A stretch of DNA of 64,000 nt from Hymenobacter edaphi. Lineage in GTDB: Bacteria; Bacteroidota; Bacteroidia; Cytophagales; Hymenobacteraceae. The DNA is taken from the NCBI RefSeq assembly GCF_003258365.1, contig NZ_QHKM01000006.1:124001-188000 (forward strand). The letters run 5' to 3'. Below are positions 1 through 64,000 of the stretch, piece by piece. The stretch's first letter is position 1. Every line of letters starts with the position of its first letter. The notes beneath the pieces are model-generated. The model had not been told where the DNA came from. It worked only from the letters and a program-made list of their open reading frames with translations, and ran no database searches. The translations under genes were made by a program, and so were the position numbers.

Positions 1-37
1 CTGCATGGATGCGCCGGCCAGCCTGATTCCATAGGCC

Positions 38-736
38 TTAGTCGATGTCGGGGGGCGTGAACGTGACGGTTGATATCCGGGGCGGGGGCGGCACCGACTT
101 TGGCCGGTGCGGCACAAACGTCTCGCCGGGTTCCAGCACCAGGTGGGATTCGCCCAGGACGGCTGCCATGCCGCGCAGGCGCACCGTCAGCTCGGCCGCC
201 AGCGGCACGCGCCGGCCGATGTAGTAGTCGTGGGTGGAATCGGGGGAAGCGGCTACGTAGAGCAGGGAGTCGCGCAGGGCGGGTGGCAGGCGCAGCGCGA
301 AGCGGCCGGCGGCGTCAGTGCGCGCCTGCACGGTGCTGTCGGCCAGGCTGGTCACGTAGGCCCCGGCCAGCGGGCGGCCGGAGTCGAGGTCGACTACCAG
401 CCCACGCACCAGCACGTCGGCCGGCGTGGCGGCGGGCGGCGTCCGGAGCTGCAGCTGCCCGGGCGCGGGCGTTTCGCAGCCGCTCAGGGCCAGGGCCGCG
501 GCGGCCAGCCAGGCGGGCCAGGTGCGCGGGGCCTGGTGCTGGGGTAGTTGACGCGGGCGAAACCGACCGCAGCGGCGGCCGTGGCGGCTGAGCCAGGCCA
601 GCACTTCCACCTCGCTCATCTGGGTAAAATCGACCACTACTTTCTCGCAGGCGGCGCAGTAGCGGCCGCCGGCTACGGGCGTCATCCGCGCCCAATCGGC
701 GGGGCAGGGCTGCGGAACGGAGAGGCGAGTAGCCAT
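38..736 (-). CDS. Cys-rich N-terminal domain protein with carboxypeptidase-regulatory-like domain
   Basis: A protein of about 232 residues. I start it at the ATG at 736; a GTG five codons upstream (751) is also possible. The N-terminal 65 residues hold a cysteine pattern (CPADW, then CAAC, then CGRF) and the phrase VVDFTQMSE, a combination I recognise from many Bacteroidota proteins of unknown function. A hydrophobic stretch of about 15 residues follows, ending in SGC like a lipobox but placed about 80 residues in. The rest resembles a carboxypeptidase regulatory-like beta-sandwich (GLVVDLDSGRPLAGAYV, then TDAAGRFAL). The likely topology is a cytoplasmic Cys domain, one membrane pass and a periplasmic sandwich. 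The function is unknown. It is divergent from the permease gene. Confidence 0.7.
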   Translation of the reverse strand: MATRLSVPQPCPADWARMTPVAGGRYCAACEKVVVDFTQMSEVEVLAWLSRHGRRCGRFRPRQLPQHQAPRTWPAWLAAAALALSGCETPAPGQLQLRTPPAATPADVLVRGLVVDLDSGRPLAGAYVTSLADSTVQARTDAAGRFALRLPPALRDSLLYVAASPDSTHDYYIGRRVPLAAELTVRLRGMAAVLGESHLVLEPGETFVPHRPKSVPPPPRISTVTFTPPDID

Positions 737-834
737 GGGGAGGAGCGGCACTACCGGCGAAAGAAACCGGCTCTGAATAACCGAAAACGGCGCGGCCGGG
801 AAATGCCAACGCGCAACGCCGCCGCATTATTTTC

Positions 835-842
835 TATCTTTT
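835..842 (+). promoter_or_regulatory. Putative -7 box TATCTTTT for the APC permease
   Basis: TATCTTTT matches the Bacteroidota -7 consensus TAnnTTTG at seven of eight positions and is followed directly by G. It lies 27 bp before the TTG start at 870. No convincing -33 TTTG is seen. Confidence 0.45.
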
Positions 843-869
843 GGGCCTCCAAATTCTATTCTCCCCGCT

Positions 870-2645
870 TTGCCTCCCTCTACGCTCCCTCCCACGCGCT
901 CGGCCGGCCTGTTTCGGCGCAAGGCGCTATCCGACCTGCTGGCCAACCCGCCCGCTGATGAAGACCTGCACGGCTCGCACCCCGGTGAGCATGGCCTGGC
1001 CCGCCACCTGACGGTGCGCGACCTGACCGCCCTGGGCATTGCCGCCGTTATCGGGGCCGGTATTTTCAGCACCATCGGCAACGCCTCGCACGACGGCGGC
1101 CCGGCCGTGTCGCTGCTGTTCGTCTTCACCGCCATTGCCTGCGCCTTCTCGGCGTTGTGCTACGCGCAGTTTGCGGCCACCATCCCCGTGTCGGGCTCGG
1201 CCTACACCTACGCCTACGCCTCCTTCGGCGAGCTGGCGGCCTGGATTATCGGCTGGGCCTTGATTATGGAGTACGCCGTGGGCAACATCGTGGTGGCTAT
1301 CAGCTGGTCGGACTACTTCACCGGCCTGCTCGACGGCGTCGGGGTGCACCTGCCCATCTGGCTGACGATGGGCATGCAGAGTGCCCACAAGCACTACAAC
1401 GCCGTGCTGGCGCTGATGCAGGCCGGCAAGCCGCTGAGCGAGGCTTCGGCGGCGCAGCTGGAAGGCTACAAGGCCTGGGCCGCCGCGCCCGAGCTGCCGG
1501 GCGGCCTGCGCCTGGTGCTGGACCTGCCGGCCGGCCTTATCACCCTGGCCATTACCGCCTTGGTGTACGTGGGCATCAAGGAGTCGAAAAACGCCTCCAA
1601 CCTGCTGGTGGTGCTCAAGCTGGCCGTGGTGGCGGTGGTTATCCTGGTGGGCGCTTTCTACGTGCAGCCCGAAAACTGGAGCCCCTTCGCCCCCAACGGC
1701 ATCGGCGGCGTGCTCAAGGGCGTGTCGGCCGTGTTCTTCGCCTACATCGGCTTCGATGCCATCAGCACCACGGCCGAGGAGTGCAAAAACCCCCAGCGTG
1801 ACCTGCCGCGCTCCATGATTTACGCGCTGGTTATCTGCACCGTCCTCTACGTCATCATCACGCTGGTACTCACCGGTATGGTGAACTACAAGGAGCTGGC
1901 CGTGGGCGACCCGCTGGCTTACGTGTTCAACAAAGTGGGCGTGACCTGGCTGGGCAAAATCGTGGCCGTGTCGGCGGTGCTGGCCATGGCCTCGGTGCTG
2001 CTGGTGTTCCAGATCGGCCAGCCCCGCATCTGGATGACCATGTCGCGCGACGGGCTGCTGCCCAAGGTGTTTGCCCGGGTGCATCCCAAGTACCACACGC
2101 CCTCGTTCTCCACCATCGTGACGGGCTTTTTCGTGGGCGTGCCGGCCATGCTGCTGAACATGGACCTGGTTATCGACCTGACCAGCATCGGCACGCTCTT
2201 CGCCTTCGCGCTGGTGTGCGGCGGCATCCTCGTCATCGACCCGCACGGCAAATCGGAGGCTCGCTTCAAGGTGCCTTACCTCAACGGCAAATTCCTGGTG
2301 CCCCTGCTGCTGCTCATCGTGGGCGGGCTGGTGTTCGTCTACAACCGCGACAACGTCAACGAGTTCTTCCGGCTGGTGAGCTTTTCGGAGGGCTACGAGG
2401 GCTTCCGCCACCAGATTCCGATGCTCGTGTTTCTGATTGCCTGCGGGTGGGTGGCGGCGGTGTCGTTCACCAAAAACCTCTCGCTGCTGCCCGTGCTCGG
2501 CCTGCTCACCAACCTCTACCTGATGACGCAGCTGGGCATCAGCAACTGGCTGCTGTTCGGCGCCTGGCTGATCATTGGCCTGGCCATCTACTTCAACTAC
2601 GGCTTCAAGCACTCCAAGCTGAACCGGCCCGCCGGGGCCCGCTAA
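870..2645 (+). CDS. APC-superfamily amino-acid permease (cationic amino acid transporter type)
   Basis: This is a 591-residue inner-membrane transporter with about 12 or more hydrophobic segments. The APC signature lies near residue 55 (GIAAVIGAGIF), followed by the segment containing ISTTAEE and PQRDLP typical of the CAT/YfnA branch. It probably imports or exchanges amino acids, driven by proton symport. The best start is TTG at 870: it follows a plausible -7 box, and no upstream in-frame ATG gives a better N-terminus. There is a hydrophilic insertion of about 45 residues between membrane segments near residues 165-210 (rich in Ala, Lys and Glu), a normal position for a cytoplasmic or periplasmic loop. 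The gene stands alone and ends at a strong terminator. The exact substrate cannot be read from the sequence. Confidence 0.9.
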   Translation: MPPSTLPPTRSAGLFRRKALSDLLANPPADEDLHGSHPGEHGLARHLTVRDLTALGIAAVIGAGIFSTIGNASHDGGPAVSLLFVFTAIACAFSALCYAQFAATIPVSGSAYTYAYASFGELAAWIIGWALIMEYAVGNIVVAISWSDYFTGLLDGVGVHLPIWLTMGMQSAHKHYNAVLALMQAGKPLSEASAAQLEGYKAWAAAPELPGGLRLVLDLPAGLITLAITALVYVGIKESKNASNLLVVLKLAVVAVVILVGAFYVQPENWSPFAPNGIGGVLKGVSAVFFAYIGFDAISTTAEECKNPQRDLPRSMIYALVICTVLYVIITLVLTGMVNYKELAVGDPLAYVFNKVGVTWLGKIVAVSAVLAMASVLLVFQIGQPRIWMTMSRDGLLPKVFARVHPKYHTPSFSTIVTGFFVGVPAMLLNMDLVIDLTSIGTLFAFALVCGGILVIDPHGKSEARFKVPYLNGKFLVPLLLLIVGGLVFVYNRDNVNEFFRLVSFSEGYEGFRHQIPMLVFLIACGWVAAVSFTKNLSLLPVLGLLTNLYLMTQLGISNWLLFGAWLIIGLAIYFNYGFKHSKLNRPAGAR

Positions 2646-2665
2646 GGGCGCACGACTCGACCTGG

Positions 2666-2705
2666 GCCCGGCGCCGCGGCGGTAACGCGCGGCGCCGGGC
2701 TTTTT
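2666..2705 (+). terminator. Rho-independent terminator after the permease
   Basis: A 13-bp GC-rich perfect stem (2666-2678 with 2688-2700) with a 9-nt loop is followed by TTTTT at 2701-2705. Confidence 0.85.
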
Positions 2706-2725
2706 GGTTGCCCGCCGCGGCCGAG

Positions 2726-2733
2726 TATACTTG
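2726..2733 (+). promoter_or_regulatory. Putative -7 box TATACTTG for the helicase-nuclease gene
   Basis: TATACTTG matches TAnnTTTG at seven of eight positions. It sits 6 bp before the ATG at 2739 and 39 bp before the alternative ATG at 2772. If it is real, the transcript begins almost at 2739, so translation is either leaderless from 2739 or starts at 2772. Confidence 0.45.
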
Positions 2734-2738
2734 AGGGG

Positions 2739-5700
2739 ATGGCAGCCCCGCCGCTGCTCGTTGTGCGCTCTATGGAACCTACCGCCGCTGATCCGGCCGC
2801 TTTGCGGGCCGCGCTGGCCGCCCGCCTCGATGCTTCCCGTCGGGAGCTGCTCGACCTGGGCCTGCGCAACCCCCTACTCAACTACCGCGCCTCGCCCGCC
2901 CGGGGCGTGACGGTGGTACGCGAGCAAGCGGCCGCGGTGTACGAGGCGCTGGTGCGGCAGGGCAAAACCATGTACTTCCAACCGGCGCCCAGGCCGAAAC
3001 CGGCCGCCCGCCCCGCCGAGGAAGCCCCCGCCGAGCGCGCCGCCCTGCTCGCCGACAACCGGCTGCAGACCGACGAAACGGCCGACAGGCTGGAAAGCCG
3101 GCTGCTCAATTCCTACTACACCGCCCGCACCAGCCTGGAAGAACAGGGCGTCAACATCCTCTACCTCGCCCTGGGCCAGCTGCAGTGGTACGAGGCCAGC
3201 AGCCGCGCGGAGCCGCGCCGGGCGCCGCTGGTGCTGGTGCCCGTGCTGCTGGAGCGCAGCGGCGCGGCCGAGCGGTTTCGGCTGCGCTACACCGGCGCCG
3301 ACATCGAAGCCAACCTTTCGCTGCAGATCAAGCTCCAAACCAGCTTCGGCCTGAGCCTGCCCGAGCTGGAGGACGACGCCGACGTGGCCGCCTACCTGGC
3401 CGCCGTGGCCGAGGCCGTGGCCGCCCGGCCGGGCTGGCAGGTGCAGGCCGACGCCATTGCCTTGGGCTTCTTCTCCTTCAGCAAGCTGCTGCTCTACCGC
3501 GACCTGGACCCCGCCACCTGGCCCGCCGACGCCGACCTGCTGGCCCACCCCGCCATCGGGGCCCTGCTCGGCCCCGCCGGCTTCCGCGACCCGGCCCCCA
3601 GCGTGGGCGACGACGCGTTTCTCGACACCGACAGCCCGGCCCACGAACTGCACCAGGTGCTCGACGCCGATTCGTCGCAGTTGCTGGCCTTGCTGGCGGC
3701 GCGGGAGGGGCGCAACCTGGTCATTCAGGGCCCGCCCGGCACGGGCAAGTCGCAGACCATTGCCAACCTGCTGGCCGAGGCTATCGGGGCGGGGCAGCGG
3801 GTGCTGTTCGTGGCCGAAAAAATGGCCGCGCTGGACGTGGTTAAGCGTCGGCTCGACGCGCTCGGGCTGGGCGCGGCCTGTCTGGAGCTGCACTCGCACA
3901 AGGCCAACAAAAAGGCGGTGCTCGACGAGCTGAAAGCAACCCTGCAGCTGGGGCGCCCCGCCGCTCCCGCCACGGCCGACCTGGTCAGCCAGCTGCCGCG
4001 CTACCGCCAGATCCTCAACGACTACGCCCTGGCTGTGAATGCCCCGCTGGGCCGCAGCCGCCGCAGCGCCCAGCAGGTAATGGGCGAGCTGCTGCACCTG
4101 CGCCGGCAGTCGGGGGCCGCTGCGCTGCCGCGCGTGGCCTTCGCCGGCCTCAGCCAGTGGACCGACGCCGACGCCGCCCAGGCCGAAGCCCTGGCCGCCC
4201 GCCTGCAGGCCACCTTGCAGAAAATCGGCCCGCCGAAGCAGCTGCCGTTCTGGGGCAGCGAGCTGACGGTGCTGCTGCCCGCCGAACAACACGCTCTGAC
4301 GCAGCGCCTGGCCGCTGCCCAGGCCGCCGTGGCCGCGCTGCCAGCTGCCGCCCAAGCCCTGGCCGCCGCCCTAAACCAGCCCGCCCCTCCCGACCGCCAC
4401 GCCGCCGAAGCCCTGCTGCCCCTGGCCCGGCACGTGCAGCTCGCCCCGCCGCTCACCGGCGCCACCGTGGCCGATGCAGCCTGGATCCGGCAGGCTGCCG
4501 GAATTCAGGCGGTGCTGCAGGCCGGGGCCACCCATAACGCCCTGCGCCGGCAGCACGACGCTGATTGGCTGCCCGAAGCCTGGGGGCAGGATCTGTCGGT
4601 TGAGCGCGCCGCCCTGCTCACCTACGGCCCGAAGTGGTGGAAATTCCTCAGCGGCCGTTACCGCCAGGCCCGGCAGCGTCTGCAGGCGCTTTGGCGCCAC
4701 GCCCTGCCCGACGACAACGCCCCCGTGGTAGCCGCCATCGACGCCCTGCACGAAGCCGCCCGCCACGCGCAAACGGTGGAGGCCGCCCGCCCGCTGCTGA
4801 GCAGCCTGTTTGGCTCCGCGTGGCAGGGGCTGCGCTCCGACTGGCCCGCCCTGCGCCGCACCGCCGACTACCTCACGCTCACCCACCAGCGCATTGCTCA
4901 GGGCCAGCTGCCCCCCAGCCTGCTCACCTACCTGGCCGCCCCGGGTGGTAGTACGGCTCCAGGTCGTGCTGCCAATATCGTTGAACGACCCAGTCCGCCC
5001 GCCGCTCCTGCTGCCGCGTATGCCAACGCGCCGGCCGGATTGCCCGCCGGCCTAACGGCCCTCGAAACCGCCCTGCACCAACACCGCGCCGCCCTGCAGG
5101 CCGTGGCCGATGCCCTGCAGCTCAACGAAGCCCGCCGCTTCGGTCCCGATGGCCGGCTGCAGCTGCAGCCCTTCGCCCAGCAGGCCGCGACGCTGACGAC
5201 CTGGCAAGCCGAGCTGCCCACCCTGCAGCAGACCGTGGAATGGAACAACGCCGCTGCCCAGGCCACGGAATTGCCGGAGCAGCTGTTGCTGGCCGAAAGC
5301 TGGCCCGAGGCCGCCCGGCAGCTGACCGCCGCTGTGCGCCAGACCTGGCTGGAATACCTGCAGCGCCTGGCCTATGAGCAGCACCCGGCGCTGCGCCAGT
5401 TTGAGCGGGCCGCCCACGAAGAAACCGCCGCCCGCTTCCGCGAGGCCGACCGCGCCGCGCTGCACCACCACCGGGTGCGGGCCCTGCTGCGCCACCACCA
5501 GCAGCTGCCCCACCCCCAGGCCGGCGGGCAGATGCTGGTGCTCAGCCGTGAATTCGCCAAGAAAACCCGGCACCTGCCCCTGCGCCGCCTGATGGCGGAG
5601 GCCGGCCGGGCCGTGCAGGCCATCAAGCCGGTGCTGATGATGTCGCCGCTATCGGTGGCCAACTTTCTGCCGCCCGGCGCGGTGGAATTCGACCTGGTAG

Positions 5701-7571
5701 TGTTCGACGAAGCCTCCCAGGTGAAGCCCGTCGATGCCCTCGGCGCCATTGCCCGCGGCCGGCAGCTGGTCGTCGTGGGCGACTCCCGGCAGCTGCCACC
5801 CACGTCCTTTTTCGACTCGCTGACTGGCAGCGGCGACGAGGCCGACGAGGAAAGCGTGACGGCCGACATTCAGAGCGTGCTGGAGCTGTGCCTGGCCCGG
5901 CAGATGCCCGAGCGGATGCTGCGCTGGCACTACCGCTCCCGCCACCCCGCACTCATTGCGCCCTCCAACCACCTGTATTACCACGACCGGCTGGTCGTCT
6001 TCCCCAGCCCCGGCGGCGCGACGCGACTCGGCCTGGTGTATCACCACCTGCCCGATACTTATTATGAGCGCGGCACCACCCGCACCAATCCGCTGGAAGC
6101 GCAGGTCGTGGCTGAGACCGTGCTGCAGCACGCCCGCCACACGCCCGCGCTGACTTTGGGCGTGGTGGCTTTCAGCATGGCCCAGCGCCAAGCCATCGAG
6201 GATGCGCTGGAGCAGCTGCGACGGGAGCACCCCGACATCGAAGCGTTTTTCAACCGCCACCCGCACGAGCCGTTCTTCGTCAAGAACCTGGAAAACGTGC
6301 AGGGCGACGAGCGCGACGTAATGCTCATCAGCGTGGGCTACGGCCGCACCCGCGAGGGCTACCTGGCCATGAACTTCGGCCCGCTCAGCGGCGCGGGCGG
6401 CGAGCGGCGCCTCAACGTGCTCATCACCCGCGCCAAGCTGCGCTGCGAGGTGTTCACCAACCTCTCCGCCGATGACCTCGACCTCACGCGCACCACGGCC
6501 CAGGGCGTGCGCGACCTGAAAACCTTCCTGCACTTTGCCCAGCACGGCCAGCTAAACCAGCTCGGAGAAACCGTCCGGCCGCCGGATTCATCCTTTGAAG
6601 AAGCAGTTTTCCAGGCCCTCATAGCCCGCGGCTACCGGCTCCGGCCGCAGGTCGGCTCGCAGGGCTTTTACCTCGATCTGGCCGTCGTCGACCCCGCGCA
6701 GCCCGGCTGCTACCTGCTCGGCATCGAGTGCGACGGGGCCATGTACCACGCCGCCCGCTCGGCCCGCGACCGGGACCGGCTGCGCCAGCAGGTGCTGGAA
6801 GCCGTGGGCTGGCGCCTGCACCGCATCTGGAGCACCGACTGGTTCCGCGACCCGGCCGGCGAAACCGAGCGGGCCGTGCAGGCCATCGAAGCGGCCCGGC
6901 AGGCTGCTGATAAACATGCTGATGATGAGCAGGTGCCCGCACTTGAAAGCACGGCGTCGACGACACCGCCGACGGGTATCGAGCGGGAGGAAGCCGCGCC
7001 AGTTGCGGTGGCCGAACCCTACCAGCTGGCCCAGCTGCCGGCCGCCGTGGGGCACCGCGAGCTGCACCAGCACAGCCTGAGCTTGCTGGCCGGCTGGCTG
7101 GCCCAGGTGGTGCGCGTCGAAAGCCCGATTCACGTGGACGAGGCCACCCGGCGTCTTGCCCAGGCCAGTGGCGCCACGCAGGTGGGGGGCCGCATGCGCC
7201 AGGTGGGCCGCGACGCCGCCCTGCTGGCCGCCAACCTGCGCCACCTGCGCCGCCAGGGCGACTTCCTGTGGGAAAACACCATGCAGCAGCCCCCGCTGCG
7301 CGACCGAAGCCTGCTGCCCGCCATTTCGCGGAAGCTGCCGCTGGTGGCGCCCGAGGAGCTGGCCCGCGCCCTGCGCACGGTGGTGGCGCAAAGCTTCAGC
7401 CTGCCCCGCGACGCGGCCTACCTGGCCACCGTGCGCCTGCTCGGCTTCGGCCGCCTCTCCGACGACATGCGCGAGCTGCTCGACGGCGTGCTGACGGGCC
7501 TGCTGGCCCGCGGCGAGCTGGAAGAAGCCGGCGGCGTGCTCCGCCCGGTAAGTTGGCCGGGACAGATATGA
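2739..7571 (+). CDS. DUF4011 / SF1 helicase / Vsr-like (MTES_1575) nuclease / DUF3320 protein
   Basis: This is a 1610-residue single-chain helicase-nuclease of the COG1112 type. In order it shows: a DUF4011 region with the NPLLNYR motif (about residues 45-51); Walker A GPPGTGKS (about 331); a very long insert; motif II DEAS (about 989) and motif III GDSRQLPP; motif IV around YRSRHP; motif V NVQGDERD; motif VI NVLITRAK. A Vsr/PD-(D/E)XK-like endonuclease domain follows (about 1284-1390), with FEEAV, DLAV, IECDGAMYH, RDRDRLR and IWSTDWF. A low-complexity linker comes next, then a DUF3320 domain (about 1430-1605). All motifs look intact. Such proteins often occur in defence islands and are presumed to act on DNA, but the substrate is unknown. 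It stands alone here, next to a RAYT-like gene. The ATG at 2772 is an alternative start. Confidence 0.9.
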   Translation: MAAPPLLVVRSMEPTAADPAALRAALAARLDASRRELLDLGLRNPLLNYRASPARGVTVVREQAAAVYEALVRQGKTMYFQPAPRPKPAARPAEEAPAERAALLADNRLQTDETADRLESRLLNSYYTARTSLEEQGVNILYLALGQLQWYEASSRAEPRRAPLVLVPVLLERSGAAERFRLRYTGADIEANLSLQIKLQTSFGLSLPELEDDADVAAYLAAVAEAVAARPGWQVQADAIALGFFSFSKLLLYRDLDPATWPADADLLAHPAIGALLGPAGFRDPAPSVGDDAFLDTDSPAHELHQVLDADSSQLLALLAAREGRNLVIQGPPGTGKSQTIANLLAEAIGAGQRVLFVAEKMAALDVVKRRLDALGLGAACLELHSHKANKKAVLDELKATLQLGRPAAPATADLVSQLPRYRQILNDYALAVNAPLGRSRRSAQQVMGELLHLRRQSGAAALPRVAFAGLSQWTDADAAQAEALAARLQATLQKIGPPKQLPFWGSELTVLLPAEQHALTQRLAAAQAAVAALPAAAQALAAALNQPAPPDRHAAEALLPLARHVQLAPPLTGATVADAAWIRQAAGIQAVLQAGATHNALRRQHDADWLPEAWGQDLSVERAALLTYGPKWWKFLSGRYRQARQRLQALWRHALPDDNAPVVAAIDALHEAARHAQTVEAARPLLSSLFGSAWQGLRSDWPALRRTADYLTLTHQRIAQGQLPPSLLTYLAAPGGSTAPGRAANIVERPSPPAAPAAAYANAPAGLPAGLTALETALHQHRAALQAVADALQLNEARRFGPDGRLQLQPFAQQAATLTTWQAELPTLQQTVEWNNAAAQATELPEQLLLAESWPEAARQLTAAVRQTWLEYLQRLAYEQHPALRQFERAAHEETAARFREADRAALHHHRVRALLRHHQQLPHPQAGGQMLVLSREFAKKTRHLPLRRLMAEAGRAVQAIKPVLMMSPLSVANFLPPGAVEFDLVVFDEASQVKPVDALGAIARGRQLVVVGDSRQLPPTSFFDSLTGSGDEADEESVTADIQSVLELCLARQMPERMLRWHYRSRHPALIAPSNHLYYHDRLVVFPSPGGATRLGLVYHHLPDTYYERGTTRTNPLEAQVVAETVLQHARHTPALTLGVVAFSMAQRQAIEDALEQLRREHPDIEAFFNRHPHEPFFVKNLENVQGDERDVMLISVGYGRTREGYLAMNFGPLSGAGGERRLNVLITRAKLRCEVFTNLSADDLDLTRTTAQGVRDLKTFLHFAQHGQLNQLGETVRPPDSSFEEAVFQALIARGYRLRPQVGSQGFYLDLAVVDPAQPGCYLLGIECDGAMYHAARSARDRDRLRQQVLEAVGWRLHRIWSTDWFRDPAGETERAVQAIEAARQAADKHADDEQVPALESTASTTPPTGIEREEAAPVAVAEPYQLAQLPAAVGHRELHQHSLSLLAGWLAQVVRVESPIHVDEATRRLAQASGATQVGGRMRQVGRDAALLAANLRHLRRQGDFLWENTMQQPPLRDRSLLPAISRKLPLVAPEELARALRTVVAQSFSLPRDAAYLATVRLLGFGRLSDDMRELLDGVLTGLLARGELEEAGGVLRPVSWPGQI

Positions 7572-7657
7572 GCAATTGACTGAGGTTGGGCTCCGCGCCA
7601 TAGGCAGCATATAAGTTGATAATATGATTAATGGGCTGATATATAAAACCATAGCTT

Positions 7658-8278
7658 GTGGATGATGCGCTTGCCCTCCTGCCGCCCGGCGAAACCATCT
7701 TGCTGACCCTGCGCCTCGCCGGCTCCATCCCCGCCCGCGCCGGCCGCGAGTTGCAGCAGCAACGCATAGCCGCCCAGCAGGCCGCCCGTACCGCGCCCAC
7801 GCCCACCGAAGCCCAAGCCGCCCACCGCCGGGCCGAAAAGCGCTTCTTCGCCGACTTCGACGCCGTGCTCGACTCGGCTCTGGTCGGGGGCCACTACCTG
7901 GAGAGGGAAAAAATAGCCGAAGCCGTGGCCGGGGAGCTGCTGCTACTGGAGGAGCAGGGTTTGCGGGTGCCCTGCTTTGCCTTGACCTTCAATCACCTGC
8001 ACGCGGTGCTGCACCAGCCCGCCGGCCACCGCCTCGCGCTGTACAAAGCCGTGGAGCTGCTGCACCAGCGCACCGCGGCTCAGGCCCGCCGCATCCTGCG
8101 CGGTCAGCTGCCCAGGGAGGCCGACTTCTGGCACCCCGGCTGCCACGAGCTGCCCATTTTCGACGCGGCCGAGCTGACCCGGGTGCAGGCCTACCTGCTC
8201 GGCCACGCTGCCCGCCTGAAGCTGCCGGCCCGCTACCACGCCTGGCCCTACCAGCACAGCGCCCCGCTCGGCGGTTGA
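7658..8278 (+). CDS. RAYT / Y1-transposase-like protein lacking the catalytic tyrosine
   Basis: A 206-residue protein resembling REP-associated tyrosine transposases. The start of the chain (PPGETILLTLRLAGSIP) matches the family's usual opening. The HUH motif survives as NHLH in FALTFNHLHAVLH (compare the common MPNHVHLL). Helix and loop features around AQARRILRGQL and the phrase FWHPGCHEL correspond to the place where family members carry a tryptophan-x-x-x-tyrosine segment (WQ..YyD). Here the expected tyrosine position reads cysteine, so the strand-cleaving nucleophile appears lost. The GTG start at 7658 follows an in-frame stop at 7652. The reading frame is otherwise intact, suggesting domestication or recent inactivation. 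The upstream 86 bp is unusually AT-rich for this window. I infer the family from motif pattern only. Confidence 0.65.
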   Translation: MDDALALLPPGETILLTLRLAGSIPARAGRELQQQRIAAQQAARTAPTPTEAQAAHRRAEKRFFADFDAVLDSALVGGHYLEREKIAEAVAGELLLLEEQGLRVPCFALTFNHLHAVLHQPAGHRLALYKAVELLHQRTAAQARRILRGQLPREADFWHPGCHELPIFDAAELTRVQAYLLGHAARLKLPARYHAWPYQHSAPLGG

Positions 8279-8359
8279 GCCCCCAGCAGCCCGGGCCGCT
8301 GAGGGCCGCAAGCCGTAGTGCGGGCTTGGTCGTATGTAAGGCTCCCGTCCCAAGCCTTT

Positions 8360-9328
8360 ATGCGCTACCTGCTTATTCCGGCGCTTTGCCTGTTGCTGGC
8401 CCGTCCCGCCGTGGCCCAGCACTCCGCCACCGATTCCGTCAGCGCTGACCGTTTCGCGGCCTACACCTTCGCCAACGACGCCTACTTCAAAACCGATTAC
8501 TACTTCACGCAGGGCATGAGCGGCACCGCGGTGCTGCCCGTGCTGCGCCTCCTGCCCGGCGCCCGGCTGCTGCGCCTGCCGCTTGGTGGCGTCCAGCACT
8601 TCGGCCTGCGCCTGACCTACGACGGCTTCACCCCGCTGCGCATTCAGGACCCGCTCATCCGCGTCGGCGACCGGCCCTACGCGGCCTACCTGTACCTCGA
8701 TTTCTTTCGCGCCGCCACCGCTGCCGCCCGGCGCCGCCGCCTGACTACCGCGCTGAGCCTGGGCCTGATCGGGCCGGCGGCCGGGGCCCGGGGCTTTCAG
8801 ACCAAGCTGCACGCGCTGCTCGGCGCGCCCACGCCGCGTGGCTGGGGCTACCAGATTCGCAACGACCTGGTGCTGGGCTACGCCGCGCGCTGGGAACAGC
8901 GGCTGTGGAGTGCCGGGCGCAGCGTCGAGTTGATTGGCGGGGGCACGGCGGCCCTGAGCACCCTGCGTACCTACGCCGGGGCCGAGGCCCGCTTACGCGT
9001 GGGGCTACTCAACTCGTATTTCGCCGACCTCGGCGTGGCCTCGCGTGCCACCCGCCGCGGGCGGCGCGCCCAGTTCTACGCCGAAGCCTGGCTGGACGGC
9101 CGCCTCATCGGCTACGACGCGGCCCTGCAGGGCGGCCTGCTGCGCCGCGACAATCCCTACGAGCTGCCCGCCCGCGACCTGAAGCGCGGCGTGCTGCGCG
9201 CCACCGGCACCCTGGGCCTGGGCTACGCCGGCCTGCGCCTGACGGCGTCAGCCGTGCAGATTTCGCCGGAGTTTCGGGGTGCCCGGCAGCACCGCTGGGC
9301 CCAGCTGGGGCTGCAGGTGGCGTTTTGA
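8360..9328 (+). CDS. LpxR-like (DUF2219) outer membrane protein, putative lipid A deacylase
   Basis: A 322-residue exported protein; the ATG at 8360 gives a clean signal peptide ending near AVAQ. The N-terminal mature segment (FANDAYFKTDYYFTQG) matches the LpxR hallmark, in which an Asn-Asp pair and a following Thr-Asp-x-x-Tyr-Thr-x-Gly segment line the active site. GDRPYAAYLYL also fits the family. The rest alternates as a beta-barrel and ends in aromatic VAF, a normal outer-membrane C-terminus. In the family it removes the 3'-acyloxyacyl chain of lipid A, but Bacteroidota members are not well characterised, so the activity is inferred. The ORF extends 14 codons further upstream, but those codons would spoil the signal peptide. 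Confidence 0.8.
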   Translation: MRYLLIPALCLLLARPAVAQHSATDSVSADRFAAYTFANDAYFKTDYYFTQGMSGTAVLPVLRLLPGARLLRLPLGGVQHFGLRLTYDGFTPLRIQDPLIRVGDRPYAAYLYLDFFRAATAAARRRRLTTALSLGLIGPAAGARGFQTKLHALLGAPTPRGWGYQIRNDLVLGYAARWEQRLWSAGRSVELIGGGTAALSTLRTYAGAEARLRVGLLNSYFADLGVASRATRRGRRAQFYAEAWLDGRLIGYDAALQGGLLRRDNPYELPARDLKRGVLRATGTLGLGYAGLRLTASAVQISPEFRGARQHRWAQLGLQVAF

Positions 9329-9400
9329 GTCAATAAATAATCAGCAAGGAGCAATGCACACCTGATGGCGTAACCGGGGCAGTAGGCGGGCGTAGCCTCC

Positions 9401-9441
9401 TAACTCCTAACTCCTAACTCCTAACTCCTAACTCCTAACTC
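9401..9441. repeat. Heptamer tandem repeat, 5.9 copies of TAACTCC
   Basis: Five perfect copies of TAACTCC plus a sixth partial copy run directly up to the stop codon of the downstream, oppositely oriented EamA gene (stop at 9443-9445). The unit is 7 bp, so the array is free to change length by slippage. It contains no gene. Confidence 0.95.
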
Positions 9442-9442
9442 T

Positions 9443-10414
9443 TTACTTCGCCCGGTTGATAATGAACACGCTCAGCAGGATGATGCCCATGCCGAGCAGG
9501 TGCCAGCCGTTGATAACCTCGCCGTCGAGCAGGCCCCAGGCCAGGGCCATGATGGGCACCAGGTAGGTATTGGAGGAGGCAAACAGCGCCGTCGACTGCT
9601 GAATGAGCCGGTTGAAAAGCACCATGGCCACGGCCGTGCTCAGGGTCGCCAGCAGCGCGATGTAGCCGAAGGCCGTCCAGGCGCCGGGCACGTGCTGTAG
9701 CTTGTAGACGAAATCGGTGCCGAGCAGCAGGTACACGGCCGCTGGCCCGCCGATGAGCATGAGCAGCAGCCCCGTCACGGCCAGGGCCGGCATGCCGTGG
9801 AAGTGGTGCTTGATGAGGTTGATGCTGATGCCGTAGCCCAGCGTGGCCAGCACGATGTAGAGCCCGTACCAGGCGTTGCCCTGCCCGCTGGGGGTGGCGT
9901 CGCCGCCGCTGCCGCCCAGGCCCATCAGCACGATGGTGCCCAGCAGCCCGGCCCCAATACCCGCGGCCCGCAGCCAGGTGATGCGCTGGCCGAAGAACAG
10001 GGCACCCATCAGCAGGGTGAAGACGACCGTGAGGGCGTTGAGCACGCCGGCCAGCCCCGAGGCCAGCTTGGTTTCGGCGTAGGCGAAGAGGAAGGCCGGA
10101 ATCAGCGTGCCTACCACCCCGCTCAGCAGCAGCCACTTAAAGCGGCTGCGCTCCACCCGCCGCACGTGGCGCAGGGCAAAGGGCAGCAGCAGCAGCGAGG
10201 CCACCGTGACGCGGGCCGCGCCCAGCTCCAGGGCCGAAAACACCACCAGCCCTTTCTTCATCAGAATAAACGAGGTGCCCCAGATGGAAGCCAGCACGAT
10301 GAGCAGCACCCAGGCCGTGAGCGGCGTGGGCTGGTGCGGCGGCGGGCCGGCCACGGTGGGGGAGGAAGGGGCAACAGCGGCAGCGGGGGCGGGAGAGGAG
10401 TTCATGCCGGGCAA
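9443..10414 (-). CDS. EamA/DMT-family membrane exporter
   Basis: A 323-residue inner-membrane protein with about ten hydrophobic segments arranged as two repeated halves, typical of the EamA (DUF6) drug/metabolite transporters. Characteristic phrases are WGTSFILMKKGL in the first half and YGISINLIKHH at the second-half start, with SNTYLVPIMALAWG near the end. A 40-residue Ala/Pro-rich N-terminus precedes the first membrane segment, with an internal Met-free stretch, so the ATG at 10414 is the natural start. Family members export metabolites or amino acids; the substrate is unknown. It is divergent from the M1 peptidase gene, with about 180 bp between them for both promoters, and ends at the heptamer repeat. 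Confidence 0.88.
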   Translation of the reverse strand: MPGMNSSPAPAAAVAPSSPTVAGPPPHQPTPLTAWVLLIVLASIWGTSFILMKKGLVVFSALELGAARVTVASLLLLPFALRHVRRVERSRFKWLLLSGVVGTLIPAFLFAYAETKLASGLAGVLNALTVVFTLLMGALFFGQRITWLRAAGIGAGLLGTIVLMGLGGSGGDATPSGQGNAWYGLYIVLATLGYGISINLIKHHFHGMPALAVTGLLLMLIGGPAAVYLLLGTDFVYKLQHVPGAWTAFGYIALLATLSTAVAMVLFNRLIQQSTALFASSNTYLVPIMALAWGLLDGEVINGWHLLGMGIILLSVFIINRAK

Positions 10415-10595
10415 AGGTCGGAAGAACCCGGCAGCCGTTGCCCGGCCGCTGGCCCGAATTGCACCGGTCCGGTTCGGCGGCCCCGCGTGCCGGCCCGAAG
10501 CGGCGCCGCTGTACCTTGGGCGCCATCAGCCCGTGCGCAGCCGGGGTGCAACGCCCGCGGCCCCGGCGCTGTCTGTCACGCTACACCACTTCGCT

Positions 10596-12458
10596 ATGCC
10601 CCGCATTCTACTCGCTTTCCTGCTGCTCGCCGGCCTGGCGCCGCCCGCCGCCGCGCAGTCGTCGCTCTACATGCCGCGCGACATCAAGGCCGCTTACGCC
10701 AAGGGCACCCGCGCCCTCGACGGCCGCCCCGGCCCGCGCTACTGGCAAAACCGCGCCCGCTACGACATCACCGTGCAGGCCGCCCCGCCCGCCCGCGACG
10801 TCCGCGGCCGCGAGCAAATCGTGTATACCAACAACAGCCCCGACACGCTCCGGCAGGTGGTGTTCCGGCTGATTGCCAACATCCACCAGCCCGGCGGCGC
10901 CCGCGACGGCGACGCCGCCCCCGCCTACCTCACCGAGGGCGTGCAAATCGACTCCTTCGCGGTGGCCGGCCAGGCCCAGGACCCCAAAACCTGGCGCGGC
11001 CCGGCTACGGCCAAGACGGTGAAGCTGCCCAAGCCCCTGCTGCCCCACGACTCGGTGCGCTTCTCCGTCGTCTGGCACTACAACGTGTCCGAGCAGAGCG
11101 GGCGCGAGGGCATGATTGACCCGACCACGTACTTTCTGGCCTACAGCTACCCGCGCGTGGCCGTCTACGACGACTACAACGGCTGGGACCGGCTGCCCTT
11201 CGTCGACAGCAAGGAGTTCTACAACGACTTCAACGACTACACCCTGCGCGTGCGGGTGCCCGCCAACTACCTCGTGTGGGCTACCGGCGTGCTGCAGAAT
11301 GCCGACAAGGTGCTGCAGCCCACCTACGCCAAGCGCCTGAAAAAAGCCCTGAAAAGCGACGAGGTCATTCACGTGGCTACGGCCGCCGAGCTGGCCCAGA
11401 AGAACGTGACGGCCCAGAACCCGTTCAATACCTGGCTGTTCACCGCCCGCGAAGTGCCCGACGTAACCTTCGGCCTGAGCGACCATTACCTGTGGGATGC
11501 CGGCAGCGTCGTCGTCGATGCCAAGGCCAAGCGCCGCGCCTTGATGCAGGCCGCCTACGCCGAAAAGACCGTCGACTTCCGCGAGTCGGTGAAAAACGGG
11601 CAGTACGCCCTGGGCTGGTTTTCGGACCCCAAAAACTGGCCCGGCGTGGCGTATCCGTACCCCACGATGACCGCCTTCCAGGGCTTCGCCGACATGGAGT
11701 ATCCGATGATGGTCAACGACAGCCCGCAGGAGGACCCCGCGTTTGCCCAGTTCGTGCAGGACCACGAAATCGTGCACACCTACTTCCCGTTCTACATGGG
11801 CATCAACGAAAGCCGCTACGCCTACATGGACGAGGGCTGGGCCACCACGTTCGAGCTGCTCATCGGCCGGGCCGAGCGCGGCGCGGCGGCCGACGAGCTG
11901 TACCGCAAGTTCCGGGTGGAGCGCTACATCAAGGACCCCGCCACGGCCCAGGACCTGCCCATCATCACGCCCAGCAGCGAGCTGAAGGCCGGCTACGGCA
12001 ACAACGCCTACGGCAAACCCTCGCTGAGCTACCTGGCCCTGAAGGACATGCTGGGCGACGAGCTGTTCAAGAAGTGCCTGCACACGTACATGGACCGCTG
12101 GCACGGCAAGCACCCCATTCCCTGGGACTTCTTCCACTCGATGAGCAACACCGCCGGCCAGGACCTGAGCTGGTTTTTCCAGAACTGGTTTTTCACCAAT
12201 CACTACATCGACCTGGCCGTGGCGGGGGTAAGCGGCACCACCCTCACCGTGCAAAACGTGGGCGGCTTCGCCATTCCCTTCGACGTGGCAGTGGAGTACA
12301 CCGACGGCTCGAAAGCCACCCTGCACCAGTCGCCCGCCATCTGGCAGGCCAACCAGCGCCAGGCCACCATCACCCTGCCCAAGGAAGCCAAAGCAGTGAC
12401 CTTGCAGGGCGGCCTGTACCTCGACGCCACCGAGAAAGACAACGTGTGGTGGCGGTAA
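10596..12458 (+). CDS. M1-family zinc metallopeptidase, exported
   Basis: A 620-residue exported aminopeptidase-like enzyme. The zinc site is HEIVH at residues 390-394 with the third ligand Glu after exactly 18 residues (MDEGWA), the M1 (gluzincin) arrangement. An N-terminal beta domain precedes it, and an Arg/Tyr-rich segment plus an Ig-like tail (GTTLTVQNVGG) follow it. The ATG at 10596 gives a signal peptide (MPRILLAFLLLAGLAPPAAAQ). The frame is open for another 163 codons upstream, but that stretch overlaps the divergent EamA gene and is Pro/Arg-rich shadow, so I reject it. It probably trims peptides in the periplasm or at the surface. Confidence 0.9.
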   Translation: MPRILLAFLLLAGLAPPAAAQSSLYMPRDIKAAYAKGTRALDGRPGPRYWQNRARYDITVQAAPPARDVRGREQIVYTNNSPDTLRQVVFRLIANIHQPGGARDGDAAPAYLTEGVQIDSFAVAGQAQDPKTWRGPATAKTVKLPKPLLPHDSVRFSVVWHYNVSEQSGREGMIDPTTYFLAYSYPRVAVYDDYNGWDRLPFVDSKEFYNDFNDYTLRVRVPANYLVWATGVLQNADKVLQPTYAKRLKKALKSDEVIHVATAAELAQKNVTAQNPFNTWLFTAREVPDVTFGLSDHYLWDAGSVVVDAKAKRRALMQAAYAEKTVDFRESVKNGQYALGWFSDPKNWPGVAYPYPTMTAFQGFADMEYPMMVNDSPQEDPAFAQFVQDHEIVHTYFPFYMGINESRYAYMDEGWATTFELLIGRAERGAAADELYRKFRVERYIKDPATAQDLPIITPSSELKAGYGNNAYGKPSLSYLALKDMLGDELFKKCLHTYMDRWHGKHPIPWDFFHSMSNTAGQDLSWFFQNWFFTNHYIDLAVAGVSGTTLTVQNVGGFAIPFDVAVEYTDGSKATLHQSPAIWQANQRQATITLPKEAKAVTLQGGLYLDATEKDNVWWR

Positions 12459-12481
12459 GCCCTAAGTAGCTGCCGCCGGCT

Positions 12482-12663
12482 CACCCCGTAGTCATTGCGA
12501 GCGAAGCGCGGCAATCTTTCCTCTAGTAGCACGGCCGCTACAATCCACTCTACCCGAAAACGGCACCGCCCGAAACCACAGATGCTGGTTTCGGGCGGTG
12601 CTACTTATGCCGTTGTGCCACGAGAGGAAAGATTGCCGCGCTTCGCTCGCAATGACTGCCGGT
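12482..12663. repeat. MITE-like inverted-repeat element, family A copy 1
   Basis: Outer arms of 34 bp match perfectly (12491-12524 with 12623-12656; they start GTCATTGCGAGCGAAGCG). An inner 16-bp perfect hairpin (12563-12578 with 12586-12601) sits in the middle. The element lies between the convergent M1-peptidase and dusB genes, where it can also act as a bidirectional terminator. A second copy is at 18856-19058; both share flanks CACCCCG..GTCATTGCGAG on the left and GCAATGACTGCCGGTG on the right. Confidence 0.9.
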
Positions 12664-12695
12664 GCTACCGCTGCTTGCAAACGACGGCAGGCGGC

Positions 12696-13685
12696 TTAGT
12701 CGGCCAGCACTGCCTCGCTCTGCGCAATGCTGGCCAGAATAGCCCGCACCTCATCCGGCGTGCCGGCTTCCACCAGTTGGGTGCGCCACTGCTTGGCGCC
12801 CACCAAGCCCTTGAAGTAGTGCGCGTAGTGCCGGCGCATCTCGAAGACGCCCAGCTTCGGGCCCTTCCACTCGATGCTCTTCTCAAAGTGCATCACGCAG
12901 GCGGCCACGCGCTCCTCCAGCGTGGGCGGGGCCAGCTTTTCGCCCGTCGCCACGAAGTGCTTGATTTCGCGGAAAATCCAGGGGTAGCCGATGCTGGCGC
13001 GCCCGATCATGATGCCGTCGACGCCGTAGCGGTTCTTGTACTCCACGGCTTTTTCGGGCGAATCGATGTCGCCGTTGCCGAAGATGGGAATCCGGATGCG
13101 CGGGTTGTTTTTGATGGCCGCAATCAGGCGCCAGTCGGCGTCGCCCTTGTACATCTGCACGCGGGTGCGGCCGTGCACCGTCAGGGCCTCGATGCCGATG
13201 TCCTGCAGGCGCTCGGCCACTTCCTCCACGTTCTTGGTGGTTTCGTCCCAGCCCAGGCGGGTTTTCACCGTCACGGGCAGGTGGGTGGCTTTCACCACGG
13301 CCGCGGTCATGGCCACCATCTTCGGAATGTCGCGCAGCAGGGCCGCGCCGGCGCCTTTGCAGGCCACCTGCTTCACCGGACAGCCGTAGTTGATGTCGAT
13401 AAGGTCGGGGCCGGCCACGGTGCTGATGCGGGCGCACTCGCCCATGGTGTCCACGTCGGAGCCGAACAGCTGAATGCCGATGGGCCGCTCGTAGTCGAAC
13501 ACATCGAGCTTCTGCCGGCTCTTGGCCGCCGCCCGAATCAGCCCTTCCGACGAGACGAACTCGGTGTACATCAGATCGGCCCCGCCCTGCTTGCACACGG
13601 CGCGGAAAGGCGGATCCGACACGTCCTCCATCGGGGCGAGCAGCAAGGGAAAGTCGGGCAGGGCAATGTCGCGGATGTAAACCAC
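12696..13685 (-). CDS. dusB: tRNA-dihydrouridine synthase DusB
   Basis: A 329-residue FMN enzyme that reduces uridine to dihydrouridine in the tRNA D-loop. The TIM-barrel start APMEDVSDPPFR binds FMN; the catalytic cysteine is Cys102 in NYGCPVKQV; the phosphate-binding end GNGDIDSPEKA and IMIGRASIGYPWIF are the usual DusB signatures. The C-terminal helical domain (MRRHYAHYFKGL) is present, so the protein is full length. The ATG at 13685 lies 26 bp after a good -7 box. In many bacteria dusB is followed by fis; here it stands alone and converges on the family A repeat. Confidence 0.95.
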   Translation of the reverse strand: MVYIRDIALPDFPLLLAPMEDVSDPPFRAVCKQGGADLMYTEFVSSEGLIRAAAKSRQKLDVFDYERPIGIQLFGSDVDTMGECARISTVAGPDLIDINYGCPVKQVACKGAGAALLRDIPKMVAMTAAVVKATHLPVTVKTRLGWDETTKNVEEVAERLQDIGIEALTVHGRTRVQMYKGDADWRLIAAIKNNPRIRIPIFGNGDIDSPEKAVEYKNRYGVDGIMIGRASIGYPWIFREIKHFVATGEKLAPPTLEERVAACVMHFEKSIEWKGPKLGVFEMRRHYAHYFKGLVGAKQWRTQLVEAGTPDEVRAILASIAQSEAVLAD

Positions 13686-13711
13686 AGCGGAACGGGTTAG
13701 CGTATTTTGCG

Positions 13712-13719
13712 CAAATTTA
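13712..13719 (-). promoter_or_regulatory. -7 box TAAATTTG of dusB
   Basis: Read on the minus strand this is TAAATTTG, a perfect match to the Bacteroidota TAnnTTTG box, with a 26-bp leader to the dusB ATG. Confidence 0.6.
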
Positions 13720-13872
13720 CGACTATGTCAGGGTCCGCGGGCCTCGGGCGCTGCCGGGCCGCTACGGCCCGCGCCTCCAAGTGCCTCAGGCCCTGACTGC
13801 CGGCCAGCCATAACCGGCTTCTACTGCCCCTGGTTCCCGCGGTGCCGCCCGGCGCCCTCATTCCTCCTGCCC

Positions 13873-14949
13873 ATGCGCCTCAGCCGCCCCCTTCGCCCCA
13901 CCGACGAAAACCTGCACCCCGCCCTCGTTCTGATGCTGCTGGTGCTGCTGGTGGTGGGCGGTATGTGCGTAGGCTTCTTCGTGGCCATGATGCTGGTGGG
14001 TGCCGTCTACGGCCTGGATGCGCTGATGCGCGTCACCACCATCATTGCCGCCCCGCAGAACTCGCCCGAGGGCTGGGGCATCCTGATGCTGATGCAGGGC
14101 GTGCCGCTGCTCTTCGGCTTCGGCGGCGGCGCTTTGCTGGTGCCGGTGGTGCGCGGCCTGAAGCCCGGGCCCTACTTCCAGCCCCGGCAACCGGTGCCCG
14201 CCTTCTGGCTGGTGGCCGCCATGGTCCTCATCATCGTGAGCATTCCGGCCATGTCGGTGCTCATTGCCTGGAACGCCAACCTGCACCTGCCGCCCGCCCT
14301 CTACGGCTGGGAAAAAGCCGCCCGCCTCTACGAAGACCAGGCCCAGGTGCTCACCACCTTCCTCACCAAGTTCAACACCTTCAGCCGCTTCCTGGTGGCG
14401 CTGCTGGTGGTGGCCGTCATTCCGGCCATTGCCGAGGAGTTGACCTTCCGCGGCGTGGTGCTGCGCCAGTTTGCCCGCTGGACGGGCTCCGTGCACTGGG
14501 GCGTGTGGCTGTCGGCGGCCGTGTTCAGCGCCATTCACGTGCAGTTCTTCGGCTTCTTCCCGCGCCTGCTGCTGGGCGTGGTGCTCGGCTACCTCTTCGC
14601 CTGGAGCGGCAACATCCGCGTGTCGATGGCCGCCCACTTCGCCCAAAACGGCTTCCAGCTACTGCTGCTCTACCTGCAGCAGCGCGGCACCATCGCCTTC
14701 GACGCCGACGGCAACGAAGCCCTGCCCTGGACCTGGGCCTCCGTCTCCCTGCTCATCACCGCCGGCCTGCTCTACTGGCTCTACCAGCAGCGCTTCCAGC
14801 CCGAAGTGGCCCCGCTCGAAGCGCACACGCTCACCAGCCACGGCGTGGAAGTGCGCCGCGCCGACGCCGAAGCGGCTCCGCCCGTCGCCGGGCACACGCT
14901 CACCAGCCACGGCATCGAAACGCCCACGCCCGACCAGCCCCGCGCCTAA
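13873..14949 (+). CDS. CPBP-family intramembrane glutamic endopeptidase (CAAX-protease-like)
   Basis: A 358-residue polytopic membrane protein. The family signature is complete: Glu188-Glu189 in AEELTFRG, with Arg193; the first conserved His in SAIHVQFFGF; and the second motif MAAHFAQN. About eight hydrophobic segments surround it. The C-terminal cytoplasmic tail of about 50 residues carries a duplicated nonapeptide, HTLTSHGVE and HTLTSHGIE, encoded by a 22-bp direct repeat (14823-14844 and 14892-14913). Family members cleave within the membrane; substrates in Bacteroidota are unknown. It lies 122 bp upstream of cdsA with a repeat hairpin in between, so co-transcription is possible. Confidence 0.88.
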   Translation: MRLSRPLRPTDENLHPALVLMLLVLLVVGGMCVGFFVAMMLVGAVYGLDALMRVTTIIAAPQNSPEGWGILMLMQGVPLLFGFGGGALLVPVVRGLKPGPYFQPRQPVPAFWLVAAMVLIIVSIPAMSVLIAWNANLHLPPALYGWEKAARLYEDQAQVLTTFLTKFNTFSRFLVALLVVAVIPAIAEELTFRGVVLRQFARWTGSVHWGVWLSAAVFSAIHVQFFGFFPRLLLGVVLGYLFAWSGNIRVSMAAHFAQNGFQLLLLYLQQRGTIAFDADGNEALPWTWASVSLLITAGLLYWLYQQRFQPEVAPLEAHTLTSHGVEVRRADAEAAPPVAGHTLTSHGIETPTPDQPRA

Positions 14950-14984
14950 CCCGCTGCTTACCCATACGCGCCAAACTCGTCTGG

Positions 14985-15021
14985 CACCCCCTCTCCTTTT
15001 CGGAGAGGGGGCCGGGGGGTG
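14985..15021. repeat. Nested C-rich/G-rich hairpin element, family K
   Basis: An inner hairpin (CCCCCTCTCC / GGAGAGGGGG around 14987-15011) is followed by a second G-tract ending GGGGGGTG that can pair with the leading CACCCCC. The two alternative pairings share the C-tract. A related hairpin is at 16123-16144. Both sit just after a stop codon. Confidence 0.8.
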
Positions 15022-15071
15022 AGGCGCAACGTCCCCAGCCTATTCCTTTCCGCTAGCCCCGCCACCCCGCT

Positions 15072-16079
15072 TTGACTACGCCCGCCACCCCCGAATCCGC
15101 CGAAGCCCAACAAAAGCCCCAGCTGTCCAACATGTGGCAGCGCATCATTTCCGGCGTCATCGGCGCGGTGCTGCTGCTGGGCAGCATCTGGTACAGCGGC
15201 TGGACGTTCGGCCTGTTCTTCGGCCTGGTACAGGCCCGTATGCTCTGGGAGTTCTACCGCATGATGAAGGAGCTGAACTACAAGCCGGCGGCTATTATTG
15301 GCGGGGCCGTGAGCCTGCTGATTTTTGTGGCGGTTTTCGGCATATGTAGCTCCGACCTGATAAGAGGAGGTTACACGGTTTATCCGCCTTTAAGTGCCAC
15401 AGGAGGCAACTCAGTTTATAGTGGTTCGCAAGGTCAAATCGAGTTAACTGCGGCGCAGCTACAGATGACGCAGATGATGCCTCTGCTGGCTGCTGGAGCC
15501 GCTATTCTACTGTTCCTACTGCCCATCATCCTCATCCTGCGCGAAATGTTCTGGTGGCCGCGCGAGAAGCAGCCTTTCTCGCCCTTTCCCAACGTCGGCG
15601 TGGCTCTGCTTGGCCTGTTCTACGTCACTCTGCCCATGAGCGGGCTCAACGTGCTGGCCTTCACCGACCACGGCTACGACTACCGCCGCATCTTCGGCTT
15701 GCTGTTCCTCGTCTGGGCCGCCGACACCGGCGCCTACATTGCCGGCAAAAACTTCGGCAAGCACAAGCTGGCCCTGAGCATCTCGCCCGGCAAAACCTGG
15801 GAAGGCTGGGTCGGCGGCACCCTGCTCACCCTGGCCGTGGGCTGGGCCCTGGGCTACCTCATCCCCGAAATGCCCCTCGTCACCCGCCTCGTCGCCGCCC
15901 TGGTCGTGGCCGTCTTCGGCGTGCTCGGCGACCTGGCCGAGTCCATGCTCAAGCGCAGCGTGGGCGTGAAAGACTCCGGCCGCATCATGCCCGGCCACGG
16001 CGGCCTGCTCGACCGGTTCGACGCCTTCCTCTTCGCGGTGCCCGTGCTGGTGGTGCTGCAGCTGCTCTTCGGCGCCTAA
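15072..16079 (+). CDS. cdsA: Phosphatidate cytidylyltransferase CdsA
   Basis: A 335-residue membrane enzyme making CDP-diacylglycerol from phosphatidate and CTP, the entry to all phospholipids. The C-terminal signature is clear: SVGVKDSG, then PGHGGLLDRFDAFLF, with WAADTGAYIAGKNFGKHKL before it. I use the TTG at 15072; a later in-frame ATG at 15132 would remove a hydrophilic N-terminus of 20 residues. Between two membrane segments (about residues 90-138; 15340-15480) is a Ser/Gly/Tyr-rich loop with visibly lower GC and different codon use from the rest, looking like a recent insertion. psd lies two genes downstream with gdhA between them. Confidence 0.93.
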   Translation: MTTPATPESAEAQQKPQLSNMWQRIISGVIGAVLLLGSIWYSGWTFGLFFGLVQARMLWEFYRMMKELNYKPAAIIGGAVSLLIFVAVFGICSSDLIRGGYTVYPPLSATGGNSVYSGSQGQIELTAAQLQMTQMMPLLAAGAAILLFLLPIILILREMFWWPREKQPFSPFPNVGVALLGLFYVTLPMSGLNVLAFTDHGYDYRRIFGLLFLVWAADTGAYIAGKNFGKHKLALSISPGKTWEGWVGGTLLTLAVGWALGYLIPEMPLVTRLVAALVVAVFGVLGDLAESMLKRSVGVKDSGRIMPGHGGLLDRFDAFLFAVPVLVVLQLLFGA

Positions 16080-16122
16080 AACGCACACCACCAGAAGCGA
16101 GAGCTACGACGAAGTGCTAGTT

Positions 16123-16144
16123 CCCCTCCTCTGCTGAGGAGGGG
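16123..16144. repeat. CCCCTCCTC / GAGGAGGGG hairpin, family K relative
   Basis: A 9-bp perfect stem with a TGCT loop 43 bp after the cdsA stop, followed by TAGGAGTGGTTG. It may terminate cdsA and is a relative of the hairpin at 14985-15021. Confidence 0.7.
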
Positions 16145-16180
16145 CTAGGAGTGGTTGATGGCGTTGTGAAAATCAGCGCG

Positions 16181-16411
16181 CAGTTGTCATCTACCGCCTC
16201 TGAGTTATCAACTACCTCTTCGCAGGCACCAACTACCGCCTTGCAGATGTCAACTACCACCTCACAGCTATCAACTACTGCCTCACAGGCATCAACTATC
16301 AGCTCCGAGCTATCAACTACCGCCCCACAGCTATCAGCTACCGCCTCGCAGGCATCAACTACCGCCTCGCAGCTATCAACTACCGCCTCCGAGCAATCAA
16401 CTACCGTCTCG
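16181..16411. repeat. 21-bp minisatellite, 11 units, open on both strands
   Basis: Eleven units with consensus CAGCTATCAACTACCGCCTC plus a variable last base. On the plus strand they form an 87-codon frame (GTG at 16151, TAG right after the last unit at 16412) of heptapeptides [QE][LA]STTAS. The 21st base takes all four values, yet the codon is Ser in nearly every unit. On the minus strand a 118-codon frame (16473 to 16117) reads as AVVDSCE heptads. No promoter or known domain supports either as a gene. The flanks (16080-16640) hold only the hairpin at 16123, this array and the gdhA promoter. Confidence 0.9.
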
Positions 16412-16531
16412 TAGCACGTTCCTACTGGCTCTGAGGCGTGCATCCGGCCCGCGCCATTCAGCCGAAACCCCAACTTTTCGCTTACCTAACGACTGTAAGC
16501 CTCGTACACCCTGGTAGTCGGGGAATCCTAC

Positions 16532-16539
16532 TACCTTTG
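16532..16539 (+). promoter_or_regulatory. -7 box TACCTTTG of gdhA
   Basis: A perfect TAnnTTTG match 101 bp before the gdhA ATG; the leader contains no obvious structured element. Confidence 0.6.
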
Positions 16540-16640
16540 GCGCGCTATTTCTGCCCGCAGGCCCGCTGCTCGGTTGGTCTGGGGCGGCGCTGTTTCTGCA
16601 TTCCCCCTCATTTCCCAACCCCTTTTACCCGACCAACAGC

Positions 16641-17930
16641 ATGGCCTCTAACACGGTTTACAAGGAGCCGGCCCCCAAGGTGGACCGCGAGAATCCGCTC
16701 GAATCGATGATGTCGCGCTTCAACGTCGCCGCCGACATCCTCGGCCTCGACGACGCGACCTACAACGTGCTCAAAGCGGCCGACAAGCAGGTTATCGTAC
16801 ACATCCCGGTGACCATGGACAACGGCCAGGTGCGCGTGTTCGAGGGCTACCGCGTGGTGCACAACACCGTGCTCGGTCCCTCGAAAGGCGGCATCCGCTA
16901 CGATAAAAACGTGCACCTCGACGAGGTGAAGGCCCTCGCCGCCTGGATGACCTGGAAGTGCGCCGTCGTCGACCTGCCCTACGGCGGGGCCAAAGGCGGC
17001 ATCATCTGCGACCCCACGACCATGTCGGCCGGCGAGATTGAGCGCCTGACCCGCGCCTACACCCTGGCCCTGAAAGACGTGTTCGGCCCCGACCGCGACA
17101 TTCCGGCCCCCGACATGGGCACCGGCCCCCGCGAAATGGCCTGGCTGATGGACGAATTCAGCAAGACCGTGGGCGCCACCACCCCGGCCGTCGTGACCGG
17201 TAAGCCGCTGGTCATGGGCGGCTCGCTGGGCCGCACCGAGGCCACCGGCCGCGGCGTGATGGTATCGGCCCTGGCCGCCATGAAGAAGCTGGGCATGGAC
17301 CCCACGCAGTCCTCGGCCGCCGTGCAGGGCTTCGGCAACGTGGGCTCCTGGGCCGCCAAGCTGCTCTGCGAGCAGGGCGTGAAAATCAAGGCCGTCAGCG
17401 ACGTGTCGGGTGCCTACTGGAACGAGAACGGCATCAACATCGACGAAGCCATTGCCTACAAGAACGCCCACAAGGGCCGCCTCGACGGCTTCGAGGGCGC
17501 CGTGCTGATGGACAACGCCGACGACCTGCTCACCTTGCCCGTCGACGTGCTGGTGCCCGCCGCCGTGGAGGACGTCATCACCGAGCACAACGCGCACAAC
17601 ATCAAGGCCAAGCTCATCGTGGAAGGCGCCAACGGCCCGACCTCGGCCTCGGCCGACCCCATCATCAACGAGAAGGGCATCATGGTGGTGCCCGACATCC
17701 TGGCCAACTCCGGCGGCGTGACCGTGTCCTACTTTGAGTGGGTGCAGAACCGCCAGGGCTTCAAGTGGACCGAGGAAATGGTGACCGAACGCGCCGACCG
17801 CATCATGTCCGACGCCTTCGAGAAAGTGTACGCCACCAGCCAGAAATACAACATCCCGATGCGCATCGCCGCCTACGTGGTAGCCATCGACAAAGTCGCC
17901 CAGACCTACAAGTTCCGCGGCAGCTTCTAA
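16641..17930 (+). CDS. gdhA: Glu/Leu/Phe/Val dehydrogenase, probable glutamate dehydrogenase
   Basis: A 429-residue cytoplasmic dehydrogenase interconverting glutamate and 2-oxoglutarate plus ammonia. The substrate domain has GGIRYDKNVHLDEVKALA and the catalytic-lysine region LPYGGAKGGI; PAPDMGTG follows. The nucleotide domain has QGFGNVGSWAAK and a Glu/Ser-type second strand. Length and the GPTSASADPI segment agree with the roughly 420-residue hexameric (small) GDH class common in Bacteroidota and Deinococci. The ATG at 16641 is the only sensible start. It interrupts what is often a cdsA-psd neighbourhood. Cofactor preference cannot be settled by eye. Confidence 0.92.
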   Translation: MASNTVYKEPAPKVDRENPLESMMSRFNVAADILGLDDATYNVLKAADKQVIVHIPVTMDNGQVRVFEGYRVVHNTVLGPSKGGIRYDKNVHLDEVKALAAWMTWKCAVVDLPYGGAKGGIICDPTTMSAGEIERLTRAYTLALKDVFGPDRDIPAPDMGTGPREMAWLMDEFSKTVGATTPAVVTGKPLVMGGSLGRTEATGRGVMVSALAAMKKLGMDPTQSSAAVQGFGNVGSWAAKLLCEQGVKIKAVSDVSGAYWNENGINIDEAIAYKNAHKGRLDGFEGAVLMDNADDLLTLPVDVLVPAAVEDVITEHNAHNIKAKLIVEGANGPTSASADPIINEKGIMVVPDILANSGGVTVSYFEWVQNRQGFKWTEEMVTERADRIMSDAFEKVYATSQKYNIPMRIAAYVVAIDKVAQTYKFRGSF

Positions 17931-18165
17931 CCCGCTGGCCAGCGCTGGTTTCGCCGCCCGCCCCCGATTTTGTCGGCCGTGGTAGCGAAATTCGCCGGCA
18001 CAGACGTACTATTGCGTATAGCCCGGGCCGCAAGGTCCGGGCTATATTTGTACCCCGCATTCCGCCTCCCGCTCACCCCTAACGCCCCGCTGCTCGCTGT
18101 TGTCTGCCCCGCCGGCTGAATCCTAAACCGGTGAAATCAAGTACATCAGCGTTAACCTGCGCTTT

Positions 18166-18846
18166 ATGAAGATCCACAAAGAAGGTCGCCGCATCCTTTT
18201 CTTCACCCTGCTGGCGCTGCTGGCCATCAACCTGCTCCTCTATCAGTTCAACGAGCAGGGCGTGGGCTTCAACCGCGTATTCTCGGGCGTGTCGGTGGTG
18301 GCATTTCTGCTGCTGCTGCAGTTTTTCCGCAGCCCCTACCGCAACCTGCTCACCCACGAGGATATCGTCATTGCCCCCGCCGACGGCAAGGTGGTGGTCA
18401 TCGAGGACGTGCACGAGCCCGAGTTTTTCGACGGGGTGCGCAAGCAGATCAGCATCTTCATGTCGCCCATCAACGTGCACATCACCCGCAATCCGGTGTC
18501 GGGCACGGTGAAGTACTTCAAGTACCACCCGGGCAAGTACCTGGTGGCCTGGCACCCCAAAAGCAGCACCAAGAATGAGCGCACCACGGTGGTGGTCGAA
18601 ACCGAAGCCGGCCCGCAGGTGCTCTTCCGCCAGATTGCCGGCGCCATGGCCCGCCGCATCGTGTGGTACGTGAACGAAGGCGACGAAGTAAGCCAGGGCG
18701 AGGAGTTCGGATTCATCAAGTTCGGCTCCCGCGTCGACGTGTTTGTGCCCGTCGATACCGACGTGAAAGTGCAGATCGGCGAGAAAGTAAAAGGCGGCCA
18801 GACCGTCATTGCCCAGCTGAAAACCCCGCCGCCCACGCTGTTCTAA
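18166..18846 (+). CDS. psd: Phosphatidylserine decarboxylase, archaeal/short type
   Basis: A 226-residue proenzyme that makes phosphatidylethanolamine. Two N-terminal membrane segments (about residues 10-27 and 38-53) are followed by the catalytic Asp in PADGKV (Asp73), His105 in NVHIT, and the self-cleavage site Gly187-Ser188 in KFGSRVD, where Ser188 becomes the pyruvoyl group. Length matches the short Psd class of about 220 residues. The 235 bp before it contains no other gene; a pseudo-palindromic GCCCGGGC..GTCCGGGC stretch at about 18020-18045 could end gdhA transcription. It works downstream of CdsA in phospholipid synthesis. Confidence 0.93.
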   Translation: MKIHKEGRRILFFTLLALLAINLLLYQFNEQGVGFNRVFSGVSVVAFLLLLQFFRSPYRNLLTHEDIVIAPADGKVVVIEDVHEPEFFDGVRKQISIFMSPINVHITRNPVSGTVKYFKYHPGKYLVAWHPKSSTKNERTTVVVETEAGPQVLFRQIAGAMARRIVWYVNEGDEVSQGEEFGFIKFGSRVDVFVPVDTDVKVQIGEKVKGGQTVIAQLKTPPPTLF

Positions 18847-18855
18847 GCAACGGTT

Positions 18856-19058
18856 CACCCCGCTGTCATTGCGAGGAGGCACGACCTGCCGCGCATCAAG
18901 CGACGTCAATCTTGCCTCTTGCGGCACAACGGTAACACAAGCCCGCCCGAAACTGATTCTGCAGTTTCGGGCGGGGCTGTTTTCGGCCAGTAGGCAGTGG
19001 GCCGTTTGTGCCGCGAGAGGAAAGATGGCTTCGCGTTGCTCGCAATGACTGCCGGTGG
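18856..19058. repeat. MITE-like inverted-repeat element, family A copy 2
   Basis: This is a diverged second copy of the 12482-12663 element, with ends GTCATTGCGAG at 18865 and CGCAATGAC ending at 19049. The inner hairpin (18940-18954 with 18963-18978) keeps the core GCCCGAAAC / GTTTCGGGC. The left arm has decayed relative to the right. It again sits between convergent genes (psd and the ATP-grasp gene). Confidence 0.88.
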
Positions 19059-19090
19059 TTCACCCGCAGGGGCTTCCCTTAGTTCTGCGT

Positions 19091-20266
19091 CTACCCAGTG
19101 ATGATGTGCGGCACGAACTCCGAGAGGTTGGTGATGATGCCTTCGGCGCGGCGGAAGCTCAGGGCGCAGGCCTCGCCGGCCCAGAACACGCCGGCCTGGT
19201 AGCGGCGGCCTTGTGCATCAGTCGGAAAATCAATCCACTGCTGGCGCACCTGCGGCTGCTCGGCGAAGTCACCGTCTTGGGCGTGCTTTTCCAGGCCGTA
19301 CTCCATTTCGGTCAGGTTCTGGCCCTCGCGGCCGAAGAGCGGCTTGCGCACGTAGTGGCCCACGAGGTCGTCCATGCGGGCTTCCACCAGCAGCGGGTGA
19401 TGCGGAAACACCTCCCAGAGGCGGGCCAGCATGGCCTTGCTCTGGAACAGCAGCGCGTAAGGCGGGTTGGCAATCATCACGTCGCGGCTGAGCAAGAGCT
19501 GGGTCAGGTCGTCGGTCAGCTCGGGCTCTTCCTCGGCCAGCAGTTCCCAGGGCACCAGCTTGAACACGAAGTCGAAGCGCTGCCACTGGCCGGGGCGTAC
19601 CTCGGCCCAGGCGCCGCGGTCCTCGCCCAGCACCGATACCTGCATGGCATCGACCGAGCAGACGTGGGCGGTGCTGAAACCGGCGCCGCGGGCGGCCTCG
19701 GCCAGCACGGTGCAGTTGGCCTCGTCCTCGGCGCTGTCGGGCAGGTGCACGAGCAGCAGGTGCGGGGCCAGGTCCGGGTTGAGCTGCCGCCACTCGCGCA
19801 GCTGCAGCTCCAGGCCCTCGAAGAGCCCGTTGGCCTGCTGCTGGTCCTCGGGGCGGCCGGCGGCCATCAGGCTGGCCCACTGCACCACGGCGGTTTCGGG
19901 GATGCTGGTAGCCGTGTCGGCGTTGAACTCCACCAGTTTGGGGCCGTCGGCGGTGTGGGCCAGGTCGAAGCGCCCGTAGAGGTGCCAGTGCCGCTCGTCG
20001 TGCCAGCTGTGGCGCACGGCCGCCCAGAGGCGCTGGGGAATGCCGAGCTGCTGCAGGAAGGGGTCGGGCAGGTCGTCGGGCACGGCCTGCACCAGCATTT
20101 CGTAGAGCGTGTCGGCGGCCTGAAGCAGGGCTTCGGCCTCGGGCTCGGCCAGCTCCACGGCTTCGGGGGCGAGGTAGGCGGCGCAGGCATCTTCCACGGC
20201 CCAGTCCCAGCCCAGGCGGCGGATAGCCGGTTCGATGTCACCGGTAAGAGGCAGTAGGCGGATCAT
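19091..20266 (-). CDS. Glutathionylspermidine synthase-family ATP-grasp protein (YgiC-like)
   Basis: A 391-residue cytoplasmic ATP-grasp ligase of the GSP_synth family. Recognisable family phrases are YGRFDLAHTADGPKLVEFNADTATS, LVPWELL, IANPPYALLFQSKAMLA, the Lys/Gly region YVRKPLFGREGQN (nucleotide binding), and AGVFWAGEACALSFRR near the end. The ATG at 20266 gives the typical MIRLLPL start; the ORF's extra 40 codons upstream run through an A-rich repeat and are rejected. The amidase half of true glutathionylspermidine synthetase is absent, so the substrate is unknown. It is downstream, on the same strand, of an exported lipoprotein, a pairing also known for ygiB-ygiC in enterobacteria and for HP0232-HP0233 in Helicobacter. 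Confidence 0.87.
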   Translation of the reverse strand: MIRLLPLTGDIEPAIRRLGWDWAVEDACAAYLAPEAVELAEPEAEALLQAADTLYEMLVQAVPDDLPDPFLQQLGIPQRLWAAVRHSWHDERHWHLYGRFDLAHTADGPKLVEFNADTATSIPETAVVQWASLMAAGRPEDQQQANGLFEGLELQLREWRQLNPDLAPHLLLVHLPDSAEDEANCTVLAEAARGAGFSTAHVCSVDAMQVSVLGEDRGAWAEVRPGQWQRFDFVFKLVPWELLAEEEPELTDDLTQLLLSRDVMIANPPYALLFQSKAMLARLWEVFPHHPLLVEARMDDLVGHYVRKPLFGREGQNLTEMEYGLEKHAQDGDFAEQPQVRQQWIDFPTDAQGRRYQAGVFWAGEACALSFRRAEGIITNLSEFVPHIITG

Positions 20267-20271
20267 TCGGT

Positions 20272-20306
20272 CAATTAAAAATTGAGAATGAAAAATGAAA
20301 AATGGG
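20272..20306. repeat. A-rich repeat CAATTAAAAATTG..GAATGAAAAATG, family I copy 1
   Basis: It starts with the palindrome CAATTAAAAATTG followed by repeated GAAAAATG units. A related copy is at 30396-30427. It lies 6 bp upstream of the ATP-grasp start on the minus strand. Confidence 0.75.
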
Positions 20307-20510
20307 CGCTGAGCGAAGCAGGAAAGCCGTCGTCCTGGGCCGCGCAACGGACCTGGCTCAAGCCCTGCACCCCGGCCACCAGCCAAGCCCCAGACGGGCG
20401 GGCAAAACGGCGTTGGGGCGGCGTTTTTCGGTCTGCGCGGGAGGGCAAGGCTGGTCCCTGGCTACGCCGACCGGCGGTTCGCGCGGCTCAGGATAAACCT
20501 TCCTGGCAAA

Positions 20511-21197
20511 CTACCCCCCAAACCCGCGGAAGCCGCCGCGGCTGCCGAAGCCGCTGCTGCGGCTGCCGCGCGGGGCCGAGCTGCGCAGGGTGCTGCGCGA
20601 GGAACTGCGGGTGACGGTGGGGCTGGTGCGGATGCCGGCGTTGGCGGCGGTGCGGCTGCCCGCGAAGCCCCGGCCGTAGAAGCCGCGGCCTTCATTTTCC
20701 CGCTCGCGGTAGATGTTCTGGCGCCAGCCGTTGTTGCGCTGAAAGATGCCGGGGTTGGCATAGTAGCCGGGGTTGGGCGTGAGCCAGCGCCCGGCCATGT
20801 AGCCGATGCTGCTCCACATCAGCACGTCCATCAGGCCGGAGTGGCCCACGCGGTTTTCGGGGTAGCGGCGGCTGTAATCCTGCATCTGCTGCTGCAGGGC
20901 GCGGCCCTGCAGGGTGTCCACCTTACCGTCGTGGTGGCGCATGATGGCGGCCACCTGCTCCTTGCCGGCCGGACGCTCGGCCGTGATTTTCCACTGTCCG
21001 GGCTGCACCTCCGTCATTTCGGTGATGACGCCCTGGCTGTACGACTCCCCGCTGGTTTCGCCGCTCCAGTCGCCGGCGGCTTCGTCGCGGCGGTCATTGT
21101 TGCAGGCGGGCAGCACGGCCAGGCCCAGGCTGGCGGCGGCGGTGAGCAGCAGCAGGTTGCGGCGCCAGTCGCCGAGGCGGTAGAAAGGACGGTTCAT
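20511..21197 (-). CDS. Exported lipoprotein with Gly/Ser/Arg-rich tail (UPF0323-like)
   Basis: A 228-residue lipoprotein from the ATG at 21197. The signal is arginine-containing (MNRPFYRLGDWRRN), followed by a hydrophobic core and lipobox VLPAC (Cys32). The middle region includes EMTEVQPGQWKITAERPAG and a conserved-looking stretch GHSGLMDVLMWSSIGYMAGRW, then GYYANPGIF. The last 50 residues are Ser/Arg/Gly-rich, ending SRGGFRGFGG. I recall the same architecture in UPF0323 lipoproteins of Epsilonproteobacteria. Its same-strand neighbour downstream (244 bp) is the ATP-grasp enzyme, which may modify it or act on the same target. The biochemical role is unknown. Confidence 0.75.
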   Translation of the reverse strand: MNRPFYRLGDWRRNLLLLTAAASLGLAVLPACNNDRRDEAAGDWSGETSGESYSQGVITEMTEVQPGQWKITAERPAGKEQVAAIMRHHDGKVDTLQGRALQQQMQDYSRRYPENRVGHSGLMDVLMWSSIGYMAGRWLTPNPGYYANPGIFQRNNGWRQNIYRERENEGRGFYGRGFAGSRTAANAGIRTSPTVTRSSSRSTLRSSAPRGSRSSGFGSRGGFRGFGG

Positions 21198-21248
21198 AGC
21201 AATGGGAGCAGATGACGGGTGGCTAAAACAGAGGGCGGCGGCCGTAAA

Positions 21249-21273
21249 CGTCCACAAAATCCGCCAAATCCGA
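21249..21273. repeat. AATCCG-type repeat, family C partial copy
   Basis: CGTCCACAAAATCCGCC AAATCCG matches the start of the elements at 32104-32152 and 45612-45672 but lacks their GGACCACGG end. It lies between msrC and the lipoprotein gene. Confidence 0.75.
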
Positions 21274-21337
21274 AACGAAGTTCGGCGAAGCTAAAGAAGC
21301 CGCCGCAAACGCGGCCCGACGCAGTCGCGCCGCGAGC

Positions 21338-21820
21338 CTAAAACCACGCGGCCATGCGCTGGCACAGCTGTTCCAGGTACTGCTGGTCGGTCTGGTCGAA
21401 GTCGGCGAGCTGGTCGCTGTCCACGTCGAGCACGGCCACCACGGCGCCGTCCTTGAGAATGGGTACCACGATTTCCGATTTCGACAGCGAGCTGCAGGCA
21501 ATGTGGCCGGGAAACTGCTCTACGTCGGGCACCAGCAGGGTGCGGGCCTCGGCCCAGGCCGCGCCGCACACGCCCTTGCCGCGCCGGATGCGGGTGCAGG
21601 CCACCGGCCCCTGAAACGGCCCGAGCACCAGCTCCTCGCCCTTCACCACGTACACGCCCACCCAGAAAAAGCCGAAAGCCTCGCGGAGCGCGGCCATGGC
21701 GTTGGCCAGGTTGGCCACCTGGTCCGGCTCGCCGGTGGTCAGCGCCTCGATTTGCGGGAGCAGGCCCTGGTATTGCTGGGCTTTGGAAAGCGAGCGGTCA
21801 ATGAGCAGGTCTTCGGCCAT
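21338..21820 (-). CDS. msrC: Free methionine-(R)-sulfoxide reductase (GAF domain)
   Basis: A 160-residue GAF-domain reductase acting on free methionine-R-sulfoxide. The three redox cysteines fall at Cys75, Cys85 and Cys109 (ACTRIRRGKGVCG and FPGHIACSS), with the same spacing (10 and 24) as the three cysteines of the E. coli enzyme. SEIVVPI and DVDS complete the pocket. The ATG at 21820 gives the typical MAEDLLIDRS start; the extra 35 upstream codons are repeat sequence. Its 5' region consists of the inverted GGTGAAATGG repeat, so its promoter must lie within or beyond that element. Confidence 0.92.
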   Translation of the reverse strand: MAEDLLIDRSLSKAQQYQGLLPQIEALTTGEPDQVANLANAMAALREAFGFFWVGVYVVKGEELVLGPFQGPVACTRIRRGKGVCGAAWAEARTLLVPDVEQFPGHIACSSLSKSEIVVPILKDGAVVAVLDVDSDQLADFDQTDQQYLEQLCQRMAAWF

Positions 21821-21822
21821 TT

Positions 21823-21972
21823 GGTGAAATGGTGAGGTGGTGAAATGGTGAGTTGACGTTCGGACAACAAAATTAGAGCGAGATGGTGCGAAAGGTGGAA
21901 AAGGGCGCCGCGCCGACACTGGCAATCAATTCGAAAACTCACCACCTCATTGTATCACCATCTCACCATCTA
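21823..21972. repeat. GGTGA-type interrupted inverted repeat, family F copy 1
   Basis: The left side (21821-21855) is built of tandem GGTGAAAT/GGTGAGGT octamers. The right side (21935-21971) carries their complements (ACTCACCACCTCA, CACCATCTCACCATC). About 80 bp separates them. It spans the msrC-ribD spacer. The same design occurs at 25951-26060. Confidence 0.85.
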
Positions 21973-23034
21973 CCCGAACACGAACAGCTCGTCCGGGCCC
22001 AGGTCGTGCTGCTCGCGCAGGCCGGTGAGGCTGAGCGGCGGGGCCACCACGCCGCCCGCTCCGATGCGCACCGTGCGGCTGCGCAGCACCCGGATTTCGT
22101 CCCAGAGGCCGGCTTCCAGCAGCATGGTGTGCAGCGCCGGCCCGCCCTCCACCAGCACCGACTGCACCCGCCGGGCGTTGAGGTCGTCGAGGATGGCGGG
22201 CAGCAGGTCCTGCTGAGCCGGCACGGTTACGAAGCTCAGGTTGTCGCGGTCGGGCTGCTCCTTGTTGGTGTACACCACGGTGGGCTGCGAGCCGTCGAGC
22301 AAATGGTGGGTGGCGGGCAGCGTGAGCGTGCGGTCGATGACGAGGCGCAGCGGGTTGGGGCCGGGCCACTCGCGCACGTTCAGCTGGGGGTTGTCGTTGA
22401 GGGCCGTGCGGGTGCCCACCATAATGGCCTGCTCCTCGGTGCGCCAGCGGTGCACCAGCATCTTGGCGGCCGGCCCGCTGATGGCCACGGGCTGCCCGCC
22501 CGGCCCGGCCACGAACCCGTCGCGCGACTCGGCCCACTTCAGGATGAGGTAGGGGCGGCCCAGCTCCTGCACGGTGAAAAAGCGGCGGTTCAGGCGCCGG
22601 CCTTCGTCGGCCAGCAGCCCGGTGCGCACCCGGATGCCGGCCTCGCGCAGCTTGGCGTAGCCGCGGCCGGCCACCAGCGGGTTGGGGTCGTCGTTGCACA
22701 CCACCACGTCGCGCACGCCGCGCGCAATGAGCAGGTCGGCGCAGGGCGGGGTTTTGCCGAAGTGCGAGCAGGGCTCCAGGGTCACGTACACCCGGCACTG
22801 CGCCAGGTCGATGCCCGGCGGCACGTTAGTCAGGGCGTTGACCTCGGCGTGGGGGCCACCGTACCGCTCGTGCCAGCCCTCGGCCACCACGCGGCCGCCG
22901 GCATCGGCCACCACGCAGCCCACCATGGGGTTGGGCCGGGCGGTGTGGGCACCGAGCAGGGCCAGGTCGAGGGCGCGGCGCATCAGCAGCGCGTCGTGGG
23001 CGGTGAAGTCGTCGGTGGGGGAGAGGTCGGGCAT
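21970..23034 (-). CDS. ribD: Bifunctional riboflavin deaminase/reductase RibD
   Basis: A 354-residue cytoplasmic enzyme for steps two and three of riboflavin synthesis. The N-terminal deaminase has zinc ligands His62 and Cys89/Cys98 with Glu64 (HAEVNAL and PCSHFGKTPPC). The C-terminal reductase starts near residue 150 (RPYLILKWAESRDGF) with VGTRTALNDNPQLNVR and LVEGGPALH. The ATG at 23034 follows a perfect -7 box by only 3 bp, so the transcript is likely leaderless. No FMN riboswitch-like fold is visible. It is divergent from prmC; other rib genes are not in the window. Confidence 0.95.
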   Translation of the reverse strand: MPDLSPTDDFTAHDALLMRRALDLALLGAHTARPNPMVGCVVADAGGRVVAEGWHERYGGPHAEVNALTNVPPGIDLAQCRVYVTLEPCSHFGKTPPCADLLIARGVRDVVVCNDDPNPLVAGRGYAKLREAGIRVRTGLLADEGRRLNRRFFTVQELGRPYLILKWAESRDGFVAGPGGQPVAISGPAAKMLVHRWRTEEQAIMVGTRTALNDNPQLNVREWPGPNPLRLVIDRTLTLPATHHLLDGSQPTVVYTNKEQPDRDNLSFVTVPAQQDLLPAILDDLNARRVQSVLVEGGPALHTMLLEAGLWDEIRVLRSRTVRIGAGGVVAPPLSLTGLREQHDLGPDELFVFG

Positions 23035-23037
23035 GGC

Positions 23038-23045
23038 CAAATATA
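23038..23045 (-). promoter_or_regulatory. -7 box TATATTTG of ribD
   Basis: On the minus strand this reads TATATTTG, a perfect TAnnTTTG match, only 3 bp from the ribD ATG, predicting a leaderless mRNA. Confidence 0.6.
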
Positions 23046-23067
23046 GAGAGGGGCGCACATGCCCGCG

Positions 23068-23075
23068 TACCTTTG
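23068..23075 (+). promoter_or_regulatory. -7 box TACCTTTG of prmC
   Basis: A perfect TAnnTTTG match 7 bp before the prmC ATG at 23083. It also lies inside the longer frame that would start at 23059, which argues against that upstream start. Confidence 0.6.
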
Positions 23076-23082
23076 CCTCCGC

Positions 23083-23973
23083 ATGACCATCCGCCAGCTC
23101 ACCGACCAGCTCACCCAGAACCTGCAGGCCGTGTACCCCGCGCCCGAAGCCGCCAGCGTGGCTGCCCGGCTGGTGGAGCACCTGCTTGGGCTCGATGGGC
23201 TGCAGCGCCGCATGCGCGCCACCGAGCCCGTGCCCACCGCTGCCCAGGCCCAGGCCGCCGCCTGGCTGCCGCGCCTGCTGCGCCACGAGCCGCTGCAGTA
23301 CGTGCTGGGCACCGCGCCGTTTCTGGATATGGACCTGCTGGTGACGCCCGCCACGCTCATTCCGCGCCCCGAAACCGAGGAGCTGGTGCAGCTGATAGTC
23401 CAGGAGCAGCACGGCCCCCGCGGCCGGCGCATCCTCGACGTGGGCACCGGCTCGGGCTGCATTCCGCTGGCGCTGGCCCGCGCGCTGCCCGAAAGCCAGG
23501 TCTGGGGCCTCGACGTATCGGCCGAGGCGCTGGCCGTGGCCCGGCACAACGGGCAGCAGTACGCCCCGCAGGTGCAGTGGCTGCAGGCCGATATTCTGAC
23601 CGAAACGCCGCCGGGTATCAAACCGGCCAGCCTCGACGTGCTGGTGAGCAATCCGCCCTACGTGCGCGAATCGGAGCAGGCGCAGATGCGGGCCAACGTG
23701 CTCGACTTCGAGCCCCACTCGGCCCTATTTGTGCCCGACACCGACCCGCTCGTGTTCTACCGCCGCCTGGCCGCGCTGGGCACCGAGCTGCTAATGCCCG
23801 GCGGGGCTATCTATTTCGAAATCAACGAAGCGCTGCCCGCCGAAACCCTGCAGCTGCTCACCGAACGCGGCTACCGGCAGGCCCGCTGGCTGCCCGACCT
23901 GAGCGGCCGGCCGCGCATGGTGCGCGCCACCTGGCCCGGGCGTAGCGCTGTGGTGCAAGCCGATGACGTCTAA
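23083..23973 (+). CDS. prmC: Peptide chain release factor glutamine methyltransferase PrmC
   Basis: A 296-residue cytoplasmic SAM methyltransferase that methylates the GGQ glutamine of release factors. The SAM loop is DVGTGSGCIPLA (about 119-130), followed by DVSAEAL. The catalytic NPPY is at 190-193 (VSNPPYV). The helical N-terminal domain with PLQYVLGTAPF and LIPRPETEELV is intact. I choose ATG 23083 over 23059 because of the promoter box. It is divergent from ribD with back-to-back promoters and is followed by the sugar operon, which has its own promoter. Confidence 0.94.
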   Translation: MTIRQLTDQLTQNLQAVYPAPEAASVAARLVEHLLGLDGLQRRMRATEPVPTAAQAQAAAWLPRLLRHEPLQYVLGTAPFLDMDLLVTPATLIPRPETEELVQLIVQEQHGPRGRRILDVGTGSGCIPLALARALPESQVWGLDVSAEALAVARHNGQQYAPQVQWLQADILTETPPGIKPASLDVLVSNPPYVRESEQAQMRANVLDFEPHSALFVPDTDPLVFYRRLAALGTELLMPGGAIYFEINEALPAETLQLLTERGYRQARWLPDLSGRPRMVRATWPGRSAVVQADDV

Positions 23974-23984
23974 GTGAAAAGGCC

Positions 23985-23992
23985 TACCTTTG
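23985..23992 (+). promoter_or_regulatory. -7 box TACCTTTG of the nucleotide-sugar operon
   Basis: A perfect TAnnTTTG match 34 bp before the ATG of the acetyltransferase gene, the first gene of the operon. Confidence 0.6.
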
Positions 23993-24026
23993 CCCGCCGA
24001 AAAGGTCTGCCCGTTTTCCCCTTCTT

Positions 24027-24632
24027 ATGCCCAAGAAAGCCCCTGAGTACTTTGCGCATTCCACCGCCGTCCTCGACGAGGGCTGCCGCATCGGGGCCGG
24101 TACGCGCATCTGGCACTTCTGCCACATCAGCGCCGGGGCCGAAATCGGGGAAGACTGCACGCTCGGCCAGAACGTATTCGTGGCCGACGACGTACGCCTG
24201 GGCCGCAACGTGAAAGTGCAGAACAACGTGAGCCTGTACACCGGCGTCGAGTGCGCCGATGACGTGTTCATCGGTCCCTCGGCCGTGTTTACCAACGTCG
24301 TCAACCCCCGCGCCGCCGTGGTGCGCCGCCACGAGTACCAGCCCACCAAGCTGGGCCGCGGCGTGAGCATCGGGGCCAACGCCACCATCGTGTGCGGCGT
24401 GACCCTGGGCGAATACGCCTTCGTGGGGGCCGGCGCGGTGGTGACCAAGGACGTGCCGGCCTACGCCCTCGTCTTCGGCAACCCGGCCAAGCGCCGCGGC
24501 TGGATGAGCCGCCTGGGCCACACCCTGCAATTCGACGCGCACGGCTACGCCAGCTGCCCCGAAAGCGGCGAGGTGTACAGCCTCGGGCGCAGCGGCACCC
24601 TTACCTGTATTACTCCTGACCCCAACGCGTAA
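24027..24632 (+). CDS. WbpD-like N-acetyltransferase, left-handed beta-helix
   Basis: A 201-residue hexapeptide-repeat acetyltransferase. Repeats of the [LIV]-G-x4 type run through most of the chain (IGAGTRIW, IGEDCTLGQNVFV, LGRNVKVQNNVSLY, IGANATIVCGVTLG, VGAGAVVTKDV). RIWHFCHIS and HEYQPT are typical of enzymes acetylating the 3-amino group of UDP-2-acetamido-3-amino sugars (WbpD/WlbB class). The C-terminus ends in a short Cys-containing tail (CPESGEVY). It is the first gene of the sugar operon, 15 bp before the dehydrogenase. The matching aminotransferase and oxidase are not in the window, so the exact substrate is open. Confidence 0.87.
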   Translation: MPKKAPEYFAHSTAVLDEGCRIGAGTRIWHFCHISAGAEIGEDCTLGQNVFVADDVRLGRNVKVQNNVSLYTGVECADDVFIGPSAVFTNVVNPRAAVVRRHEYQPTKLGRGVSIGANATIVCGVTLGEYAFVGAGAVVTKDVPAYALVFGNPAKRRGWMSRLGHTLQFDAHGYASCPESGEVYSLGRSGTLTCITPDPNA

Positions 24633-24647
24633 CCAACGCAACGACCT

Positions 24648-25949
24648 GTGTACGAGCAGTTACTGAACAAAGAGGCCAAGCTGGCCGTCATCGGCCTCGG
24701 CTACGTGGGCCTGCCCATTGCCCTCGAGTTTGCCCGCAAAATCAGCGTTATCGGCTTCGATATCAACGCCCAGCGCGTGGAGATGATGCGCAACAACGTG
24801 GACCCCAGCGGCGAGTTGGAGGCCGCCGACTTCGAGGGCTGCGACATCACGTTCACCGACTCGCTCGACGTGCTGCGCGAGGCCCGCTTCTTCATCGTGG
24901 CCGTGCCCACGCCCATCGACGAGCACGCCATGCCCGATCTGAAGCCGCTCATCGGCGCTTCCACCACGGTGGGCAAGGTGCTGAAGGCCGGCGACTACGT
25001 GGTGTACGAATCGACCGTGTACCCGGGCTGCACCGAGGAAGACTGCATTCCGATTCTGGAGCGCGAGTCGGGCCTGAAATTCCCGACGGACTTCAAGGTG
25101 GGCTACTCGCCCGAGCGCATCAACCCCGGCGACAAGGAGCACACCCTGGCCACCATCGTGAAGGTGGTAGCGGGCTGCGACCCGGAGTCGCTGGACCAGA
25201 TTGCCAAAACCTACGAGCTGGTGGTAACCGCCGGCGTGCACCGCGCCTCGTCGATCAAAGTGGCCGAGGCCGCCAAGATCATCGAAAACACCCAGCGCGA
25301 CGTGAACATCGCCCTGATGAATGAGCTGTCGATGATTTTCGACCGCATGCGCATCAACACCTACGAGGTGCTGGAAGCCGCCGGCACCAAGTGGAACTTC
25401 CTGAAGTTCAGCCCCGGCCTGGTGGGCGGCCACTGCATCGGCGTGGACCCGTACTACCTGACCTACAAGGCCAAGGAGCTGGGCTACGACGCGAAGGTTA
25501 TCCTCTCGGGCCGCACCACCAACGACGGCATGGGCGCCTACATCGCGCGCAAAACCGTGCAGATGATGATCAAGCAGGGCAAGGACGTGTCGAAGTCGAA
25601 GGTGCTGGTGATGGGCGCCACGTTCAAGGAAAACGTGGAAGACATCCGCAACTCCAAGGTGGCCGACGTCATCAACGAGCTGAAGAACTTCTCCGTCAAC
25701 ATCGACATCGTGGACCCGCACGCCGACAGCGACGAGCTGCACCACGAGTACGGCTTCCGCCTGACCCCGCAGGAAAACATCGGCTCGGACTACGACGCCG
25801 TCATCGTGGCCGTGAGCCACAAGCCCTACACCGAGAAGGACGAGGCCTACTTCAAGTCCATCACCGCCGAGCAGGCCGTGCTGGTCGACATCAAAGGCCT
25901 GTTCCGCGAAAAAATCACCGGCGAGGCCCTGCACTACTGGAGCCTGTAA
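24648..25949 (+). CDS. UDP-N-acetylhexosamine 6-dehydrogenase (TviB/WbpO type)
   Basis: A 433-residue NAD-dependent nucleotide-sugar dehydrogenase oxidising the C6 hydroxyl to a carboxylate. The Rossmann motif IGLGYVGLP is at 15-23; the catalytic Cys263 is in GGHCIGVDPYYL; PTPID, YSPERINPGD and the central helix with AKIIENTQRDVNIALMNE fit the UDP-GlcNAc/GalNAc dehydrogenases TviB and WbpO. The start is GTG at 24648. Together with the 4-epimerase at 28340 it would form UDP-GalNAcA from UDP-GlcNAc. It is the second gene of the operon, followed by a repeat-filled spacer. Confidence 0.92.
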   Translation: MYEQLLNKEAKLAVIGLGYVGLPIALEFARKISVIGFDINAQRVEMMRNNVDPSGELEAADFEGCDITFTDSLDVLREARFFIVAVPTPIDEHAMPDLKPLIGASTTVGKVLKAGDYVVYESTVYPGCTEEDCIPILERESGLKFPTDFKVGYSPERINPGDKEHTLATIVKVVAGCDPESLDQIAKTYELVVTAGVHRASSIKVAEAAKIIENTQRDVNIALMNELSMIFDRMRINTYEVLEAAGTKWNFLKFSPGLVGGHCIGVDPYYLTYKAKELGYDAKVILSGRTTNDGMGAYIARKTVQMMIKQGKDVSKSKVLVMGATFKENVEDIRNSKVADVINELKNFSVNIDIVDPHADSDELHHEYGFRLTPQENIGSDYDAVIVAVSHKPYTEKDEAYFKSITAEQAVLVDIKGLFREKITGEALHYWSL

Positions 25950-25950
25950 C

Positions 25951-26060
25951 TGTGAGTTGGTGAGGTGGTGAAATGGTGAGTGTCGTTCTGCTTGCGCGAA
26001 ATGCGCGGTGCCGGCCTCCCAAACATCAACTCACCATTTCACCATCTCACTATTTCACCT
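25951..26060. repeat. GGTGA-type inverted repeat, family F copy 2
   Basis: GTTGGTGAGGTGGTGAAATGG (25953 onwards) faces CAACTCACCATTTCACC (ending near 26060) across about 55 bp. It fills the whole spacer between the dehydrogenase and galE, ending right at the galE ATG. Confidence 0.88.
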
Positions 26061-27083
26061 ATGAAAAAGATTCTCGTTACGGGCGGGGCGGGCTACATCG
26101 GCTCGCACACGGTGGTGGCCCTGCAGGAGGCCGGTTTTCAGCCGGTTATCGTCGATGACTTCTCCAACTCCCGCGAGTCGGTGCTGGAGGGGCTGCGCGC
26201 CATCCTGGGCACCGAGGTGCCGGTGCACCGCGTCGACTGCAACGACAAGGCGGCGTTCCGCGGCGTGTTCGAGGCCGAAGGCGAAGTGGCCGGCGTGATT
26301 CACTTCGCGGCCTTCAAGGCCGTGGGCGAATCGGTGCAGAAGCCGCTGGCCTACTTCCAGAACAACGTCGGCTCCTTGCTGGTGCTGCTGGAGCTGATGC
26401 AGGAATTCGGGGTGAACAATCTGGTGTTTTCGTCGTCGTGCACCGTGTACGGCGTGCCCGATGCGCTGCCGGTGACCGAAGAAACGCCCACCAAGCCCGC
26501 CAGCTCGCCCTACGGCCGCACCAAGCAGATGTGCGAAGACATCCTGCGCGACCTGTCGCAGGCGCCGGGCAACGAGGTGAAAAGCATCCTGTTGCGCTAC
26601 TTCAACCCCATCGGCGCCCATCCTTCGGGCAAGATCGGGGAGCTGCCGCTGGGCGTGCCCAACAACCTGGTGCCCTTCGTGACGCAGACCGCCGCCGGCT
26701 GGCGCGAGGAGCTGACCGTGTACGGCACCGACTACGACACGCCCGACGGCTCCTGCGTCCGCGACTACATCTACGTGGGCGACCTGGCCCGCGCCCACGT
26801 GGTGGCCGTGCAGCGCCAGCTCGACGGCAAAGCGGCCGACGTGGAAACCTTCAACGTGGGCACCGGCCAGGGCAACACCGTGCTGGAAGTCGTGAAGACT
26901 TTCGAGAAAGTGACCGGGCAGCCGCTGCGCTACCGCACCGGCCCGCGCCGCGCCGGCGACGTGCCCGCCATCTACGCCGATGCCACCCGCGCCGCCGAGG
27001 TGCTGGGCTTCCGCACCGAAGTCGGCCTGGAAGAAGCCTTGGCTACGGCCTGGCGCTGGCAGCAGAATTTGACAAATGAGTAG
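26061..27083 (+). CDS. galE: UDP-glucose 4-epimerase
   Basis: A 340-residue extended SDR enzyme interconverting UDP-glucose and UDP-galactose. The NAD motif GGAGYIGSH (about residues 8-16), SSSCTVYG, the catalytic YGRTK and the GalE phrases RYFNPIGAHPSGKIGE, VPFVTQTAAG and DYIYVGDLARAH are all present. The ATG at 26061 (MKKILVTGG) is correct; the open frame runs 27 codons into the upstream repeat. It is the third gene of the operon. Confidence 0.95.
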   Translation: MKKILVTGGAGYIGSHTVVALQEAGFQPVIVDDFSNSRESVLEGLRAILGTEVPVHRVDCNDKAAFRGVFEAEGEVAGVIHFAAFKAVGESVQKPLAYFQNNVGSLLVLLELMQEFGVNNLVFSSSCTVYGVPDALPVTEETPTKPASSPYGRTKQMCEDILRDLSQAPGNEVKSILLRYFNPIGAHPSGKIGELPLGVPNNLVPFVTQTAAGWREELTVYGTDYDTPDGSCVRDYIYVGDLARAHVVAVQRQLDGKAADVETFNVGTGQGNTVLEVVKTFEKVTGQPLRYRTGPRRAGDVPAIYADATRAAEVLGFRTEVGLEEALATAWRWQQNLTNE

Positions 27084-27164
27084 ATAAGTCGATGCGGGGG
27101 GGAGCAGCTGAAAATCTGCTCGTTCACCCATTTGCTCATTCACTCATCTACTCATCCTCTCATC
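27084..27164. repeat. ATGAGTAGAT-type inverted repeat, family G
   Basis: AAATGAGTAGATAAG (from 27075) faces CTCATTCACTCATCTACTCATCCTCTCAT just before the rfbB ATG. The right side is made of imperfect octamers of the form CTCATYCA. It fills the galE-rfbB spacer. Confidence 0.8.
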
Positions 27165-28223
27165 ATGAAAAAAATCCTCATTACCGGCGGGGCCGGCTTT
27201 ATCGGGTCGCACGTGGTGCGCCTGTTCGTGACCAAGTACCCCGAGTACCAGATCCTGAACCTGGACGCGCTGACCTACGCGGGCAACCTGGAAAACCTGC
27301 GCGACATCGAAGCGGCCCCGAACTACCGCTTCATCAAGGGCGACCTGACCGACCAGGCCTTCGTCGACCAGCTGTTCGCCACCGAGGAGCCCGACGCGGT
27401 GATTCACCTCGCCGCCGAGTCGCACGTGGACCGCTCGATTACCGACCCGCTGGCTTTCGTGAAAACCAACGTGCTGGGCACGGTGCACCTGCTGAACGCG
27501 GCCCGCAACCTGTGGCAGCCCAAGGGCTACGAGGGCCACGTGTTCTACCACGTGAGCACCGACGAAGTGTACGGCTCGCTGGAAATGGGCACCGACATGT
27601 TCACCGAAACCACGCCCTACGACCCCCGCTCGCCGTACTCGGCCTCCAAGGCGTCGTCGGACCACTTCGTGCGGGCCTGGTACCACACCTACCACATGCC
27701 GGTGAAGGTGTCGAACTGCTCCAACAACTACGGCCCCAACCACTTCCCCGAGAAGCTCATTCCGCTGGCGCTGCACCGCATCCAGAACGGGGAGCCGATT
27801 CCGGTGTACGGCAAGGGCGAAAACGTGCGCGACTGGCTGTTCGTGAAAGACCACGCCACGGCCATCGACGCGGTGTTCCACAACGGTAAAGTGGGCGAAA
27901 CCTACAACATTGGCGGCGTGAACGAGTGGAAGAATATCGACCTGATTCACCTGCTCTGCGACGTGATGGACGAGAAGACCAGCAAGCCGCAGGGCACCTC
28001 GCGCCAGCTCATCAAGTTCGTCACCGACCGCGCCGGCCACGACCTGCGCTACGCCATCGACTCGTCGAAAATCATGAACGAGCTGGGCTGGAAGCCTTCC
28101 GTGACCTTCGAGCAGGGCCTGCGCCAGACCGTCGACTGGTACTTCGACAACCAGGAGTGGCTGCAGAACGTGACCAGCGGCCACTACCAGGATTACTACC
28201 GCCAGCAGTACGCCGCTCGATAG
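27165..28223 (+). CDS. rfbB: dTDP-glucose 4,6-dehydratase
   Basis: A 352-residue SDR enzyme making dTDP-4-keto-6-deoxyglucose. Motifs: GGAGFIGSH (about 8-16), LDALTYAGNLENL, AAESHVDRSI, STDEVYGSL with the Thr/Asp/Glu dehydration triad, and YSASKASSDHFVRAW with catalytic Tyr/Lys. SNCSNNYGPNHFPEKLIPL and GKGENVRDWLFV are RmlB hallmarks. The ATG at 27165 is 11 codons inside the open frame, whose extra N-terminus is repeat DNA. It uses the product of the rfbA gene four positions downstream in the pathway layout; rfbC and rfbD are not in the window. Confidence 0.96.
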   Translation: MKKILITGGAGFIGSHVVRLFVTKYPEYQILNLDALTYAGNLENLRDIEAAPNYRFIKGDLTDQAFVDQLFATEEPDAVIHLAAESHVDRSITDPLAFVKTNVLGTVHLLNAARNLWQPKGYEGHVFYHVSTDEVYGSLEMGTDMFTETTPYDPRSPYSASKASSDHFVRAWYHTYHMPVKVSNCSNNYGPNHFPEKLIPLALHRIQNGEPIPVYGKGENVRDWLFVKDHATAIDAVFHNGKVGETYNIGGVNEWKNIDLIHLLCDVMDEKTSKPQGTSRQLIKFVTDRAGHDLRYAIDSSKIMNELGWKPSVTFEQGLRQTVDWYFDNQEWLQNVTSGHYQDYYRQQYAAR

Positions 28224-28226
28224 ATA

Positions 28227-28330
28227 ATGTGAGAAATGAGGAGGAATGTGGAAAATGTGCGAAATGAATCGGTACCGAACCGAGGCAGCATCCATTTTCC
28301 TCAATTCGCACATTCATCACATTCTGCACA
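28227..28330. repeat. AATGTGNGAAATG-type inverted repeat, family H
   Basis: GATAATGTGAGAAATGAGG / AATGTGCGAAATG on the left face CAATTCGCACATTCATCACATT on the right, around a central loop with GGTACC. It fills the spacer between rfbB and the 4-epimerase gene. Confidence 0.82.
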
Positions 28331-28339
28331 GTAAACCAG

Positions 28340-29347
<1,008 letters not shown>

Positions 29348-29360
29348 TTCTGCTTACCAG

Positions 29361-29474
29361 AACGTCATGCCGAGCGTAGCCGAGGCATCTCGCCGGATAG
29401 TAAAGTAATTTCTTAACTGGGTTACTGTCTGCCGTCAGCATGCGAGATGCTTCGACTTCGCTCGGCATGACGTT
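29361..29474. repeat. GTCATGCCGAGC-type inverted repeat, family B copy 1
   Basis: Arms of 33 bp with three mismatches (29361-29393 with 29442-29474), starting AACGTCATGCCGAGCG, around a 48-bp AT-richer loop. It sits in the spacer before rfbA. A composite relative is at 35842-35985. Confidence 0.88.
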
Positions 29475-29511
29475 CTTTTGTATTCTGTAACGACTGACCC
29501 CTACCTCTCCC

Positions 29512-30390
29512 ATGAAAGGCATCATCCTGGCCGGCGGCTCCGGCACCCGCTTGCACCCGCTCACGCTGGCCGTCAGCAAGCAGCTCATGCCGGTGTACGA
29601 TAAGCCGATGATTTACTATCCGCTGTCGATTCTGATGATGGCGGGCATCCGCGAAATCCTCATCATCACCACCCCGCACGACCAGGCGCAGTTCCAGAAG
29701 CTGCTCGGCGACGGCAAAAGCTTGGGTTGCCGCTTCGAGTACGTGGTGCAGGAAGTGCCCAACGGCCTCGCCCAGGCCTTCGTGCTCGGTGCCGACTTCA
29801 TCGGCGACGACAAAGTGGCCCTGGTACTCGGCGACAACATTTTCTACGGCGCCGGCATGGAGGAGCTGCTCAAGAACAACAACGACCCCGATGGCGGCGT
29901 GGTGTACGCCTACCACGTGCACGACCCGGAGCGCTACGGCGTGGTGGAGTTCGATGACAACCGCCAGGCCCTGAGCATCGAGGAGAAGCCCAAGCAGCCC
30001 AAGAGCAACTACGCCGTGCCCGGTCTGTACTTCTACGACAACGAGGTGGTGCAGATTGCCAAGGACCTGAAGCCCTCGGCCCGCGGCGAATACGAAATAA
30101 CGGACGTGAACCAGGAGTACCTGCGCCGTGGCAAGCTGAAAGTGGGCATTCTGGGCCGCGGCACCGCCTGGCTGGATACCGGCACTTTCGAGAGCCTGAT
30201 GCAGGCCGGCGAGTTTGTGCGCGTCATCGAGCAGCGCCAGGGCCTGAAAGTGGGCTCCATCGAGGAAGTGGCCTACCGCCAGGGCTTCATCACGGCCGAC
30301 CAGCTGCGCCAGATTGCCGAACCCCTGCGCAAGAGCGGCTACGGCGACTACCTGCTGAACCTGCCCCAGCAGCAGCTGCTGGAAGGGTAG
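29512..30390 (+). CDS. rfbA: Glucose-1-phosphate thymidylyltransferase
   Basis: A 292-residue nucleotidyltransferase making dTDP-glucose from dTTP and glucose-1-phosphate. The nucleotide-binding loop [11 protein letters not shown] is at 8-18, with [27 protein letters not shown] (metal-binding Asp) and [20 protein letters not shown]. The length matches the RmlA norm. It is the last gene of the operon and ends before a strong terminator. It supplies RfbB, encoded upstream. Confidence 0.96.
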
Positions 30391-30395
30391 GAGGG

Positions 30396-30459
30396 CAATT
30401 AAAAATTGCGAATTAAAGATTAAAAATGCCCGGTGCCAGTGTGGTACCGGGCATTTTTA
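30396..30459 (+). terminator. Terminator of the sugar operon with family I repeat
   Basis: A 14-bp perfect stem (30421-30434 with 30446-30459) rich in A on the left and T on the right gives a bidirectional terminator. It is preceded by CAATTAAAAATTG at 30396, the family I motif also found at 20272. Confidence 0.85.
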
Positions 30460-30534
30460 ATGTGAGGTTGTAGCCGTTTCTGCGCCGGATAGCCGGGCAG
30501 CTGGCTTTGTTTAGCGGTAGTTGCCCCCCCCCTG

Positions 30535-31863
30535 TCAGGGCAGCAGCGCGCCGAAGAGCAGGGCGCCGAGCACCAGCACGTAGGAGGGGAGCCGGTCCCA
30601 GAGCAGGATAAGAAACGTGACGCCCACCAGGATGGGATTCAGCGGCAGATCCACGCCGTAGCGCCCGGGCATGTGCCAGGTGGGGCCGTCGGGCAGCGGG
30701 TGGTAGAGCAGGAAGGTGGCGGCCACCACCAGGCCCGCCGACACGGCGTTGATGCCCTCCAAGGAGGCTTTGACTACGCGGTACTGCTTGAGCTGGTCCC
30801 AGAAACGGATAAGAAAGAAGATGAGCAGCGTGCCGGGCATGAAAATGCCCACCGCGCCCACCACCGCCCCGATGAGCTGCCCGCTGGTACCATAATCGCG
30901 CATGGCCAGGGCGCCGATGTAGGCGGCAATGGAGAAGTTGGGTCCCGGCAGCGCCTGCGTCAGGCCGTAGCCCGAGAGGAACTCGGGGCCGGTGAGGTAC
31001 TCTTTGAACTCCACGAACTCGGCGTAGAGCAGCGGGGCCAGCACCTGCCCGCCGCCGAATACCAAAGAGCCGTTGCGGTAGAAGTTTTCGAACAGGCGCA
31101 CCGGCAGCTCGCGCGTGTAGTGGCCCAGCAAGGCCGCCAACAGAAACACGCCCAGCCACAGCAGAAAATTGGCCCATTCCACCCGCAGCGGCTCCTTCTG
31201 CTTGATCTGCGGCATTTTGCGGTAGCGAAAGGTCGTCACCAGCCCGCCGCCGATGAGCAGCAGTGGCAGCACCCAGGGCAGCTGGAAGAAGTAGGCCACC
31301 AGCGCGGCAGCCACCAGCAGGGCCACGGAAGTCTTGGTGTGGATGACCTTCTCGGCAATCTTGTAGGCCGAGTACGCCACGAAGCCCACCGCCACCGGCT
31401 GCACGAAGCGCACCAGCCGGGCCACCTGCTCCTTGTCGAGGTAGTTGAGGCTCAGGGCGGCGGCCGTCATCAGCAGCACCGAGGGCAGAATCCAGACGAG
31501 CAGGGTGAGGTAGGCCAGGTTCGGGCCACCCAGCCGAAAGCCGATGGCCGTAATCGTCTGGGTGGAGCCGGGGCCGGGCAGCACCTGGCACAGGGCCATC
31601 AGCTCCAGCAGCTCGGCCGAGCTGAGGTAGCGCCGCTTGTCGACCAGCAGGCGAAACATCATAGCCGTGTGCGCCTGCGGACCGCCGAAGGCCGTGCAGC
31701 CGAGCAGAGCCACGTCCTTAAGGAAAATGATGCCGCGCACGCGCTTGGTGCGCAGACGCCGGGGCGGCGGCGCCAGCTTTACATCGGCCGGGTCGGAGGG
31801 CTGCACGGATGGGAGCGGGTGGGTCGTATGGGTAAAGAAGCACAATCCGGCCCGAACGGCCAA
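30535..31863 (-). CDS. chrA: Chromate transporter ChrA, two-domain
   Basis: A 442-residue CHR-family membrane protein with two homologous halves. The first half holds CTAFGGPQAH and CQVLPGPGSTQT; the second half NGSLVFGGGQVLAPLL and TQALPGPNFSIAAYIG, the diagnostic paired FGG and PGP motifs. Chromate efflux is the known role of the family, but many members are of unknown specificity. The longest frame begins at a TTG (31863); the first 40 residues are hydrophilic and unconserved-looking, so a GTG near residue 19 is also possible. It converges on the rfbA terminator and stands alone. Confidence 0.9.
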   Translation of the reverse strand: MAVRAGLCFFTHTTHPLPSVQPSDPADVKLAPPPRRLRTKRVRGIIFLKDVALLGCTAFGGPQAHTAMMFRLLVDKRRYLSSAELLELMALCQVLPGPGSTQTITAIGFRLGGPNLAYLTLLVWILPSVLLMTAAALSLNYLDKEQVARLVRFVQPVAVGFVAYSAYKIAEKVIHTKTSVALLVAAALVAYFFQLPWVLPLLLIGGGLVTTFRYRKMPQIKQKEPLRVEWANFLLWLGVFLLAALLGHYTRELPVRLFENFYRNGSLVFGGGQVLAPLLYAEFVEFKEYLTGPEFLSGYGLTQALPGPNFSIAAYIGALAMRDYGTSGQLIGAVVGAVGIFMPGTLLIFFLIRFWDQLKQYRVVKASLEGINAVSAGLVVAATFLLYHPLPDGPTWHMPGRYGVDLPLNPILVGVTFLILLWDRLPSYVLVLGALLFGALLP

Positions 31864-31950
31864 CTGCGCAGGCGCGGGGCCCTATTTTGAAGTCGTGGCA
31901 AGGCCGTGTTTACTTTACGCCGTCGAGCTAAAGGATAGCCAGAACGACAT

Positions 31951-32033
31951 GTAGAGACGCATCCTTGCGTCTCATCGTTGAACGATTACCCCCCCCGTGA
32001 TGCGGCCGACGAGACGCAAGGTTGCATCTCTAC
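31951..32033. repeat. GTAGAGACGCA-type inverted repeat, family D
   Basis: GTAGAGACGCATCCTTGCG pairs with CGCAAGGTTGCATCTCTAC: 23-bp arms with few mismatches around a loop containing a C8 run. It is the first of three different elements stacked in the 289-bp chrA/oxygenase spacer. Confidence 0.88.
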
Positions 32034-32062
32034 ATCGCACGGTCACCACTCCCTTAAAAACA

Positions 32063-32095
32063 GTGGTGCCACGACCTTGCGAGTCGTGGCACCAC
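32063..32095. repeat. GTGGTGCCACGAC hairpin, family E
   Basis: 13-bp perfect arms with a 7-nt loop (32063-32075 with 32083-32095). The arm GTGGTGCCAC is itself partly palindromic. It is the second of the stacked elements. Confidence 0.85.
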
Positions 32096-32103
32096 ACGTT
32101 CAA

Positions 32104-32152
32104 TCGTCCACAAAATCCGCGGAATCCGAAAAATCCGTCGAATCCGTGGTCC
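32104..32152. repeat. AATCCG-type repeat, family C copy, abutting a stop codon
   Basis: CGTCCACAAAATCCGC is followed by GAATCCG, AAATCCG and GAATCCG units and ends GTGGTCC directly next to the stop codon (32153-32155) of the oxygenase gene. The element at 45612-45672 ends the same way next to the proS stop. Confidence 0.85.
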
Positions 32153-33139
32153 TTACATCGTCGACTTCTTCTTCAGGCCCAGCTCGATGAGCCGCTCGTT
32201 GAGGAACTCGCCGGCGGTAATGTCCTCCTGCTGCTTGGGGTTGTCGGGCGTCACGCAGCTGTCCAGGGCAGCCAGGCTCATTTCGGAGCGCGGGTGCATG
32301 AAGAAGGGGATGCTGTAGCGCGAGGAGTTCATTTTCTCACGGGGCGGGTTCACCACGCGGTGAATGGTGCTCTTGAGCACGCCGTTGGTCAGGCGCTGGA
32401 GCATGTCGCCCACGTTCACCACAATCTGGTCGGGCAGGGCGGTGATGGGAATCCACTTCCCGTCGCGGCGCTTCACCTGCAGGCCATCGGCCGAGGCACC
32501 CATCAGCAGGGTGATGAGGTTGATGTCGCCGTGCTCGGCGGCACGTACGGCGTCGGCCGGCACCTCTTCGGGGTTTTCGATGGGGTAGTAGTGAATGGGC
32601 CGCAGGATGGAGTTGCCGTTGCGCACCTTGTCGTCGAAGTAATTCTCCGGCAGGTTCAGGTACAGGGCAATGGCGCGCAGCACGTCTTTGCCAGCGGCTT
32701 CCAGCGTCTTGTAGGTGGTCAGCGAGGTGTTGGCGAAGCTGTCCACCTCCTTGGGCCAGATGTTGTCGGGGTACTCCTTGCCGATGGGGTCATTGGGGTC
32801 GTCCACCTCCTGGCCCACGTGGTAGAACTCCTTCAGGTCGCCGGTGTTGCGGCCCTTGGCGTGCTCCTTGCCCTTGCTCACGTAGCCGCGCTGGCCCGCC
32901 AGCTCCGGCTTCTCGTACTGCTGCTTCACGTCGTCGGGCAGCGAGAAGAAGGCTTTCACGTCCGAGTACAGCTTCTGGGTCTGCTCGTCGTTGAGGCCGT
33001 GGTTTTTCAGGGCGATGAAGCCGATGTTCTGGTAGGCTTCGCCGAGCTGCTGCACAAATTTAGCTTTGCGCTCCGGGTCACCGGAGCGGAAATCCGCCAG
33101 GTCCAGCGAGGGGATTTCCTCCAACAGTTTTTCGCTCAT
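32153..33139 (-). CDS. Isopenicillin N synthase-family 2-oxoglutarate/Fe(II) dioxygenase
   Basis: A 328-residue cytoplasmic oxygenase. The iron site is His203-x-Asp205 in AAEHGDINLIT and His260 in KSTIHRVVNP; Arg274-x-Ser276 (SRYS) binds the oxoglutarate carboxylate. The N-terminal DIOX_N segment (IPSLDLADF, IGFIALKNHGL) is complete. True isopenicillin N synthase lacks oxoglutarate, and no biosynthetic neighbours are seen, so this is better read as a member with unknown substrate. It is divergent from a lipoprotein gene. Confidence 0.9.
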   Translation of the reverse strand: MSEKLLEEIPSLDLADFRSGDPERKAKFVQQLGEAYQNIGFIALKNHGLNDEQTQKLYSDVKAFFSLPDDVKQQYEKPELAGQRGYVSKGKEHAKGRNTGDLKEFYHVGQEVDDPNDPIGKEYPDNIWPKEVDSFANTSLTTYKTLEAAGKDVLRAIALYLNLPENYFDDKVRNGNSILRPIHYYPIENPEEVPADAVRAAEHGDINLITLLMGASADGLQVKRRDGKWIPITALPDQIVVNVGDMLQRLTNGVLKSTIHRVVNPPREKMNSSRYSIPFFMHPRSEMSLAALDSCVTPDNPKQQEDITAGEFLNERLIELGLKKKSTM

Positions 33140-33280
33140 AGCGAGTGGGAATTTCGTTTGGGGAACGTCTTTTTACAGTTCGGCAAGTTACTCAATTTAT
33201 CCTTGCCATTTTCGAAATCAACCGCTTCCGCGTCGTTCACGTACGCGGGTTCTCCGCTTGTTCACATCCACCTTTTTGCA

Positions 33281-34096
33281 ATGACCAACTCCTTGTATCT
33301 GCTCGGCCTCGCCGCCCTCGGCCTCGCGGCCTGCGACGCTTCCAAGCAACAGTCATCGGCCGCGGTGGCTACCAGCGAAACCGTAACCAATACGGCCGCC
33401 ACCCAGGAAAAGAACGGCATCAAGCTCACGCCGTTTACCGACTCGCCCAAGTTTGCCGCTGCCGGCCTGCGGCTGAATACGCCCGCCAACGGCTCTACCG
33501 TGCCCAGCGGCGCCGTGGCTTTCGACTACGACCTGACCAACTTCCAGCTCACCAAGATGACGGAGGGCATGCACGCCGAGCACATGGCCAACTCGGCCAA
33601 GGGTCAGCACATCCACAACATCGTGGACAACCAGCCCTACACGGCGCACTACACCACCGAATTCACCAAGGACATTCCCGACGGGCAGCACGTGGTCCTC
33701 TCGTTTCTCTCGCGCTCCTACCACGAAAGCCTGAAGCACCGCGGGGCCTACGATTTGCGCGTCGTCACGGTGGGCAAGGCCGCCGCGCCGATGACGTTCG
33801 ACGTGAAAGCCCCGCACCTGTTCTACAGCCGGCCCAAGGACGTGTACACCGGCAACGACGCCAAAAGCGTGATGCTGGACTTTTACCTGGTGAACACCAC
33901 GCTGGCGCCCGAGGCCAACAAGGTGCGCGCTACCATCAACGGCACCGAGTTCTTGCTGGATCAGTGGGCCCCCTACATGATGGAAGGCCTGCCCATGGGC
34001 GAAAACACCATCAAGCTGGAGCTGATTGACATGGACGGCAAGCCGGTGCCCGGCCCGTTCAACACCGTCACGCGTACGTTCACGCTGCAGCCCTAG
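33281..34096 (+). CDS. Exported lipoprotein with DUF4399-like His-containing domain
   Basis: A 271-residue lipoprotein: signal MTNSLYLLGLAALGLAAC with lipobox LAAC (Cys18). The mature part has two beta-sandwich-like stretches. The first includes LNTPANGSTVPSGAVAFDYDL and the His-rich GQHIHNIVDNQPYTAHY and LSFLSRSYHESLKHRGAYDL, reminiscent of DUF4399 copper- or ligand-binding domains. The second (KSVMLDFYLVNTTL, ATINGTEFLLDQWAPYMMEGL) resembles a repeat of the same fold. The ATG at 33281 is far inside the open frame, whose upstream part is antisense to the oxygenase gene. Likely periplasmic-facing; function unknown. Confidence 0.75.
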   Translation: MTNSLYLLGLAALGLAACDASKQQSSAAVATSETVTNTAATQEKNGIKLTPFTDSPKFAAAGLRLNTPANGSTVPSGAVAFDYDLTNFQLTKMTEGMHAEHMANSAKGQHIHNIVDNQPYTAHYTTEFTKDIPDGQHVVLSFLSRSYHESLKHRGAYDLRVVTVGKAAAPMTFDVKAPHLFYSRPKDVYTGNDAKSVMLDFYLVNTTLAPEANKVRATINGTEFLLDQWAPYMMEGLPMGENTIKLELIDMDGKPVPGPFNTVTRTFTLQP

Positions 34097-34121
34097 CCTG
34101 GTCTGCCTGATCAGGAGGCCG

Positions 34122-34162
34122 TACCCCTGCTTGCCGATGCTGGCGAGCAGGGGTATTTTTTT
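34122..34162 (+). terminator. Rho-independent terminator after the lipoprotein gene
   Basis: A 14-bp perfect stem TACCCCTGCTTGCC/GGCGAGCAGGGGTA (one wobble) with a 6-nt loop, followed by seven T. Confidence 0.9.
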
Positions 34163-34360
34163 GGGCAAGCAAGCCCGAAAAGTGAGAGGATTATTTCAAA
34201 GAAAGACGGGTATATATACCTGAACGCTCTATGAAATAGGACGCTTACTTGCCGTCACTCGGTATTTATCCGGATGTGGTCGGTAGAAGGTAAGCCTGCA
34301 ACCAGTGGGCTAAGGGCCTTGGCGGCCCGTCGATAGGTACCGGCTTAGCCACGTTGCCTG

Positions 34361-35821
34361 ATGAAACACCTCGCCGCACTGGCGGGCCTGCTGGGCCTGC
34401 TCGGAGCCTGCTCCACCGACCACTCCACTACCAACCAGGCCACCCGCCTCGGGCCACCCGACGCGGGCGGCGCCTACGCGGCGCCGCCCGTGGGCAGCTT
34501 CCCCTCCGACGAGGCCACGGTGAACCGCTGGGTGCACGCGCAGGACATGCGCGCCATCCGGGCCCACGCCTGGGACATCTGGCAGTCCATCAACACGCTC
34601 ACGCCCGACAGCCTGCCGGTGTGGGAAACCTGGTACTCGGGCCACGAGCTGTTCGAGCGGGTCACGGCCACGCGCACCGTGGTGCACGACTTCAATTCGC
34701 CGGTGCAGTTCTTCCACGCCTCGGTGGTGAAGCAGCGCGGCATTCCGAGCGACCCGGCCGAAATGCCCATCAGCTTCAACCGCTACTCGCCCAGCCTGGC
34801 CAACTTCATCTGGACCAACCGCCTGTATGACTCGGCGGTGCTGGCCCAAAAGTACCAGGCGGTGGTGCGCAGCGGCGCCCCGCTGGCCCAACGCGGCCTG
34901 CTCACGTCCAAGGACAGCGTCGATAAGGCCTCGTTTGCCCTCAAGCCGGTGTTTCAGTTTATCCGCGGCGACTCGGCCTCGGTGGTGCCGTACTGGGCCG
35001 GCACGGCCCCCGGCGCCACCACCGACCTCGACAACCCCGAGCCGCACACCTGGCGGCAGTGCGTCATCGTGGACCCTACCGGCCGCCTCAAGCCCGGCAC
35101 CACCGCCCGCATGAGCTGCAACGGCGAGTCGCCCCGCGACTGGCCGGTGGTGTCGATGAAGGACTTCTACTCGATCCAGATTACCGCCGCCGAGGCCGCC
35201 AGCTACAGCAAGTTTGCCGAGGAATCGGGCGACGAAATCGGGCGGGGCAACCTGGGCGACACCACCTCCATCAAGCAGCTGGTGAAGGCCGGCAACTACG
35301 CCCTGCTCACGGGCATGCACGTGACGGGCAAGGAAATCAGCAACTGGACCTGGCAGACCTTCTGGTGGAGCCCCAACGGCCACGACGCCGTGTTCGGCAA
35401 CGACCGGCCCAAGACCCTGCCCGCGCCCTGGAACCACTACAACATGCTGGCGGCCTACTACATGGTGGCCCCGGCGGGCACGCGCACCGGCGGGCAGCCG
35501 CTCATCGTGTTCAACCCCTACCTGGAAACCAACCTGACCGGCACAGTGGCCAACGGCGCGGGCAGCAAGGGCTCGACCCAGTGGTACGGGGTGTTTTCCA
35601 ACTGCATGAGCTGCCACCGCCTGGCCGCCTGGCCCCAGGGCCAATACACCAGCAGCGGCTACATCGACCCCGGCGACTCGGCCTTCTTCACCGGCAACCT
35701 CAAGACCGACTTCCTCTGGTCGGTGGCCACGCGGGCCCGGCCCATCTCGCCGGCCCAGCTGAAGCTGCTGCGCCAGCTGCGCCCGGCCAAGCCTGCCGGG
35801 GCTGCCGGGGCCGGCAAATAA
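34361..35821 (+). CDS. Lipoprotein with a single C-terminal heme-c motif, paralogue 1
   Basis: A 486-residue lipoprotein with signal MKHLAALAGLLGLLGAC (lipobox LGAC). No named domain is recognisable. The first third includes WDIWQSINTLTPDSLPVWETW; the middle has NWTWQTFWWSP and an Asn/Trp-rich segment; near the C-terminus a single CMSCH motif (about residue 420) would bind one covalent heme c. The downstream gene at 36038 encodes a clear paralogue. The pair probably carries electrons or senses redox at the outer face of the inner or outer membrane. No oxidase or other electron-transport gene is adjacent. A 198-bp AT-richer spacer precedes it and probably holds its promoter. Confidence 0.75.
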   Translation: MKHLAALAGLLGLLGACSTDHSTTNQATRLGPPDAGGAYAAPPVGSFPSDEATVNRWVHAQDMRAIRAHAWDIWQSINTLTPDSLPVWETWYSGHELFERVTATRTVVHDFNSPVQFFHASVVKQRGIPSDPAEMPISFNRYSPSLANFIWTNRLYDSAVLAQKYQAVVRSGAPLAQRGLLTSKDSVDKASFALKPVFQFIRGDSASVVPYWAGTAPGATTDLDNPEPHTWRQCVIVDPTGRLKPGTTARMSCNGESPRDWPVVSMKDFYSIQITAAEAASYSKFAEESGDEIGRGNLGDTTSIKQLVKAGNYALLTGMHVTGKEISNWTWQTFWWSPNGHDAVFGNDRPKTLPAPWNHYNMLAAYYMVAPAGTRTGGQPLIVFNPYLETNLTGTVANGAGSKGSTQWYGVFSNCMSCHRLAAWPQGQYTSSGYIDPGDSAFFTGNLKTDFLWSVATRARPISPAQLKLLRQLRPAKPAGAAGAGK

Positions 35822-35841
35822 GCCGGCGCCGAGCCTACTAG

Positions 35842-35985
35842 CACGTCCTGCCGAGCGGAGCCGCAGCATCTCTACCGCTTTGTTCGGACGAAACCGTTCG
35901 GTAGAGATGCTGCGACAAGCGGCCGCCGGATGGAGCATGACAGTACTATCCGGCGAGATGTCTCGACTTCGCTCGACATGAGGGC
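35842..35985. repeat. Composite inverted repeat, family B relative
   Basis: An inner perfect 15-bp stem (35863-35877 with 35899-35913; GCAGCATCTCTACCG) is nested within flanks CGTCCTGCCGAGCGGAGC and CGACTTCGCTCGACATGAGG that resemble the ends of the element at 29361. A CCGGATGG..CCGGCGAGATG stretch near the right side duplicates part of that element's interior, so it looks like one copy inserted in another. Confidence 0.75.
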
Positions 35986-36037
35986 CAGGAAATTCTACCC
36001 CCATACCCCCAGCATCCACTAACCAACTCGATTACCC

Positions 36038-37519
36038 ATGAAACACCTCTACCTCCTGGCCCTGGCCGGGGCGCTGCTGGCCAGCTGTGACTCGGGCGGC
36101 CAGAAAGGCGGCACCGCCGACGTGGGCGCCGACGCGCCCGCCGACAGCATCAACATCCAGATTGCCGCGCTGCCGCCCAATGAACTGCCCGCCGGCTCCG
36201 ACCCGCAGCAGCTGGCCGAGTTTGCCTGGGCGGAGTTCTTTGCCCTGAACTGGCAGTCGTCGTTTCCGAAGGACGGCAAGCGCGACTCGCCCGACAACAC
36301 GTGGTCGTTTAGCAGCGCCGGCGCCTACCCGCCGCTGGTGGTGTGGGAAACCTACGCCCACCGCACCGAGCTGCGCCCCTTTTACGGCCAGATGCAGGCC
36401 TTCGACAACGCGCCGCACTACAGCTTCGGCGATTCGACCATCCAGGCGTATCCCGGCTCCAAGGCCAGCTTTACCCTGTTCGACAACATCGACGAAAACA
36501 ACGAAATCGGCTCCTGCAACCTGTACGCCCACGCCGACTCCCTGAACGGGCAGCCCAACCCCAACAAGCGCATGGTGCTGTACCAGGCCAAGGTGAACCG
36601 CGACGAGTACGAGTACATCCGGGCCAACTACCCCACCAAGGCCCGGCTGCTGAAGGCCATGACGACCACCGCCGCCAACATCAAAAACACCATGGCCTAC
36701 TACCCCAACGGGAAGGGCCAGGGCTCCTGCGCCTGCCCGCCCGGCGACAGCGTGATTTGCCTGCCCTGCGGCAACACCGCCAACCCCAAGGGCGGCACCT
36801 ACACCGGCGCGATGGAAGTGAAGACCGCCTGGCGCCAGCTCACGGCCCAGGACGACACCAGCACCTTCTTCACCCGCAAGGTGCTCTACTACCGCCAGCT
36901 CAACGGCAAGACCTACTACGACAACGCCGTGTTTGCCCTCATCGGCCTGCACATCATCCACAAGACGTTCAACTACCCGGAGTTCGTGTTTGCCACCTTC
37001 GAGCACAACAGCGTGCGGCAGCCGGGCCAGGGCTACCGCTACGTGCTGCTGAACAAGGGCCGGGAAATTCCCGGCAGCGCCCAGCCCCCGCACACCAAGC
37101 CCATCCTGCCCCTGACCGAGCGCGTGACGGCCGCCGCCCACCGCAAGCTCAAGGGCCTGAACCCGAACTCCATCTGGCTGAACTACCGGCTGGCGGGCGT
37201 GAAGGGCACCCCCACGGCCGATTCCACGGCCGCCAACTTCTTCCTGGCCAACTTCGTGGTGGAGTCGGATAAGACGCTGGCCGACTTCCACGGCAGCGGC
37301 ATCGGCACGCCCCACAACTTCAAGCCGAACATTCTCGCGCCGGGCGGCCTCGTCGCGGGCGGCGGCTGCCAGGGCTGCCACGGCGTGGCCCAGCTCGGCG
37401 GCACCGATTTTTCCTTCCTGCTCGACACCGTGGGCAAGCCCGTGAAGGCTCCCGACATCGACCAGACCCAGCGCCTGAAGCTGCTGCGCTACATCCGCGC
37501 CACCGCCGCCAAGCGCTGA
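36038..37519 (+). CDS. Lipoprotein with a single C-terminal heme-c motif, paralogue 2
   Basis: A 493-residue lipoprotein; the signal [17 protein letters not shown] has lipobox LASC. It resembles the 34361 product in length and layout: [25 protein letters not shown] corresponds to WDIWQSINTL..LPVWETW, and the C-terminal GGCQGCHG carries the single CxxCH. It has an extra Cys-rich insertion [16 protein letters not shown] (about residues 230-245) not seen in its paralogue, possibly a metal site or disulphide loop. [15 protein letters not shown] precedes the heme motif. It is separated from its paralogue by a repeat element and ends at a terminator. Confidence 0.75.
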
Positions 37520-37570
37520 GGCGCCTTTGCGAGGACCGAGCCTGCAGGCGCTGAGGCGCTGGCACGCAAA

Positions 37571-37600
37571 GGCCCGCCTTCCGGTAACGGAGGGCGGGCC
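37571..37600 (+). terminator. Hairpin terminator after the second heme lipoprotein
   Basis: A 13-bp stem with one wobble (37571-37583 with 37588-37600) and GTAA loop. The T-run is weak. Confidence 0.65.
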
Positions 37601-37614
37601 TGTTGATGTGGTAG

Positions 37615-37848
37615 CCGCCCGCAACCGGTTGGGGTGCGCGGCCCCGCGAGCGGAAGGGCACTGCAACCGGTTGCAAGGCCCTTGCCCTTGAGCGGAAAGG
37701 CACTGCAACCGGTTGCAATGCCCCCGCCCCCGAGCCGGAAGGCACTGCAACCGGTTGCAGTGCCCTTGCCCGCAAGCCGAAACCACCTGCAACCGGTTGC
37801 AATGCCGTTCGGCTCGCGGGGCCGCGCACCCCAACCGGTTGCGGGCGG
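37615..37848. repeat. Array of six CAACCGGTTG palindromes at exact 42-bp spacing within 37-bp inverted arms
   Basis: CAACCGGTTG starts at 37622, 37664, 37706, 37748, 37790 and 37832: every interval is exactly 42 bp. Sites 2-5 extend to TGCAACCGGTTGCA or nearly so, and site 4 is a perfect 24-bp palindrome (37741-37764). The 32-bp spacers are related in units 2 to 4 (GCCC..GAGC..GGAA.GGCACTG) but not identical. The outermost 37 bp on each side (37615-37651 and 37812-37848) are perfect inverted copies. It lies between convergent gene ends. All reading frames through it happen to be free of stops, but no gene is indicated. Confidence 0.97.
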
Positions 37849-37853
37849 GCGGC

Positions 37854-38555
37854 CTAGGCGACTTTGCTCTTCGCGGCGCGACGGGCGGCCCGTTTGGCGT
37901 TCTGGTTGGGTAGCGCCGCGTAGTTGAAGAAGGCGCGGGCGTGGTGGGGCGCGGCGTGAAACTGGGCCAGGGCCGTGCAGTGCGCCTGCCACAGACTCTC
38001 GCAGACCTCCCGCCAGTCGAGGCCCAGGTCGCCGATGGTGTCGCTGACGGCTTTTTTGGTGCCGGCCTGCTGCTGGCGGGCGGCCAGCAGCTCGCGGAGC
38101 AGGGCGCGGCCCTGGGTGCCCACTCCGGCGGGCAGCTCGGCGGCGCGGCCGTCGATTTTGTCGAGCAGCACCTGCAGGCGGGTGGGCAGCTCGGCAACGC
38201 TGGCATCGGTGATGCCCTTCAGGCCCTGGGGCAGCAGGTCGAGCAGGGCGGCGGGCTGCTTGCGGTATTGGGGCTTGAAGTGCACGTCGTGGGCCTCGCG
38301 CACCCACTCGTGGATGCTGGCGGTGACGTCGTTGGCGCTGCGGGCCTGGCTCTGGCCGGTGCCGTCCTGGCCGCCGCGCTCGGCGGTGCTCTTTTCCAGC
38401 TCGGTGAGCTGGGCGCCGAAGGCCGCCGCCAGCGCCTTCAGGGCGGCGTTGTCGGTGTTGAGCAGGGCCGCGTGGGTGTAGCGGGCGAAGGTCAGGAATA
38501 CCGGCCGGGCCGCGCGGATGTTGAGGAAATGGTTTTCGTACGGGGCTTCGTACAT
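37854..38555 (-). CDS. Conserved-looking hypothetical protein, alpha-helical
   Basis: I do not recognise this family. The ATG at 38555 gives a 233-residue, mostly helical, soluble protein (MYEAPYENHFLNIRAARPVF...). It is rich in Ala, Leu and Gln with no signal peptide. The final segment AKRAARRAAKSKVA is strongly basic and could bind nucleic acid. The open frame extends 33 codons upstream, but that part is hydrophobic/aromatic and unlikely to be coding. The stop codon lies 6 bp from the palindrome array, and its promoter region faces the ECF sigma gene. Confidence 0.65.
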   Translation of the reverse strand: MYEAPYENHFLNIRAARPVFLTFARYTHAALLNTDNAALKALAAAFGAQLTELEKSTAERGGQDGTGQSQARSANDVTASIHEWVREAHDVHFKPQYRKQPAALLDLLPQGLKGITDASVAELPTRLQVLLDKIDGRAAELPAGVGTQGRALLRELLAARQQQAGTKKAVSDTIGDLGLDWREVCESLWQAHCTALAQFHAAPHHARAFFNYAALPNQNAKRAARRAAKSKVA

Positions 38556-38684
38556 GGTGGGAAAATGGAAAAGTGGGAGATGGACAACGAGCAATAGGTG
38601 CGGGTAAGCGTAGGGCAGTAGCCGGAAAGTACAACCTCGACCGTAGCTACGCAACCACTCCCGGCGGATCGGCGCCGTAGCCGG

Positions 38685-38716
38685 GCTGCTGTATAGCTAA
38701 TAACCTATACAGCAGC
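38685..38716. promoter_or_regulatory. Perfect 12-bp inverted repeat upstream of the sigma-factor gene
   Basis: GCTGCTGTATAG and CTATACAGCAGC flank an 8-bp AT-rich centre (38697-38704). It lies in the divergent spacer, 65 bp before the sigma start and 130 bp before the hypothetical gene. It could be a dimer operator or a hairpin. Confidence 0.55.
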
Positions 38717-38780
38717 GGCGTGGTACAAGGCCAAGCCGCTCCGTGCAGCCGGTATTGTATCCGCCTAATCGCCCCACCGC

Positions 38781-39320
38781 TTGTCTGTCCCCGTAGCCGA
38801 ATCGGACCTGATCCGGCGCCTATCCTGCCGCGAAGCCGCGGCCATGACTACCTTCTACGACCTATACGGCCGCACGCTCTACCGCATCATCCGGGCCTTC
38901 GTGCCCGGCGAAGCCGCGGCCGAAGACGTGCTGCAGGAAAGCCTGATCAAGATCTGGAACGGCTTCGGCAGCTACGACCCGGCCCGCGGGCGGCTCTACA
39001 CCTGGGCCGTCAACATCTGCCGCCACCAGGCGCTGGATTATTTGCGCCAGGCCCACGTGCGCGGCGTGGGCCGCACCGATGCCTGGCACGACGTGCCCAC
39101 CGCCGCCGAGCCCGCCGCCAGCGGCGGCTTCGTGCCCGAGCACCTCGACGTGCGCGCCTGCCTGGCCTACTTGCGCCCCGCCTACCGGCGCGTGCTGGAG
39201 CTGCGCTACTTCGAGGGGCTGAAGCTGGAGGAAGTGGCCGAGCTGCTGGCCCTGCCCCTGGGCACCGTGAAAACCCAGCAGCGGCAGGCTTTGCGGCAGC
39301 TGGCCGGGCTGTGGCGCTGA
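38781..39320 (+). CDS. ECF-type RNA polymerase sigma factor
   Basis: A 179-residue sigma-70-family protein. Region 2 covers LYRIIRAFV..AAEDVLQESLIKIWNGFGSYDPARGRLYTWAVNICRHQALDYLR, and region 4 covers YRRVLELRYFEGLKLEEVAELLALPLGTVKTQQRQALRQL with its helix-turn-helix. The start is TTG at 38781. Unlike many ECF genes it has no anti-sigma gene next to it, since the following gene is on the opposite strand; a linker of about 35 residues joins regions 2 and 4. The SigK/SigM-like class (DPARG..LYTWAVNICRN) is suggested. An inverted repeat 65 bp upstream could be its control site. Confidence 0.9.
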   Translation: MSVPVAESDLIRRLSCREAAAMTTFYDLYGRTLYRIIRAFVPGEAAAEDVLQESLIKIWNGFGSYDPARGRLYTWAVNICRHQALDYLRQAHVRGVGRTDAWHDVPTAAEPAASGGFVPEHLDVRACLAYLRPAYRRVLELRYFEGLKLEEVAELLALPLGTVKTQQRQALRQLAGLWR

Positions 39321-39360
39321 GCGGCCGCGCACCGGCGCACCGGCGCGGGGTGCCCCGCCC

Positions 39361-39423
39361 TTAGGCCGGGACGTGGGGCAGGGCCACGCTGAAGGTGCTG
39401 CTGGCGTTGGCTTGGATCGGGCA
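39361..39423 (-). pseudogene. Possible C-terminal remnant of a histidine kinase
   Basis: On the minus strand a frame of only 21 codons between stops ends ASSTFSVALPHVPA, resembling the GSTF.V.LP end of HATPase domains. No other kinase part is visible nearby. The match is short and could be chance. Confidence 0.2.
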
Positions 39424-39507
39424 TCAACAGGGCGCGGCGGTTGCGGGATAGTCCACCCACAACTGGGTTTATAGGCTTGGCGGGCAACGCGCGGTATCGG
39501 GCCGGGG

Positions 39508-41550
39508 CTACCGGCCCCAGCGCGCCCGGCCCCGCAGCTGGTATTCCAGCAGCAGCTCGAAGTAGGGCAGCAGGCGGGAGCTGCGCCGGCCCAGCTCCTC
39601 GGCGGTGTAGCTGCTGCCGCCGATGTAGGTGCCCTGGCCGGGGCGGTAGCGGTAAAGGTTCTGCAGCTGCTGCAGCCACAATGAAGTCGTAAGCACCAGC
39701 GAGCCGGCGCGGCGCTCGAAGCTCAGCTCGGGGCCGTGCTGGCGGGTGAGGGTGCGCAGGTAGATGAGGCCGGCGGCCCCGGCGCCTTCGGGCAGCAGGG
39801 CGGCGCGCTGGTGGCTGCGCTGCTCCAGGAAGCGGTAGCCGGCGCGCAGGCTGCTCTGGCCGCGTACGCCGCGCCAGCCCCGGCGCAACCCCAGGCTCAT
39901 GTCGTGCAGGATGGTGGTGTCGAGGGGGCTTTCCCGGAACGACTGCCAGTTCAGCTGCCCGATGCGGTTTTCGCGGCGCTGGTAGTCGAGCGTGAGCAGC
40001 CACTGGGGGCGCACCTCCCACTGCAGGTGCTGCTCCAGCTCCAGCACCCGGCTGGCGCGGTTGCGGGCCTGCTCGGCGGGCCGGTCGCGCACCTGGTAGC
40101 TCACCCAGAGGTGGTAGCTGCCGCGCCAGCTGAAGGTGCCGGGCGCCCAGGCGAAGCCCGGCTCCCAGTGCAGCAGGCGGTCGGAGTAGTTTTCGGCGCT
40201 CTGCTGGGCCTTGATGAAGATGAGCTGGCGGTACTCGCCCCAGAGGCCCAGCGAAGTGCGGAAGGTGGGGTGCCAGCGCGAGGTCAGGCGCAGGCGCAGC
40301 TGGTGGCTGGCCTCGTCGCGGTCCTGGTAGTTTTCGGGGCTGGGCGTATCCACGCGCAGCAGCTGGGCATTGCCGCCGGCCGTGAGGGCGTGGCGGGGCC
40401 GCAGCAGCCAGGTCAGCTCGGCCTGCCACTGGGTGGTTTTCTCGCTGATGTCCTTGATTTTCTCGCGCTGCTCGGCCGTGGCGAAGCGGGCCGGAGCGAG
40501 CAGGCGGTTGTTGTCGAGGTGGTAGCCGCGCACCCGCTCGTGGTAGCTGAACTGGATGCGGGCCTGCAGCTTGCGGCGCGTGAGCAGCAGCTCCTGGCGG
40601 GTGTCGTACTCGTGCTGGCGGTAGCCCAGGTTCTGCACCGTGTCGGCCAGCGGGCCCAGGCGGCGGTAGCGGAAGGCGCGGGCGGGCAGCAGCACGGAGT
40701 TGTCGGAGCGGAAGGACGCCTGGCCGGGCAGCTGGTAGGTCCACTGCACCTGGGCGGCCAGGGTGTCGCTCTGAATGCGCTGCACGTTGGCGGGCAGGTA
40801 GTCCTCGGTGCGGGTGTTGCGGTAGCCCAGGCGCAGCAGGGCCAGACTGTTGTCGTCGACGGCGCGCTGGTACACCGCATCGGCCAGGGCGCGCTGCCAG
40901 CGGCGCGGCCCCAGCTGCGTTTGCAGCGCCACTAGGCGCAGGGCCACCGGCTCGGGCCAGGCGGCCAGGGGGCGTACCACGGCCGTCAGCTCGGCGCCGT
41001 AAGTGGGGCCGAGGTCCTGGCGGCCGTTGCGCATGTCGTGGGTGAGGCCGCCGAGCAGGGCCACGCGCAGCTGCGAGAGGGAGTCGGGGGTGGAGCGGGG
41101 GCGCAGGCGCCACTGCCCGCCGGCGCGGCCCAGCCACGTCACGGTGCGGATGTGGTTGGCGTGGCTGTAGTCGTACACCATCTGCTGGCCCACCTGCCAA
41201 TGGCGCCCCAGCCCGATGAGGTGCAACGCATCGGCGCGGTAGTCCTCGCGCACGAAGGGCGGCCGGCCGCGCGAGTCGAGCACCCAGTCGGTGCGGGCGC
41301 GGTAGAGCAGGGTCTGGCGCTTGCCCAGGTGCCAGCGGCCGTAGGCCTCGCTCTGCTGGGTGTAGGTGCTCACGCCGATGCGCCGCGCGTGCAGGCGCAC
41401 GCCCACCAGGGTGTCGGTCGGCGTCATGGTCACCAGCGTGGGGTCGGTCACGCCGTCGGGCACCAGCTGGGCGCGGGCGGCCGGCGCGGCGGCCAGGCTG
41501 GCCCCGCCCACGCCGGCGGCTAGTGCGAGGCGGCAGACAAAACGGCGCAT
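39508..41550 (-). CDS. Large outer-membrane beta-barrel protein of unknown function
   Basis: A 680-residue exported protein. The ATG at 41550 gives MRRFVCRLALAAGVGG...AARAQ as signal peptide. After it comes a short N-terminal plug-like part with TPTDTLVGV, then a long series of alternating strands with regularly spaced Arg and aromatic residues (for example WHLGKRQTLLYRARTDW, QELLLTRRKLQARIQFSYHER). There is no TonB box or plug domain, so it is not a classic TonB-dependent receptor. It could be a barrel similar to Bacteroidota DUF5686/OMP families, but I cannot name it. It is opposite and convergent to the ECF sigma gene, and divergent from the OmpA-family gene. Confidence 0.7.
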   Translation of the reverse strand: MRRFVCRLALAAGVGGASLAAAPAARAQLVPDGVTDPTLVTMTPTDTLVGVRLHARRIGVSTYTQQSEAYGRWHLGKRQTLLYRARTDWVLDSRGRPPFVREDYRADALHLIGLGRHWQVGQQMVYDYSHANHIRTVTWLGRAGGQWRLRPRSTPDSLSQLRVALLGGLTHDMRNGRQDLGPTYGAELTAVVRPLAAWPEPVALRLVALQTQLGPRRWQRALADAVYQRAVDDNSLALLRLGYRNTRTEDYLPANVQRIQSDTLAAQVQWTYQLPGQASFRSDNSVLLPARAFRYRRLGPLADTVQNLGYRQHEYDTRQELLLTRRKLQARIQFSYHERVRGYHLDNNRLLAPARFATAEQREKIKDISEKTTQWQAELTWLLRPRHALTAGGNAQLLRVDTPSPENYQDRDEASHQLRLRLTSRWHPTFRTSLGLWGEYRQLIFIKAQQSAENYSDRLLHWEPGFAWAPGTFSWRGSYHLWVSYQVRDRPAEQARNRASRVLELEQHLQWEVRPQWLLTLDYQRRENRIGQLNWQSFRESPLDTTILHDMSLGLRRGWRGVRGQSSLRAGYRFLEQRSHQRAALLPEGAGAAGLIYLRTLTRQHGPELSFERRAGSLVLTTSLWLQQLQNLYRYRPGQGTYIGGSSYTAEELGRRSSRLLPYFELLLEYQLRGRARWGR

Positions 41551-41818
41551 AGCAGGCGGCGGAGCGGGTGGCAAATACGTTGTAAACTACTACTTTCAGC
41601 AGCGGCCCGCAACCGGCTGCCCCGGTTCGGCCGCGGCCGACACATTATTGTGTGGTGGCGCACCCTGCGCCGGATGCGTACTTTTAAGGCCGCATTTGCC
41701 GCCGGCCGAAACTATCCACCGCCGGTAGCCGTCTTTCCTGAACTCAACCATGCCGCCGCCCGTCGGGGCGGCTTACCACTGCCGGGGCACAGTCCACCGT
41801 TTTTTGCCCGTCTTTAGT

Positions 41819-43864
41819 ATGAGCGTACGTTCTCTCGTTTTGTCATTGGGGTTGGTTGTGGGATGCAGCGTTGGGGCCCGAGCGCAGCACGCGGTATGGG
41901 CCGCCAAAGTCGTGGAAGTGTCCTCGCAGAAAGCCGAGGGCAAGGAGCCGTTTTCGCCCGAAAAGGTGCTGGGTGAGCCCAACGCCCTGCCGCTGGGGCA
42001 GATCAGCAACGAAGCCTGGATTCCGAAAAAGGAGGGCGCCAAGGAGTTTATCGAGGTGAAGTTCACCAAGTCGGTGGTAGCCCGGCAGGTGACGGTGGTC
42101 GAAAACTTCAACCCCGGCTCCATCATCCGCATCGAGCTGGTGGACACCCGCGGCGAGCGGCACCAGGTGTACGAAAATCCCAGCCCCGGCCCGCTGCCCG
42201 AGCTGTTTCGCACCCTGCAGGTCACCTTCGGGGCGGGCACGTTCCGCACCATCGGCGTGGTGGTGACGATGAACACGGCCAAGGTCAACGGCGTCAACCA
42301 GATCGACGCCATCGGCGTGGCCGACGTGACCGACGTGATGGTGAAGAAGGATTTCAAGGCCATGCCGACGGAAAACGCCATTTCCTTTGACTCGGCCATG
42401 GTGAACCTGGGCCCCAACGTGAATACCAAGTTCACGGAGGTGCGCCCCATCGTGGCGCCCGACGGCCGCACGCTGTTCTTTGCCCGGCAAGGCTCGCCGC
42501 AGAACGTGGGCGGGGCCAAGGACGGGCAGGACGTGTGGTACTCGACGCTGACCAATCCCAAGGCCAAAACCTGGGGGCAGGCCAAAAACGCCGGCTCGCC
42601 CATCAACTCGCCCGGGCCCAACGGCCTGGCCTCGGTATCGGCCGACGGCTCCTCGGCGGTGCTCATCAACGTGTACAACCCCGACGGCTCGCTCGACCCC
42701 AAGGGCGCCAGCATCACCCGGCGCAAGGCCACGGGCTGGACGCAGCCGGAAAAGATTAACATCCAGGATTTTTACAACGACGACCCGGACAACGTCGACT
42801 TCTTCCTGAGCACCTCGGGCAAGCAGCTGCTGATGGCCGTGGACCGCCGCGACAGTAAGGGCCAGCAGGACCTCTACGTGAGCATGCGCCAGGCCGACGG
42901 CTCGTTCTCGCGGCCCGTCAACCTGGGCGCTAACATCAACACCAAGGCCGCCGAGTTTGCCCCCTTCCTGGCCCCTGATGGCAAGACCCTGTACTTCGCC
43001 TCCGAGGGCCTGGCCGGCTACGGCAAGGGCGACATTTTCTACGCCAAGCGCCTCGACGACACCTGGACCAACTGGACCAAGCCGCGCAACCTGGGCCCCG
43101 CCATCAACTCGCCGGCCATGGACGCCTACTTCTCGCTGTCGGCCTCGGGCGAGGATGCCTACCTGGTGTCGGACCGCAACGGCACCGACGGCTCGCGCGA
43201 CATTTTCCGCATCAGCCTCTCCTCCAACAACAAGCCCGAAGCCGTGGCCCTGGTGCGCGGCCGCGTGCTCGATGCCGCCACCAAGAAGCCCGTGGCCGCC
43301 ACGGTGCGCTACGAAAACCTGATTACCGGCGAAGAAATCGGGGTGGTGGAAACCAACGCCACCGACGGCACCTACACCATCGTGCTGCCCACCGGCGCCC
43401 ACTACGGCTACCGCGCCGACGCCACCGGCTACCTCTCGGAGGACCAGAACCTGGACGTGACGGACCGCAACAAGTATTCGGAGGAAACCCAGGATTTGTA
43501 CCTGATTCCCTTCGAAGTGGGCCAAAAGATCAAGCTGAACAACATCTTCTTCGCCCAGAGCAAGTACTTCCTGCGCGAAAACTCCTACCCCGAACTGCAG
43601 CGCCTGGTGGCTATTCTGAAAAACTACCCGCAGGTGGAAATCGAGCTGCAGGGCCACACCGACAACCAGGGCGACCCGGCCCTGAACCTGAAGCTGAGCA
43701 ACGACCGCGTGAACGAGGTGAAGAAGTACCTGGTGAGCAAGGGCATTGCCGGCACCCGCATCCGCGCCCAGGGCTTCGGCGACACCAAGCCCATTGCCCC
43801 GAACGACCAGGAAGAAACCCGCAAGCTCAACCGCCGGGTGGAATTCGTGATTACCAAGAAATAA
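41819..43864 (+). CDS. OmpA-family protein with PD40 propeller and carboxypeptidase-like domain
   Basis: A 681-residue exported envelope protein. The ATG at 41819 gives the signal MSVRSLVLSLGLVVGCSVGARAQ. In order: a discoidin-like beta domain (about 25-175); PD40/WD40-like beta-propeller repeats (about 190-480: RPIVAPDGRTLFFAR, FAPFLAPDGKTLYFAS, SLSASGEDAYLVSDR); a carboxypeptidase regulatory-like domain (about 480-560); and an OmpA C-terminal peptidoglycan-binding domain (LQGHTDNQGDPALNLKLSNDR..). The layout recalls PorE, a T9SS anchoring protein, without its TPR part. It probably tethers the outer membrane to peptidoglycan. Confidence 0.88.
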   Translation: MSVRSLVLSLGLVVGCSVGARAQHAVWAAKVVEVSSQKAEGKEPFSPEKVLGEPNALPLGQISNEAWIPKKEGAKEFIEVKFTKSVVARQVTVVENFNPGSIIRIELVDTRGERHQVYENPSPGPLPELFRTLQVTFGAGTFRTIGVVVTMNTAKVNGVNQIDAIGVADVTDVMVKKDFKAMPTENAISFDSAMVNLGPNVNTKFTEVRPIVAPDGRTLFFARQGSPQNVGGAKDGQDVWYSTLTNPKAKTWGQAKNAGSPINSPGPNGLASVSADGSSAVLINVYNPDGSLDPKGASITRRKATGWTQPEKINIQDFYNDDPDNVDFFLSTSGKQLLMAVDRRDSKGQQDLYVSMRQADGSFSRPVNLGANINTKAAEFAPFLAPDGKTLYFASEGLAGYGKGDIFYAKRLDDTWTNWTKPRNLGPAINSPAMDAYFSLSASGEDAYLVSDRNGTDGSRDIFRISLSSNNKPEAVALVRGRVLDAATKKPVAATVRYENLITGEEIGVVETNATDGTYTIVLPTGAHYGYRADATGYLSEDQNLDVTDRNKYSEETQDLYLIPFEVGQKIKLNNIFFAQSKYFLRENSYPELQRLVAILKNYPQVEIELQGHTDNQGDPALNLKLSNDRVNEVKKYLVSKGIAGTRIRAQGFGDTKPIAPNDQEETRKLNRRVEFVITKK

Positions 43865-43897
43865 CACTCGTGCGGCTGGCTTTCGGGCCGCCAAAAC

Positions 43898-43938
43898 CAA
43901 CGGCAGCGGCCGGCTCCTCCCTGGGGCCGGCCGTTTTG
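43898..43938 (+). terminator. Putative terminator after the OmpA-family gene
   Basis: An imperfect GC-rich hairpin (GCGGCCGGC..GGCCGGCCG) followed by TTTTGCTT. Confidence 0.55.
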
Positions 43939-43995
43939 CTTGGGTGTGAACCGGCGCTTCGCGCTACATTTCGGTCTGCCACCAAGTCCACCGTC

Positions 43996-44613
43996 ATGCC
44001 CACTTTCCGCCACATTGAGCAGCCCAGCGGCGCCAACCCCGACCTGCGGATGCTGGCCGAGCTGATGCGCAAGATTCCGCAGCTTACCGCGGCCGACATC
44101 GACGAGCTGCTGCCGCTGTGGACGCGCCGGGGCACCCTGCGCCGGGGCGAGTTTCTGAGCCAGTTCGGGCAAGTGGAAAACCACCTGTATTTCATGCTGA
44201 AGGGCACCATGCGCATCTACATGCCGCTGCCCGAGGAAGATGCCTACACCGGTTTTGCCTACCCCGGCACCATGGTGACGAGCGTGCCCTCGTTTCTGTC
44301 GGGCCAGCCGTCGGAGTTCTGCGTGCAGGCCCTGCAGCAGTGCGAGCTGCTGGCCATCAGCCGCGCCGATTGGATGCGGCTGGTGGAGCAGAACCCGAAC
44401 TTCGGCCGGTTCTGGCGGCTGGAAATGGAGCGGGCGGTGCTGGGCCTGATCGAGCGGCAGATTGACCTCTTGCTGCCCGAGCCGCAGCAGCGCCTGGAAC
44501 GGGTGCTCAAGCGCAGCCCGCACCTGTTTCAGCTGATTCCCAAGCGCCACATTGCCGCCTACCTGCGCATGACGCCCGAGACGCTCAGCCGCCTGGGCGC
44601 CGTAAAATCTTGA
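43996..44613 (+). CDS. Crp/Fnr-family transcriptional regulator
   Basis: A 205-residue regulator: an N-terminal cyclic-nucleotide-binding fold (RGEFLSQFGQVENHLYFMLKGTMRIYM, GFAYPGTMVTSVPSFLSGQPSEF) and a C-terminal helix-turn-helix (KRHIAAYLRMTPETLSRLGAV). The cNMP pocket lacks the usual RxS arginine of true CRP, as in many Bacteroidota members, so the ligand is uncertain. The ATG at 43996 is chosen; the frame's upstream 42 codons overlap the terminator. A weak box TACATTTC is at 43965-43972. dinB follows 73 bp later on the same strand, so they may be co-transcribed. Confidence 0.9.
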   Translation: MPTFRHIEQPSGANPDLRMLAELMRKIPQLTAADIDELLPLWTRRGTLRRGEFLSQFGQVENHLYFMLKGTMRIYMPLPEEDAYTGFAYPGTMVTSVPSFLSGQPSEFCVQALQQCELLAISRADWMRLVEQNPNFGRFWRLEMERAVLGLIERQIDLLLPEPQQRLERVLKRSPHLFQLIPKRHIAAYLRMTPETLSRLGAVKS

Positions 44614-44686
44614 GCGTAATCAAGGGAGCCAGGGCCGGCCGGTGCCGACCTTTGAGCTGTTCGTCAACCACTTCTGAAAACAGCTT

Positions 44687-45253
44687 ATGCAACCCACCGC
44701 CTTCCTCCAAGCCCTGCACGCCACCGTCCGCCAGCTGCGGGCCACCGTCGAAACCGAGCTGACCCCGCTGCCCGACGCGGTGCTGAACTTCAAGCCCCGC
44801 CCCGACAGCTGGAGCGTGCTCGAATGCCTGGAGCACCTGAACCGCTACTGCCGCTACTACCACCCGGCCCTGACCAAGGCCCTGGCCAAGCCCGGCGCCT
44901 CGGCCGACGACGTGCGCTACAGCTGGCTGGGCCGCAAGTCCCTGGACATCGTGCGCCCCGACAACGGCCAGCAGCACAAGACCGTGAAGCACATGAACCC
45001 GGCGGGCAGCCAGCTCAGCCGCGCCGTGCTCACCGAGTTCCTCGGGCACCAGGCCGAGCTGCTGCACCTGCTCACCGCCGCCCGCGCCACCGACCTGAAC
45101 CGGCGGGCCGTGCCGGTGGAGTTCTTCCGTCTGCTGAAGCTGCGCACCGGCGAAACGCTGGAATTCGTGGTGCGCCACGAGGAGCGGCACCTGCAGCAGG
45201 CCCAGCGCGTAGCGCAGCTGGCCCAGGCCAGCGCGCCGGTGCTGGCCGTGTAA
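44687..45253 (+). CDS. DinB-family putative metal-dependent hydrolase/thiol transferase
   Basis: A 188-residue four-helix-bundle protein of the DinB/YfiT superfamily. Likely metal ligands are His in WSVLECLEHLN (helix 2) and the pair in VRHEERHLQQAQRV (helix 4), the usual three-His set. The segment LLKLRTGETLEFVVRHEERHL is typical of the family. Relatives catalyse thiol transfer or detoxification; a role here is not evident. It follows the Crp-like regulator on the same strand. Confidence 0.85.
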   Translation: MQPTAFLQALHATVRQLRATVETELTPLPDAVLNFKPRPDSWSVLECLEHLNRYCRYYHPALTKALAKPGASADDVRYSWLGRKSLDIVRPDNGQQHKTVKHMNPAGSQLSRAVLTEFLGHQAELLHLLTAARATDLNRRAVPVEFFRLLKLRTGETLEFVVRHEERHLQQAQRVAQLAQASAPVLAV

Positions 45254-45301
45254 GTACCGGCCCGCGGCTGACTTTCGGCCGCCGGCTACGTATCAGCGGC
45301 C

Positions 45302-45547
45302 ATGATGAAGCAACGCGAAGTAACCGACAAGCACAATACCACCTGGACCTGCGCCCAGGCCTACGCCGCCGTGGAAAGCGCCGCCACCAAAGAAGCAGTA
45401 GCTAAAAGCGAAACCGACGAAGGCAACGTGCCGGTCGTGTGCACGCCCAGCGGCGGCGCCCAGACGGTGCGCCTGGAGCTGCCCAAAGACTGGTTCGCCA
45501 ACCTGCCGGACGAAGAGCTGGCCCAGGCCATCCAAGCGGCGCAATAA
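45302..45547 (+). CDS. Small hypothetical protein, 81 residues
   Basis: I do not recognise this family. The two consecutive start ATGs at 45302 and 45305 are both possible. The sequence is acidic and mostly helical, containing CAQAYAAVESAATKE, and ends in ELPKDWFANLPDEELAQAIQAAQ. It has no signal peptide or membrane segment. Codon use matches its neighbours, and a clean terminator follows 18 bp after the stop, which supports a real gene. Confidence 0.65.
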   Translation: MMKQREVTDKHNTTWTCAQAYAAVESAATKEAVAKSETDEGNVPVVCTPSGGAQTVRLELPKDWFANLPDEELAQAIQAAQ

Positions 45548-45564
45548 TCAAGCGTATGCAAAGA

Positions 45565-45601
45565 CAAACGCCCCGCTACCAGCATGGTAGCGGGGCGTTT
45601 G
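45565..45601 (+). terminator. Strong hairpin terminator, bidirectional
   Basis: A 16-bp perfect stem CAAACGCCCCGCTACC/GGTAGCGGGGCGTTTG with a 5-nt loop. It serves the 81-residue gene and possibly proS on the other strand. Confidence 0.88.
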
Positions 45602-45611
45602 TGGTAGATGG

Positions 45612-45672
45612 ACAATCGTCCACAAAATCTGCAGAATCCGAACCGCCGGTCGGGGCAGCCAATCCGTGGTCC
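45612..45672. repeat. AATCCG-type repeat, family C copy, abutting the proS stop
   Basis: It starts CAATCGTCCACAAAATCTGC, continues GAATCCG, has a 20-bp GC-rich interruption, then CCAATCCGTGGTCC ending at the proS stop codon (45672-45674). See the copy at 32104-32152. Confidence 0.85.
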
Positions 45673-47147
45673 TAGTACGCCCGGGCGAAGTACACGCGGC
45701 GCTTCGAGGGCTTGCCCGTCAGGATGCAGACGCCGTCCTCGTCGGGCTCGTTCAGGGCCACGCAGCGGATGGTCGCCTTGGTTTCCTCCTTGATGCGCTC
45801 CTCCGTCTCGCCGGTGCCGTCCCAGTGGGCCACCACGAAGCCGCCCTTCTCGTCGAGCACCTGCTTGAACTCCTCGTACGAGTCGACGCGGGTGGTGTGC
45901 GACTCGCGGAAGTCCAGGGCCTTCTGGTAGATGTTCTTCTGAATGTCCTGCAGCAGCTCGTCGATGCTCTGCACGATGTCGGCCAGCGGCAGGTTCAGCT
46001 TCTGCTTGGTGTCGCGGCGGGCCACTTCGATGGTGCCGTTGTCCAGGTCGCGGGCCCCGATGGCCAGGCGCACGGGTACGCCCTTCAGCTCCCACTCGGC
46101 AAACTTGAAGCCGGGGCGCTCGGTGTCGCGGTCGTCAATCTTCACCGAAATGCCGCGCGCAATCAGGCCCATCTGAATGGGACGGATGCGCTCCAGCAGC
46201 TCGTCGAGCTGGCCGGTTTTGTAAATCGGCACGATGACCACCTGAATCGGGGCCAGCTTGGGCGGCAGCACCAGGCCTTCGTCGTCGGAGTGGGCCATGA
46301 CGAGGGCGCCCATCAGGCGGGTGCTCACGCCCCAGCTGGTGCCCCACACGTGCTCCAGCTGGCCTTCCTTGTTGGTGAATTGCACGTCGAAGGCCTTGGC
46401 GAAGTTCTGGCCCAGGAAGTGCGAGGTGCCGGCCTGCAGGGCCTTGCCGTCCTGCATCATCCCTTCGATGCAGTACGTCTCGACGGCGCCGGCAAACCGC
46501 TCGTTCTCGGTCTTGACGCCCTTCACCACCGGCAGCGCGAGGTGCTCTTCGGCAAACTCGGCGTACACGTCGAGCATCTGCCGGGTTTCGGCCAGGGCTT
46601 CCGAGTCGGTGGCGTGGGCGGTGTGGCCTTCCTGCCAGAGGAACTCGGCCGTGCGCAGGAACAGGCGGGTGCGCATTTCCCAGCGCACCACGTTGGCCCA
46701 CTGGTTGATAAGCAGCGGCAGGTCGCGGTAGCTCTGAATCCAGCCTTTGTAGGTGCTCCAGATGATGGCCTCCGAGGTGGGGCGCACCACCAGCTCTTCT
46801 TCCAGCTTGGCGTTGGGGTCCACGCGCAGCTTGCCGGGCTTGTCGGGGTCGGTCTGCAGGCGGTAGTGCGTCACCACGGCGCACTCCTTAGCGAAGCCTT
46901 CGGCGTTCTTCTCTTCGGCTTCAAACAGGCTTTTGGGCACGAAGAGCGGGAAGTAGGCATTCTGGTGGCCGGTGCGCTTGAACATGTCGTCCAGCGTCCG
47001 CTGCATCTTTTCCCAGATGGCGTAGCCGTAGGGCTTGATGACCATGCAGCCGCGCACGGCGGAGTTTTCGGCCAGCCCGGCGCGCTTAACTAACTCGTTG
47101 TACCACAGGGAATAATCCTCGCTGCGCTTCGGCAACTGTTTGCTCAT
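45672..47147 (-). CDS. proS: Prolyl-tRNA synthetase, eukaryote/archaeon-like class
   Basis: A 491-residue class II synthetase joining proline to tRNA-Pro. Motif 2 is seen in [20 protein letters not shown] and motif 3 in [20 protein letters not shown]. The anticodon domain (VVIVPIY..., [25 protein letters not shown]) and the C-terminal zinc-like/extension domain ending VYFARAY identify the ProS type 3 (archaeal/eukaryotic) form common in Bacteroidota, which lacks the editing insertion. The ATG at 47147 gives [12 protein letters not shown]; the upstream 94 codons of the open frame are rejected. It is divergent from the Gly/Tyr-rich lipoprotein. Confidence 0.96.
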
Positions 47148-47346
47148 GGGAGGGTCTCTTGGAAAAAGGAAAAAGTTCCCGAGCTTGGTACAGGATTTGC
47201 CTAGCCTTGCCCGGGCACTGATCGGGCCCCAAAGTACGTTATTAAACCGGAGCATTCCGCCCGCAGCCAACCAAGTGAGGCTGAACAAGCTCTGGCCAAT
47301 ACTCGTTCTTATCAACAGCGGCCGTACCTTCTTCGCGCACCCAGCC

Positions 47347-48633
47347 ATGAAACATATTCCCACCCACCTGTTGCCTGCTCTGGCCCTGCTCACGCTCGGC
47401 GGCTGCGCAACCTCCAACGGCCTCACCACGACCGAGCCCGATGGCGTGTATTATTCTTCCAAGGACCGCACCACCGAGGTGGCGCCGGTGGCATCGGTCG
47501 ATCAATCAGCCGATTATGCCGCTACCGACGACCCCAACGCCGTAGCCAACCCCGACTACCAGAACGGCGGCAGCCAGGCGCGCGGCACCGGCTCGGATGA
47601 ATACTACGACGAGGACTTCGACTACGGGTACTACGCGCGCAACCGCCGCTACAACGGCCTGGGCATGGGCTACAGCCTGAGCTACGCCGACCCGTACTGG
47701 TACCGGCCCACCTTCGTCTACAACGACCCGTTCTTCTACAGCCCCTACGGCTACGGCTACAGCTACTCGCCCTGGTACGACCCCTTCTGGGGGCCGAGCT
47801 GGTACGGCGGCGCGGGCCTGAGCATCAACATCGGCTGGGGCATGGGCGGCTGGGGGCCCTGGGGCCCGTACGGCGGCGGCTTCGGCCGGCCCTGGGGCTA
47901 CGGCGGCTGGGGCGGCTACAACCGCGGCTACTGGGACGGCTTTTACTCCGGCGCTTACGGCGGCGGTTACTACGGCAACTACGGGTATTGGGATGGGTAC
48001 CGCGGCGGGAGCCGCGCGGTGAACTACCGCGTGGGACACCGCAACGGCCGCTCGGTGGAAGTGGTCGGGGCCGGGGCCAGCGGCGGCGGACGCCCCCGGG
48101 TAGCGGAGGCTACCGGCGGGCGGGCCGCCAACGGCGCCGCGGCCAGCCCGGGGCGTTACCGCGGCCGCGTAGAAGAAGCGGCGGCCCAGCCGGGCCAGGT
48201 ATCGGCCGGGCAGGCGCAGCCGGGCCGGGGCCGTCTGTACCGCATCCAGGAAGCCGGCAGCGTGGGCCTGCAGCCCAACGCGGTTGACGCGGAGAAGCCG
48301 CAGAGCGCCGTCGATATGCCGGAGCAGCAGACGCGCTACCAGCGCGGCCGCAGCCGCTTCGGCGAAGCCGGCCAGCCGAGCCAGGCCGCGCCCCAATCGG
48401 GGGATGCCCAGCAGGTATACCAGCCCCAGCGCCGCCGCGAAAAGGTGGACTACGGCAGCCAGCCCCAGCGCCAGGCGGAGCCGATCCGTCGCGAGCGGGC
48501 CTACGAGTCGATGCCGACCCCGACGCGCTCCTACGACCAGCCCACGCGCTCCTACGACGGGGGCGGCAACAGCAATAGCGGGAGCAGCAGTGGGGGCAGC
48601 AGCAGCGGTGGTGGCCGCGGGCGGGTACGCTAA
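47347..48633 (+). CDS. Gly/Tyr/Trp-rich lipoprotein, low complexity
   Basis: A 428-residue lipoprotein: signal [20 protein letters not shown] with lipobox LGGC (Cys20). An acidic Tyr-containing part ([15 protein letters not shown]) leads to a central region rich in Gly, Tyr, Trp and Pro (about residues 110-230), then a Gln/Arg/Ala-rich tail ending in Ser/Gly runs. I know such proteins from many Bacteroidota genomes, but their function is not established. The next gene, a FadL-like porin, is 56 bp downstream on the same strand, so the two may form an operon. The frame opens 69 codons earlier, but the ATG at 47347 makes the signal peptide. Confidence 0.8.
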
Positions 48634-48689
48634 GCCGCCAATTTCTTGAGTTTCCGACGGTGATTCGCCGTTTTCCCTTCTCCTAGGCT

Positions 48690-50258
48690 ATGAAACAATA
48701 TGTGTTGGGGCTGGCCCTGCTGGGCTTGGCCAGTCCCCTTTTTGCCCAAAACGAAGACGATGCGCTGCGCTACTCGCGGCTGCAGTTCGGGGGCACGGCG
48801 CGCACCCTCGGCATCGGCGGGGCCAGCGTGGCGGTGGGCGCCGACCTTGGCACGCTCAGCAGCAACCCCGCCGGGCTGGGCCTGTTCCAACGCTCCGAGG
48901 TGAGCTTTTCGCCCGGCTTCGGGCTGGGCAACGCCGAAGCCCGCGCCGGCAACGTGGCCGGCTCTGCCTCGCTGAAGGACTCGCGCAACAGCCTGCACGT
49001 GGGCAGCCTGGCCGCCGCCTTCGCCTCGCGCCGGCCCGACAGCGACAACGATGACTGGCGCGGCGGCACGCTGGCCTTCGGCTTTACCCGCGTAAACGAT
49101 TTCAATACCAGCTTCTCGTACCGCAGCACCGTGCCCGATGCCCGCTCGCTGTTTCAGCGCCTGCGCGAGCCGCGGCTGGAGTCGGGGCAGTCGGTGGCGG
49201 GGCTGCGCAAGCAGCTGGACGAGGAGTTTATCACCGGCAACTACTCGGGGCTCGACGGGCTGGCCTACGGCAACTATCTCACCAACTACGACGAGGTGCC
49301 GGCGGGCAGCGGCAACGAGGTGGTGACGACGCCCGCGTCGCTGCAGCGCACCAGCGTGACGCAGGAGGAAACGGTGCTGACCACCGGTTCGCAAACCCAG
49401 TTCGACATCGGCTACGGCGCCAGCTACCGCGACCGGCTCTACATCGGGGGCGCCATCGGCATCGTGGGCACCCGTTTCAACTCGACCAGCGAGCTGCGTG
49501 AAACCAACGACGCCACCACCGGCACCAGCTCGTTTGGCAGCCTGACCTTCCGCGACGAGCTGCGCACCCGCGGCACCGGCTACAACGCCCGGCTGGGCCT
49601 GATTTACCGCCCGCTGGATTGGCTGCGCGTGGGCCTTTCGGCCCAGACGCCCACCAGCTTTCAGTTCGACGATACCTACAACTCGTCGCTGAACACGCAG
49701 TTCCGGCAGCCGGTGAGCGTTGACGGGACGCTGATTTCGTCGGCCAGCGCCAACACCCAGGAGCTGAAGCTGGCTTACCGCATGACCTCGCCCTGGCGCC
49801 TGAACGGCGGCGCGTCGTTTATTCTGGGCAAGTACGGGTTCGTGTCGGCCGATGCGGAGCTGGTGGACTACCGCCAGGCCCGCTTCCGCAACGCCCCCGA
49901 CCTGCAGAACGGCGACAATTACTCGTTCCGGGGGGAAAACAGCCGCATCAGCCAGGTCTACAATTCGGCCCTGAACCTGCGCGTGGGCGCCGAAGCCCGG
50001 CTGAACATCTTCCGGGTGCGCGCCGGCTATGCCCACTACGGGGACCCGTTCCAGGACAGCCGCTTCGACCGCAGCCAGGCCTACTACACCGGCGGCCTGG
50101 GCGTCCGGCAGGGCAACATCACGGCCGACTTGGCCGGCGTGTATACCACCTACAACCGCGTATACTCGCCTTACACCCTGCTCGATGGCAGTCAGCCGGA
50201 AGTGAAAATGAACGCCACCCGCTTCACCACCACCTTCACGCTGGGTTACCAGTTCTAG
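48690..50258 (+). CDS. OmpP1/FadL/TodX-family outer membrane porin
   Basis: A 522-residue outer-membrane protein with signal MKQYVLGLALLGLASPLFAQ. The family start, with ARTLGIGGASVAVGADLGTLSSNPAGLGLFQRSEVSFSP, is the FadL hatch region carrying the NPA motif. It is followed by strand repeats and ends in FTLGYQF, the typical terminal aromatic. Members let hydrophobic molecules cross the outer membrane. It is probably co-transcribed with the upstream lipoprotein and ends at an 18-bp terminator shared with the convergent gene. Confidence 0.9.
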   Translation: MKQYVLGLALLGLASPLFAQNEDDALRYSRLQFGGTARTLGIGGASVAVGADLGTLSSNPAGLGLFQRSEVSFSPGFGLGNAEARAGNVAGSASLKDSRNSLHVGSLAAAFASRRPDSDNDDWRGGTLAFGFTRVNDFNTSFSYRSTVPDARSLFQRLREPRLESGQSVAGLRKQLDEEFITGNYSGLDGLAYGNYLTNYDEVPAGSGNEVVTTPASLQRTSVTQEETVLTTGSQTQFDIGYGASYRDRLYIGGAIGIVGTRFNSTSELRETNDATTGTSSFGSLTFRDELRTRGTGYNARLGLIYRPLDWLRVGLSAQTPTSFQFDDTYNSSLNTQFRQPVSVDGTLISSASANTQELKLAYRMTSPWRLNGGASFILGKYGFVSADAELVDYRQARFRNAPDLQNGDNYSFRGENSRISQVYNSALNLRVGAEARLNIFRVRAGYAHYGDPFQDSRFDRSQAYYTGGLGVRQGNITADLAGVYTTYNRVYSPYTLLDGSQPEVKMNATRFTTTFTLGYQF

Positions 50259-50272
50259 CAGCGGCGAACGGG

Positions 50273-50319
50273 CCAAACGCCACGGGCGGCTCCGGTTCGG
50301 GGCCGCCCGTGGCGTTTGG
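50273..50319. terminator. Strong bidirectional terminator between convergent genes
   Basis: An 18-bp perfect stem (50273-50290 with 50302-50319) starting CCAAACGCC and ending GGCGTTTGG, with an 11-nt loop. Confidence 0.9.
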
Positions 50320-50338
50320 GGCTACCTGGTACACTCGA

Positions 50339-51280
50339 TCAGCGCAGGATTTTGACGGTCATTACCAGATCGACGGGGGCGGTGGTGCCCAGGGCTGTGA
50401 CGAAGAGCACGCCTTCGTTGCCCTCGACGGTGCGAAAGGCCACGGCTTTGTTCAGCCCGACGGGCACGGCCGCTCCGGCGGTGACGTTGGCGGCCGTGAC
50501 GGCGTTGGAAATGGCGCTGGCGGTGGTAATCGCGTTGAACTCGGCCAGCGTGAGCGTGCTGGCGCCCAGCAAGGTGGCGCGGCGCCGCTGCCACCGGCTG
50601 ACGCGCAGCACCGGGGCGCTGAGCGCGGTGCTGGCCGAGGGGGCAGCCAGGGTGGCACCCGTGGCGGTGGGCACGTAGAGCAGGTCGGCCCAATCCTGGT
50701 AGCCGGGCAGCTCGCCGGGGTGGTGGGTGGCGTAGGCGGGCAGCACGAAGCCGCGCTCGGCCGCCAGGATGGCACGGCTGGCATTGGTGCGCGGGGCCTG
50801 CAGCCGCACCGAGTAGGTATGCAGGGGATTGATGGAGTCGGCCGGGCGTACCTCGATGCGGTAGCCGCGGGTGGCTTTGTTGCCGTCGACGTCGGTGATG
50901 GTGTATTTCCAATCCTGGCGGCCGGCGTTGGTGCTGGCGCCGAAGCGGTTGGTAAACAGGAAGGTTTTGGGCGGGGTGGGCTGGGCAAAGACCGTATCGA
51001 AATACACCAGGGGCAGGGAGTCGGCAAACCGGGCCTGGGTGAGGTTGCGGTAGAACCGCTCCTGCGTGGTGATGGTCAGCCGCTGCAGGCCGCTCCCGCC
51101 TTCCCGGACTTCGGCAAACACGCGTACCTGGAAGGTGTCGGCGGCGTTGGCCGTGCGGTCGGCCGTCAGCGAGGTGCCGTCGGAAATGAAGTCGAGCAGC
51201 GGGGCGCTGGTATCTTGCTCGCAGCCGGCGGTGAACAGGGCAACGGGGAGCAGCAGCAGAAGAAGGCGAAGCAGACGCAT
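50339..51280 (-). CDS. Exported lipoprotein of unknown function
   Basis: A 313-residue lipoprotein: the ATG at 51280 gives MRLLRLLLLLLPVALFTAGC with lipobox TAGC (Cys20). The mature part begins with EQDTSAPLLDFISDGTSLTAD, followed by an Ig-like beta domain of about 110 residues (DTFQVRVFAEVREGGSGLQRLTIT..., KYTITDVDGNKATRGYRIEV). A second beta-rich domain lacks recognisable motifs. The frame stays open for 740 more codons upstream, antisense to the DPP IV gene, which is an artefact of codon bias. It is convergent with the porin gene. Confidence 0.75.
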   Translation of the reverse strand: MRLLRLLLLLLPVALFTAGCEQDTSAPLLDFISDGTSLTADRTANAADTFQVRVFAEVREGGSGLQRLTITTQERFYRNLTQARFADSLPLVYFDTVFAQPTPPKTFLFTNRFGASTNAGRQDWKYTITDVDGNKATRGYRIEVRPADSINPLHTYSVRLQAPRTNASRAILAAERGFVLPAYATHHPGELPGYQDWADLLYVPTATGATLAAPSASTALSAPVLRVSRWQRRRATLLGASTLTLAEFNAITTASAISNAVTAANVTAGAAVPVGLNKAVAFRTVEGNEGVLFVTALGTTAPVDLVMTVKILR

Positions 51281-51393
51281 AGGTAAAAGCAAAGGTCGGG
51301 AAAAGCGCAGGATGCGCGAGCACGCAACCATGCGCCGCCCGCGGCCGACGTTGGCGCGCCCGCCGGAGCCAACGTCGGCTGCCGCCGGTGTAG

Positions 51394-51401
51394 TACCTTT
51401 A
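51394..51401 (+). promoter_or_regulatory. -7 box TACCTTTA of the DPP IV gene
   Basis: Seven of eight matches to TAnnTTTG, 23 bp before the ATG at 51425. Confidence 0.5.
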
Positions 51402-51424
51402 ACGCTGCCACTGAGTTTTCTTAC

Positions 51425-53656
51425 ATGATCCACCCGTTCAAGACGTTTCAAACCTTCGGCCTGGCTGCGGGCCTGTTGTTTAGCGCCGCCCCGGCGGCCG
51501 TATTGCTGCCCGCCGCGCCCGCCGTGGCTCAGCAGCGCCAAAACATTACCCTCGAAGACCTGTGGGTGAAAGGCACCTTCGCCGCCCGCTCGGTGCAGGG
51601 CTTCAACTGGATGCGCGACGGCCGCTACTATTCCGCCCTCGACAAGGGCGAGGTGGTGCAGCACGACGTGACGACCGGCCAGGCTACCCAGACGCTGGTA
51701 AGCAGCCAGCAGCTGCGCCCCGCGGGTGCCGAGCAGCCCATCAGCGTGGACGGCTACGAGTTCAACGCCGACGAGCAGAAAATGCTCTTCAGCACCGCCA
51801 CCGAGCCCATCTACCGCCGCTCGACGCGCGCCAACTACTTCGTGTACGACCGCGCCGCCCAAAAGCTGCTGCCGCTGAGCAGCGGCGGCAAGCAGAGCTA
51901 CGCCACCTTCTCGCCCGACGGCCGCCGCGTGGCCTTCATGCGCCAGAACAACATGTACGTGGTCGACCTGCAGACCATGCAGGAAACGCCCATTACCACC
52001 GACGGACAGATCAACAAGCTCATCCACGGCGGCGGCGACTGGGTGTACGAGGAGGAGTTCGAGGTGTCGCGGGCGTTTAAATGGTCGCCCGACTCGAAAC
52101 AGCTGGCCTACATCAGCTTCGATGAAAGCCGGGTGCCCGAGTACAACCTGCAGGAGTGGGGCCCGCTCTACCCCAAGGACTACCGCTACAAGTACCCCAA
52201 GGCCGGCGAGCCGAACTCCATCGTGACCGTGTCGGTGTACGACGTGGAGGGCAAGCGCACGACCAAGATGGATATCGGCAGCGAGACGGATCAGTACATT
52301 CCGCGGCTGATGTGGACGCAGACGCCCGGCCTGCTGAGCATTCAGCGCACCAACCGCCTGCAGAACAAGCTGGAGCTGCTGCACGGCAACACCGCCACCG
52401 GCAAAACCGACGTGGTGTGGACCGATACCGACAAGGCCTACGTGGACGTGACCGACGATTTGCGTTACCTGAAAAACGGCAAGCAGTTCGTGGTGACGTC
52501 GGAGCGCGACGGGTACCGCCACATCTACCTCTTCGACATGAAGGGCAAGCTGGTGCAGCAGCTCACCAAAGGCGCATGGGAAGTGTCGGAGTTTGTGGGC
52601 GTGGACGAAGCCAAGGGCCAGGCCTACTACCTCTCGGCCGAGGCCTCGCCGCTGCAGCGCCACCTCTACCGCGTCGACCTGAAGGGCAAAAACAAAACCC
52701 GCCTGGGCGAAGCCGGCAACGGCACCGACGTGGTGAACATGAGCCCCGACTTCCGCTACTACCTCAACTACCACTCGGCCGCCGACGAGCCGCAGACGGT
52801 GAGCCTGCGCAACGGGCAGGACGGCAAGCTGGTGAAAGTGCTCGAAGACAACGCCAAGCTCAAGCAGCGCATGCAGGAGTACGGCTTCGTGCCCCAGGAA
52901 ACCTTCTCGTTCAAGACCTCGGAGGGCGTCACGCTCAACGGCTGCACCATCAAGCCGGCCACCATGGAAGCCGGCAAAAAATACCCGGTGCTGACCTTCC
53001 TCTACGGCGGGCCCGGCTCGCAGAAAGTGCTCGACAAGTGGAACAGTGTGGACTACTACACCTGGTTCCAGATGCTGGCTCAGCAGGGCTACGTGGTGGC
53101 CATCGTGGACAACCGCGGTACCGGCGGGCGCGGCGCGGAGTTCAAGAAGTGCACCTACGCGCAGATGGGCAAGCTCGAAACCATCGACCAGGGCGAGGCC
53201 GTGAAGTACCTCGGCGCCCAGCCCTGGGCCGATAAGGGCCGCATCGGCATCTTCGGCTGGAGCTACGGCGGCTACCTGGCGGCCCTGGCCATGACCAAAA
53301 ACGCCGACCTCTACAAAGCCGGTATTTCGGTGGCCCCGGTGACGAACTGGCGCTACTACGACACCATTTACAGCGAGCGGTACCTGAAAACTCCGCAGGA
53401 CAATGCCGCCGGCTACGACGACAACTCGCCGGTGCAGTTTGCCAACCTGCTGAAGGGCAAGTACCTGCTGGTGCACGGCACCGGCGACGACAACGTGCAC
53501 TTCCAGAACTCGGTGGCCTTTACCGACGCGCTGGTGAAGGCCAACAAGGACTTCGAGCAGCTATATTATCCTAACCGCAACCACGGCATCTACGGCGGCA
53601 ACACCCGCCTGCACCTGTTCCGGCAGATGACCAACTTCCTGCTGCAGAACCTGTAG
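51425..53656 (+). CDS. Dipeptidyl peptidase IV, S9 family, exported
   Basis: A 743-residue secreted or periplasmic serine peptidase that removes X-Pro or X-Ala dipeptides from N-termini. The signal peptide is long, ending near AVAQQ. A beta-propeller precedes the catalytic part; the DPP IV signature DWVYEEEF lies near residue 205 and holds the Glu pair that binds the peptide amine. The triad is Ser613 (GWSYGG), Asp688 (GDDNVH region) and His720 (NHGIYG). The ATG at 51425 is 23 bp after a -7 box. It is monocistronic and divergent from a lipoprotein gene. Confidence 0.95.
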   Translation: MIHPFKTFQTFGLAAGLLFSAAPAAVLLPAAPAVAQQRQNITLEDLWVKGTFAARSVQGFNWMRDGRYYSALDKGEVVQHDVTTGQATQTLVSSQQLRPAGAEQPISVDGYEFNADEQKMLFSTATEPIYRRSTRANYFVYDRAAQKLLPLSSGGKQSYATFSPDGRRVAFMRQNNMYVVDLQTMQETPITTDGQINKLIHGGGDWVYEEEFEVSRAFKWSPDSKQLAYISFDESRVPEYNLQEWGPLYPKDYRYKYPKAGEPNSIVTVSVYDVEGKRTTKMDIGSETDQYIPRLMWTQTPGLLSIQRTNRLQNKLELLHGNTATGKTDVVWTDTDKAYVDVTDDLRYLKNGKQFVVTSERDGYRHIYLFDMKGKLVQQLTKGAWEVSEFVGVDEAKGQAYYLSAEASPLQRHLYRVDLKGKNKTRLGEAGNGTDVVNMSPDFRYYLNYHSAADEPQTVSLRNGQDGKLVKVLEDNAKLKQRMQEYGFVPQETFSFKTSEGVTLNGCTIKPATMEAGKKYPVLTFLYGGPGSQKVLDKWNSVDYYTWFQMLAQQGYVVAIVDNRGTGGRGAEFKKCTYAQMGKLETIDQGEAVKYLGAQPWADKGRIGIFGWSYGGYLAALAMTKNADLYKAGISVAPVTNWRYYDTIYSERYLKTPQDNAAGYDDNSPVQFANLLKGKYLLVHGTGDDNVHFQNSVAFTDALVKANKDFEQLYYPNRNHGIYGGNTRLHLFRQMTNFLLQNL

Positions 53657-53753
53657 GCCCGGCTGGCCGCACGGCGGCTGCCGTCCGGCTAATGGCCGTC
53701 GGAATCGAGCGTTTTTTGCCGCCGCAAGACGGCTAAAACGTTATAAGTCAGAA

Positions 53754-53836
53754 AAAAGCCCGTTTTTCGGTCTGAGCTTCGTGGCTGCGCCTTCCCGCGG
53801 GAAGGCCGGCGGTGGCCAGTCGGAAGACGGGCTTTT
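53754..53836. repeat. AAAAGCCCGTTTTTCGG-type inverted repeat
   Basis: Imperfect arms (53754-53774 with 53817-53836), about 17 of 20 matching, around an inner perfect palindrome CTTCCCGCGGGAAG at 53791-53804. It lies in the 252-bp DPP IV/lipoprotein spacer and could terminate DPP IV transcription. Confidence 0.75.
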
Positions 53837-53908
53837 GGCGTTGGAAGGGTAAGAAAATGCGCGGCGCGTCGTTCCTGCGGCGCTGTTTCTGCGTAAAGCC
53901 TCGTCGAT

Positions 53909-55057
53909 ATGCGCACGTCCCGACTGAATCCTGTGCTGCTGGGCGCACTGCTGCTGGGCGCGGCCGCCTGCCAGCGCGAAACTGCTGCTCGCACCGAAAA
54001 GCCGAACCCGGCCACTGAGGTAGCCGCCGCTGATACTGCCCTGCCCGCCGAGGCTCCCATAGCCACGCGCCGCGACTGGCACCGCCTCACCCGGCGCACC
54101 AACCCGCGCGCCCCACTGATTCGCTACGCCGCCGTGCGCCGCCCGGCCAGCCTGCCCGCGCCCGCGCTGCCCACCGAGGCCCGCCTGTTCGACCTCACGC
54201 TTAAGCCCAGCGAGTTTTTTCGCATCGACCCCACCCAGCCCGCCGAAGTGCGCGGCCGCGAGGGCACAACGGTGCGCCTGCCCGCCGGCGCCCTGCTCGA
54301 CGCCCGCCAGCAGCCCGCGCAGGAACCGGTGTGGCTGGAGCTGAAGGAGTGCCTGGCTTTGGCGGACCTGCTGCTCTCCGACCACGTCAGCACCGGCCCC
54401 GACGGCACGCCCATGCAGGCCGGCGGCATGGTGCTGGTGCGCGCCGTGACCAGCAAGGGTCAGGCCCTGCACCTGGCGCCCGGCGCCGCCATCGAGCTGA
54501 GCCTGCCCGCCGAGCTGCACGCCGGCCGCCAGCTCTACCACAGCCCCGACCGCCAGCACTGGGCCGCCCTGCCCAACGATGTGGCTCCGGAAAGCGGCCC
54601 GGCCTACGCCCAGGCGTCCTCCACCGCCGGCAGCAGCATCCTCGATACGCCCGCCGAAAGCAGCGCCAGCAGCAACCCCGAGCCGCTGGCGGCCCTGGCA
54701 GAGCCCGGTGCCGACTGGCTGCGTAGCCCCGAGCTAGGCTGGCTGAGCTGCCTGCGCGGCTGGCACACCGAGGGCGGCAATCAGCTGCTGGTGCCCACCG
54801 AGGCCGATGACCACACCGTCGTGCGCCTGGTGTACCCCGAAGCCGGCGTTATCCTGGCCGGGCAGCCGCAGGCCGCGGGTTACGCTTTCCAGGGCCTGCC
54901 CACCCAGCAGCGGGCGGTGCTGGTGGGCCTGCGCTACGAGGGCGGCAACGCCTTTCTGGCCGTGCAGTCCCTGGCCCCCGGCGACACGGCCGCGCCGCTG
55001 GAATTCCGCGAAGTCAGCCTCGCCGACATCGAGCAGCGGCTGCAGGAGCTGCGCTAA
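53909..55057 (+). CDS. Bacteroidota surface lipoprotein of unknown function
   Basis: A 382-residue lipoprotein: MRTSRLNPVLLGALLLGAAAC with lipobox AAAC (Cys21). After a Pro/Arg-rich linker comes a beta-sandwich-like region (about 85-200): FFRIDPTQPAEVRGREGTTVRLPAGALLD, then ECLALADLLLSDH, TGPDGTPMQAGGMVLVRA and GAAIELSLPA. I recognise this pattern from uncharacterised Bacteroidota proteins (often ZU5-like). A second domain (about 240-382) has TEADDHTVVRLVYPEAGVILAG and a final amphipathic helix. No enzyme motif is seen. Confidence 0.72.
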   Translation: MRTSRLNPVLLGALLLGAAACQRETAARTEKPNPATEVAAADTALPAEAPIATRRDWHRLTRRTNPRAPLIRYAAVRRPASLPAPALPTEARLFDLTLKPSEFFRIDPTQPAEVRGREGTTVRLPAGALLDARQQPAQEPVWLELKECLALADLLLSDHVSTGPDGTPMQAGGMVLVRAVTSKGQALHLAPGAAIELSLPAELHAGRQLYHSPDRQHWAALPNDVAPESGPAYAQASSTAGSSILDTPAESSASSNPEPLAALAEPGADWLRSPELGWLSCLRGWHTEGGNQLLVPTEADDHTVVRLVYPEAGVILAGQPQAAGYAFQGLPTQQRAVLVGLRYEGGNAFLAVQSLAPGDTAAPLEFREVSLADIEQRLQELR

Positions 55058-55100
55058 CCGCCCGGGCTCATGGCCCGCCCCGATTCGGGAGTGGGGGCGC

Positions 55101-55108
55101 TACCTTTG
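55101..55108 (+). promoter_or_regulatory. -7 box TACCTTTG of the GT39-like gene
   Basis: A perfect TAnnTTTG match 39 bp before the ATG at 55148. Confidence 0.6.
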
Positions 55109-55147
55109 CGGCGGCGCGGCCATCAGCTGTGGCCGCTTATCCCGGGT

Positions 55148-56668
55148 ATGAACTTGTCTTTTCTGGCCACGCGCACGGTGCCGCGCTGGTTCTGGCCCGT
55201 GCTGCTGGGGCTGAATTTCCTGGTGCACCTGCCGTTTTTCGGCCTGCCACCCAAGGGCGCGCACTCCTGGCGGCAGTGCAACACCATGGCCGTGGCCCGC
55301 AACCTCTACGAGGAGGGCATGAACCCCCTGCGCCCCCGCGTAGACCGGCGCGGCGCCTCCGATGGCGTGACGGGGATGCAATTCCCGGCCTACGAGTGGG
55401 CCGTGGCCGCTGGCTACCAGGTGCTGGGCTTCCACGAGAGCATTCCGCGGGTGGTCAACTGGCTGATTTTCGCCGCTGGGCTGGCCACCTTCTACGCCCT
55501 GGCCCGACGGCTGAGCGGCTCGGGCTGGGCAGCGGCGGTGGGCACCTGGGCCCTGGCCTGGAGCCCCGAGTTGTTCTACCACAGCATCAACGCCCTGCCC
55601 GACGTGCTGGCCCTCTCGGCCTCCATCGGCGGGCTGTACTACTTCCTGCGTTGGTACCAAGCTGAAGACGCTCACCCCGGTAGCTACGCGCTGGCCCTGC
55701 TGCTGACCACGCTGGCCGGCCTCACCAAGCTGCAATACCTGGCCATCGGCGCGCCCATTGCCGTGCTCATCCTGCGCGACCTGTGGCTGCGCCGCCTGCC
55801 GTGGCGGCGCCTGCCCGCGCTGGGGCTTTTCGCGGCCGTGGCCGTAGGAGTGCCGCTGGCCTGGTACGCCCGTGCCGTGCGACTGATCAAGGAATCGGGC
55901 TTAGCTGATTTCGGGCTGGAGCTGCGCCCGGCCGACAGCCTAAGCACCGCCGTGCGCATCCTGCGCGAAAACCTGCTTTCCGATTTGCCGGAACTGCTCG
56001 TCGGCTTTCCCGGCTTCGTGCTGCTGGTGGTGGGCTTGGTGGCTCTGGTGCGCGCGGGCTACGTCCGGCGGTTCTGGTTTCTGCCGATGCTGGCCTGGGC
56101 GGTGGTGCTGCTGGCCTATCACCTGATCGAGCTGAGCCAGATGGACGTGCACCAGTACTACATGCTGCCCTACCTGCCGCTGCTGATGCTGACGGTGGCC
56201 TTGGGCGCCGCCTGGCTGCAGCCCCGGCACCGGGGCGCCCTCTGGCTGGCATTGCTGCTGGGGCTGCAGCCCGTGGCCGCCGCCATCCGGGTGATTCCCA
56301 GCCGCTGGGGCGGCGGCCCGCGCGAAATACCGGCCGAGCTGTACTACCCCGAATCCCGCGCCGCCCTGGAAACCGCCGTGCCCAACGACGCACTCTGCCT
56401 CGTCGGCCCCGATATATCCGGCTGCAAGTACTTCTACTTCCTGCACAAAAAGGGCTTCGGCTTCGGCGCCCCTGAGGACCTATGGAATGCCAAGCCCGAC
56501 GGCAGCACCCTGCTCGACAGCGCCGTGCGCAACGGCGCCCGCTACCTCTACACCAACGACTCCACCGCGCTCGGCAACGCACGGGTGCGGCCGTACCTGG
56601 GCCGCGAAATCAAGCGGGTAGGGGAGTTTCGGGTGCTGGAGCTGCGCCGGCCGTTAGCTACAGACTGA
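55148..56668 (+). CDS. GT-C (GT39/ArnT-like) membrane glycosyltransferase
   Basis: A 506-residue inner-membrane protein with about ten to twelve membrane segments. The first periplasmic loop carries FGLPPKGAHSWRQCNTMAVARNLYEEG, whose His/Trp/Arg set resembles the HSWRQ motif of GT39 members and replaces the Asp of the DE motif seen in ArnT. LYYFLRWYQ and the YLPLLMLT segment are typical. A hydrophilic C-terminal domain (from about residue 400) follows. Such enzymes transfer sugars from polyprenyl phosphate donors to lipid A or proteins at the periplasmic face. The donor is not known; a GT2 enzyme at 62041 is a candidate donor synthase. Confidence 0.8.
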   Translation: MNLSFLATRTVPRWFWPVLLGLNFLVHLPFFGLPPKGAHSWRQCNTMAVARNLYEEGMNPLRPRVDRRGASDGVTGMQFPAYEWAVAAGYQVLGFHESIPRVVNWLIFAAGLATFYALARRLSGSGWAAAVGTWALAWSPELFYHSINALPDVLALSASIGGLYYFLRWYQAEDAHPGSYALALLLTTLAGLTKLQYLAIGAPIAVLILRDLWLRRLPWRRLPALGLFAAVAVGVPLAWYARAVRLIKESGLADFGLELRPADSLSTAVRILRENLLSDLPELLVGFPGFVLLVVGLVALVRAGYVRRFWFLPMLAWAVVLLAYHLIELSQMDVHQYYMLPYLPLLMLTVALGAAWLQPRHRGALWLALLLGLQPVAAAIRVIPSRWGGGPREIPAELYYPESRAALETAVPNDALCLVGPDISGCKYFYFLHKKGFGFGAPEDLWNAKPDGSTLLDSAVRNGARYLYTNDSTALGNARVRPYLGREIKRVGEFRVLELRRPLATD

Positions 56669-56675
56669 CCTGTTA

Positions 56676-57032
56676 TCAGTCCCGCAGCGCCTGGGCATAA
56701 TCCCGCAGCGCATTGATGAGGTAGAGCAGCAGCCCGAGCAAAAGCGCAAGTACTGCCACTCCCGTCCAAGCGCCGTTGACCACCGATGGTTTGGGGTGAC
56801 GAATCAGCCGAGCCAGCGCCACTAGGTTCAGCACTTCGCCGCCGAGAACCAGCCCGGTGGCCAGCAAGGTCTGGTGACGGGTATGGGTGCTCAGCAGGTG
56901 ATTGGTACTTACTTCAATGGCGGCCACAAATAGCAGCGCCTGCCACAGAAGCGTACCGCCCACCACGGCCCCCGCGCTCAGCCAGAAATGCTTCCAACTA
57001 TGCTCGGTTGCCAGTGGCACAGGGCCGCTCAC
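56676..57032 (-). CDS. Small membrane protein translationally coupled to aldehyde dehydrogenase
   Basis: A 118-residue protein with three to four membrane segments (LSAGAVVGGTLLWQALLFVAAI, LLATGLVLGGEVLNLVALA, WTGVAVLALLLGLLLYLINAL). The GTG start at 57032 overlaps the TGA stop of the upstream aldehyde dehydrogenase by GTGA, a pattern of translational coupling. It is the downstream partner in a two-gene operon. I do not recognise the family; the coupling argues that it is a real gene and possibly a membrane anchor or transporter for an aldehyde-pathway substrate. Confidence 0.7.
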   Translation of the reverse strand: MSGPVPLATEHSWKHFWLSAGAVVGGTLLWQALLFVAAIEVSTNHLLSTHTRHQTLLATGLVLGGEVLNLVALARLIRHPKPSVVNGAWTGVAVLALLLGLLLYLINALRDYAQALRD

Positions 57033-58471
57033 AGCTTCACCGTAATGCTTTGCGGCTCGGTGAAGAAGCGCAGCGCCTCCAGCCCGCCCTCGCGCCCCAC
57101 GCCCGAGCTTTTCATGCCGCCGAAGGGCGTGCGCAGGTCGCGGTGCAGCCAGGTATTCACCCACACGATGCCCGACTGCAGCTCGTGGGCCACGCGGTGG
57201 GCCCGGTGCAGGTCGCGCGTCCAGATGGTGGCAGCCAGGCCGTACTCGGTGCCGTTGGCCCAGGCCAGCACTTCCTCCTCGGTGTCGAAGGGCGTGAGCG
57301 TGACGACCGGCCCAAAGATTTCCTCGCGGTTGACGCGGCAGTCGGGCGCCAGGCCTTCGAACACCGTGGGCTGCAGGAAATAGCCCTCGGCGCAGCGGCC
57401 CGGCAGCTGCACCCGCTGCCCGCCGGCCAGCAGCCGGCCGCCTTCCTCGTGAGCCAGCGCTATGTAGCCCAGGACTTTCTGTAAATGAGCCTCGCTCACC
57501 AGCGCGCCCTGCCGGCTGCCGGCGTCCTGCGGGTCGCCCACGGTGAGCTGGGCCACGCCGGCCAGAAACTGCTCCCGGAACTGCTCGTAAACCGGACGCT
57601 CCACGAAGAGGCGCGAGCCGCACAGGCAGATCTGGCCCTGGTTGGCGAAGGAGCTGCGCAGGCTGGTCTGTACGGCCTCTTGCAGGTCGCAGTCGGCAAA
57701 GATGAGGTTGGGGTTCTTGCCACCCAGCTCCAGCGACAGTTTCTTGAACATGGGCGCGGCCGTGCGGGCAATATGCTCGCCCGTCTTGGTGCCGCCCGTG
57801 AAGCTGATGGCCTTGATGGCCGGGTGCTCGATGATGGCCTGCCCCGCGCCCGGCCCGGTGCCGTGCACGATGTTGAGCACCCCCGCCGGCAGCCCTGCTT
57901 CGATGCATAGCTCGCTCAGCAGAAAGGCCGTGTAGGGCGTGATTTCCGAAGGCTTGGCCACCACGCAGCAGCCCGCCGCCAGCGCCGGCGCAATCTTCCA
58001 GGTGAAGAGGTACAGCGGCAGGTTCCAGGGCGAGATGCAGCCGACCACGCCCAGCGGGTGGCGCACGGTATAGTTCAGCGCCACGCCCTCCTGAAAGTGC
58101 GTTTCGGAGGCAAAGTGCTGGGCGGCCGTGCCGAAGAAGGCAAAGTTGCTGGCCGCCCGCGGAATGTCGACCACACGCGCCAAACTCACCGGCTTGCCGT
58201 TGTCCTGGCTTTCGGCCTGGGCCAGCCGCTCCAGGTCGCGCTCGATCAGCTCGCTGATGCGCACCAGCAGCCGGCCGCGCTCCTCGGCCGGCAAGCGGCG
58301 CCAAGCGGGCAGGGCGGCTTCGGCGGCCTGCACGGCCCGGGCCACGTCCTGAGCATCCGAATCGGGAATGTGGCTGAACACGCGGCCGGTGGCGGGCTCC
58401 ACGTTGGGCAAGTAGCGGCCGCCTGCCGGAGCCGCCAGCGCGCCATTAATATAATTTTGCAGGTGTAGCAT
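57029..58471 (-). CDS. Aldehyde dehydrogenase, muconic-semialdehyde type
   Basis: A 480-residue NAD(P)-dependent aldehyde dehydrogenase. Catalytic residues: Asn150 (PWNLPL), Lys173 (AKPSE), Glu248 (LELGG) and the nucleophile Cys282 in NQGQICLCGSR. The phrase SFANQGQICLCGSR resembles the ALDH8/2-aminomuconic and 2-hydroxymuconic semialdehyde dehydrogenase group, which act in tryptophan or aromatic-ring degradation. No other kynurenine-pathway gene is nearby, so the substrate stays open. The ATG at 58471 is the start; the 384-bp upstream spacer is AT-richer and probably holds its promoter. Confidence 0.92.
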   Translation of the reverse strand: MLHLQNYINGALAAPAGGRYLPNVEPATGRVFSHIPDSDAQDVARAVQAAEAALPAWRRLPAEERGRLLVRISELIERDLERLAQAESQDNGKPVSLARVVDIPRAASNFAFFGTAAQHFASETHFQEGVALNYTVRHPLGVVGCISPWNLPLYLFTWKIAPALAAGCCVVAKPSEITPYTAFLLSELCIEAGLPAGVLNIVHGTGPGAGQAIIEHPAIKAISFTGGTKTGEHIARTAAPMFKKLSLELGGKNPNLIFADCDLQEAVQTSLRSSFANQGQICLCGSRLFVERPVYEQFREQFLAGVAQLTVGDPQDAGSRQGALVSEAHLQKVLGYIALAHEEGGRLLAGGQRVQLPGRCAEGYFLQPTVFEGLAPDCRVNREEIFGPVVTLTPFDTEEEVLAWANGTEYGLAATIWTRDLHRAHRVAHELQSGIVWVNTWLHRDLRTPFGGMKSSGVGREGGLEALRFFTEPQSITVKL

Positions 58472-58855
58472 ACAGAGCTCAGGAGTTGGTCACTAGGCAG
58501 TTAGCTGCCATCGGGCCGGGTGGGGGTGGGCCGCAAAGCTACTAGGCCGGGCCGCAGTCGTCCAACCCGGCCCCACAAGTCCAAGTTTTCGGGAATGTTG
58601 CTATTTGCAGTAAAAGCGGTCAAACCGCTGAAAATCGGCAGTTAAGAGAGGAAAAGCAGCTGTTTAGATACGATTTGCCACAATTAAGTTATATTAGTGG
58701 CACTTCTGGAGCTGTTGGATTAGTTTCCGGGATAATTCCTCGCACGGATGCTCGGTTTTTCCCCGGGTAGCAGCTGCTGACGAGTACTTTTCCCGGGTCC
58801 ACCACCTCCGAAACGCGCACATCTCTTGCTCCTCCGATCCGCTTCCCCGGCGCCT
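58472..58855. other. 384-bp gene-free divergent spacer
   Basis: There is no ORF with coding character. The centre (about 58570-58740) is clearly more AT-rich than the rest of the window, with TTAAGTTATATTAGTGG near 58685, suited to promoters for the divergent aldehyde dehydrogenase and PIG-L-like genes. I see no tRNA-like or riboswitch-like fold. Confidence 0.6.
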
Positions 58856-60073
58856 ATGGGCCAACTGTTACTCCGCTGTTTCTGTTTTTACGGGCTGTTG
58901 TGCGCCTTGCTGACCGGCAAGGCCCAGGCGCAGAGCACCCCGCCGCCGCCGCCCAGCGCGTCGGTGTTCATCACCGCCCACCAGGACGACTGGCAGCTGT
59001 TCATGGGCAGCCGCGCCTACGACAACGTGCAGCGGCACCGCAAAGTGGTGTTCATCATCATCACCGCCGGGCAGGGCGACCAGCCGGCCGACGCGTTCTG
59101 GAAAGCCCGTGAGCAGGGCTGCCTGAATTCGGCCCGCACCGCCTGCGACCCGAACGCGGGCAAGCTGCCGCCGCCGGTGTTTTCCAAAGTAACCATTCGG
59201 GGCCACGGCCTGACGGTTTCCTACTACCGCAACACGGTGGTGTACTTCCTGCGCGTGCCCGACGGGGGCGGCCGGGGGCAGGGCTTTAGCTTTTGCAACT
59301 TCCAGACCCTGACCAAGCTGCGCGAAGGCCAGGGCGGCCCGCTGAAAGCCCTGGACGGCAGCACGCAGTACAACTCCTGGAGCGACCTGACCGGCACGGT
59401 GCGCGACATCATTCGCCGCGAAATCCGGCCCAGCTGGACGCTGTGGGTGCACAGCCCCAACCCGGACGCCCGCGCAAATCCCAACGACCACGCCGACCAC
59501 GTGTCGGCCGGCCTGATTGCGGGTACGGCCACCCAGGGCATGGATTGCCGCCGCCTGCTCTACTGCGGCTACGATATCCGCAACCGCGCCGCGAACCTGA
59601 ACGAGGCGCAGAAAGCCAAGCAAACCGCCATGTTTGCCGCCTACTGCCAGGCCATGACGGAGCGCGGGCAGCCCAGCGGCTGGCAGCCCGACCACCTCTG
59701 CTGGCTGGGCCGGCAGTACAGCACGCTGGTGCATTCCTCGACCACCCCGAACCCCTCCGCCGCCACGGCCGCCCGCATGCGCACCGACAGCCTGCTGACG
59801 GCGCCGGCGCAGGTGGCGCTGGGCGTGCCCGCTCCTAACCCCTGCACCGCCTCCAGCGTGGTGACCTATGAGCTGCCCGCCGCCGCAGCCGTCAACCTGA
59901 GCCTGTACGACCTGCAGGGGCGGCTGATCAAAACCCTGGTGCAGGCCCAGCAGCAAGCCGGGCACTACGAGGTGTGGCTCGACGTGAATCAGTTTCCGGC
60001 TACCGGCGTGTACCTGTGCCGCCTGCAGGCCGGTTCGGTGCTCCGCTCGCAGCGGGTGCAGATCGAGCAATAA
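58856..60073 (+). CDS. T9SS-secreted PIG-L-family deacetylase-like protein
   Basis: A 405-residue secreted protein: the ATG at 58856 gives MGQLLLRCFCFYGLL...AQAQ as signal. The catalytic domain has the PIG-L motif as TAHQDDWQLFMG (about residue 40) and the third zinc-site part as NDHADH (about 215), both characteristic of zinc-dependent N-acetyl sugar deacetylases; the usual Glu after Asp-Asp is Trp here. A C-terminal T9SS sorting domain (about 325-405) has VPAPNPC, the strand NLSLYDLQGRLI and the terminal GVYLCRLQAGSVLRSQRVQIEQ, so the protein should reach the surface or be released. Function is inferred from motif only. Confidence 0.85.
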   Translation: MGQLLLRCFCFYGLLCALLTGKAQAQSTPPPPPSASVFITAHQDDWQLFMGSRAYDNVQRHRKVVFIIITAGQGDQPADAFWKAREQGCLNSARTACDPNAGKLPPPVFSKVTIRGHGLTVSYYRNTVVYFLRVPDGGGRGQGFSFCNFQTLTKLREGQGGPLKALDGSTQYNSWSDLTGTVRDIIRREIRPSWTLWVHSPNPDARANPNDHADHVSAGLIAGTATQGMDCRRLLYCGYDIRNRAANLNEAQKAKQTAMFAAYCQAMTERGQPSGWQPDHLCWLGRQYSTLVHSSTTPNPSAATAARMRTDSLLTAPAQVALGVPAPNPCTASSVVTYELPAAAAVNLSLYDLQGRLIKTLVQAQQQAGHYEVWLDVNQFPATGVYLCRLQAGSVLRSQRVQIEQ

Positions 60074-60127
60074 GCCCGAGTGGCGGCCAGCGCCTATTTT
60101 TGGCGCTTCTTACCTGAGTCAGACTGT

Positions 60128-62005
60128 ATGCGCGAGTGGTTGCGCCGCAAGCCCGCACCCTGGATGGTGCTGGCGGCGGCGGTAATATGGCAGGGGCTGC
60201 TGCTGGGGCGCACGTTTGCCGCGCTCGTCACCGAGCCCAATCAGCACCTGTTCACCGACCAGCACGACGGGGCCAAAAACTACTTCACGTTTCAGGCCTA
60301 CCTGCAGCAGCCCTTCGAGCGCGGCCTGCTGTGGTTCGGGCAGATGAACTATCCGTTCGGCGACTACATCTTCTACACCGACAACTCGCCCTTGCTGGCC
60401 GTCGGTACCAAGCTGTTTTCGCACTACGTCTACGACCTCACCCCGCGGGGGCTCGACGTGTACAACGGCCTGCTGGTGAGCATGCTGCTGCTGAGTACCG
60501 TGCTGCTGGTAAGCATCCTGCGCCGGCTGCTGCACTCCTGGGTGCTGGTGCTGACGCTGAGCGTGCTGCTGCCCTGGCTGAGCCCGCAGCTGGAGCGCCT
60601 GACGGTGGGCCACCTCAATCTTTCGCTGAGCTGGGTGGTGCTGCTGGGCATCTGGGGGCTGCTGCGCCTCTATGAGCACGGCGAGAAGGGCCGCCCGCTC
60701 GGGGCCACCGTGCCGCTGGTGGTAGCGGGCCAGACGGCCGCCGCGTTTCTGCACCTGTATTATCTGCCCATCGTGGGCTTGTGCGTGGGGAGCTTCCTCG
60801 CGTTCTGGCTGCTGGGCAGCGGGCGGTGGCGGCAGCTGCGGCTGGTGCTGGCCGGGGGCGCCATGGTGCTGCTGCCGCTGCTCCTCAGCTTTGCGGTGCT
60901 GCGCGGCCTCGACGGCTACTACCCCCTGCGCGCCGCCCTGCCCAAGCAGAACAGCTACGACGCGCCGCCGCTGAAGCTGGCGCCCGCCGCGCTGGTGCAT
61001 CCTTATGAGTACAACCGCCAGCACTTCCCGCTGGAATCGACCACCCGGCCCTACGACGAATCGACGGCCTACCTGGGCCTGTTTGCGCTCTGGGGCCTGC
61101 TGCTGGTGGCCGGGCTGTACCTGCTGCGCCGGCCGCAGTGGCGGGCGTGGTGGCGCGGCTGGCGGCTAACCGCCGAAGCCCGCTTTGCCCTGCTGCTGCT
61201 GGCAGCTGCCACGGTGGGCCTGCTGGCGGCTTTGGGCACCCGCATCGGCCTCAACGCCGACGGTACGCTGGTGCTCAACAACTACCTGAGCGTGTTTTAC
61301 CACCTCGACCGGCTGGTGCCCAAGGCCACCCAGTTTCGGGCGGTGGCGCGCTTCAGCTGGCCGTTTTTCTGGGCCCTGCACCTGCTGCTGCTCGTCGGGC
61401 TCGACTACTGGCTGCGCACCGGCCGCAGCACCTGGCGCTGGGCCGCGGTGCCCGCGCTGGTGCTGCTGGCCTGGCTCGATACCCGCGACGCGCTCAAGCA
61501 CTACCGGCACGCCTACGTGCCCAATACCATCGGCAACCTCCGGTTTCAGCCCGAGCTGACGCAGCTGCTGCGTCAGGTAAATCCGGCTGATTATCAGGCT
61601 ATCCTGCCGATTCCGTACTTCCATGTGGGCAGTGAGGGCGAGGGGCTGACCATCGACGACGCCGACGCGCAGAGCCGGCACGCGTTTCACCTCTCGCTGC
61701 GTACGGGGCTGCCGCTGCTGGCCAGCAAGATGTCGCGCACGCCGCCCGAGCACGCCCGGCAGCTGCTGCGTTTGCTGCAGCCCGGCGGCCCGGGGCCCGC
61801 GCTCCGGGCCCGGCTGGCGGGCCGCCCCATCCTGGTGCTCTACGACGACGCCTTTTACCGCGGCGACTCGACGCTGGCCGTCAATCAGCCCGGGCCGGAG
61901 CCGCGCCGCATTGTGCGCGACGGGGCGGCTTTCATCGCGCGGCACCGCATGCCGCTGCTGGCGCAGGCCGGCACCCTGCGGCTGTACCGCTGGGAGTTGG
62001 AGTAG
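60128..62005 (+). CDS. Large polytopic membrane protein, GT-C-like
   Basis: A 625-residue protein with about twelve or more hydrophobic segments and a soluble C-terminal part of about 160 residues (from YRHAYVPNTIGN). The first large loop carries TDQHDGAKNYFTFQAYLQQP and MNYPFGDYIFYTDN. The periplasmic-style layout suggests a GT-C glycosyltransferase or flippase, but I cannot match a named family. The gene at 62993 encodes a similar protein start (NDANQYVWNAYNFHRQV). It follows the PIG-L-like gene on the same strand after 54 bp and could be co-transcribed with it. Confidence 0.75.
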   Translation: MREWLRRKPAPWMVLAAAVIWQGLLLGRTFAALVTEPNQHLFTDQHDGAKNYFTFQAYLQQPFERGLLWFGQMNYPFGDYIFYTDNSPLLAVGTKLFSHYVYDLTPRGLDVYNGLLVSMLLLSTVLLVSILRRLLHSWVLVLTLSVLLPWLSPQLERLTVGHLNLSLSWVVLLGIWGLLRLYEHGEKGRPLGATVPLVVAGQTAAAFLHLYYLPIVGLCVGSFLAFWLLGSGRWRQLRLVLAGGAMVLLPLLLSFAVLRGLDGYYPLRAALPKQNSYDAPPLKLAPAALVHPYEYNRQHFPLESTTRPYDESTAYLGLFALWGLLLVAGLYLLRRPQWRAWWRGWRLTAEARFALLLLAAATVGLLAALGTRIGLNADGTLVLNNYLSVFYHLDRLVPKATQFRAVARFSWPFFWALHLLLLVGLDYWLRTGRSTWRWAAVPALVLLAWLDTRDALKHYRHAYVPNTIGNLRFQPELTQLLRQVNPADYQAILPIPYFHVGSEGEGLTIDDADAQSRHAFHLSLRTGLPLLASKMSRTPPEHARQLLRLLQPGGPGPALRARLAGRPILVLYDDAFYRGDSTLAVNQPGPEPRRIVRDGAAFIARHRMPLLAQAGTLRLYRWELE

Positions 62006-62040
62006 GAGAGGAGCAGCCGTCTTTGTCGGGCCGTGGCGGC

Positions 62041-62757
62041 CTAGCGCCCCAGCAGGCGCAGCAGGTTGCGGCTTTCGGTGAGCAGCACGCGCACGTTGAG
62101 CGGGGAAAGAACCACGCCCGGTTTCAGCGCGACGGGCACTGGCTCGGTGCGCACCGCGGGCTGGCGAGAGGCCAGCAGCAGCAGCTCCAGGTCGAAGAGG
62201 TAGCGGTCGGTGGTGGTTTGTAGAAACAGCGCCCGGCCCTTGGCGTTGAAGCCCTTCAGCCCGCACTGGGTGTCGTCGATGGGTAGGCGCAGCAGGGTGC
62301 GGGTGAGGCGGCGCAGCAGACGCGACACCCGCCGACGGGCGGCGGGCACCTGGGCGTAGTAGGCGTCGTCGCGCACGCCCACGGCCAGGTCGCAGCGCTG
62401 GCTGTGCAGGGCCTGGTAGAGCGTGGCCATGCTGGTTTCCTCGTAGGGAAAGTCGATGTCGGTGAAGAGGCACAACGGCTCCTGCACCTGCTGCACGCCG
62501 GTGCGCAGGGCGTGGCCCTTGCCGCGGTTGGCGGGGTAGCTGAGGTAGGTAAAGGCTTCAGCGGGCAGCGCCGCGCGCAGCAGCTGCAGGTCCGCGTCAC
62601 TCACGCCCCGCGTCGAGCCGTCGTTGACCAGGTACAGGTGGACCGTGGTGCCCGCGGGCAGCGTCTGCTGCAGGCGCTGCAGGCTGCTCAGAACATTGGC
62701 GGCCCACTCAGCGGGCGGGTTGTAGCAGGGCAGAACGAGGGCAAGCGCGGCGGACAT
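62041..62757 (-). CDS. GT2-family glycosyltransferase (dolichyl/polyprenyl-phosphate sugar synthase-like)
   Basis: A 238-residue soluble GT-A enzyme. Motifs are LVLPCYNPPAEW, VNDGSTRG (nucleotide site) and the metal-binding region DIDFPYEET (DxD-like). The acceptor part has QCGLKGFNAKG, typical of the DPM1-like class that charges polyprenyl phosphate with a hexose. The ATG at 62757 gives MSAALALVLP; upstream open codons are rejected. Convergent to the polytopic gene at 60128. It could supply a sugar donor to the GT-C-like membrane proteins in this region. Confidence 0.87.
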   Translation of the reverse strand: MSAALALVLPCYNPPAEWAANVLSSLQRLQQTLPAGTTVHLYLVNDGSTRGVSDADLQLLRAALPAEAFTYLSYPANRGKGHALRTGVQQVQEPLCLFTDIDFPYEETSMATLYQALHSQRCDLAVGVRDDAYYAQVPAARRRVSRLLRRLTRTLLRLPIDDTQCGLKGFNAKGRALFLQTTTDRYLFDLELLLLASRQPAVRTEPVPVALKPGVVLSPLNVRVLLTESRNLLRLLGR

Positions 62758-62992
62758 GGATGGGCAGGAGGGAGCGTGCGGGGCGAGAAAAACAGCCGGC
62801 AGGGGCTGCCCGCGAAGTAGTTGGGGCTGAAAACGGCCTGGGCCGATGCGGCCGCCGTACCGGCGCGGCAACGCCGACGGAACCCCAAAACTACGGAATC
62901 GGCGCGGGCCGCCCCGAGGCAGCCCGCATCCGGAAGTATCTTTAAGCCCCGGATTTGTCGGAATACCTCCGGCCGGGCCTGATACCGTACCT

Positions 62993-64000
62993 ATGAAGCC
63001 ATTACGCTGGCGCGAGCTGCTGCTGAGTCTGCTATTCTACGCTGTTCTGTTCGTGCTGTTCAGCTGGCCGCTGGCCGCGCACTTCAGCACCGCCTACCTG
63101 GGCCGGCCCGGCAACGACGCCAACCAGTACGTATGGAACGCCTATAATTTTCACCGGCAGGTGCTGGCCGGCCACAATCCGTTCTTCACCGACCTGCTGC
63201 TCTACCCGCGGGGCACTTCGCTGGTGATGCACACTTACACGCCCGTCATCGGCCTGCTCAACGTGCCGCTCGGCCACGAAATCCTGGCCGTCAACGTGGC
63301 TCTGCTGCTGAGCTTCACCCTCTCGGGCGTGGGCGCCTACCGGCTGTGCCGCCGTTGGGTCGACAACCCCGTGCTGTGCCTGCTGGCGGGCGTGCTCTTC
63401 GCGTTTTCGGGCTACAAGCTGGCCCACCTGCCCGACCACTACCACCTGCTGCTCACCGCCCCGGCGCCGTTTTATATCTATGCTTTCCTCGAAGCTTTCC
63501 GCTTCCGCGAGGGCCGCTTCGTGCCGCAGGTGCGCCGCTGGGGGCAGGTAGCGCTGTGCGCCGCGCTGGGCATCATCACCCTGCTCAGCGACTATTACAC
63601 CCTGTTCGGGCTGCTGTACTTCTCGCTGGGCTACGCGCTGTACTACGCGCTGCGCCTGGGCAGCATCAACTGGCGCCGGCCGCGGCCCTGGATTGTGCTG
63701 GTCGTGGTGCTGGTGGGTTGCCACATCGGCTCCAGGATGCTGAAGCTGGCCGGCGTGCCCGACAACAGCGGCTTCTGGTGGGGCGGCGACCTGGCCGGCT
63801 ACCTGCTGCCGCCCCCGCACAGCCGCTGGCTGAGCACCACCGCCACCGAGCGCCTGCTCAACAGCAGCAGGTTCAACTCACCCGGCTCGGTCGAAAACAT
63901 CATGTTCCTGGGCTACGTGCTGCCGCTGCTGGCCCTGTTCACGCTCGTGGGGCTGCGCGGCTACTCCACTTTGCGCCGCGACGAGGACCGCGGCGGCCGG
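62993..64000 (+). CDS. Polytopic membrane protein, 3' end cut by the window
   Basis: An ATG at 62993 opens a frame of 336 codons with no stop before the window end. The start MKPLRWRELLLSLLFYAVLFVLFSWPLAAHF is one membrane segment, followed by STAYLGRPGNDANQYVWNAYN, a loop resembling the GT-C first loop, and at least seven further membrane segments. HLPDHYHLLL and LLSDYYTLFG are noticeable. It is similar in layout to the 60128 product and is probably a paralogue. A weak -7-like TATCTTTA lies at 62937-62944. Confidence 0.75.
   Translation, partial: MKPLRWRELLLSLLFYAVLFVLFSWPLAAHFSTAYLGRPGNDANQYVWNAYNFHRQVLAGHNPFFTDLLLYPRGTSLVMHTYTPVIGLLNVPLGHEILAVNVALLLSFTLSGVGAYRLCRRWVDNPVLCLLAGVLFAFSGYKLAHLPDHYHLLLTAPAPFYIYAFLEAFRFREGRFVPQVRRWGQVALCAALGIITLLSDYYTLFGLLYFSLGYALYYALRLGSINWRRPRPWIVLVVVLVGCHIGSRMLKLAGVPDNSGFWWGGDLAGYLLPPPHSRWLSTTATERLLNSSRFNSPGSVENIMFLGYVLPLLALFTLVGLRGYSTLRRDEDRGGR

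Follow-up and report, generated by a model that had tools for sequence, protein, structure and literature searches.

A phased palindrome array and its adjoining gene in Hymenobacter edaphi suggest a DNA-binding family with private arrays

What maintains six identical palindromes at one fixed interval between two bacterial genes? The window analyzed here (the whole 64,000-nucleotide stretch of Hymenobacter edaphi DNA) contains such an array of CAACCGGTTG, situated in the 334 bp that separate convergent genes ending at 37519 (forward strand) and 37854 (reverse strand) (Table 1). The six starts and the 42-bp interval reported in the initial annotation are correct: every copy is exact, and the interval holds for all five steps. 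The array was also detected by Tandem Repeats Finder, and it forms a long inverted repeat with 108-nt arms that are 85% complementary. At one mismatch or fewer, the only other copies of CAACCGGTTG in the window lie at 3056 and 41610, each with one mismatch. A coding tandem repeat, which the initial annotation had raised against its own reading, was not found; this candidate was rejected because the array is intergenic and periods of 41 and 43 bp occur among its relatives. The window holds two further repeats: a 21-bp tandem repeat at 16179-16415 (11.3 copies and a higher-order period of 63 bp, in no open reading frame of at least 150 aa) and the heptamer CTCCTAA at 9397-9441 (6.4 copies, no mismatch), a candidate slippage tract.

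Table 1. Positions of the array, its sites, and the surrounding features in the window
Feature	Position	Strand	Basis or remark
Array of six 42-bp units that together form an imperfect inverted repeat of 234 bp	37615..37848	.	Repeat and inverted-repeat analysis
Site 1, CAACCGGTTG, sixth counted from the partner gene	37622..37631	.	Exact match
Site 2, CAACCGGTTG	37664..37673	.	Exact match
Site 3, CAACCGGTTG	37706..37715	.	Exact match
Site 4, CAACCGGTTG, within a perfect 24-bp palindrome (37741-37764)	37748..37757	.	Exact match
Site 5, CAACCGGTTG	37790..37799	.	Exact match
Site 6, CAACCGGTTG, first past the partner-gene stop codon, 12 bp off	37832..37841	.	Exact match
Terminator-like hairpin belonging to the convergent gene; not part of the array	37570..37601	.	
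Partner gene, 233-aa protein, array directly 3'	37854..38555	-	Helical in model; no Pfam/NCBIfam/PADLOC match
Codons of FFNYAALPNQNAKR: conserved FF motif, then the proposed specificity tail NQNAKR	37890..37931	-	Position computed from the protein
Convergent neighbor gene, 493 aa	36038..37519	+	No Pfam match
ECF sigma factor gene, on the array's far side beyond the partner gene	38781..39320	+	

The initial annotation overlooked the adjoining reverse-strand gene, the likely partner of the array, and it overlooked that each gene-array pair has a core of its own. In Hymenobacter gummosus (L037), an array with the window core and different spacers lies behind a gene 63% identical to 37854-38555, and the two arrays have different neighbors on their far sides. 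The arrays of L025 and L073 likewise lie behind relatives of the partner gene. Searching with the partner protein retrieved homologs from 39 of 204 family genomes, with up to nine matches per genome; the main set comprised 70 fetched places plus L025, L037, and L073. A first, cruder finder placed an array within 500 bp downstream of 59/71 homologs and upstream of 0/72, with controls at 0/71 (shuffled downstream sequence) and 0/120 (520-bp segments of the window). A better finder, based on the identity and symmetry of a 14-bp segment at a period of 41 to 43 and run on the downstream sides of the 70, scored 65/70 stretches above the maximum of 70 shuffles and left 5/70 homologs without an array; these homologs are not independent (e.g., L102/L103, L097/L098, and L025/L141; L095 is the window, and L278 coincides with L115).

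Searching the order with a profile yielded hits in 22 of 390 genomes and, with weaker earlier matches, 38 further usable loci, among which 16 had a downstream array, 15 an upstream array, and 7 none. The upstream test covered 600 bp at 19 loci picked for an absent downstream array (null maximum, 1.06), and 15 of these 19 distant members had an array there. Most upstream-array loci belong to a distant clade that is homologous to the main clade (hhalign probability, 99.9%; E value, 3e-35). Taken together, the linkage of gene and array, with cores specific to each array, is real and strongly supported.

Neither Pfam, NCBIfam, PADLOC, nor PHROG gave a meaningful match for 25 members of the partner family. 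N8 and F210 are the only invariant residues of the family alignment. The AlphaFold model, built from four sequences, is all-helical and of moderate quality (pLDDT, 71.1; pTM, 0.44). No recognized DNA-binding fold was found in the protein, and Foldseek retrieved no significant match to the model from the PDB; S23/IVP-like bundles (2gsc and 2rld) were discarded as not significant (E values of 0.73 and 2.4). Cargo explanations were also set aside. Neither the window protein nor one protein of the DUF6261 family (discussed below) had a plasmid match, and a phage origin of the window family is unsupported, with no confirmed match in viral contigs. One unannotated 6.3-kb "Bacteriophage sp." record matches that DUF6261 protein and lacks a 41- to 43-bp array.

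The array set consisted of 46 arrays with 235 units and 23 cores as first called, a count that is approximate because L140 was first called out of register and the registers of L125 and L156 are uncertain. Five units were present in 24 arrays and six in 14. Of 189 steps, 139 were 42 bp, 26 were 43 bp, and 24 were 41 bp; spacing in relatives, which the initial annotation had singled out as a weak point, thus varies by one base only. Within-array identity was 0.92 to 0.98 in core columns and 0.73 to 0.79 in the center, versus 0.37 to 0.65 in the spacers. These identities and steps, together with the H. gummosus array that shares the core and not the spacers, bear out the earlier proposal that selection acts on site and phase. 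The earlier picture of an invariant palindrome among drifted spacers is accurate inside the window array, but the palindrome changes between arrays, where cores other than that of the window include GCACCGGTGC and CCGCATGCGG. Random substitution of the palindrome was not seen; cores are instead swapped as a set between gene copies. The arrays also share a lax symmetric motif, approximately GAAGG[GC] at -16 to -11 and GCCTTC at +10 to +15, with single-base frequencies of only 0.39 to 0.57. No base exceeds 0.57 in any column outside the core of the 46-array profile, which rules out a GT[AG]G foot.

Because pairing within middle units was no higher than pairing with other units (0.921 versus 0.923 at d1-5 and 0.440 versus 0.456 at d6-16), hairpins are not the selected feature, and a single hairpin or cruciform per unit was rejected; first units, which are often terminator-like, are an exception. 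Core changes comprised 58 single and 31 asymmetric double changes versus 6 symmetric doubles. Given the lack of compensatory pairing, it is a symmetric DNA site that is kept, not a hairpin. This site is conserved as sequence, as it is for dimeric sequence-specific DNA-binding proteins with clustered operators. We consider it quite unlikely that the array acts as RNA, whether as tandem hairpins or as stacked terminators in the 3' untranslated region of the gene. Such a role would agree with the very stable folding of 37520-37866 (z, -14.4) and with the units that reach at least 75% pairing in d7-19 (15/46 first, 8/143 middle, and 5/46 last units). It would not explain why compensatory changes are absent at the unit level, why G-T exceeds A-C mismatches only mildly (163:118 at d<=9 on the G-rich sense strand), why the array is upstream in distant members and DUF6261 genes, or why core sequence is kept within each array beyond symmetry alone. 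The structured RNA suggested by the initial annotation accordingly finds no backing in unit-level covariation. Rfam returned 23 matches for 37400-38000 of the window at an E value of <=1, none of which reached the gathering score; the microRNA-like matches among them were dismissed as subthreshold and are most likely a palindrome artifact.

Among 44 of the 46 array-bearing proteins, those with the same core were closer (mean identity of 0.604 versus 0.325 otherwise; 0/5,000 permutations), but cores change quickly on the tree. Within one clade (14 homologs, 13 of them distinct), each residue found in the column immediately after the C-terminal FF motif goes with a single site: G accompanies CAACCGGTTG, L accompanies TACGCGCGTA, and Q accompanies GACGTACGTC, with D and E both corresponding to [CG]CGG-N4-CCG[CG] arrays once L140 is put in register. 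L133 is 81% identical to L135, yet it has the tail and core of a clade that is only ~60% identical to it. Tails are basic, with a charge per residue of +0.157 versus +0.012 for bodies.

This covariation was quantified over 1,830 pairs from 61 of the 70 loci, leaving out the identical L141, four fragments or sequences without a recognized tail (L104, L106, L115, and L157), and four loci at or below the null score (L105, L146, L153, and L164). Half-site similarity correlated with the tail when the body was controlled for (partial r, 0.249; 0/5,000 free permutations, which allow for the tree only through the body term) but hardly with the body when the tail was controlled for (0.064). An 8-column scan along the protein peaked at the tail (0.212; next, 0.136). 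By body identity, the correlation between half-site and tail was 0.703 (>0.7), 0.595 (0.5 to 0.7), 0.298 (0.35 to 0.5), and 0.15 (<0.35). Recurring tail-core pairs include NP[GAS]R with GCCAC, RNxxR with GCACC, GGK with GCCGC, [DE][TM]GGGKK with TCCGG, L[IV]SKxG with GGTACG, and RN[IV]K with CTTCTT. An open fragment of 71 codons (L283), examined because of its GCACCGGTGC array and 56% identical to the end of the window protein, has the tail VRNATR, which resembles those of other GCACCGGTGC owners (KRNTQR, QRNARR, TRNPKR, and KRNGQR). The tail EMGGGKKAKLP is common to L132 and L140, as is the site TCCGG-N4-CCGGA. The core initially predicted for L132 (CCTCCGGAGG) did not match, agreement came only once L140 was re-registered, and the predicted half-site also belongs to D tails.

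The correspondence has exceptions. RNxxR is not exclusive to GCACC, as L099 and L102 (NRNPGR) have GCCAC, and CAACCGGTTG accompanies two unlike tails, NAKR and AGRxxxGPK. At 16 further loci, prediction from the nearest tail gave a mean half-site similarity of 0.43, compared with 0.50 for the nearest body and 0.36 at random; near-identical or similar tails agreed for L252, L280, and L281, and similar tails failed for L250, L279, and L282. In the upstream clade, the tail is nearly constant and cores differ. On balance, the sequence comparisons indicate that the tail likely reads the core in the main clade.

Since tail and array adjoin, covariation could also arise if the gene's 3' end were exchanged jointly with the array and another protein bound the sites. 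The upstream clade is in part consistent with such linkage, as 5 of the 12 residues separating L269/L273 from L270 fall at positions 14 to 24, the end on the array side. In six same-core groups, which were picked after the table had been inspected, same-core pairs had a tail identity of 0.77 with 49% of identical codons synonymously changed, versus a body identity of 0.67 with 29% changed; for 69 different-core pairs at equal body identity (0.68), tail identity was 0.31. The greater synonymous drift of tail codons than of body codons argues against a recent block transfer of tail and array. Tail residues were kept despite this drift, and the remaining tail and the spacers differ, which makes joint exchange an unlikely source of the covariation.

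Same-core arrays also occur away from the gene. The H. edaphi genome (6.04 Mb) contains 16 exact copies of CAACCGGTTG, 14 of them in three 42-bp arrays, versus 3 for a reversed control pattern, so these arrays are beyond chance. Besides the window array and two isolated copies, there are three exact CAACCGGTTG and one CAACCAGTTG at C21:113035-113170 and five CAACCGGTTG sites at C36:350711-350888. The latter array is adjoined by a second 42-bp array with the core GGCACAGGTGCC (L006 1719-1906). No owner of GGCACAGGTGCC was found among the three homologs seen in this genome; the second and third were rejected as owners, as their arrays read ATTCCGGAAT and TCATGAGTACTCGTGA. Pairs of CAACCGGTTG (steps of 27 to 57 bp allowed) were present in 5 of 204 family genomes; of 17 forward pairs, 16 had a step of exactly 42 bp, and the other, which comes from another genus and encloses a third site, had a step of 43 bp. 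The related-genome search proposed in the initial annotation thus found the phase kept, but the distribution is patchy, with exact CAACCGGTTG pairs in 0/7 genus relatives. Pairs of GCACCGGTGC (same steps allowed) were present in 7 of 204 genomes; 41 forward pairs were counted, and among the 40 listed, 38 were at 42 bp, one at 41, and one at 43. The GCACCGGTGC array is gene linked in five of the seven (G063, a fragment; G073; G101; G146; and G071, which is L113), and no homolog was found in the 3-kb loci around the GCACCGGTGC arrays of G091 and G153. For both cores examined, copies of the cognate palindromes that adjoin the gene are thus also present at other genomic places. Two records show repeats at about half this period: three CAACCGGTTG copies spaced 21 and 22 bp apart in Adhaeribacter (L048 1499-1551) and approximately twenty 21-bp repeats resembling CAGCCGGTTGTAACGGATTCC, possibly coding, in a Treponema record (L055 2116-2550).

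A scan of genome contigs allowing steps of 37 to 47 bp retrieved 65 stretches, of which the 5 in Hymenobacter were all at 42 bp; CAACCGGTTG pairs of unrelated bacteria had mixed steps. Pairs at many steps in such bacteria (e.g., Collinsella) are consistent with a regulator site, so that the arrays might be no more than a cluster of operators for a regulator of a putative LacI-type or similar family. For the arrays described here, this explanation is highly improbable: cores vary between arrays, the linked gene has no HTH-family match, and main-clade arrays lie 3' of it.

Both gene-array pairs and unlinked arrays are gained and lost within the genus, as two comparisons indicate. In G001 (~91% nucleotide identity), the neighbors of the window locus are kept, and 769 bp of other DNA replace ~2 kb comprising the array, the partner gene, and the sigma factor gene; the ortholog of the 36038..37519 gene has neither array nor partner gene beside it. 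At the C36 site, the gap of 422 to 473 bp in H. edaphi corresponds to 66 bp in G003 (with flanks 94 to 95% identical), 141 bp in G001, and 103 bp in G005, each with a terminator-like hairpin by eye. The gap in G006 is 336 bp and contains other repeats (several copies of CATGTCGAGCTTGTCGAGACAT), and those in G002, G004, and G007 are longer. Because a different repeat-like sequence fills the G006 gap, this intergenic site seems to attract repeats.

Such turnover would suit a selfish pair similar to REPtrons, in which the protein spreads or maintains arrays of little cellular function. The unlinked same-core arrays (C21 and C36 of H. edaphi, L054, L063, and several genomes for GCACCGGTGC), the absence of the C36 arrays from the same site in G003, G001, G005, and G006, and the patchy occurrence of homologs noted above all fit this possibility. 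However, the 25 members gave no Pfam match to HUH/Y1 transposases at an E value of <=1; the family has no invariant His or Tyr; copies are few (a genome carries one to three arrays of either of the two cores searched); target duplication was not noticed; and phase and copy number have been kept long, resembling selection for binding. We therefore regard a selfish pair as rather unlikely, although it can be compatible with a docking array.

A second gene family has similar arrays. In Tannerellaceae, L064 carries seven 42-bp units, five exact, of CCAACCGGTTGG (2088-2373) before a DUF6261 gene; the core is as in Hymenobacter, and the neighboring protein is unrelated. A 41- to 42-bp array was found within 500 bp upstream of 10/21 DUF6261 loci (20 were taken from 10 of 395 phylum genomes, and the other is L064, which is biased towards having an array because it was located through one) and downstream of none; in L174 and L178, the array is slightly further upstream than 500 bp. 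DUF6261 (PF19775) resembles the partner family in being a ~240-aa family with a 41- to 42-bp array beside the gene, and it differs in that its arrays are upstream and homology is undetectable. DUF6261 was rejected as a homolog at the profile level, with no profile match and hhalign probabilities of 0.4 and 0.9%. A structure model of the L064 protein (pLDDT, 45.6) was set aside.

Because relatives of the gene carry arrays of the same rhythm with different palindromes, the data suggest an undescribed DNA-binding family with private arrays. The partner protein probably binds its own array as a dimer, with the array as a private docking platform; we infer physical binding, the dimeric state, and tail contacts from comparative sequence data. 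Among the three roles proposed in the initial annotation (a binding platform for a dimeric protein, a nucleoid or boundary site, and a structured RNA), predicted binding of a dimer is the best supported, and a nucleoid or boundary site is a possible role. A dimer of the small helical protein would recognize each ~12- to 14-bp symmetric site, in the main clade via the short basic tail behind the conserved FF motif. Five or six dimers would then occupy one DNA face, four helical turns apart, and could form a multivalent platform with candidate roles in autoregulation, looping or bridging of array loci, transcriptional roadblocking at gene ends, or self-maintenance of the pair. A broader proposal, which we hold tentatively and consider somewhat doubtful, is that the main family, its upstream-array relatives, and DUF6261 (by convergence or very remote kinship) make up a large unrecognized class of Bacteroidota DNA-binding proteins with private, helically phased arrays. 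Main-clade specificity would reside in approximately six residues of a basic tail that is itself interchangeable, this natural recognition code would turn over fast along with every unit of the array, and several paralogs would mark and possibly bridge distinct chromosomal places within one cell. If correct, the proposal would assign a molecular function to an unannotated protein family and make its dozens of natural protein-site pairs, with their differing cores, ready material for working out a compact DNA recognition code. The concerted change of the core in all units, and the coexistence of up to nine members per genome, would then be the puzzle to address.

Our search of the open-access literature found neither arrays of this kind nor a function of DUF6261 described; DUF6261 is named in one paper on a different subject. 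Among known systems, CRISPR arrays have near-identical long repeats with unique spacers, whereas only a 10- to 12-bp core is repeated here and the spacers are related. Type III toxin-antitoxin systems (ToxIN) have a short gene beside approximately five tandem repeats of ~35 to 45 nt, a likeness in layout; in contrast, the main-clade array is downstream, its units share mainly the core, and RNA-level covariation is absent. ParB/parS, MatP/matS, and SlmA/SBS pair palindromic sites with a dimer that marks centromeres or chromosomal domains. Palindromic dimer sites (predicted here) and possible multivalent or trans bridging are common to both, but the partner protein matches no known DNA-binding family, and here the arrays are phased and the sites change with each gene copy. 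REPtrons consist of a RAYT/TnpA-REP gene with its own REP palindromes (PMC6006769). They differ from the present pairs, which lack an HUH/Y1 match and a GT[AG]G foot and have symmetric sites in a strict 41- to 43-bp array, few copies, and no selection for a hairpin in each unit. The two have in common a gene with cognate palindromic repeats adjoining it, copies elsewhere in the genome, repeats specific to each gene, and a patchy distribution.
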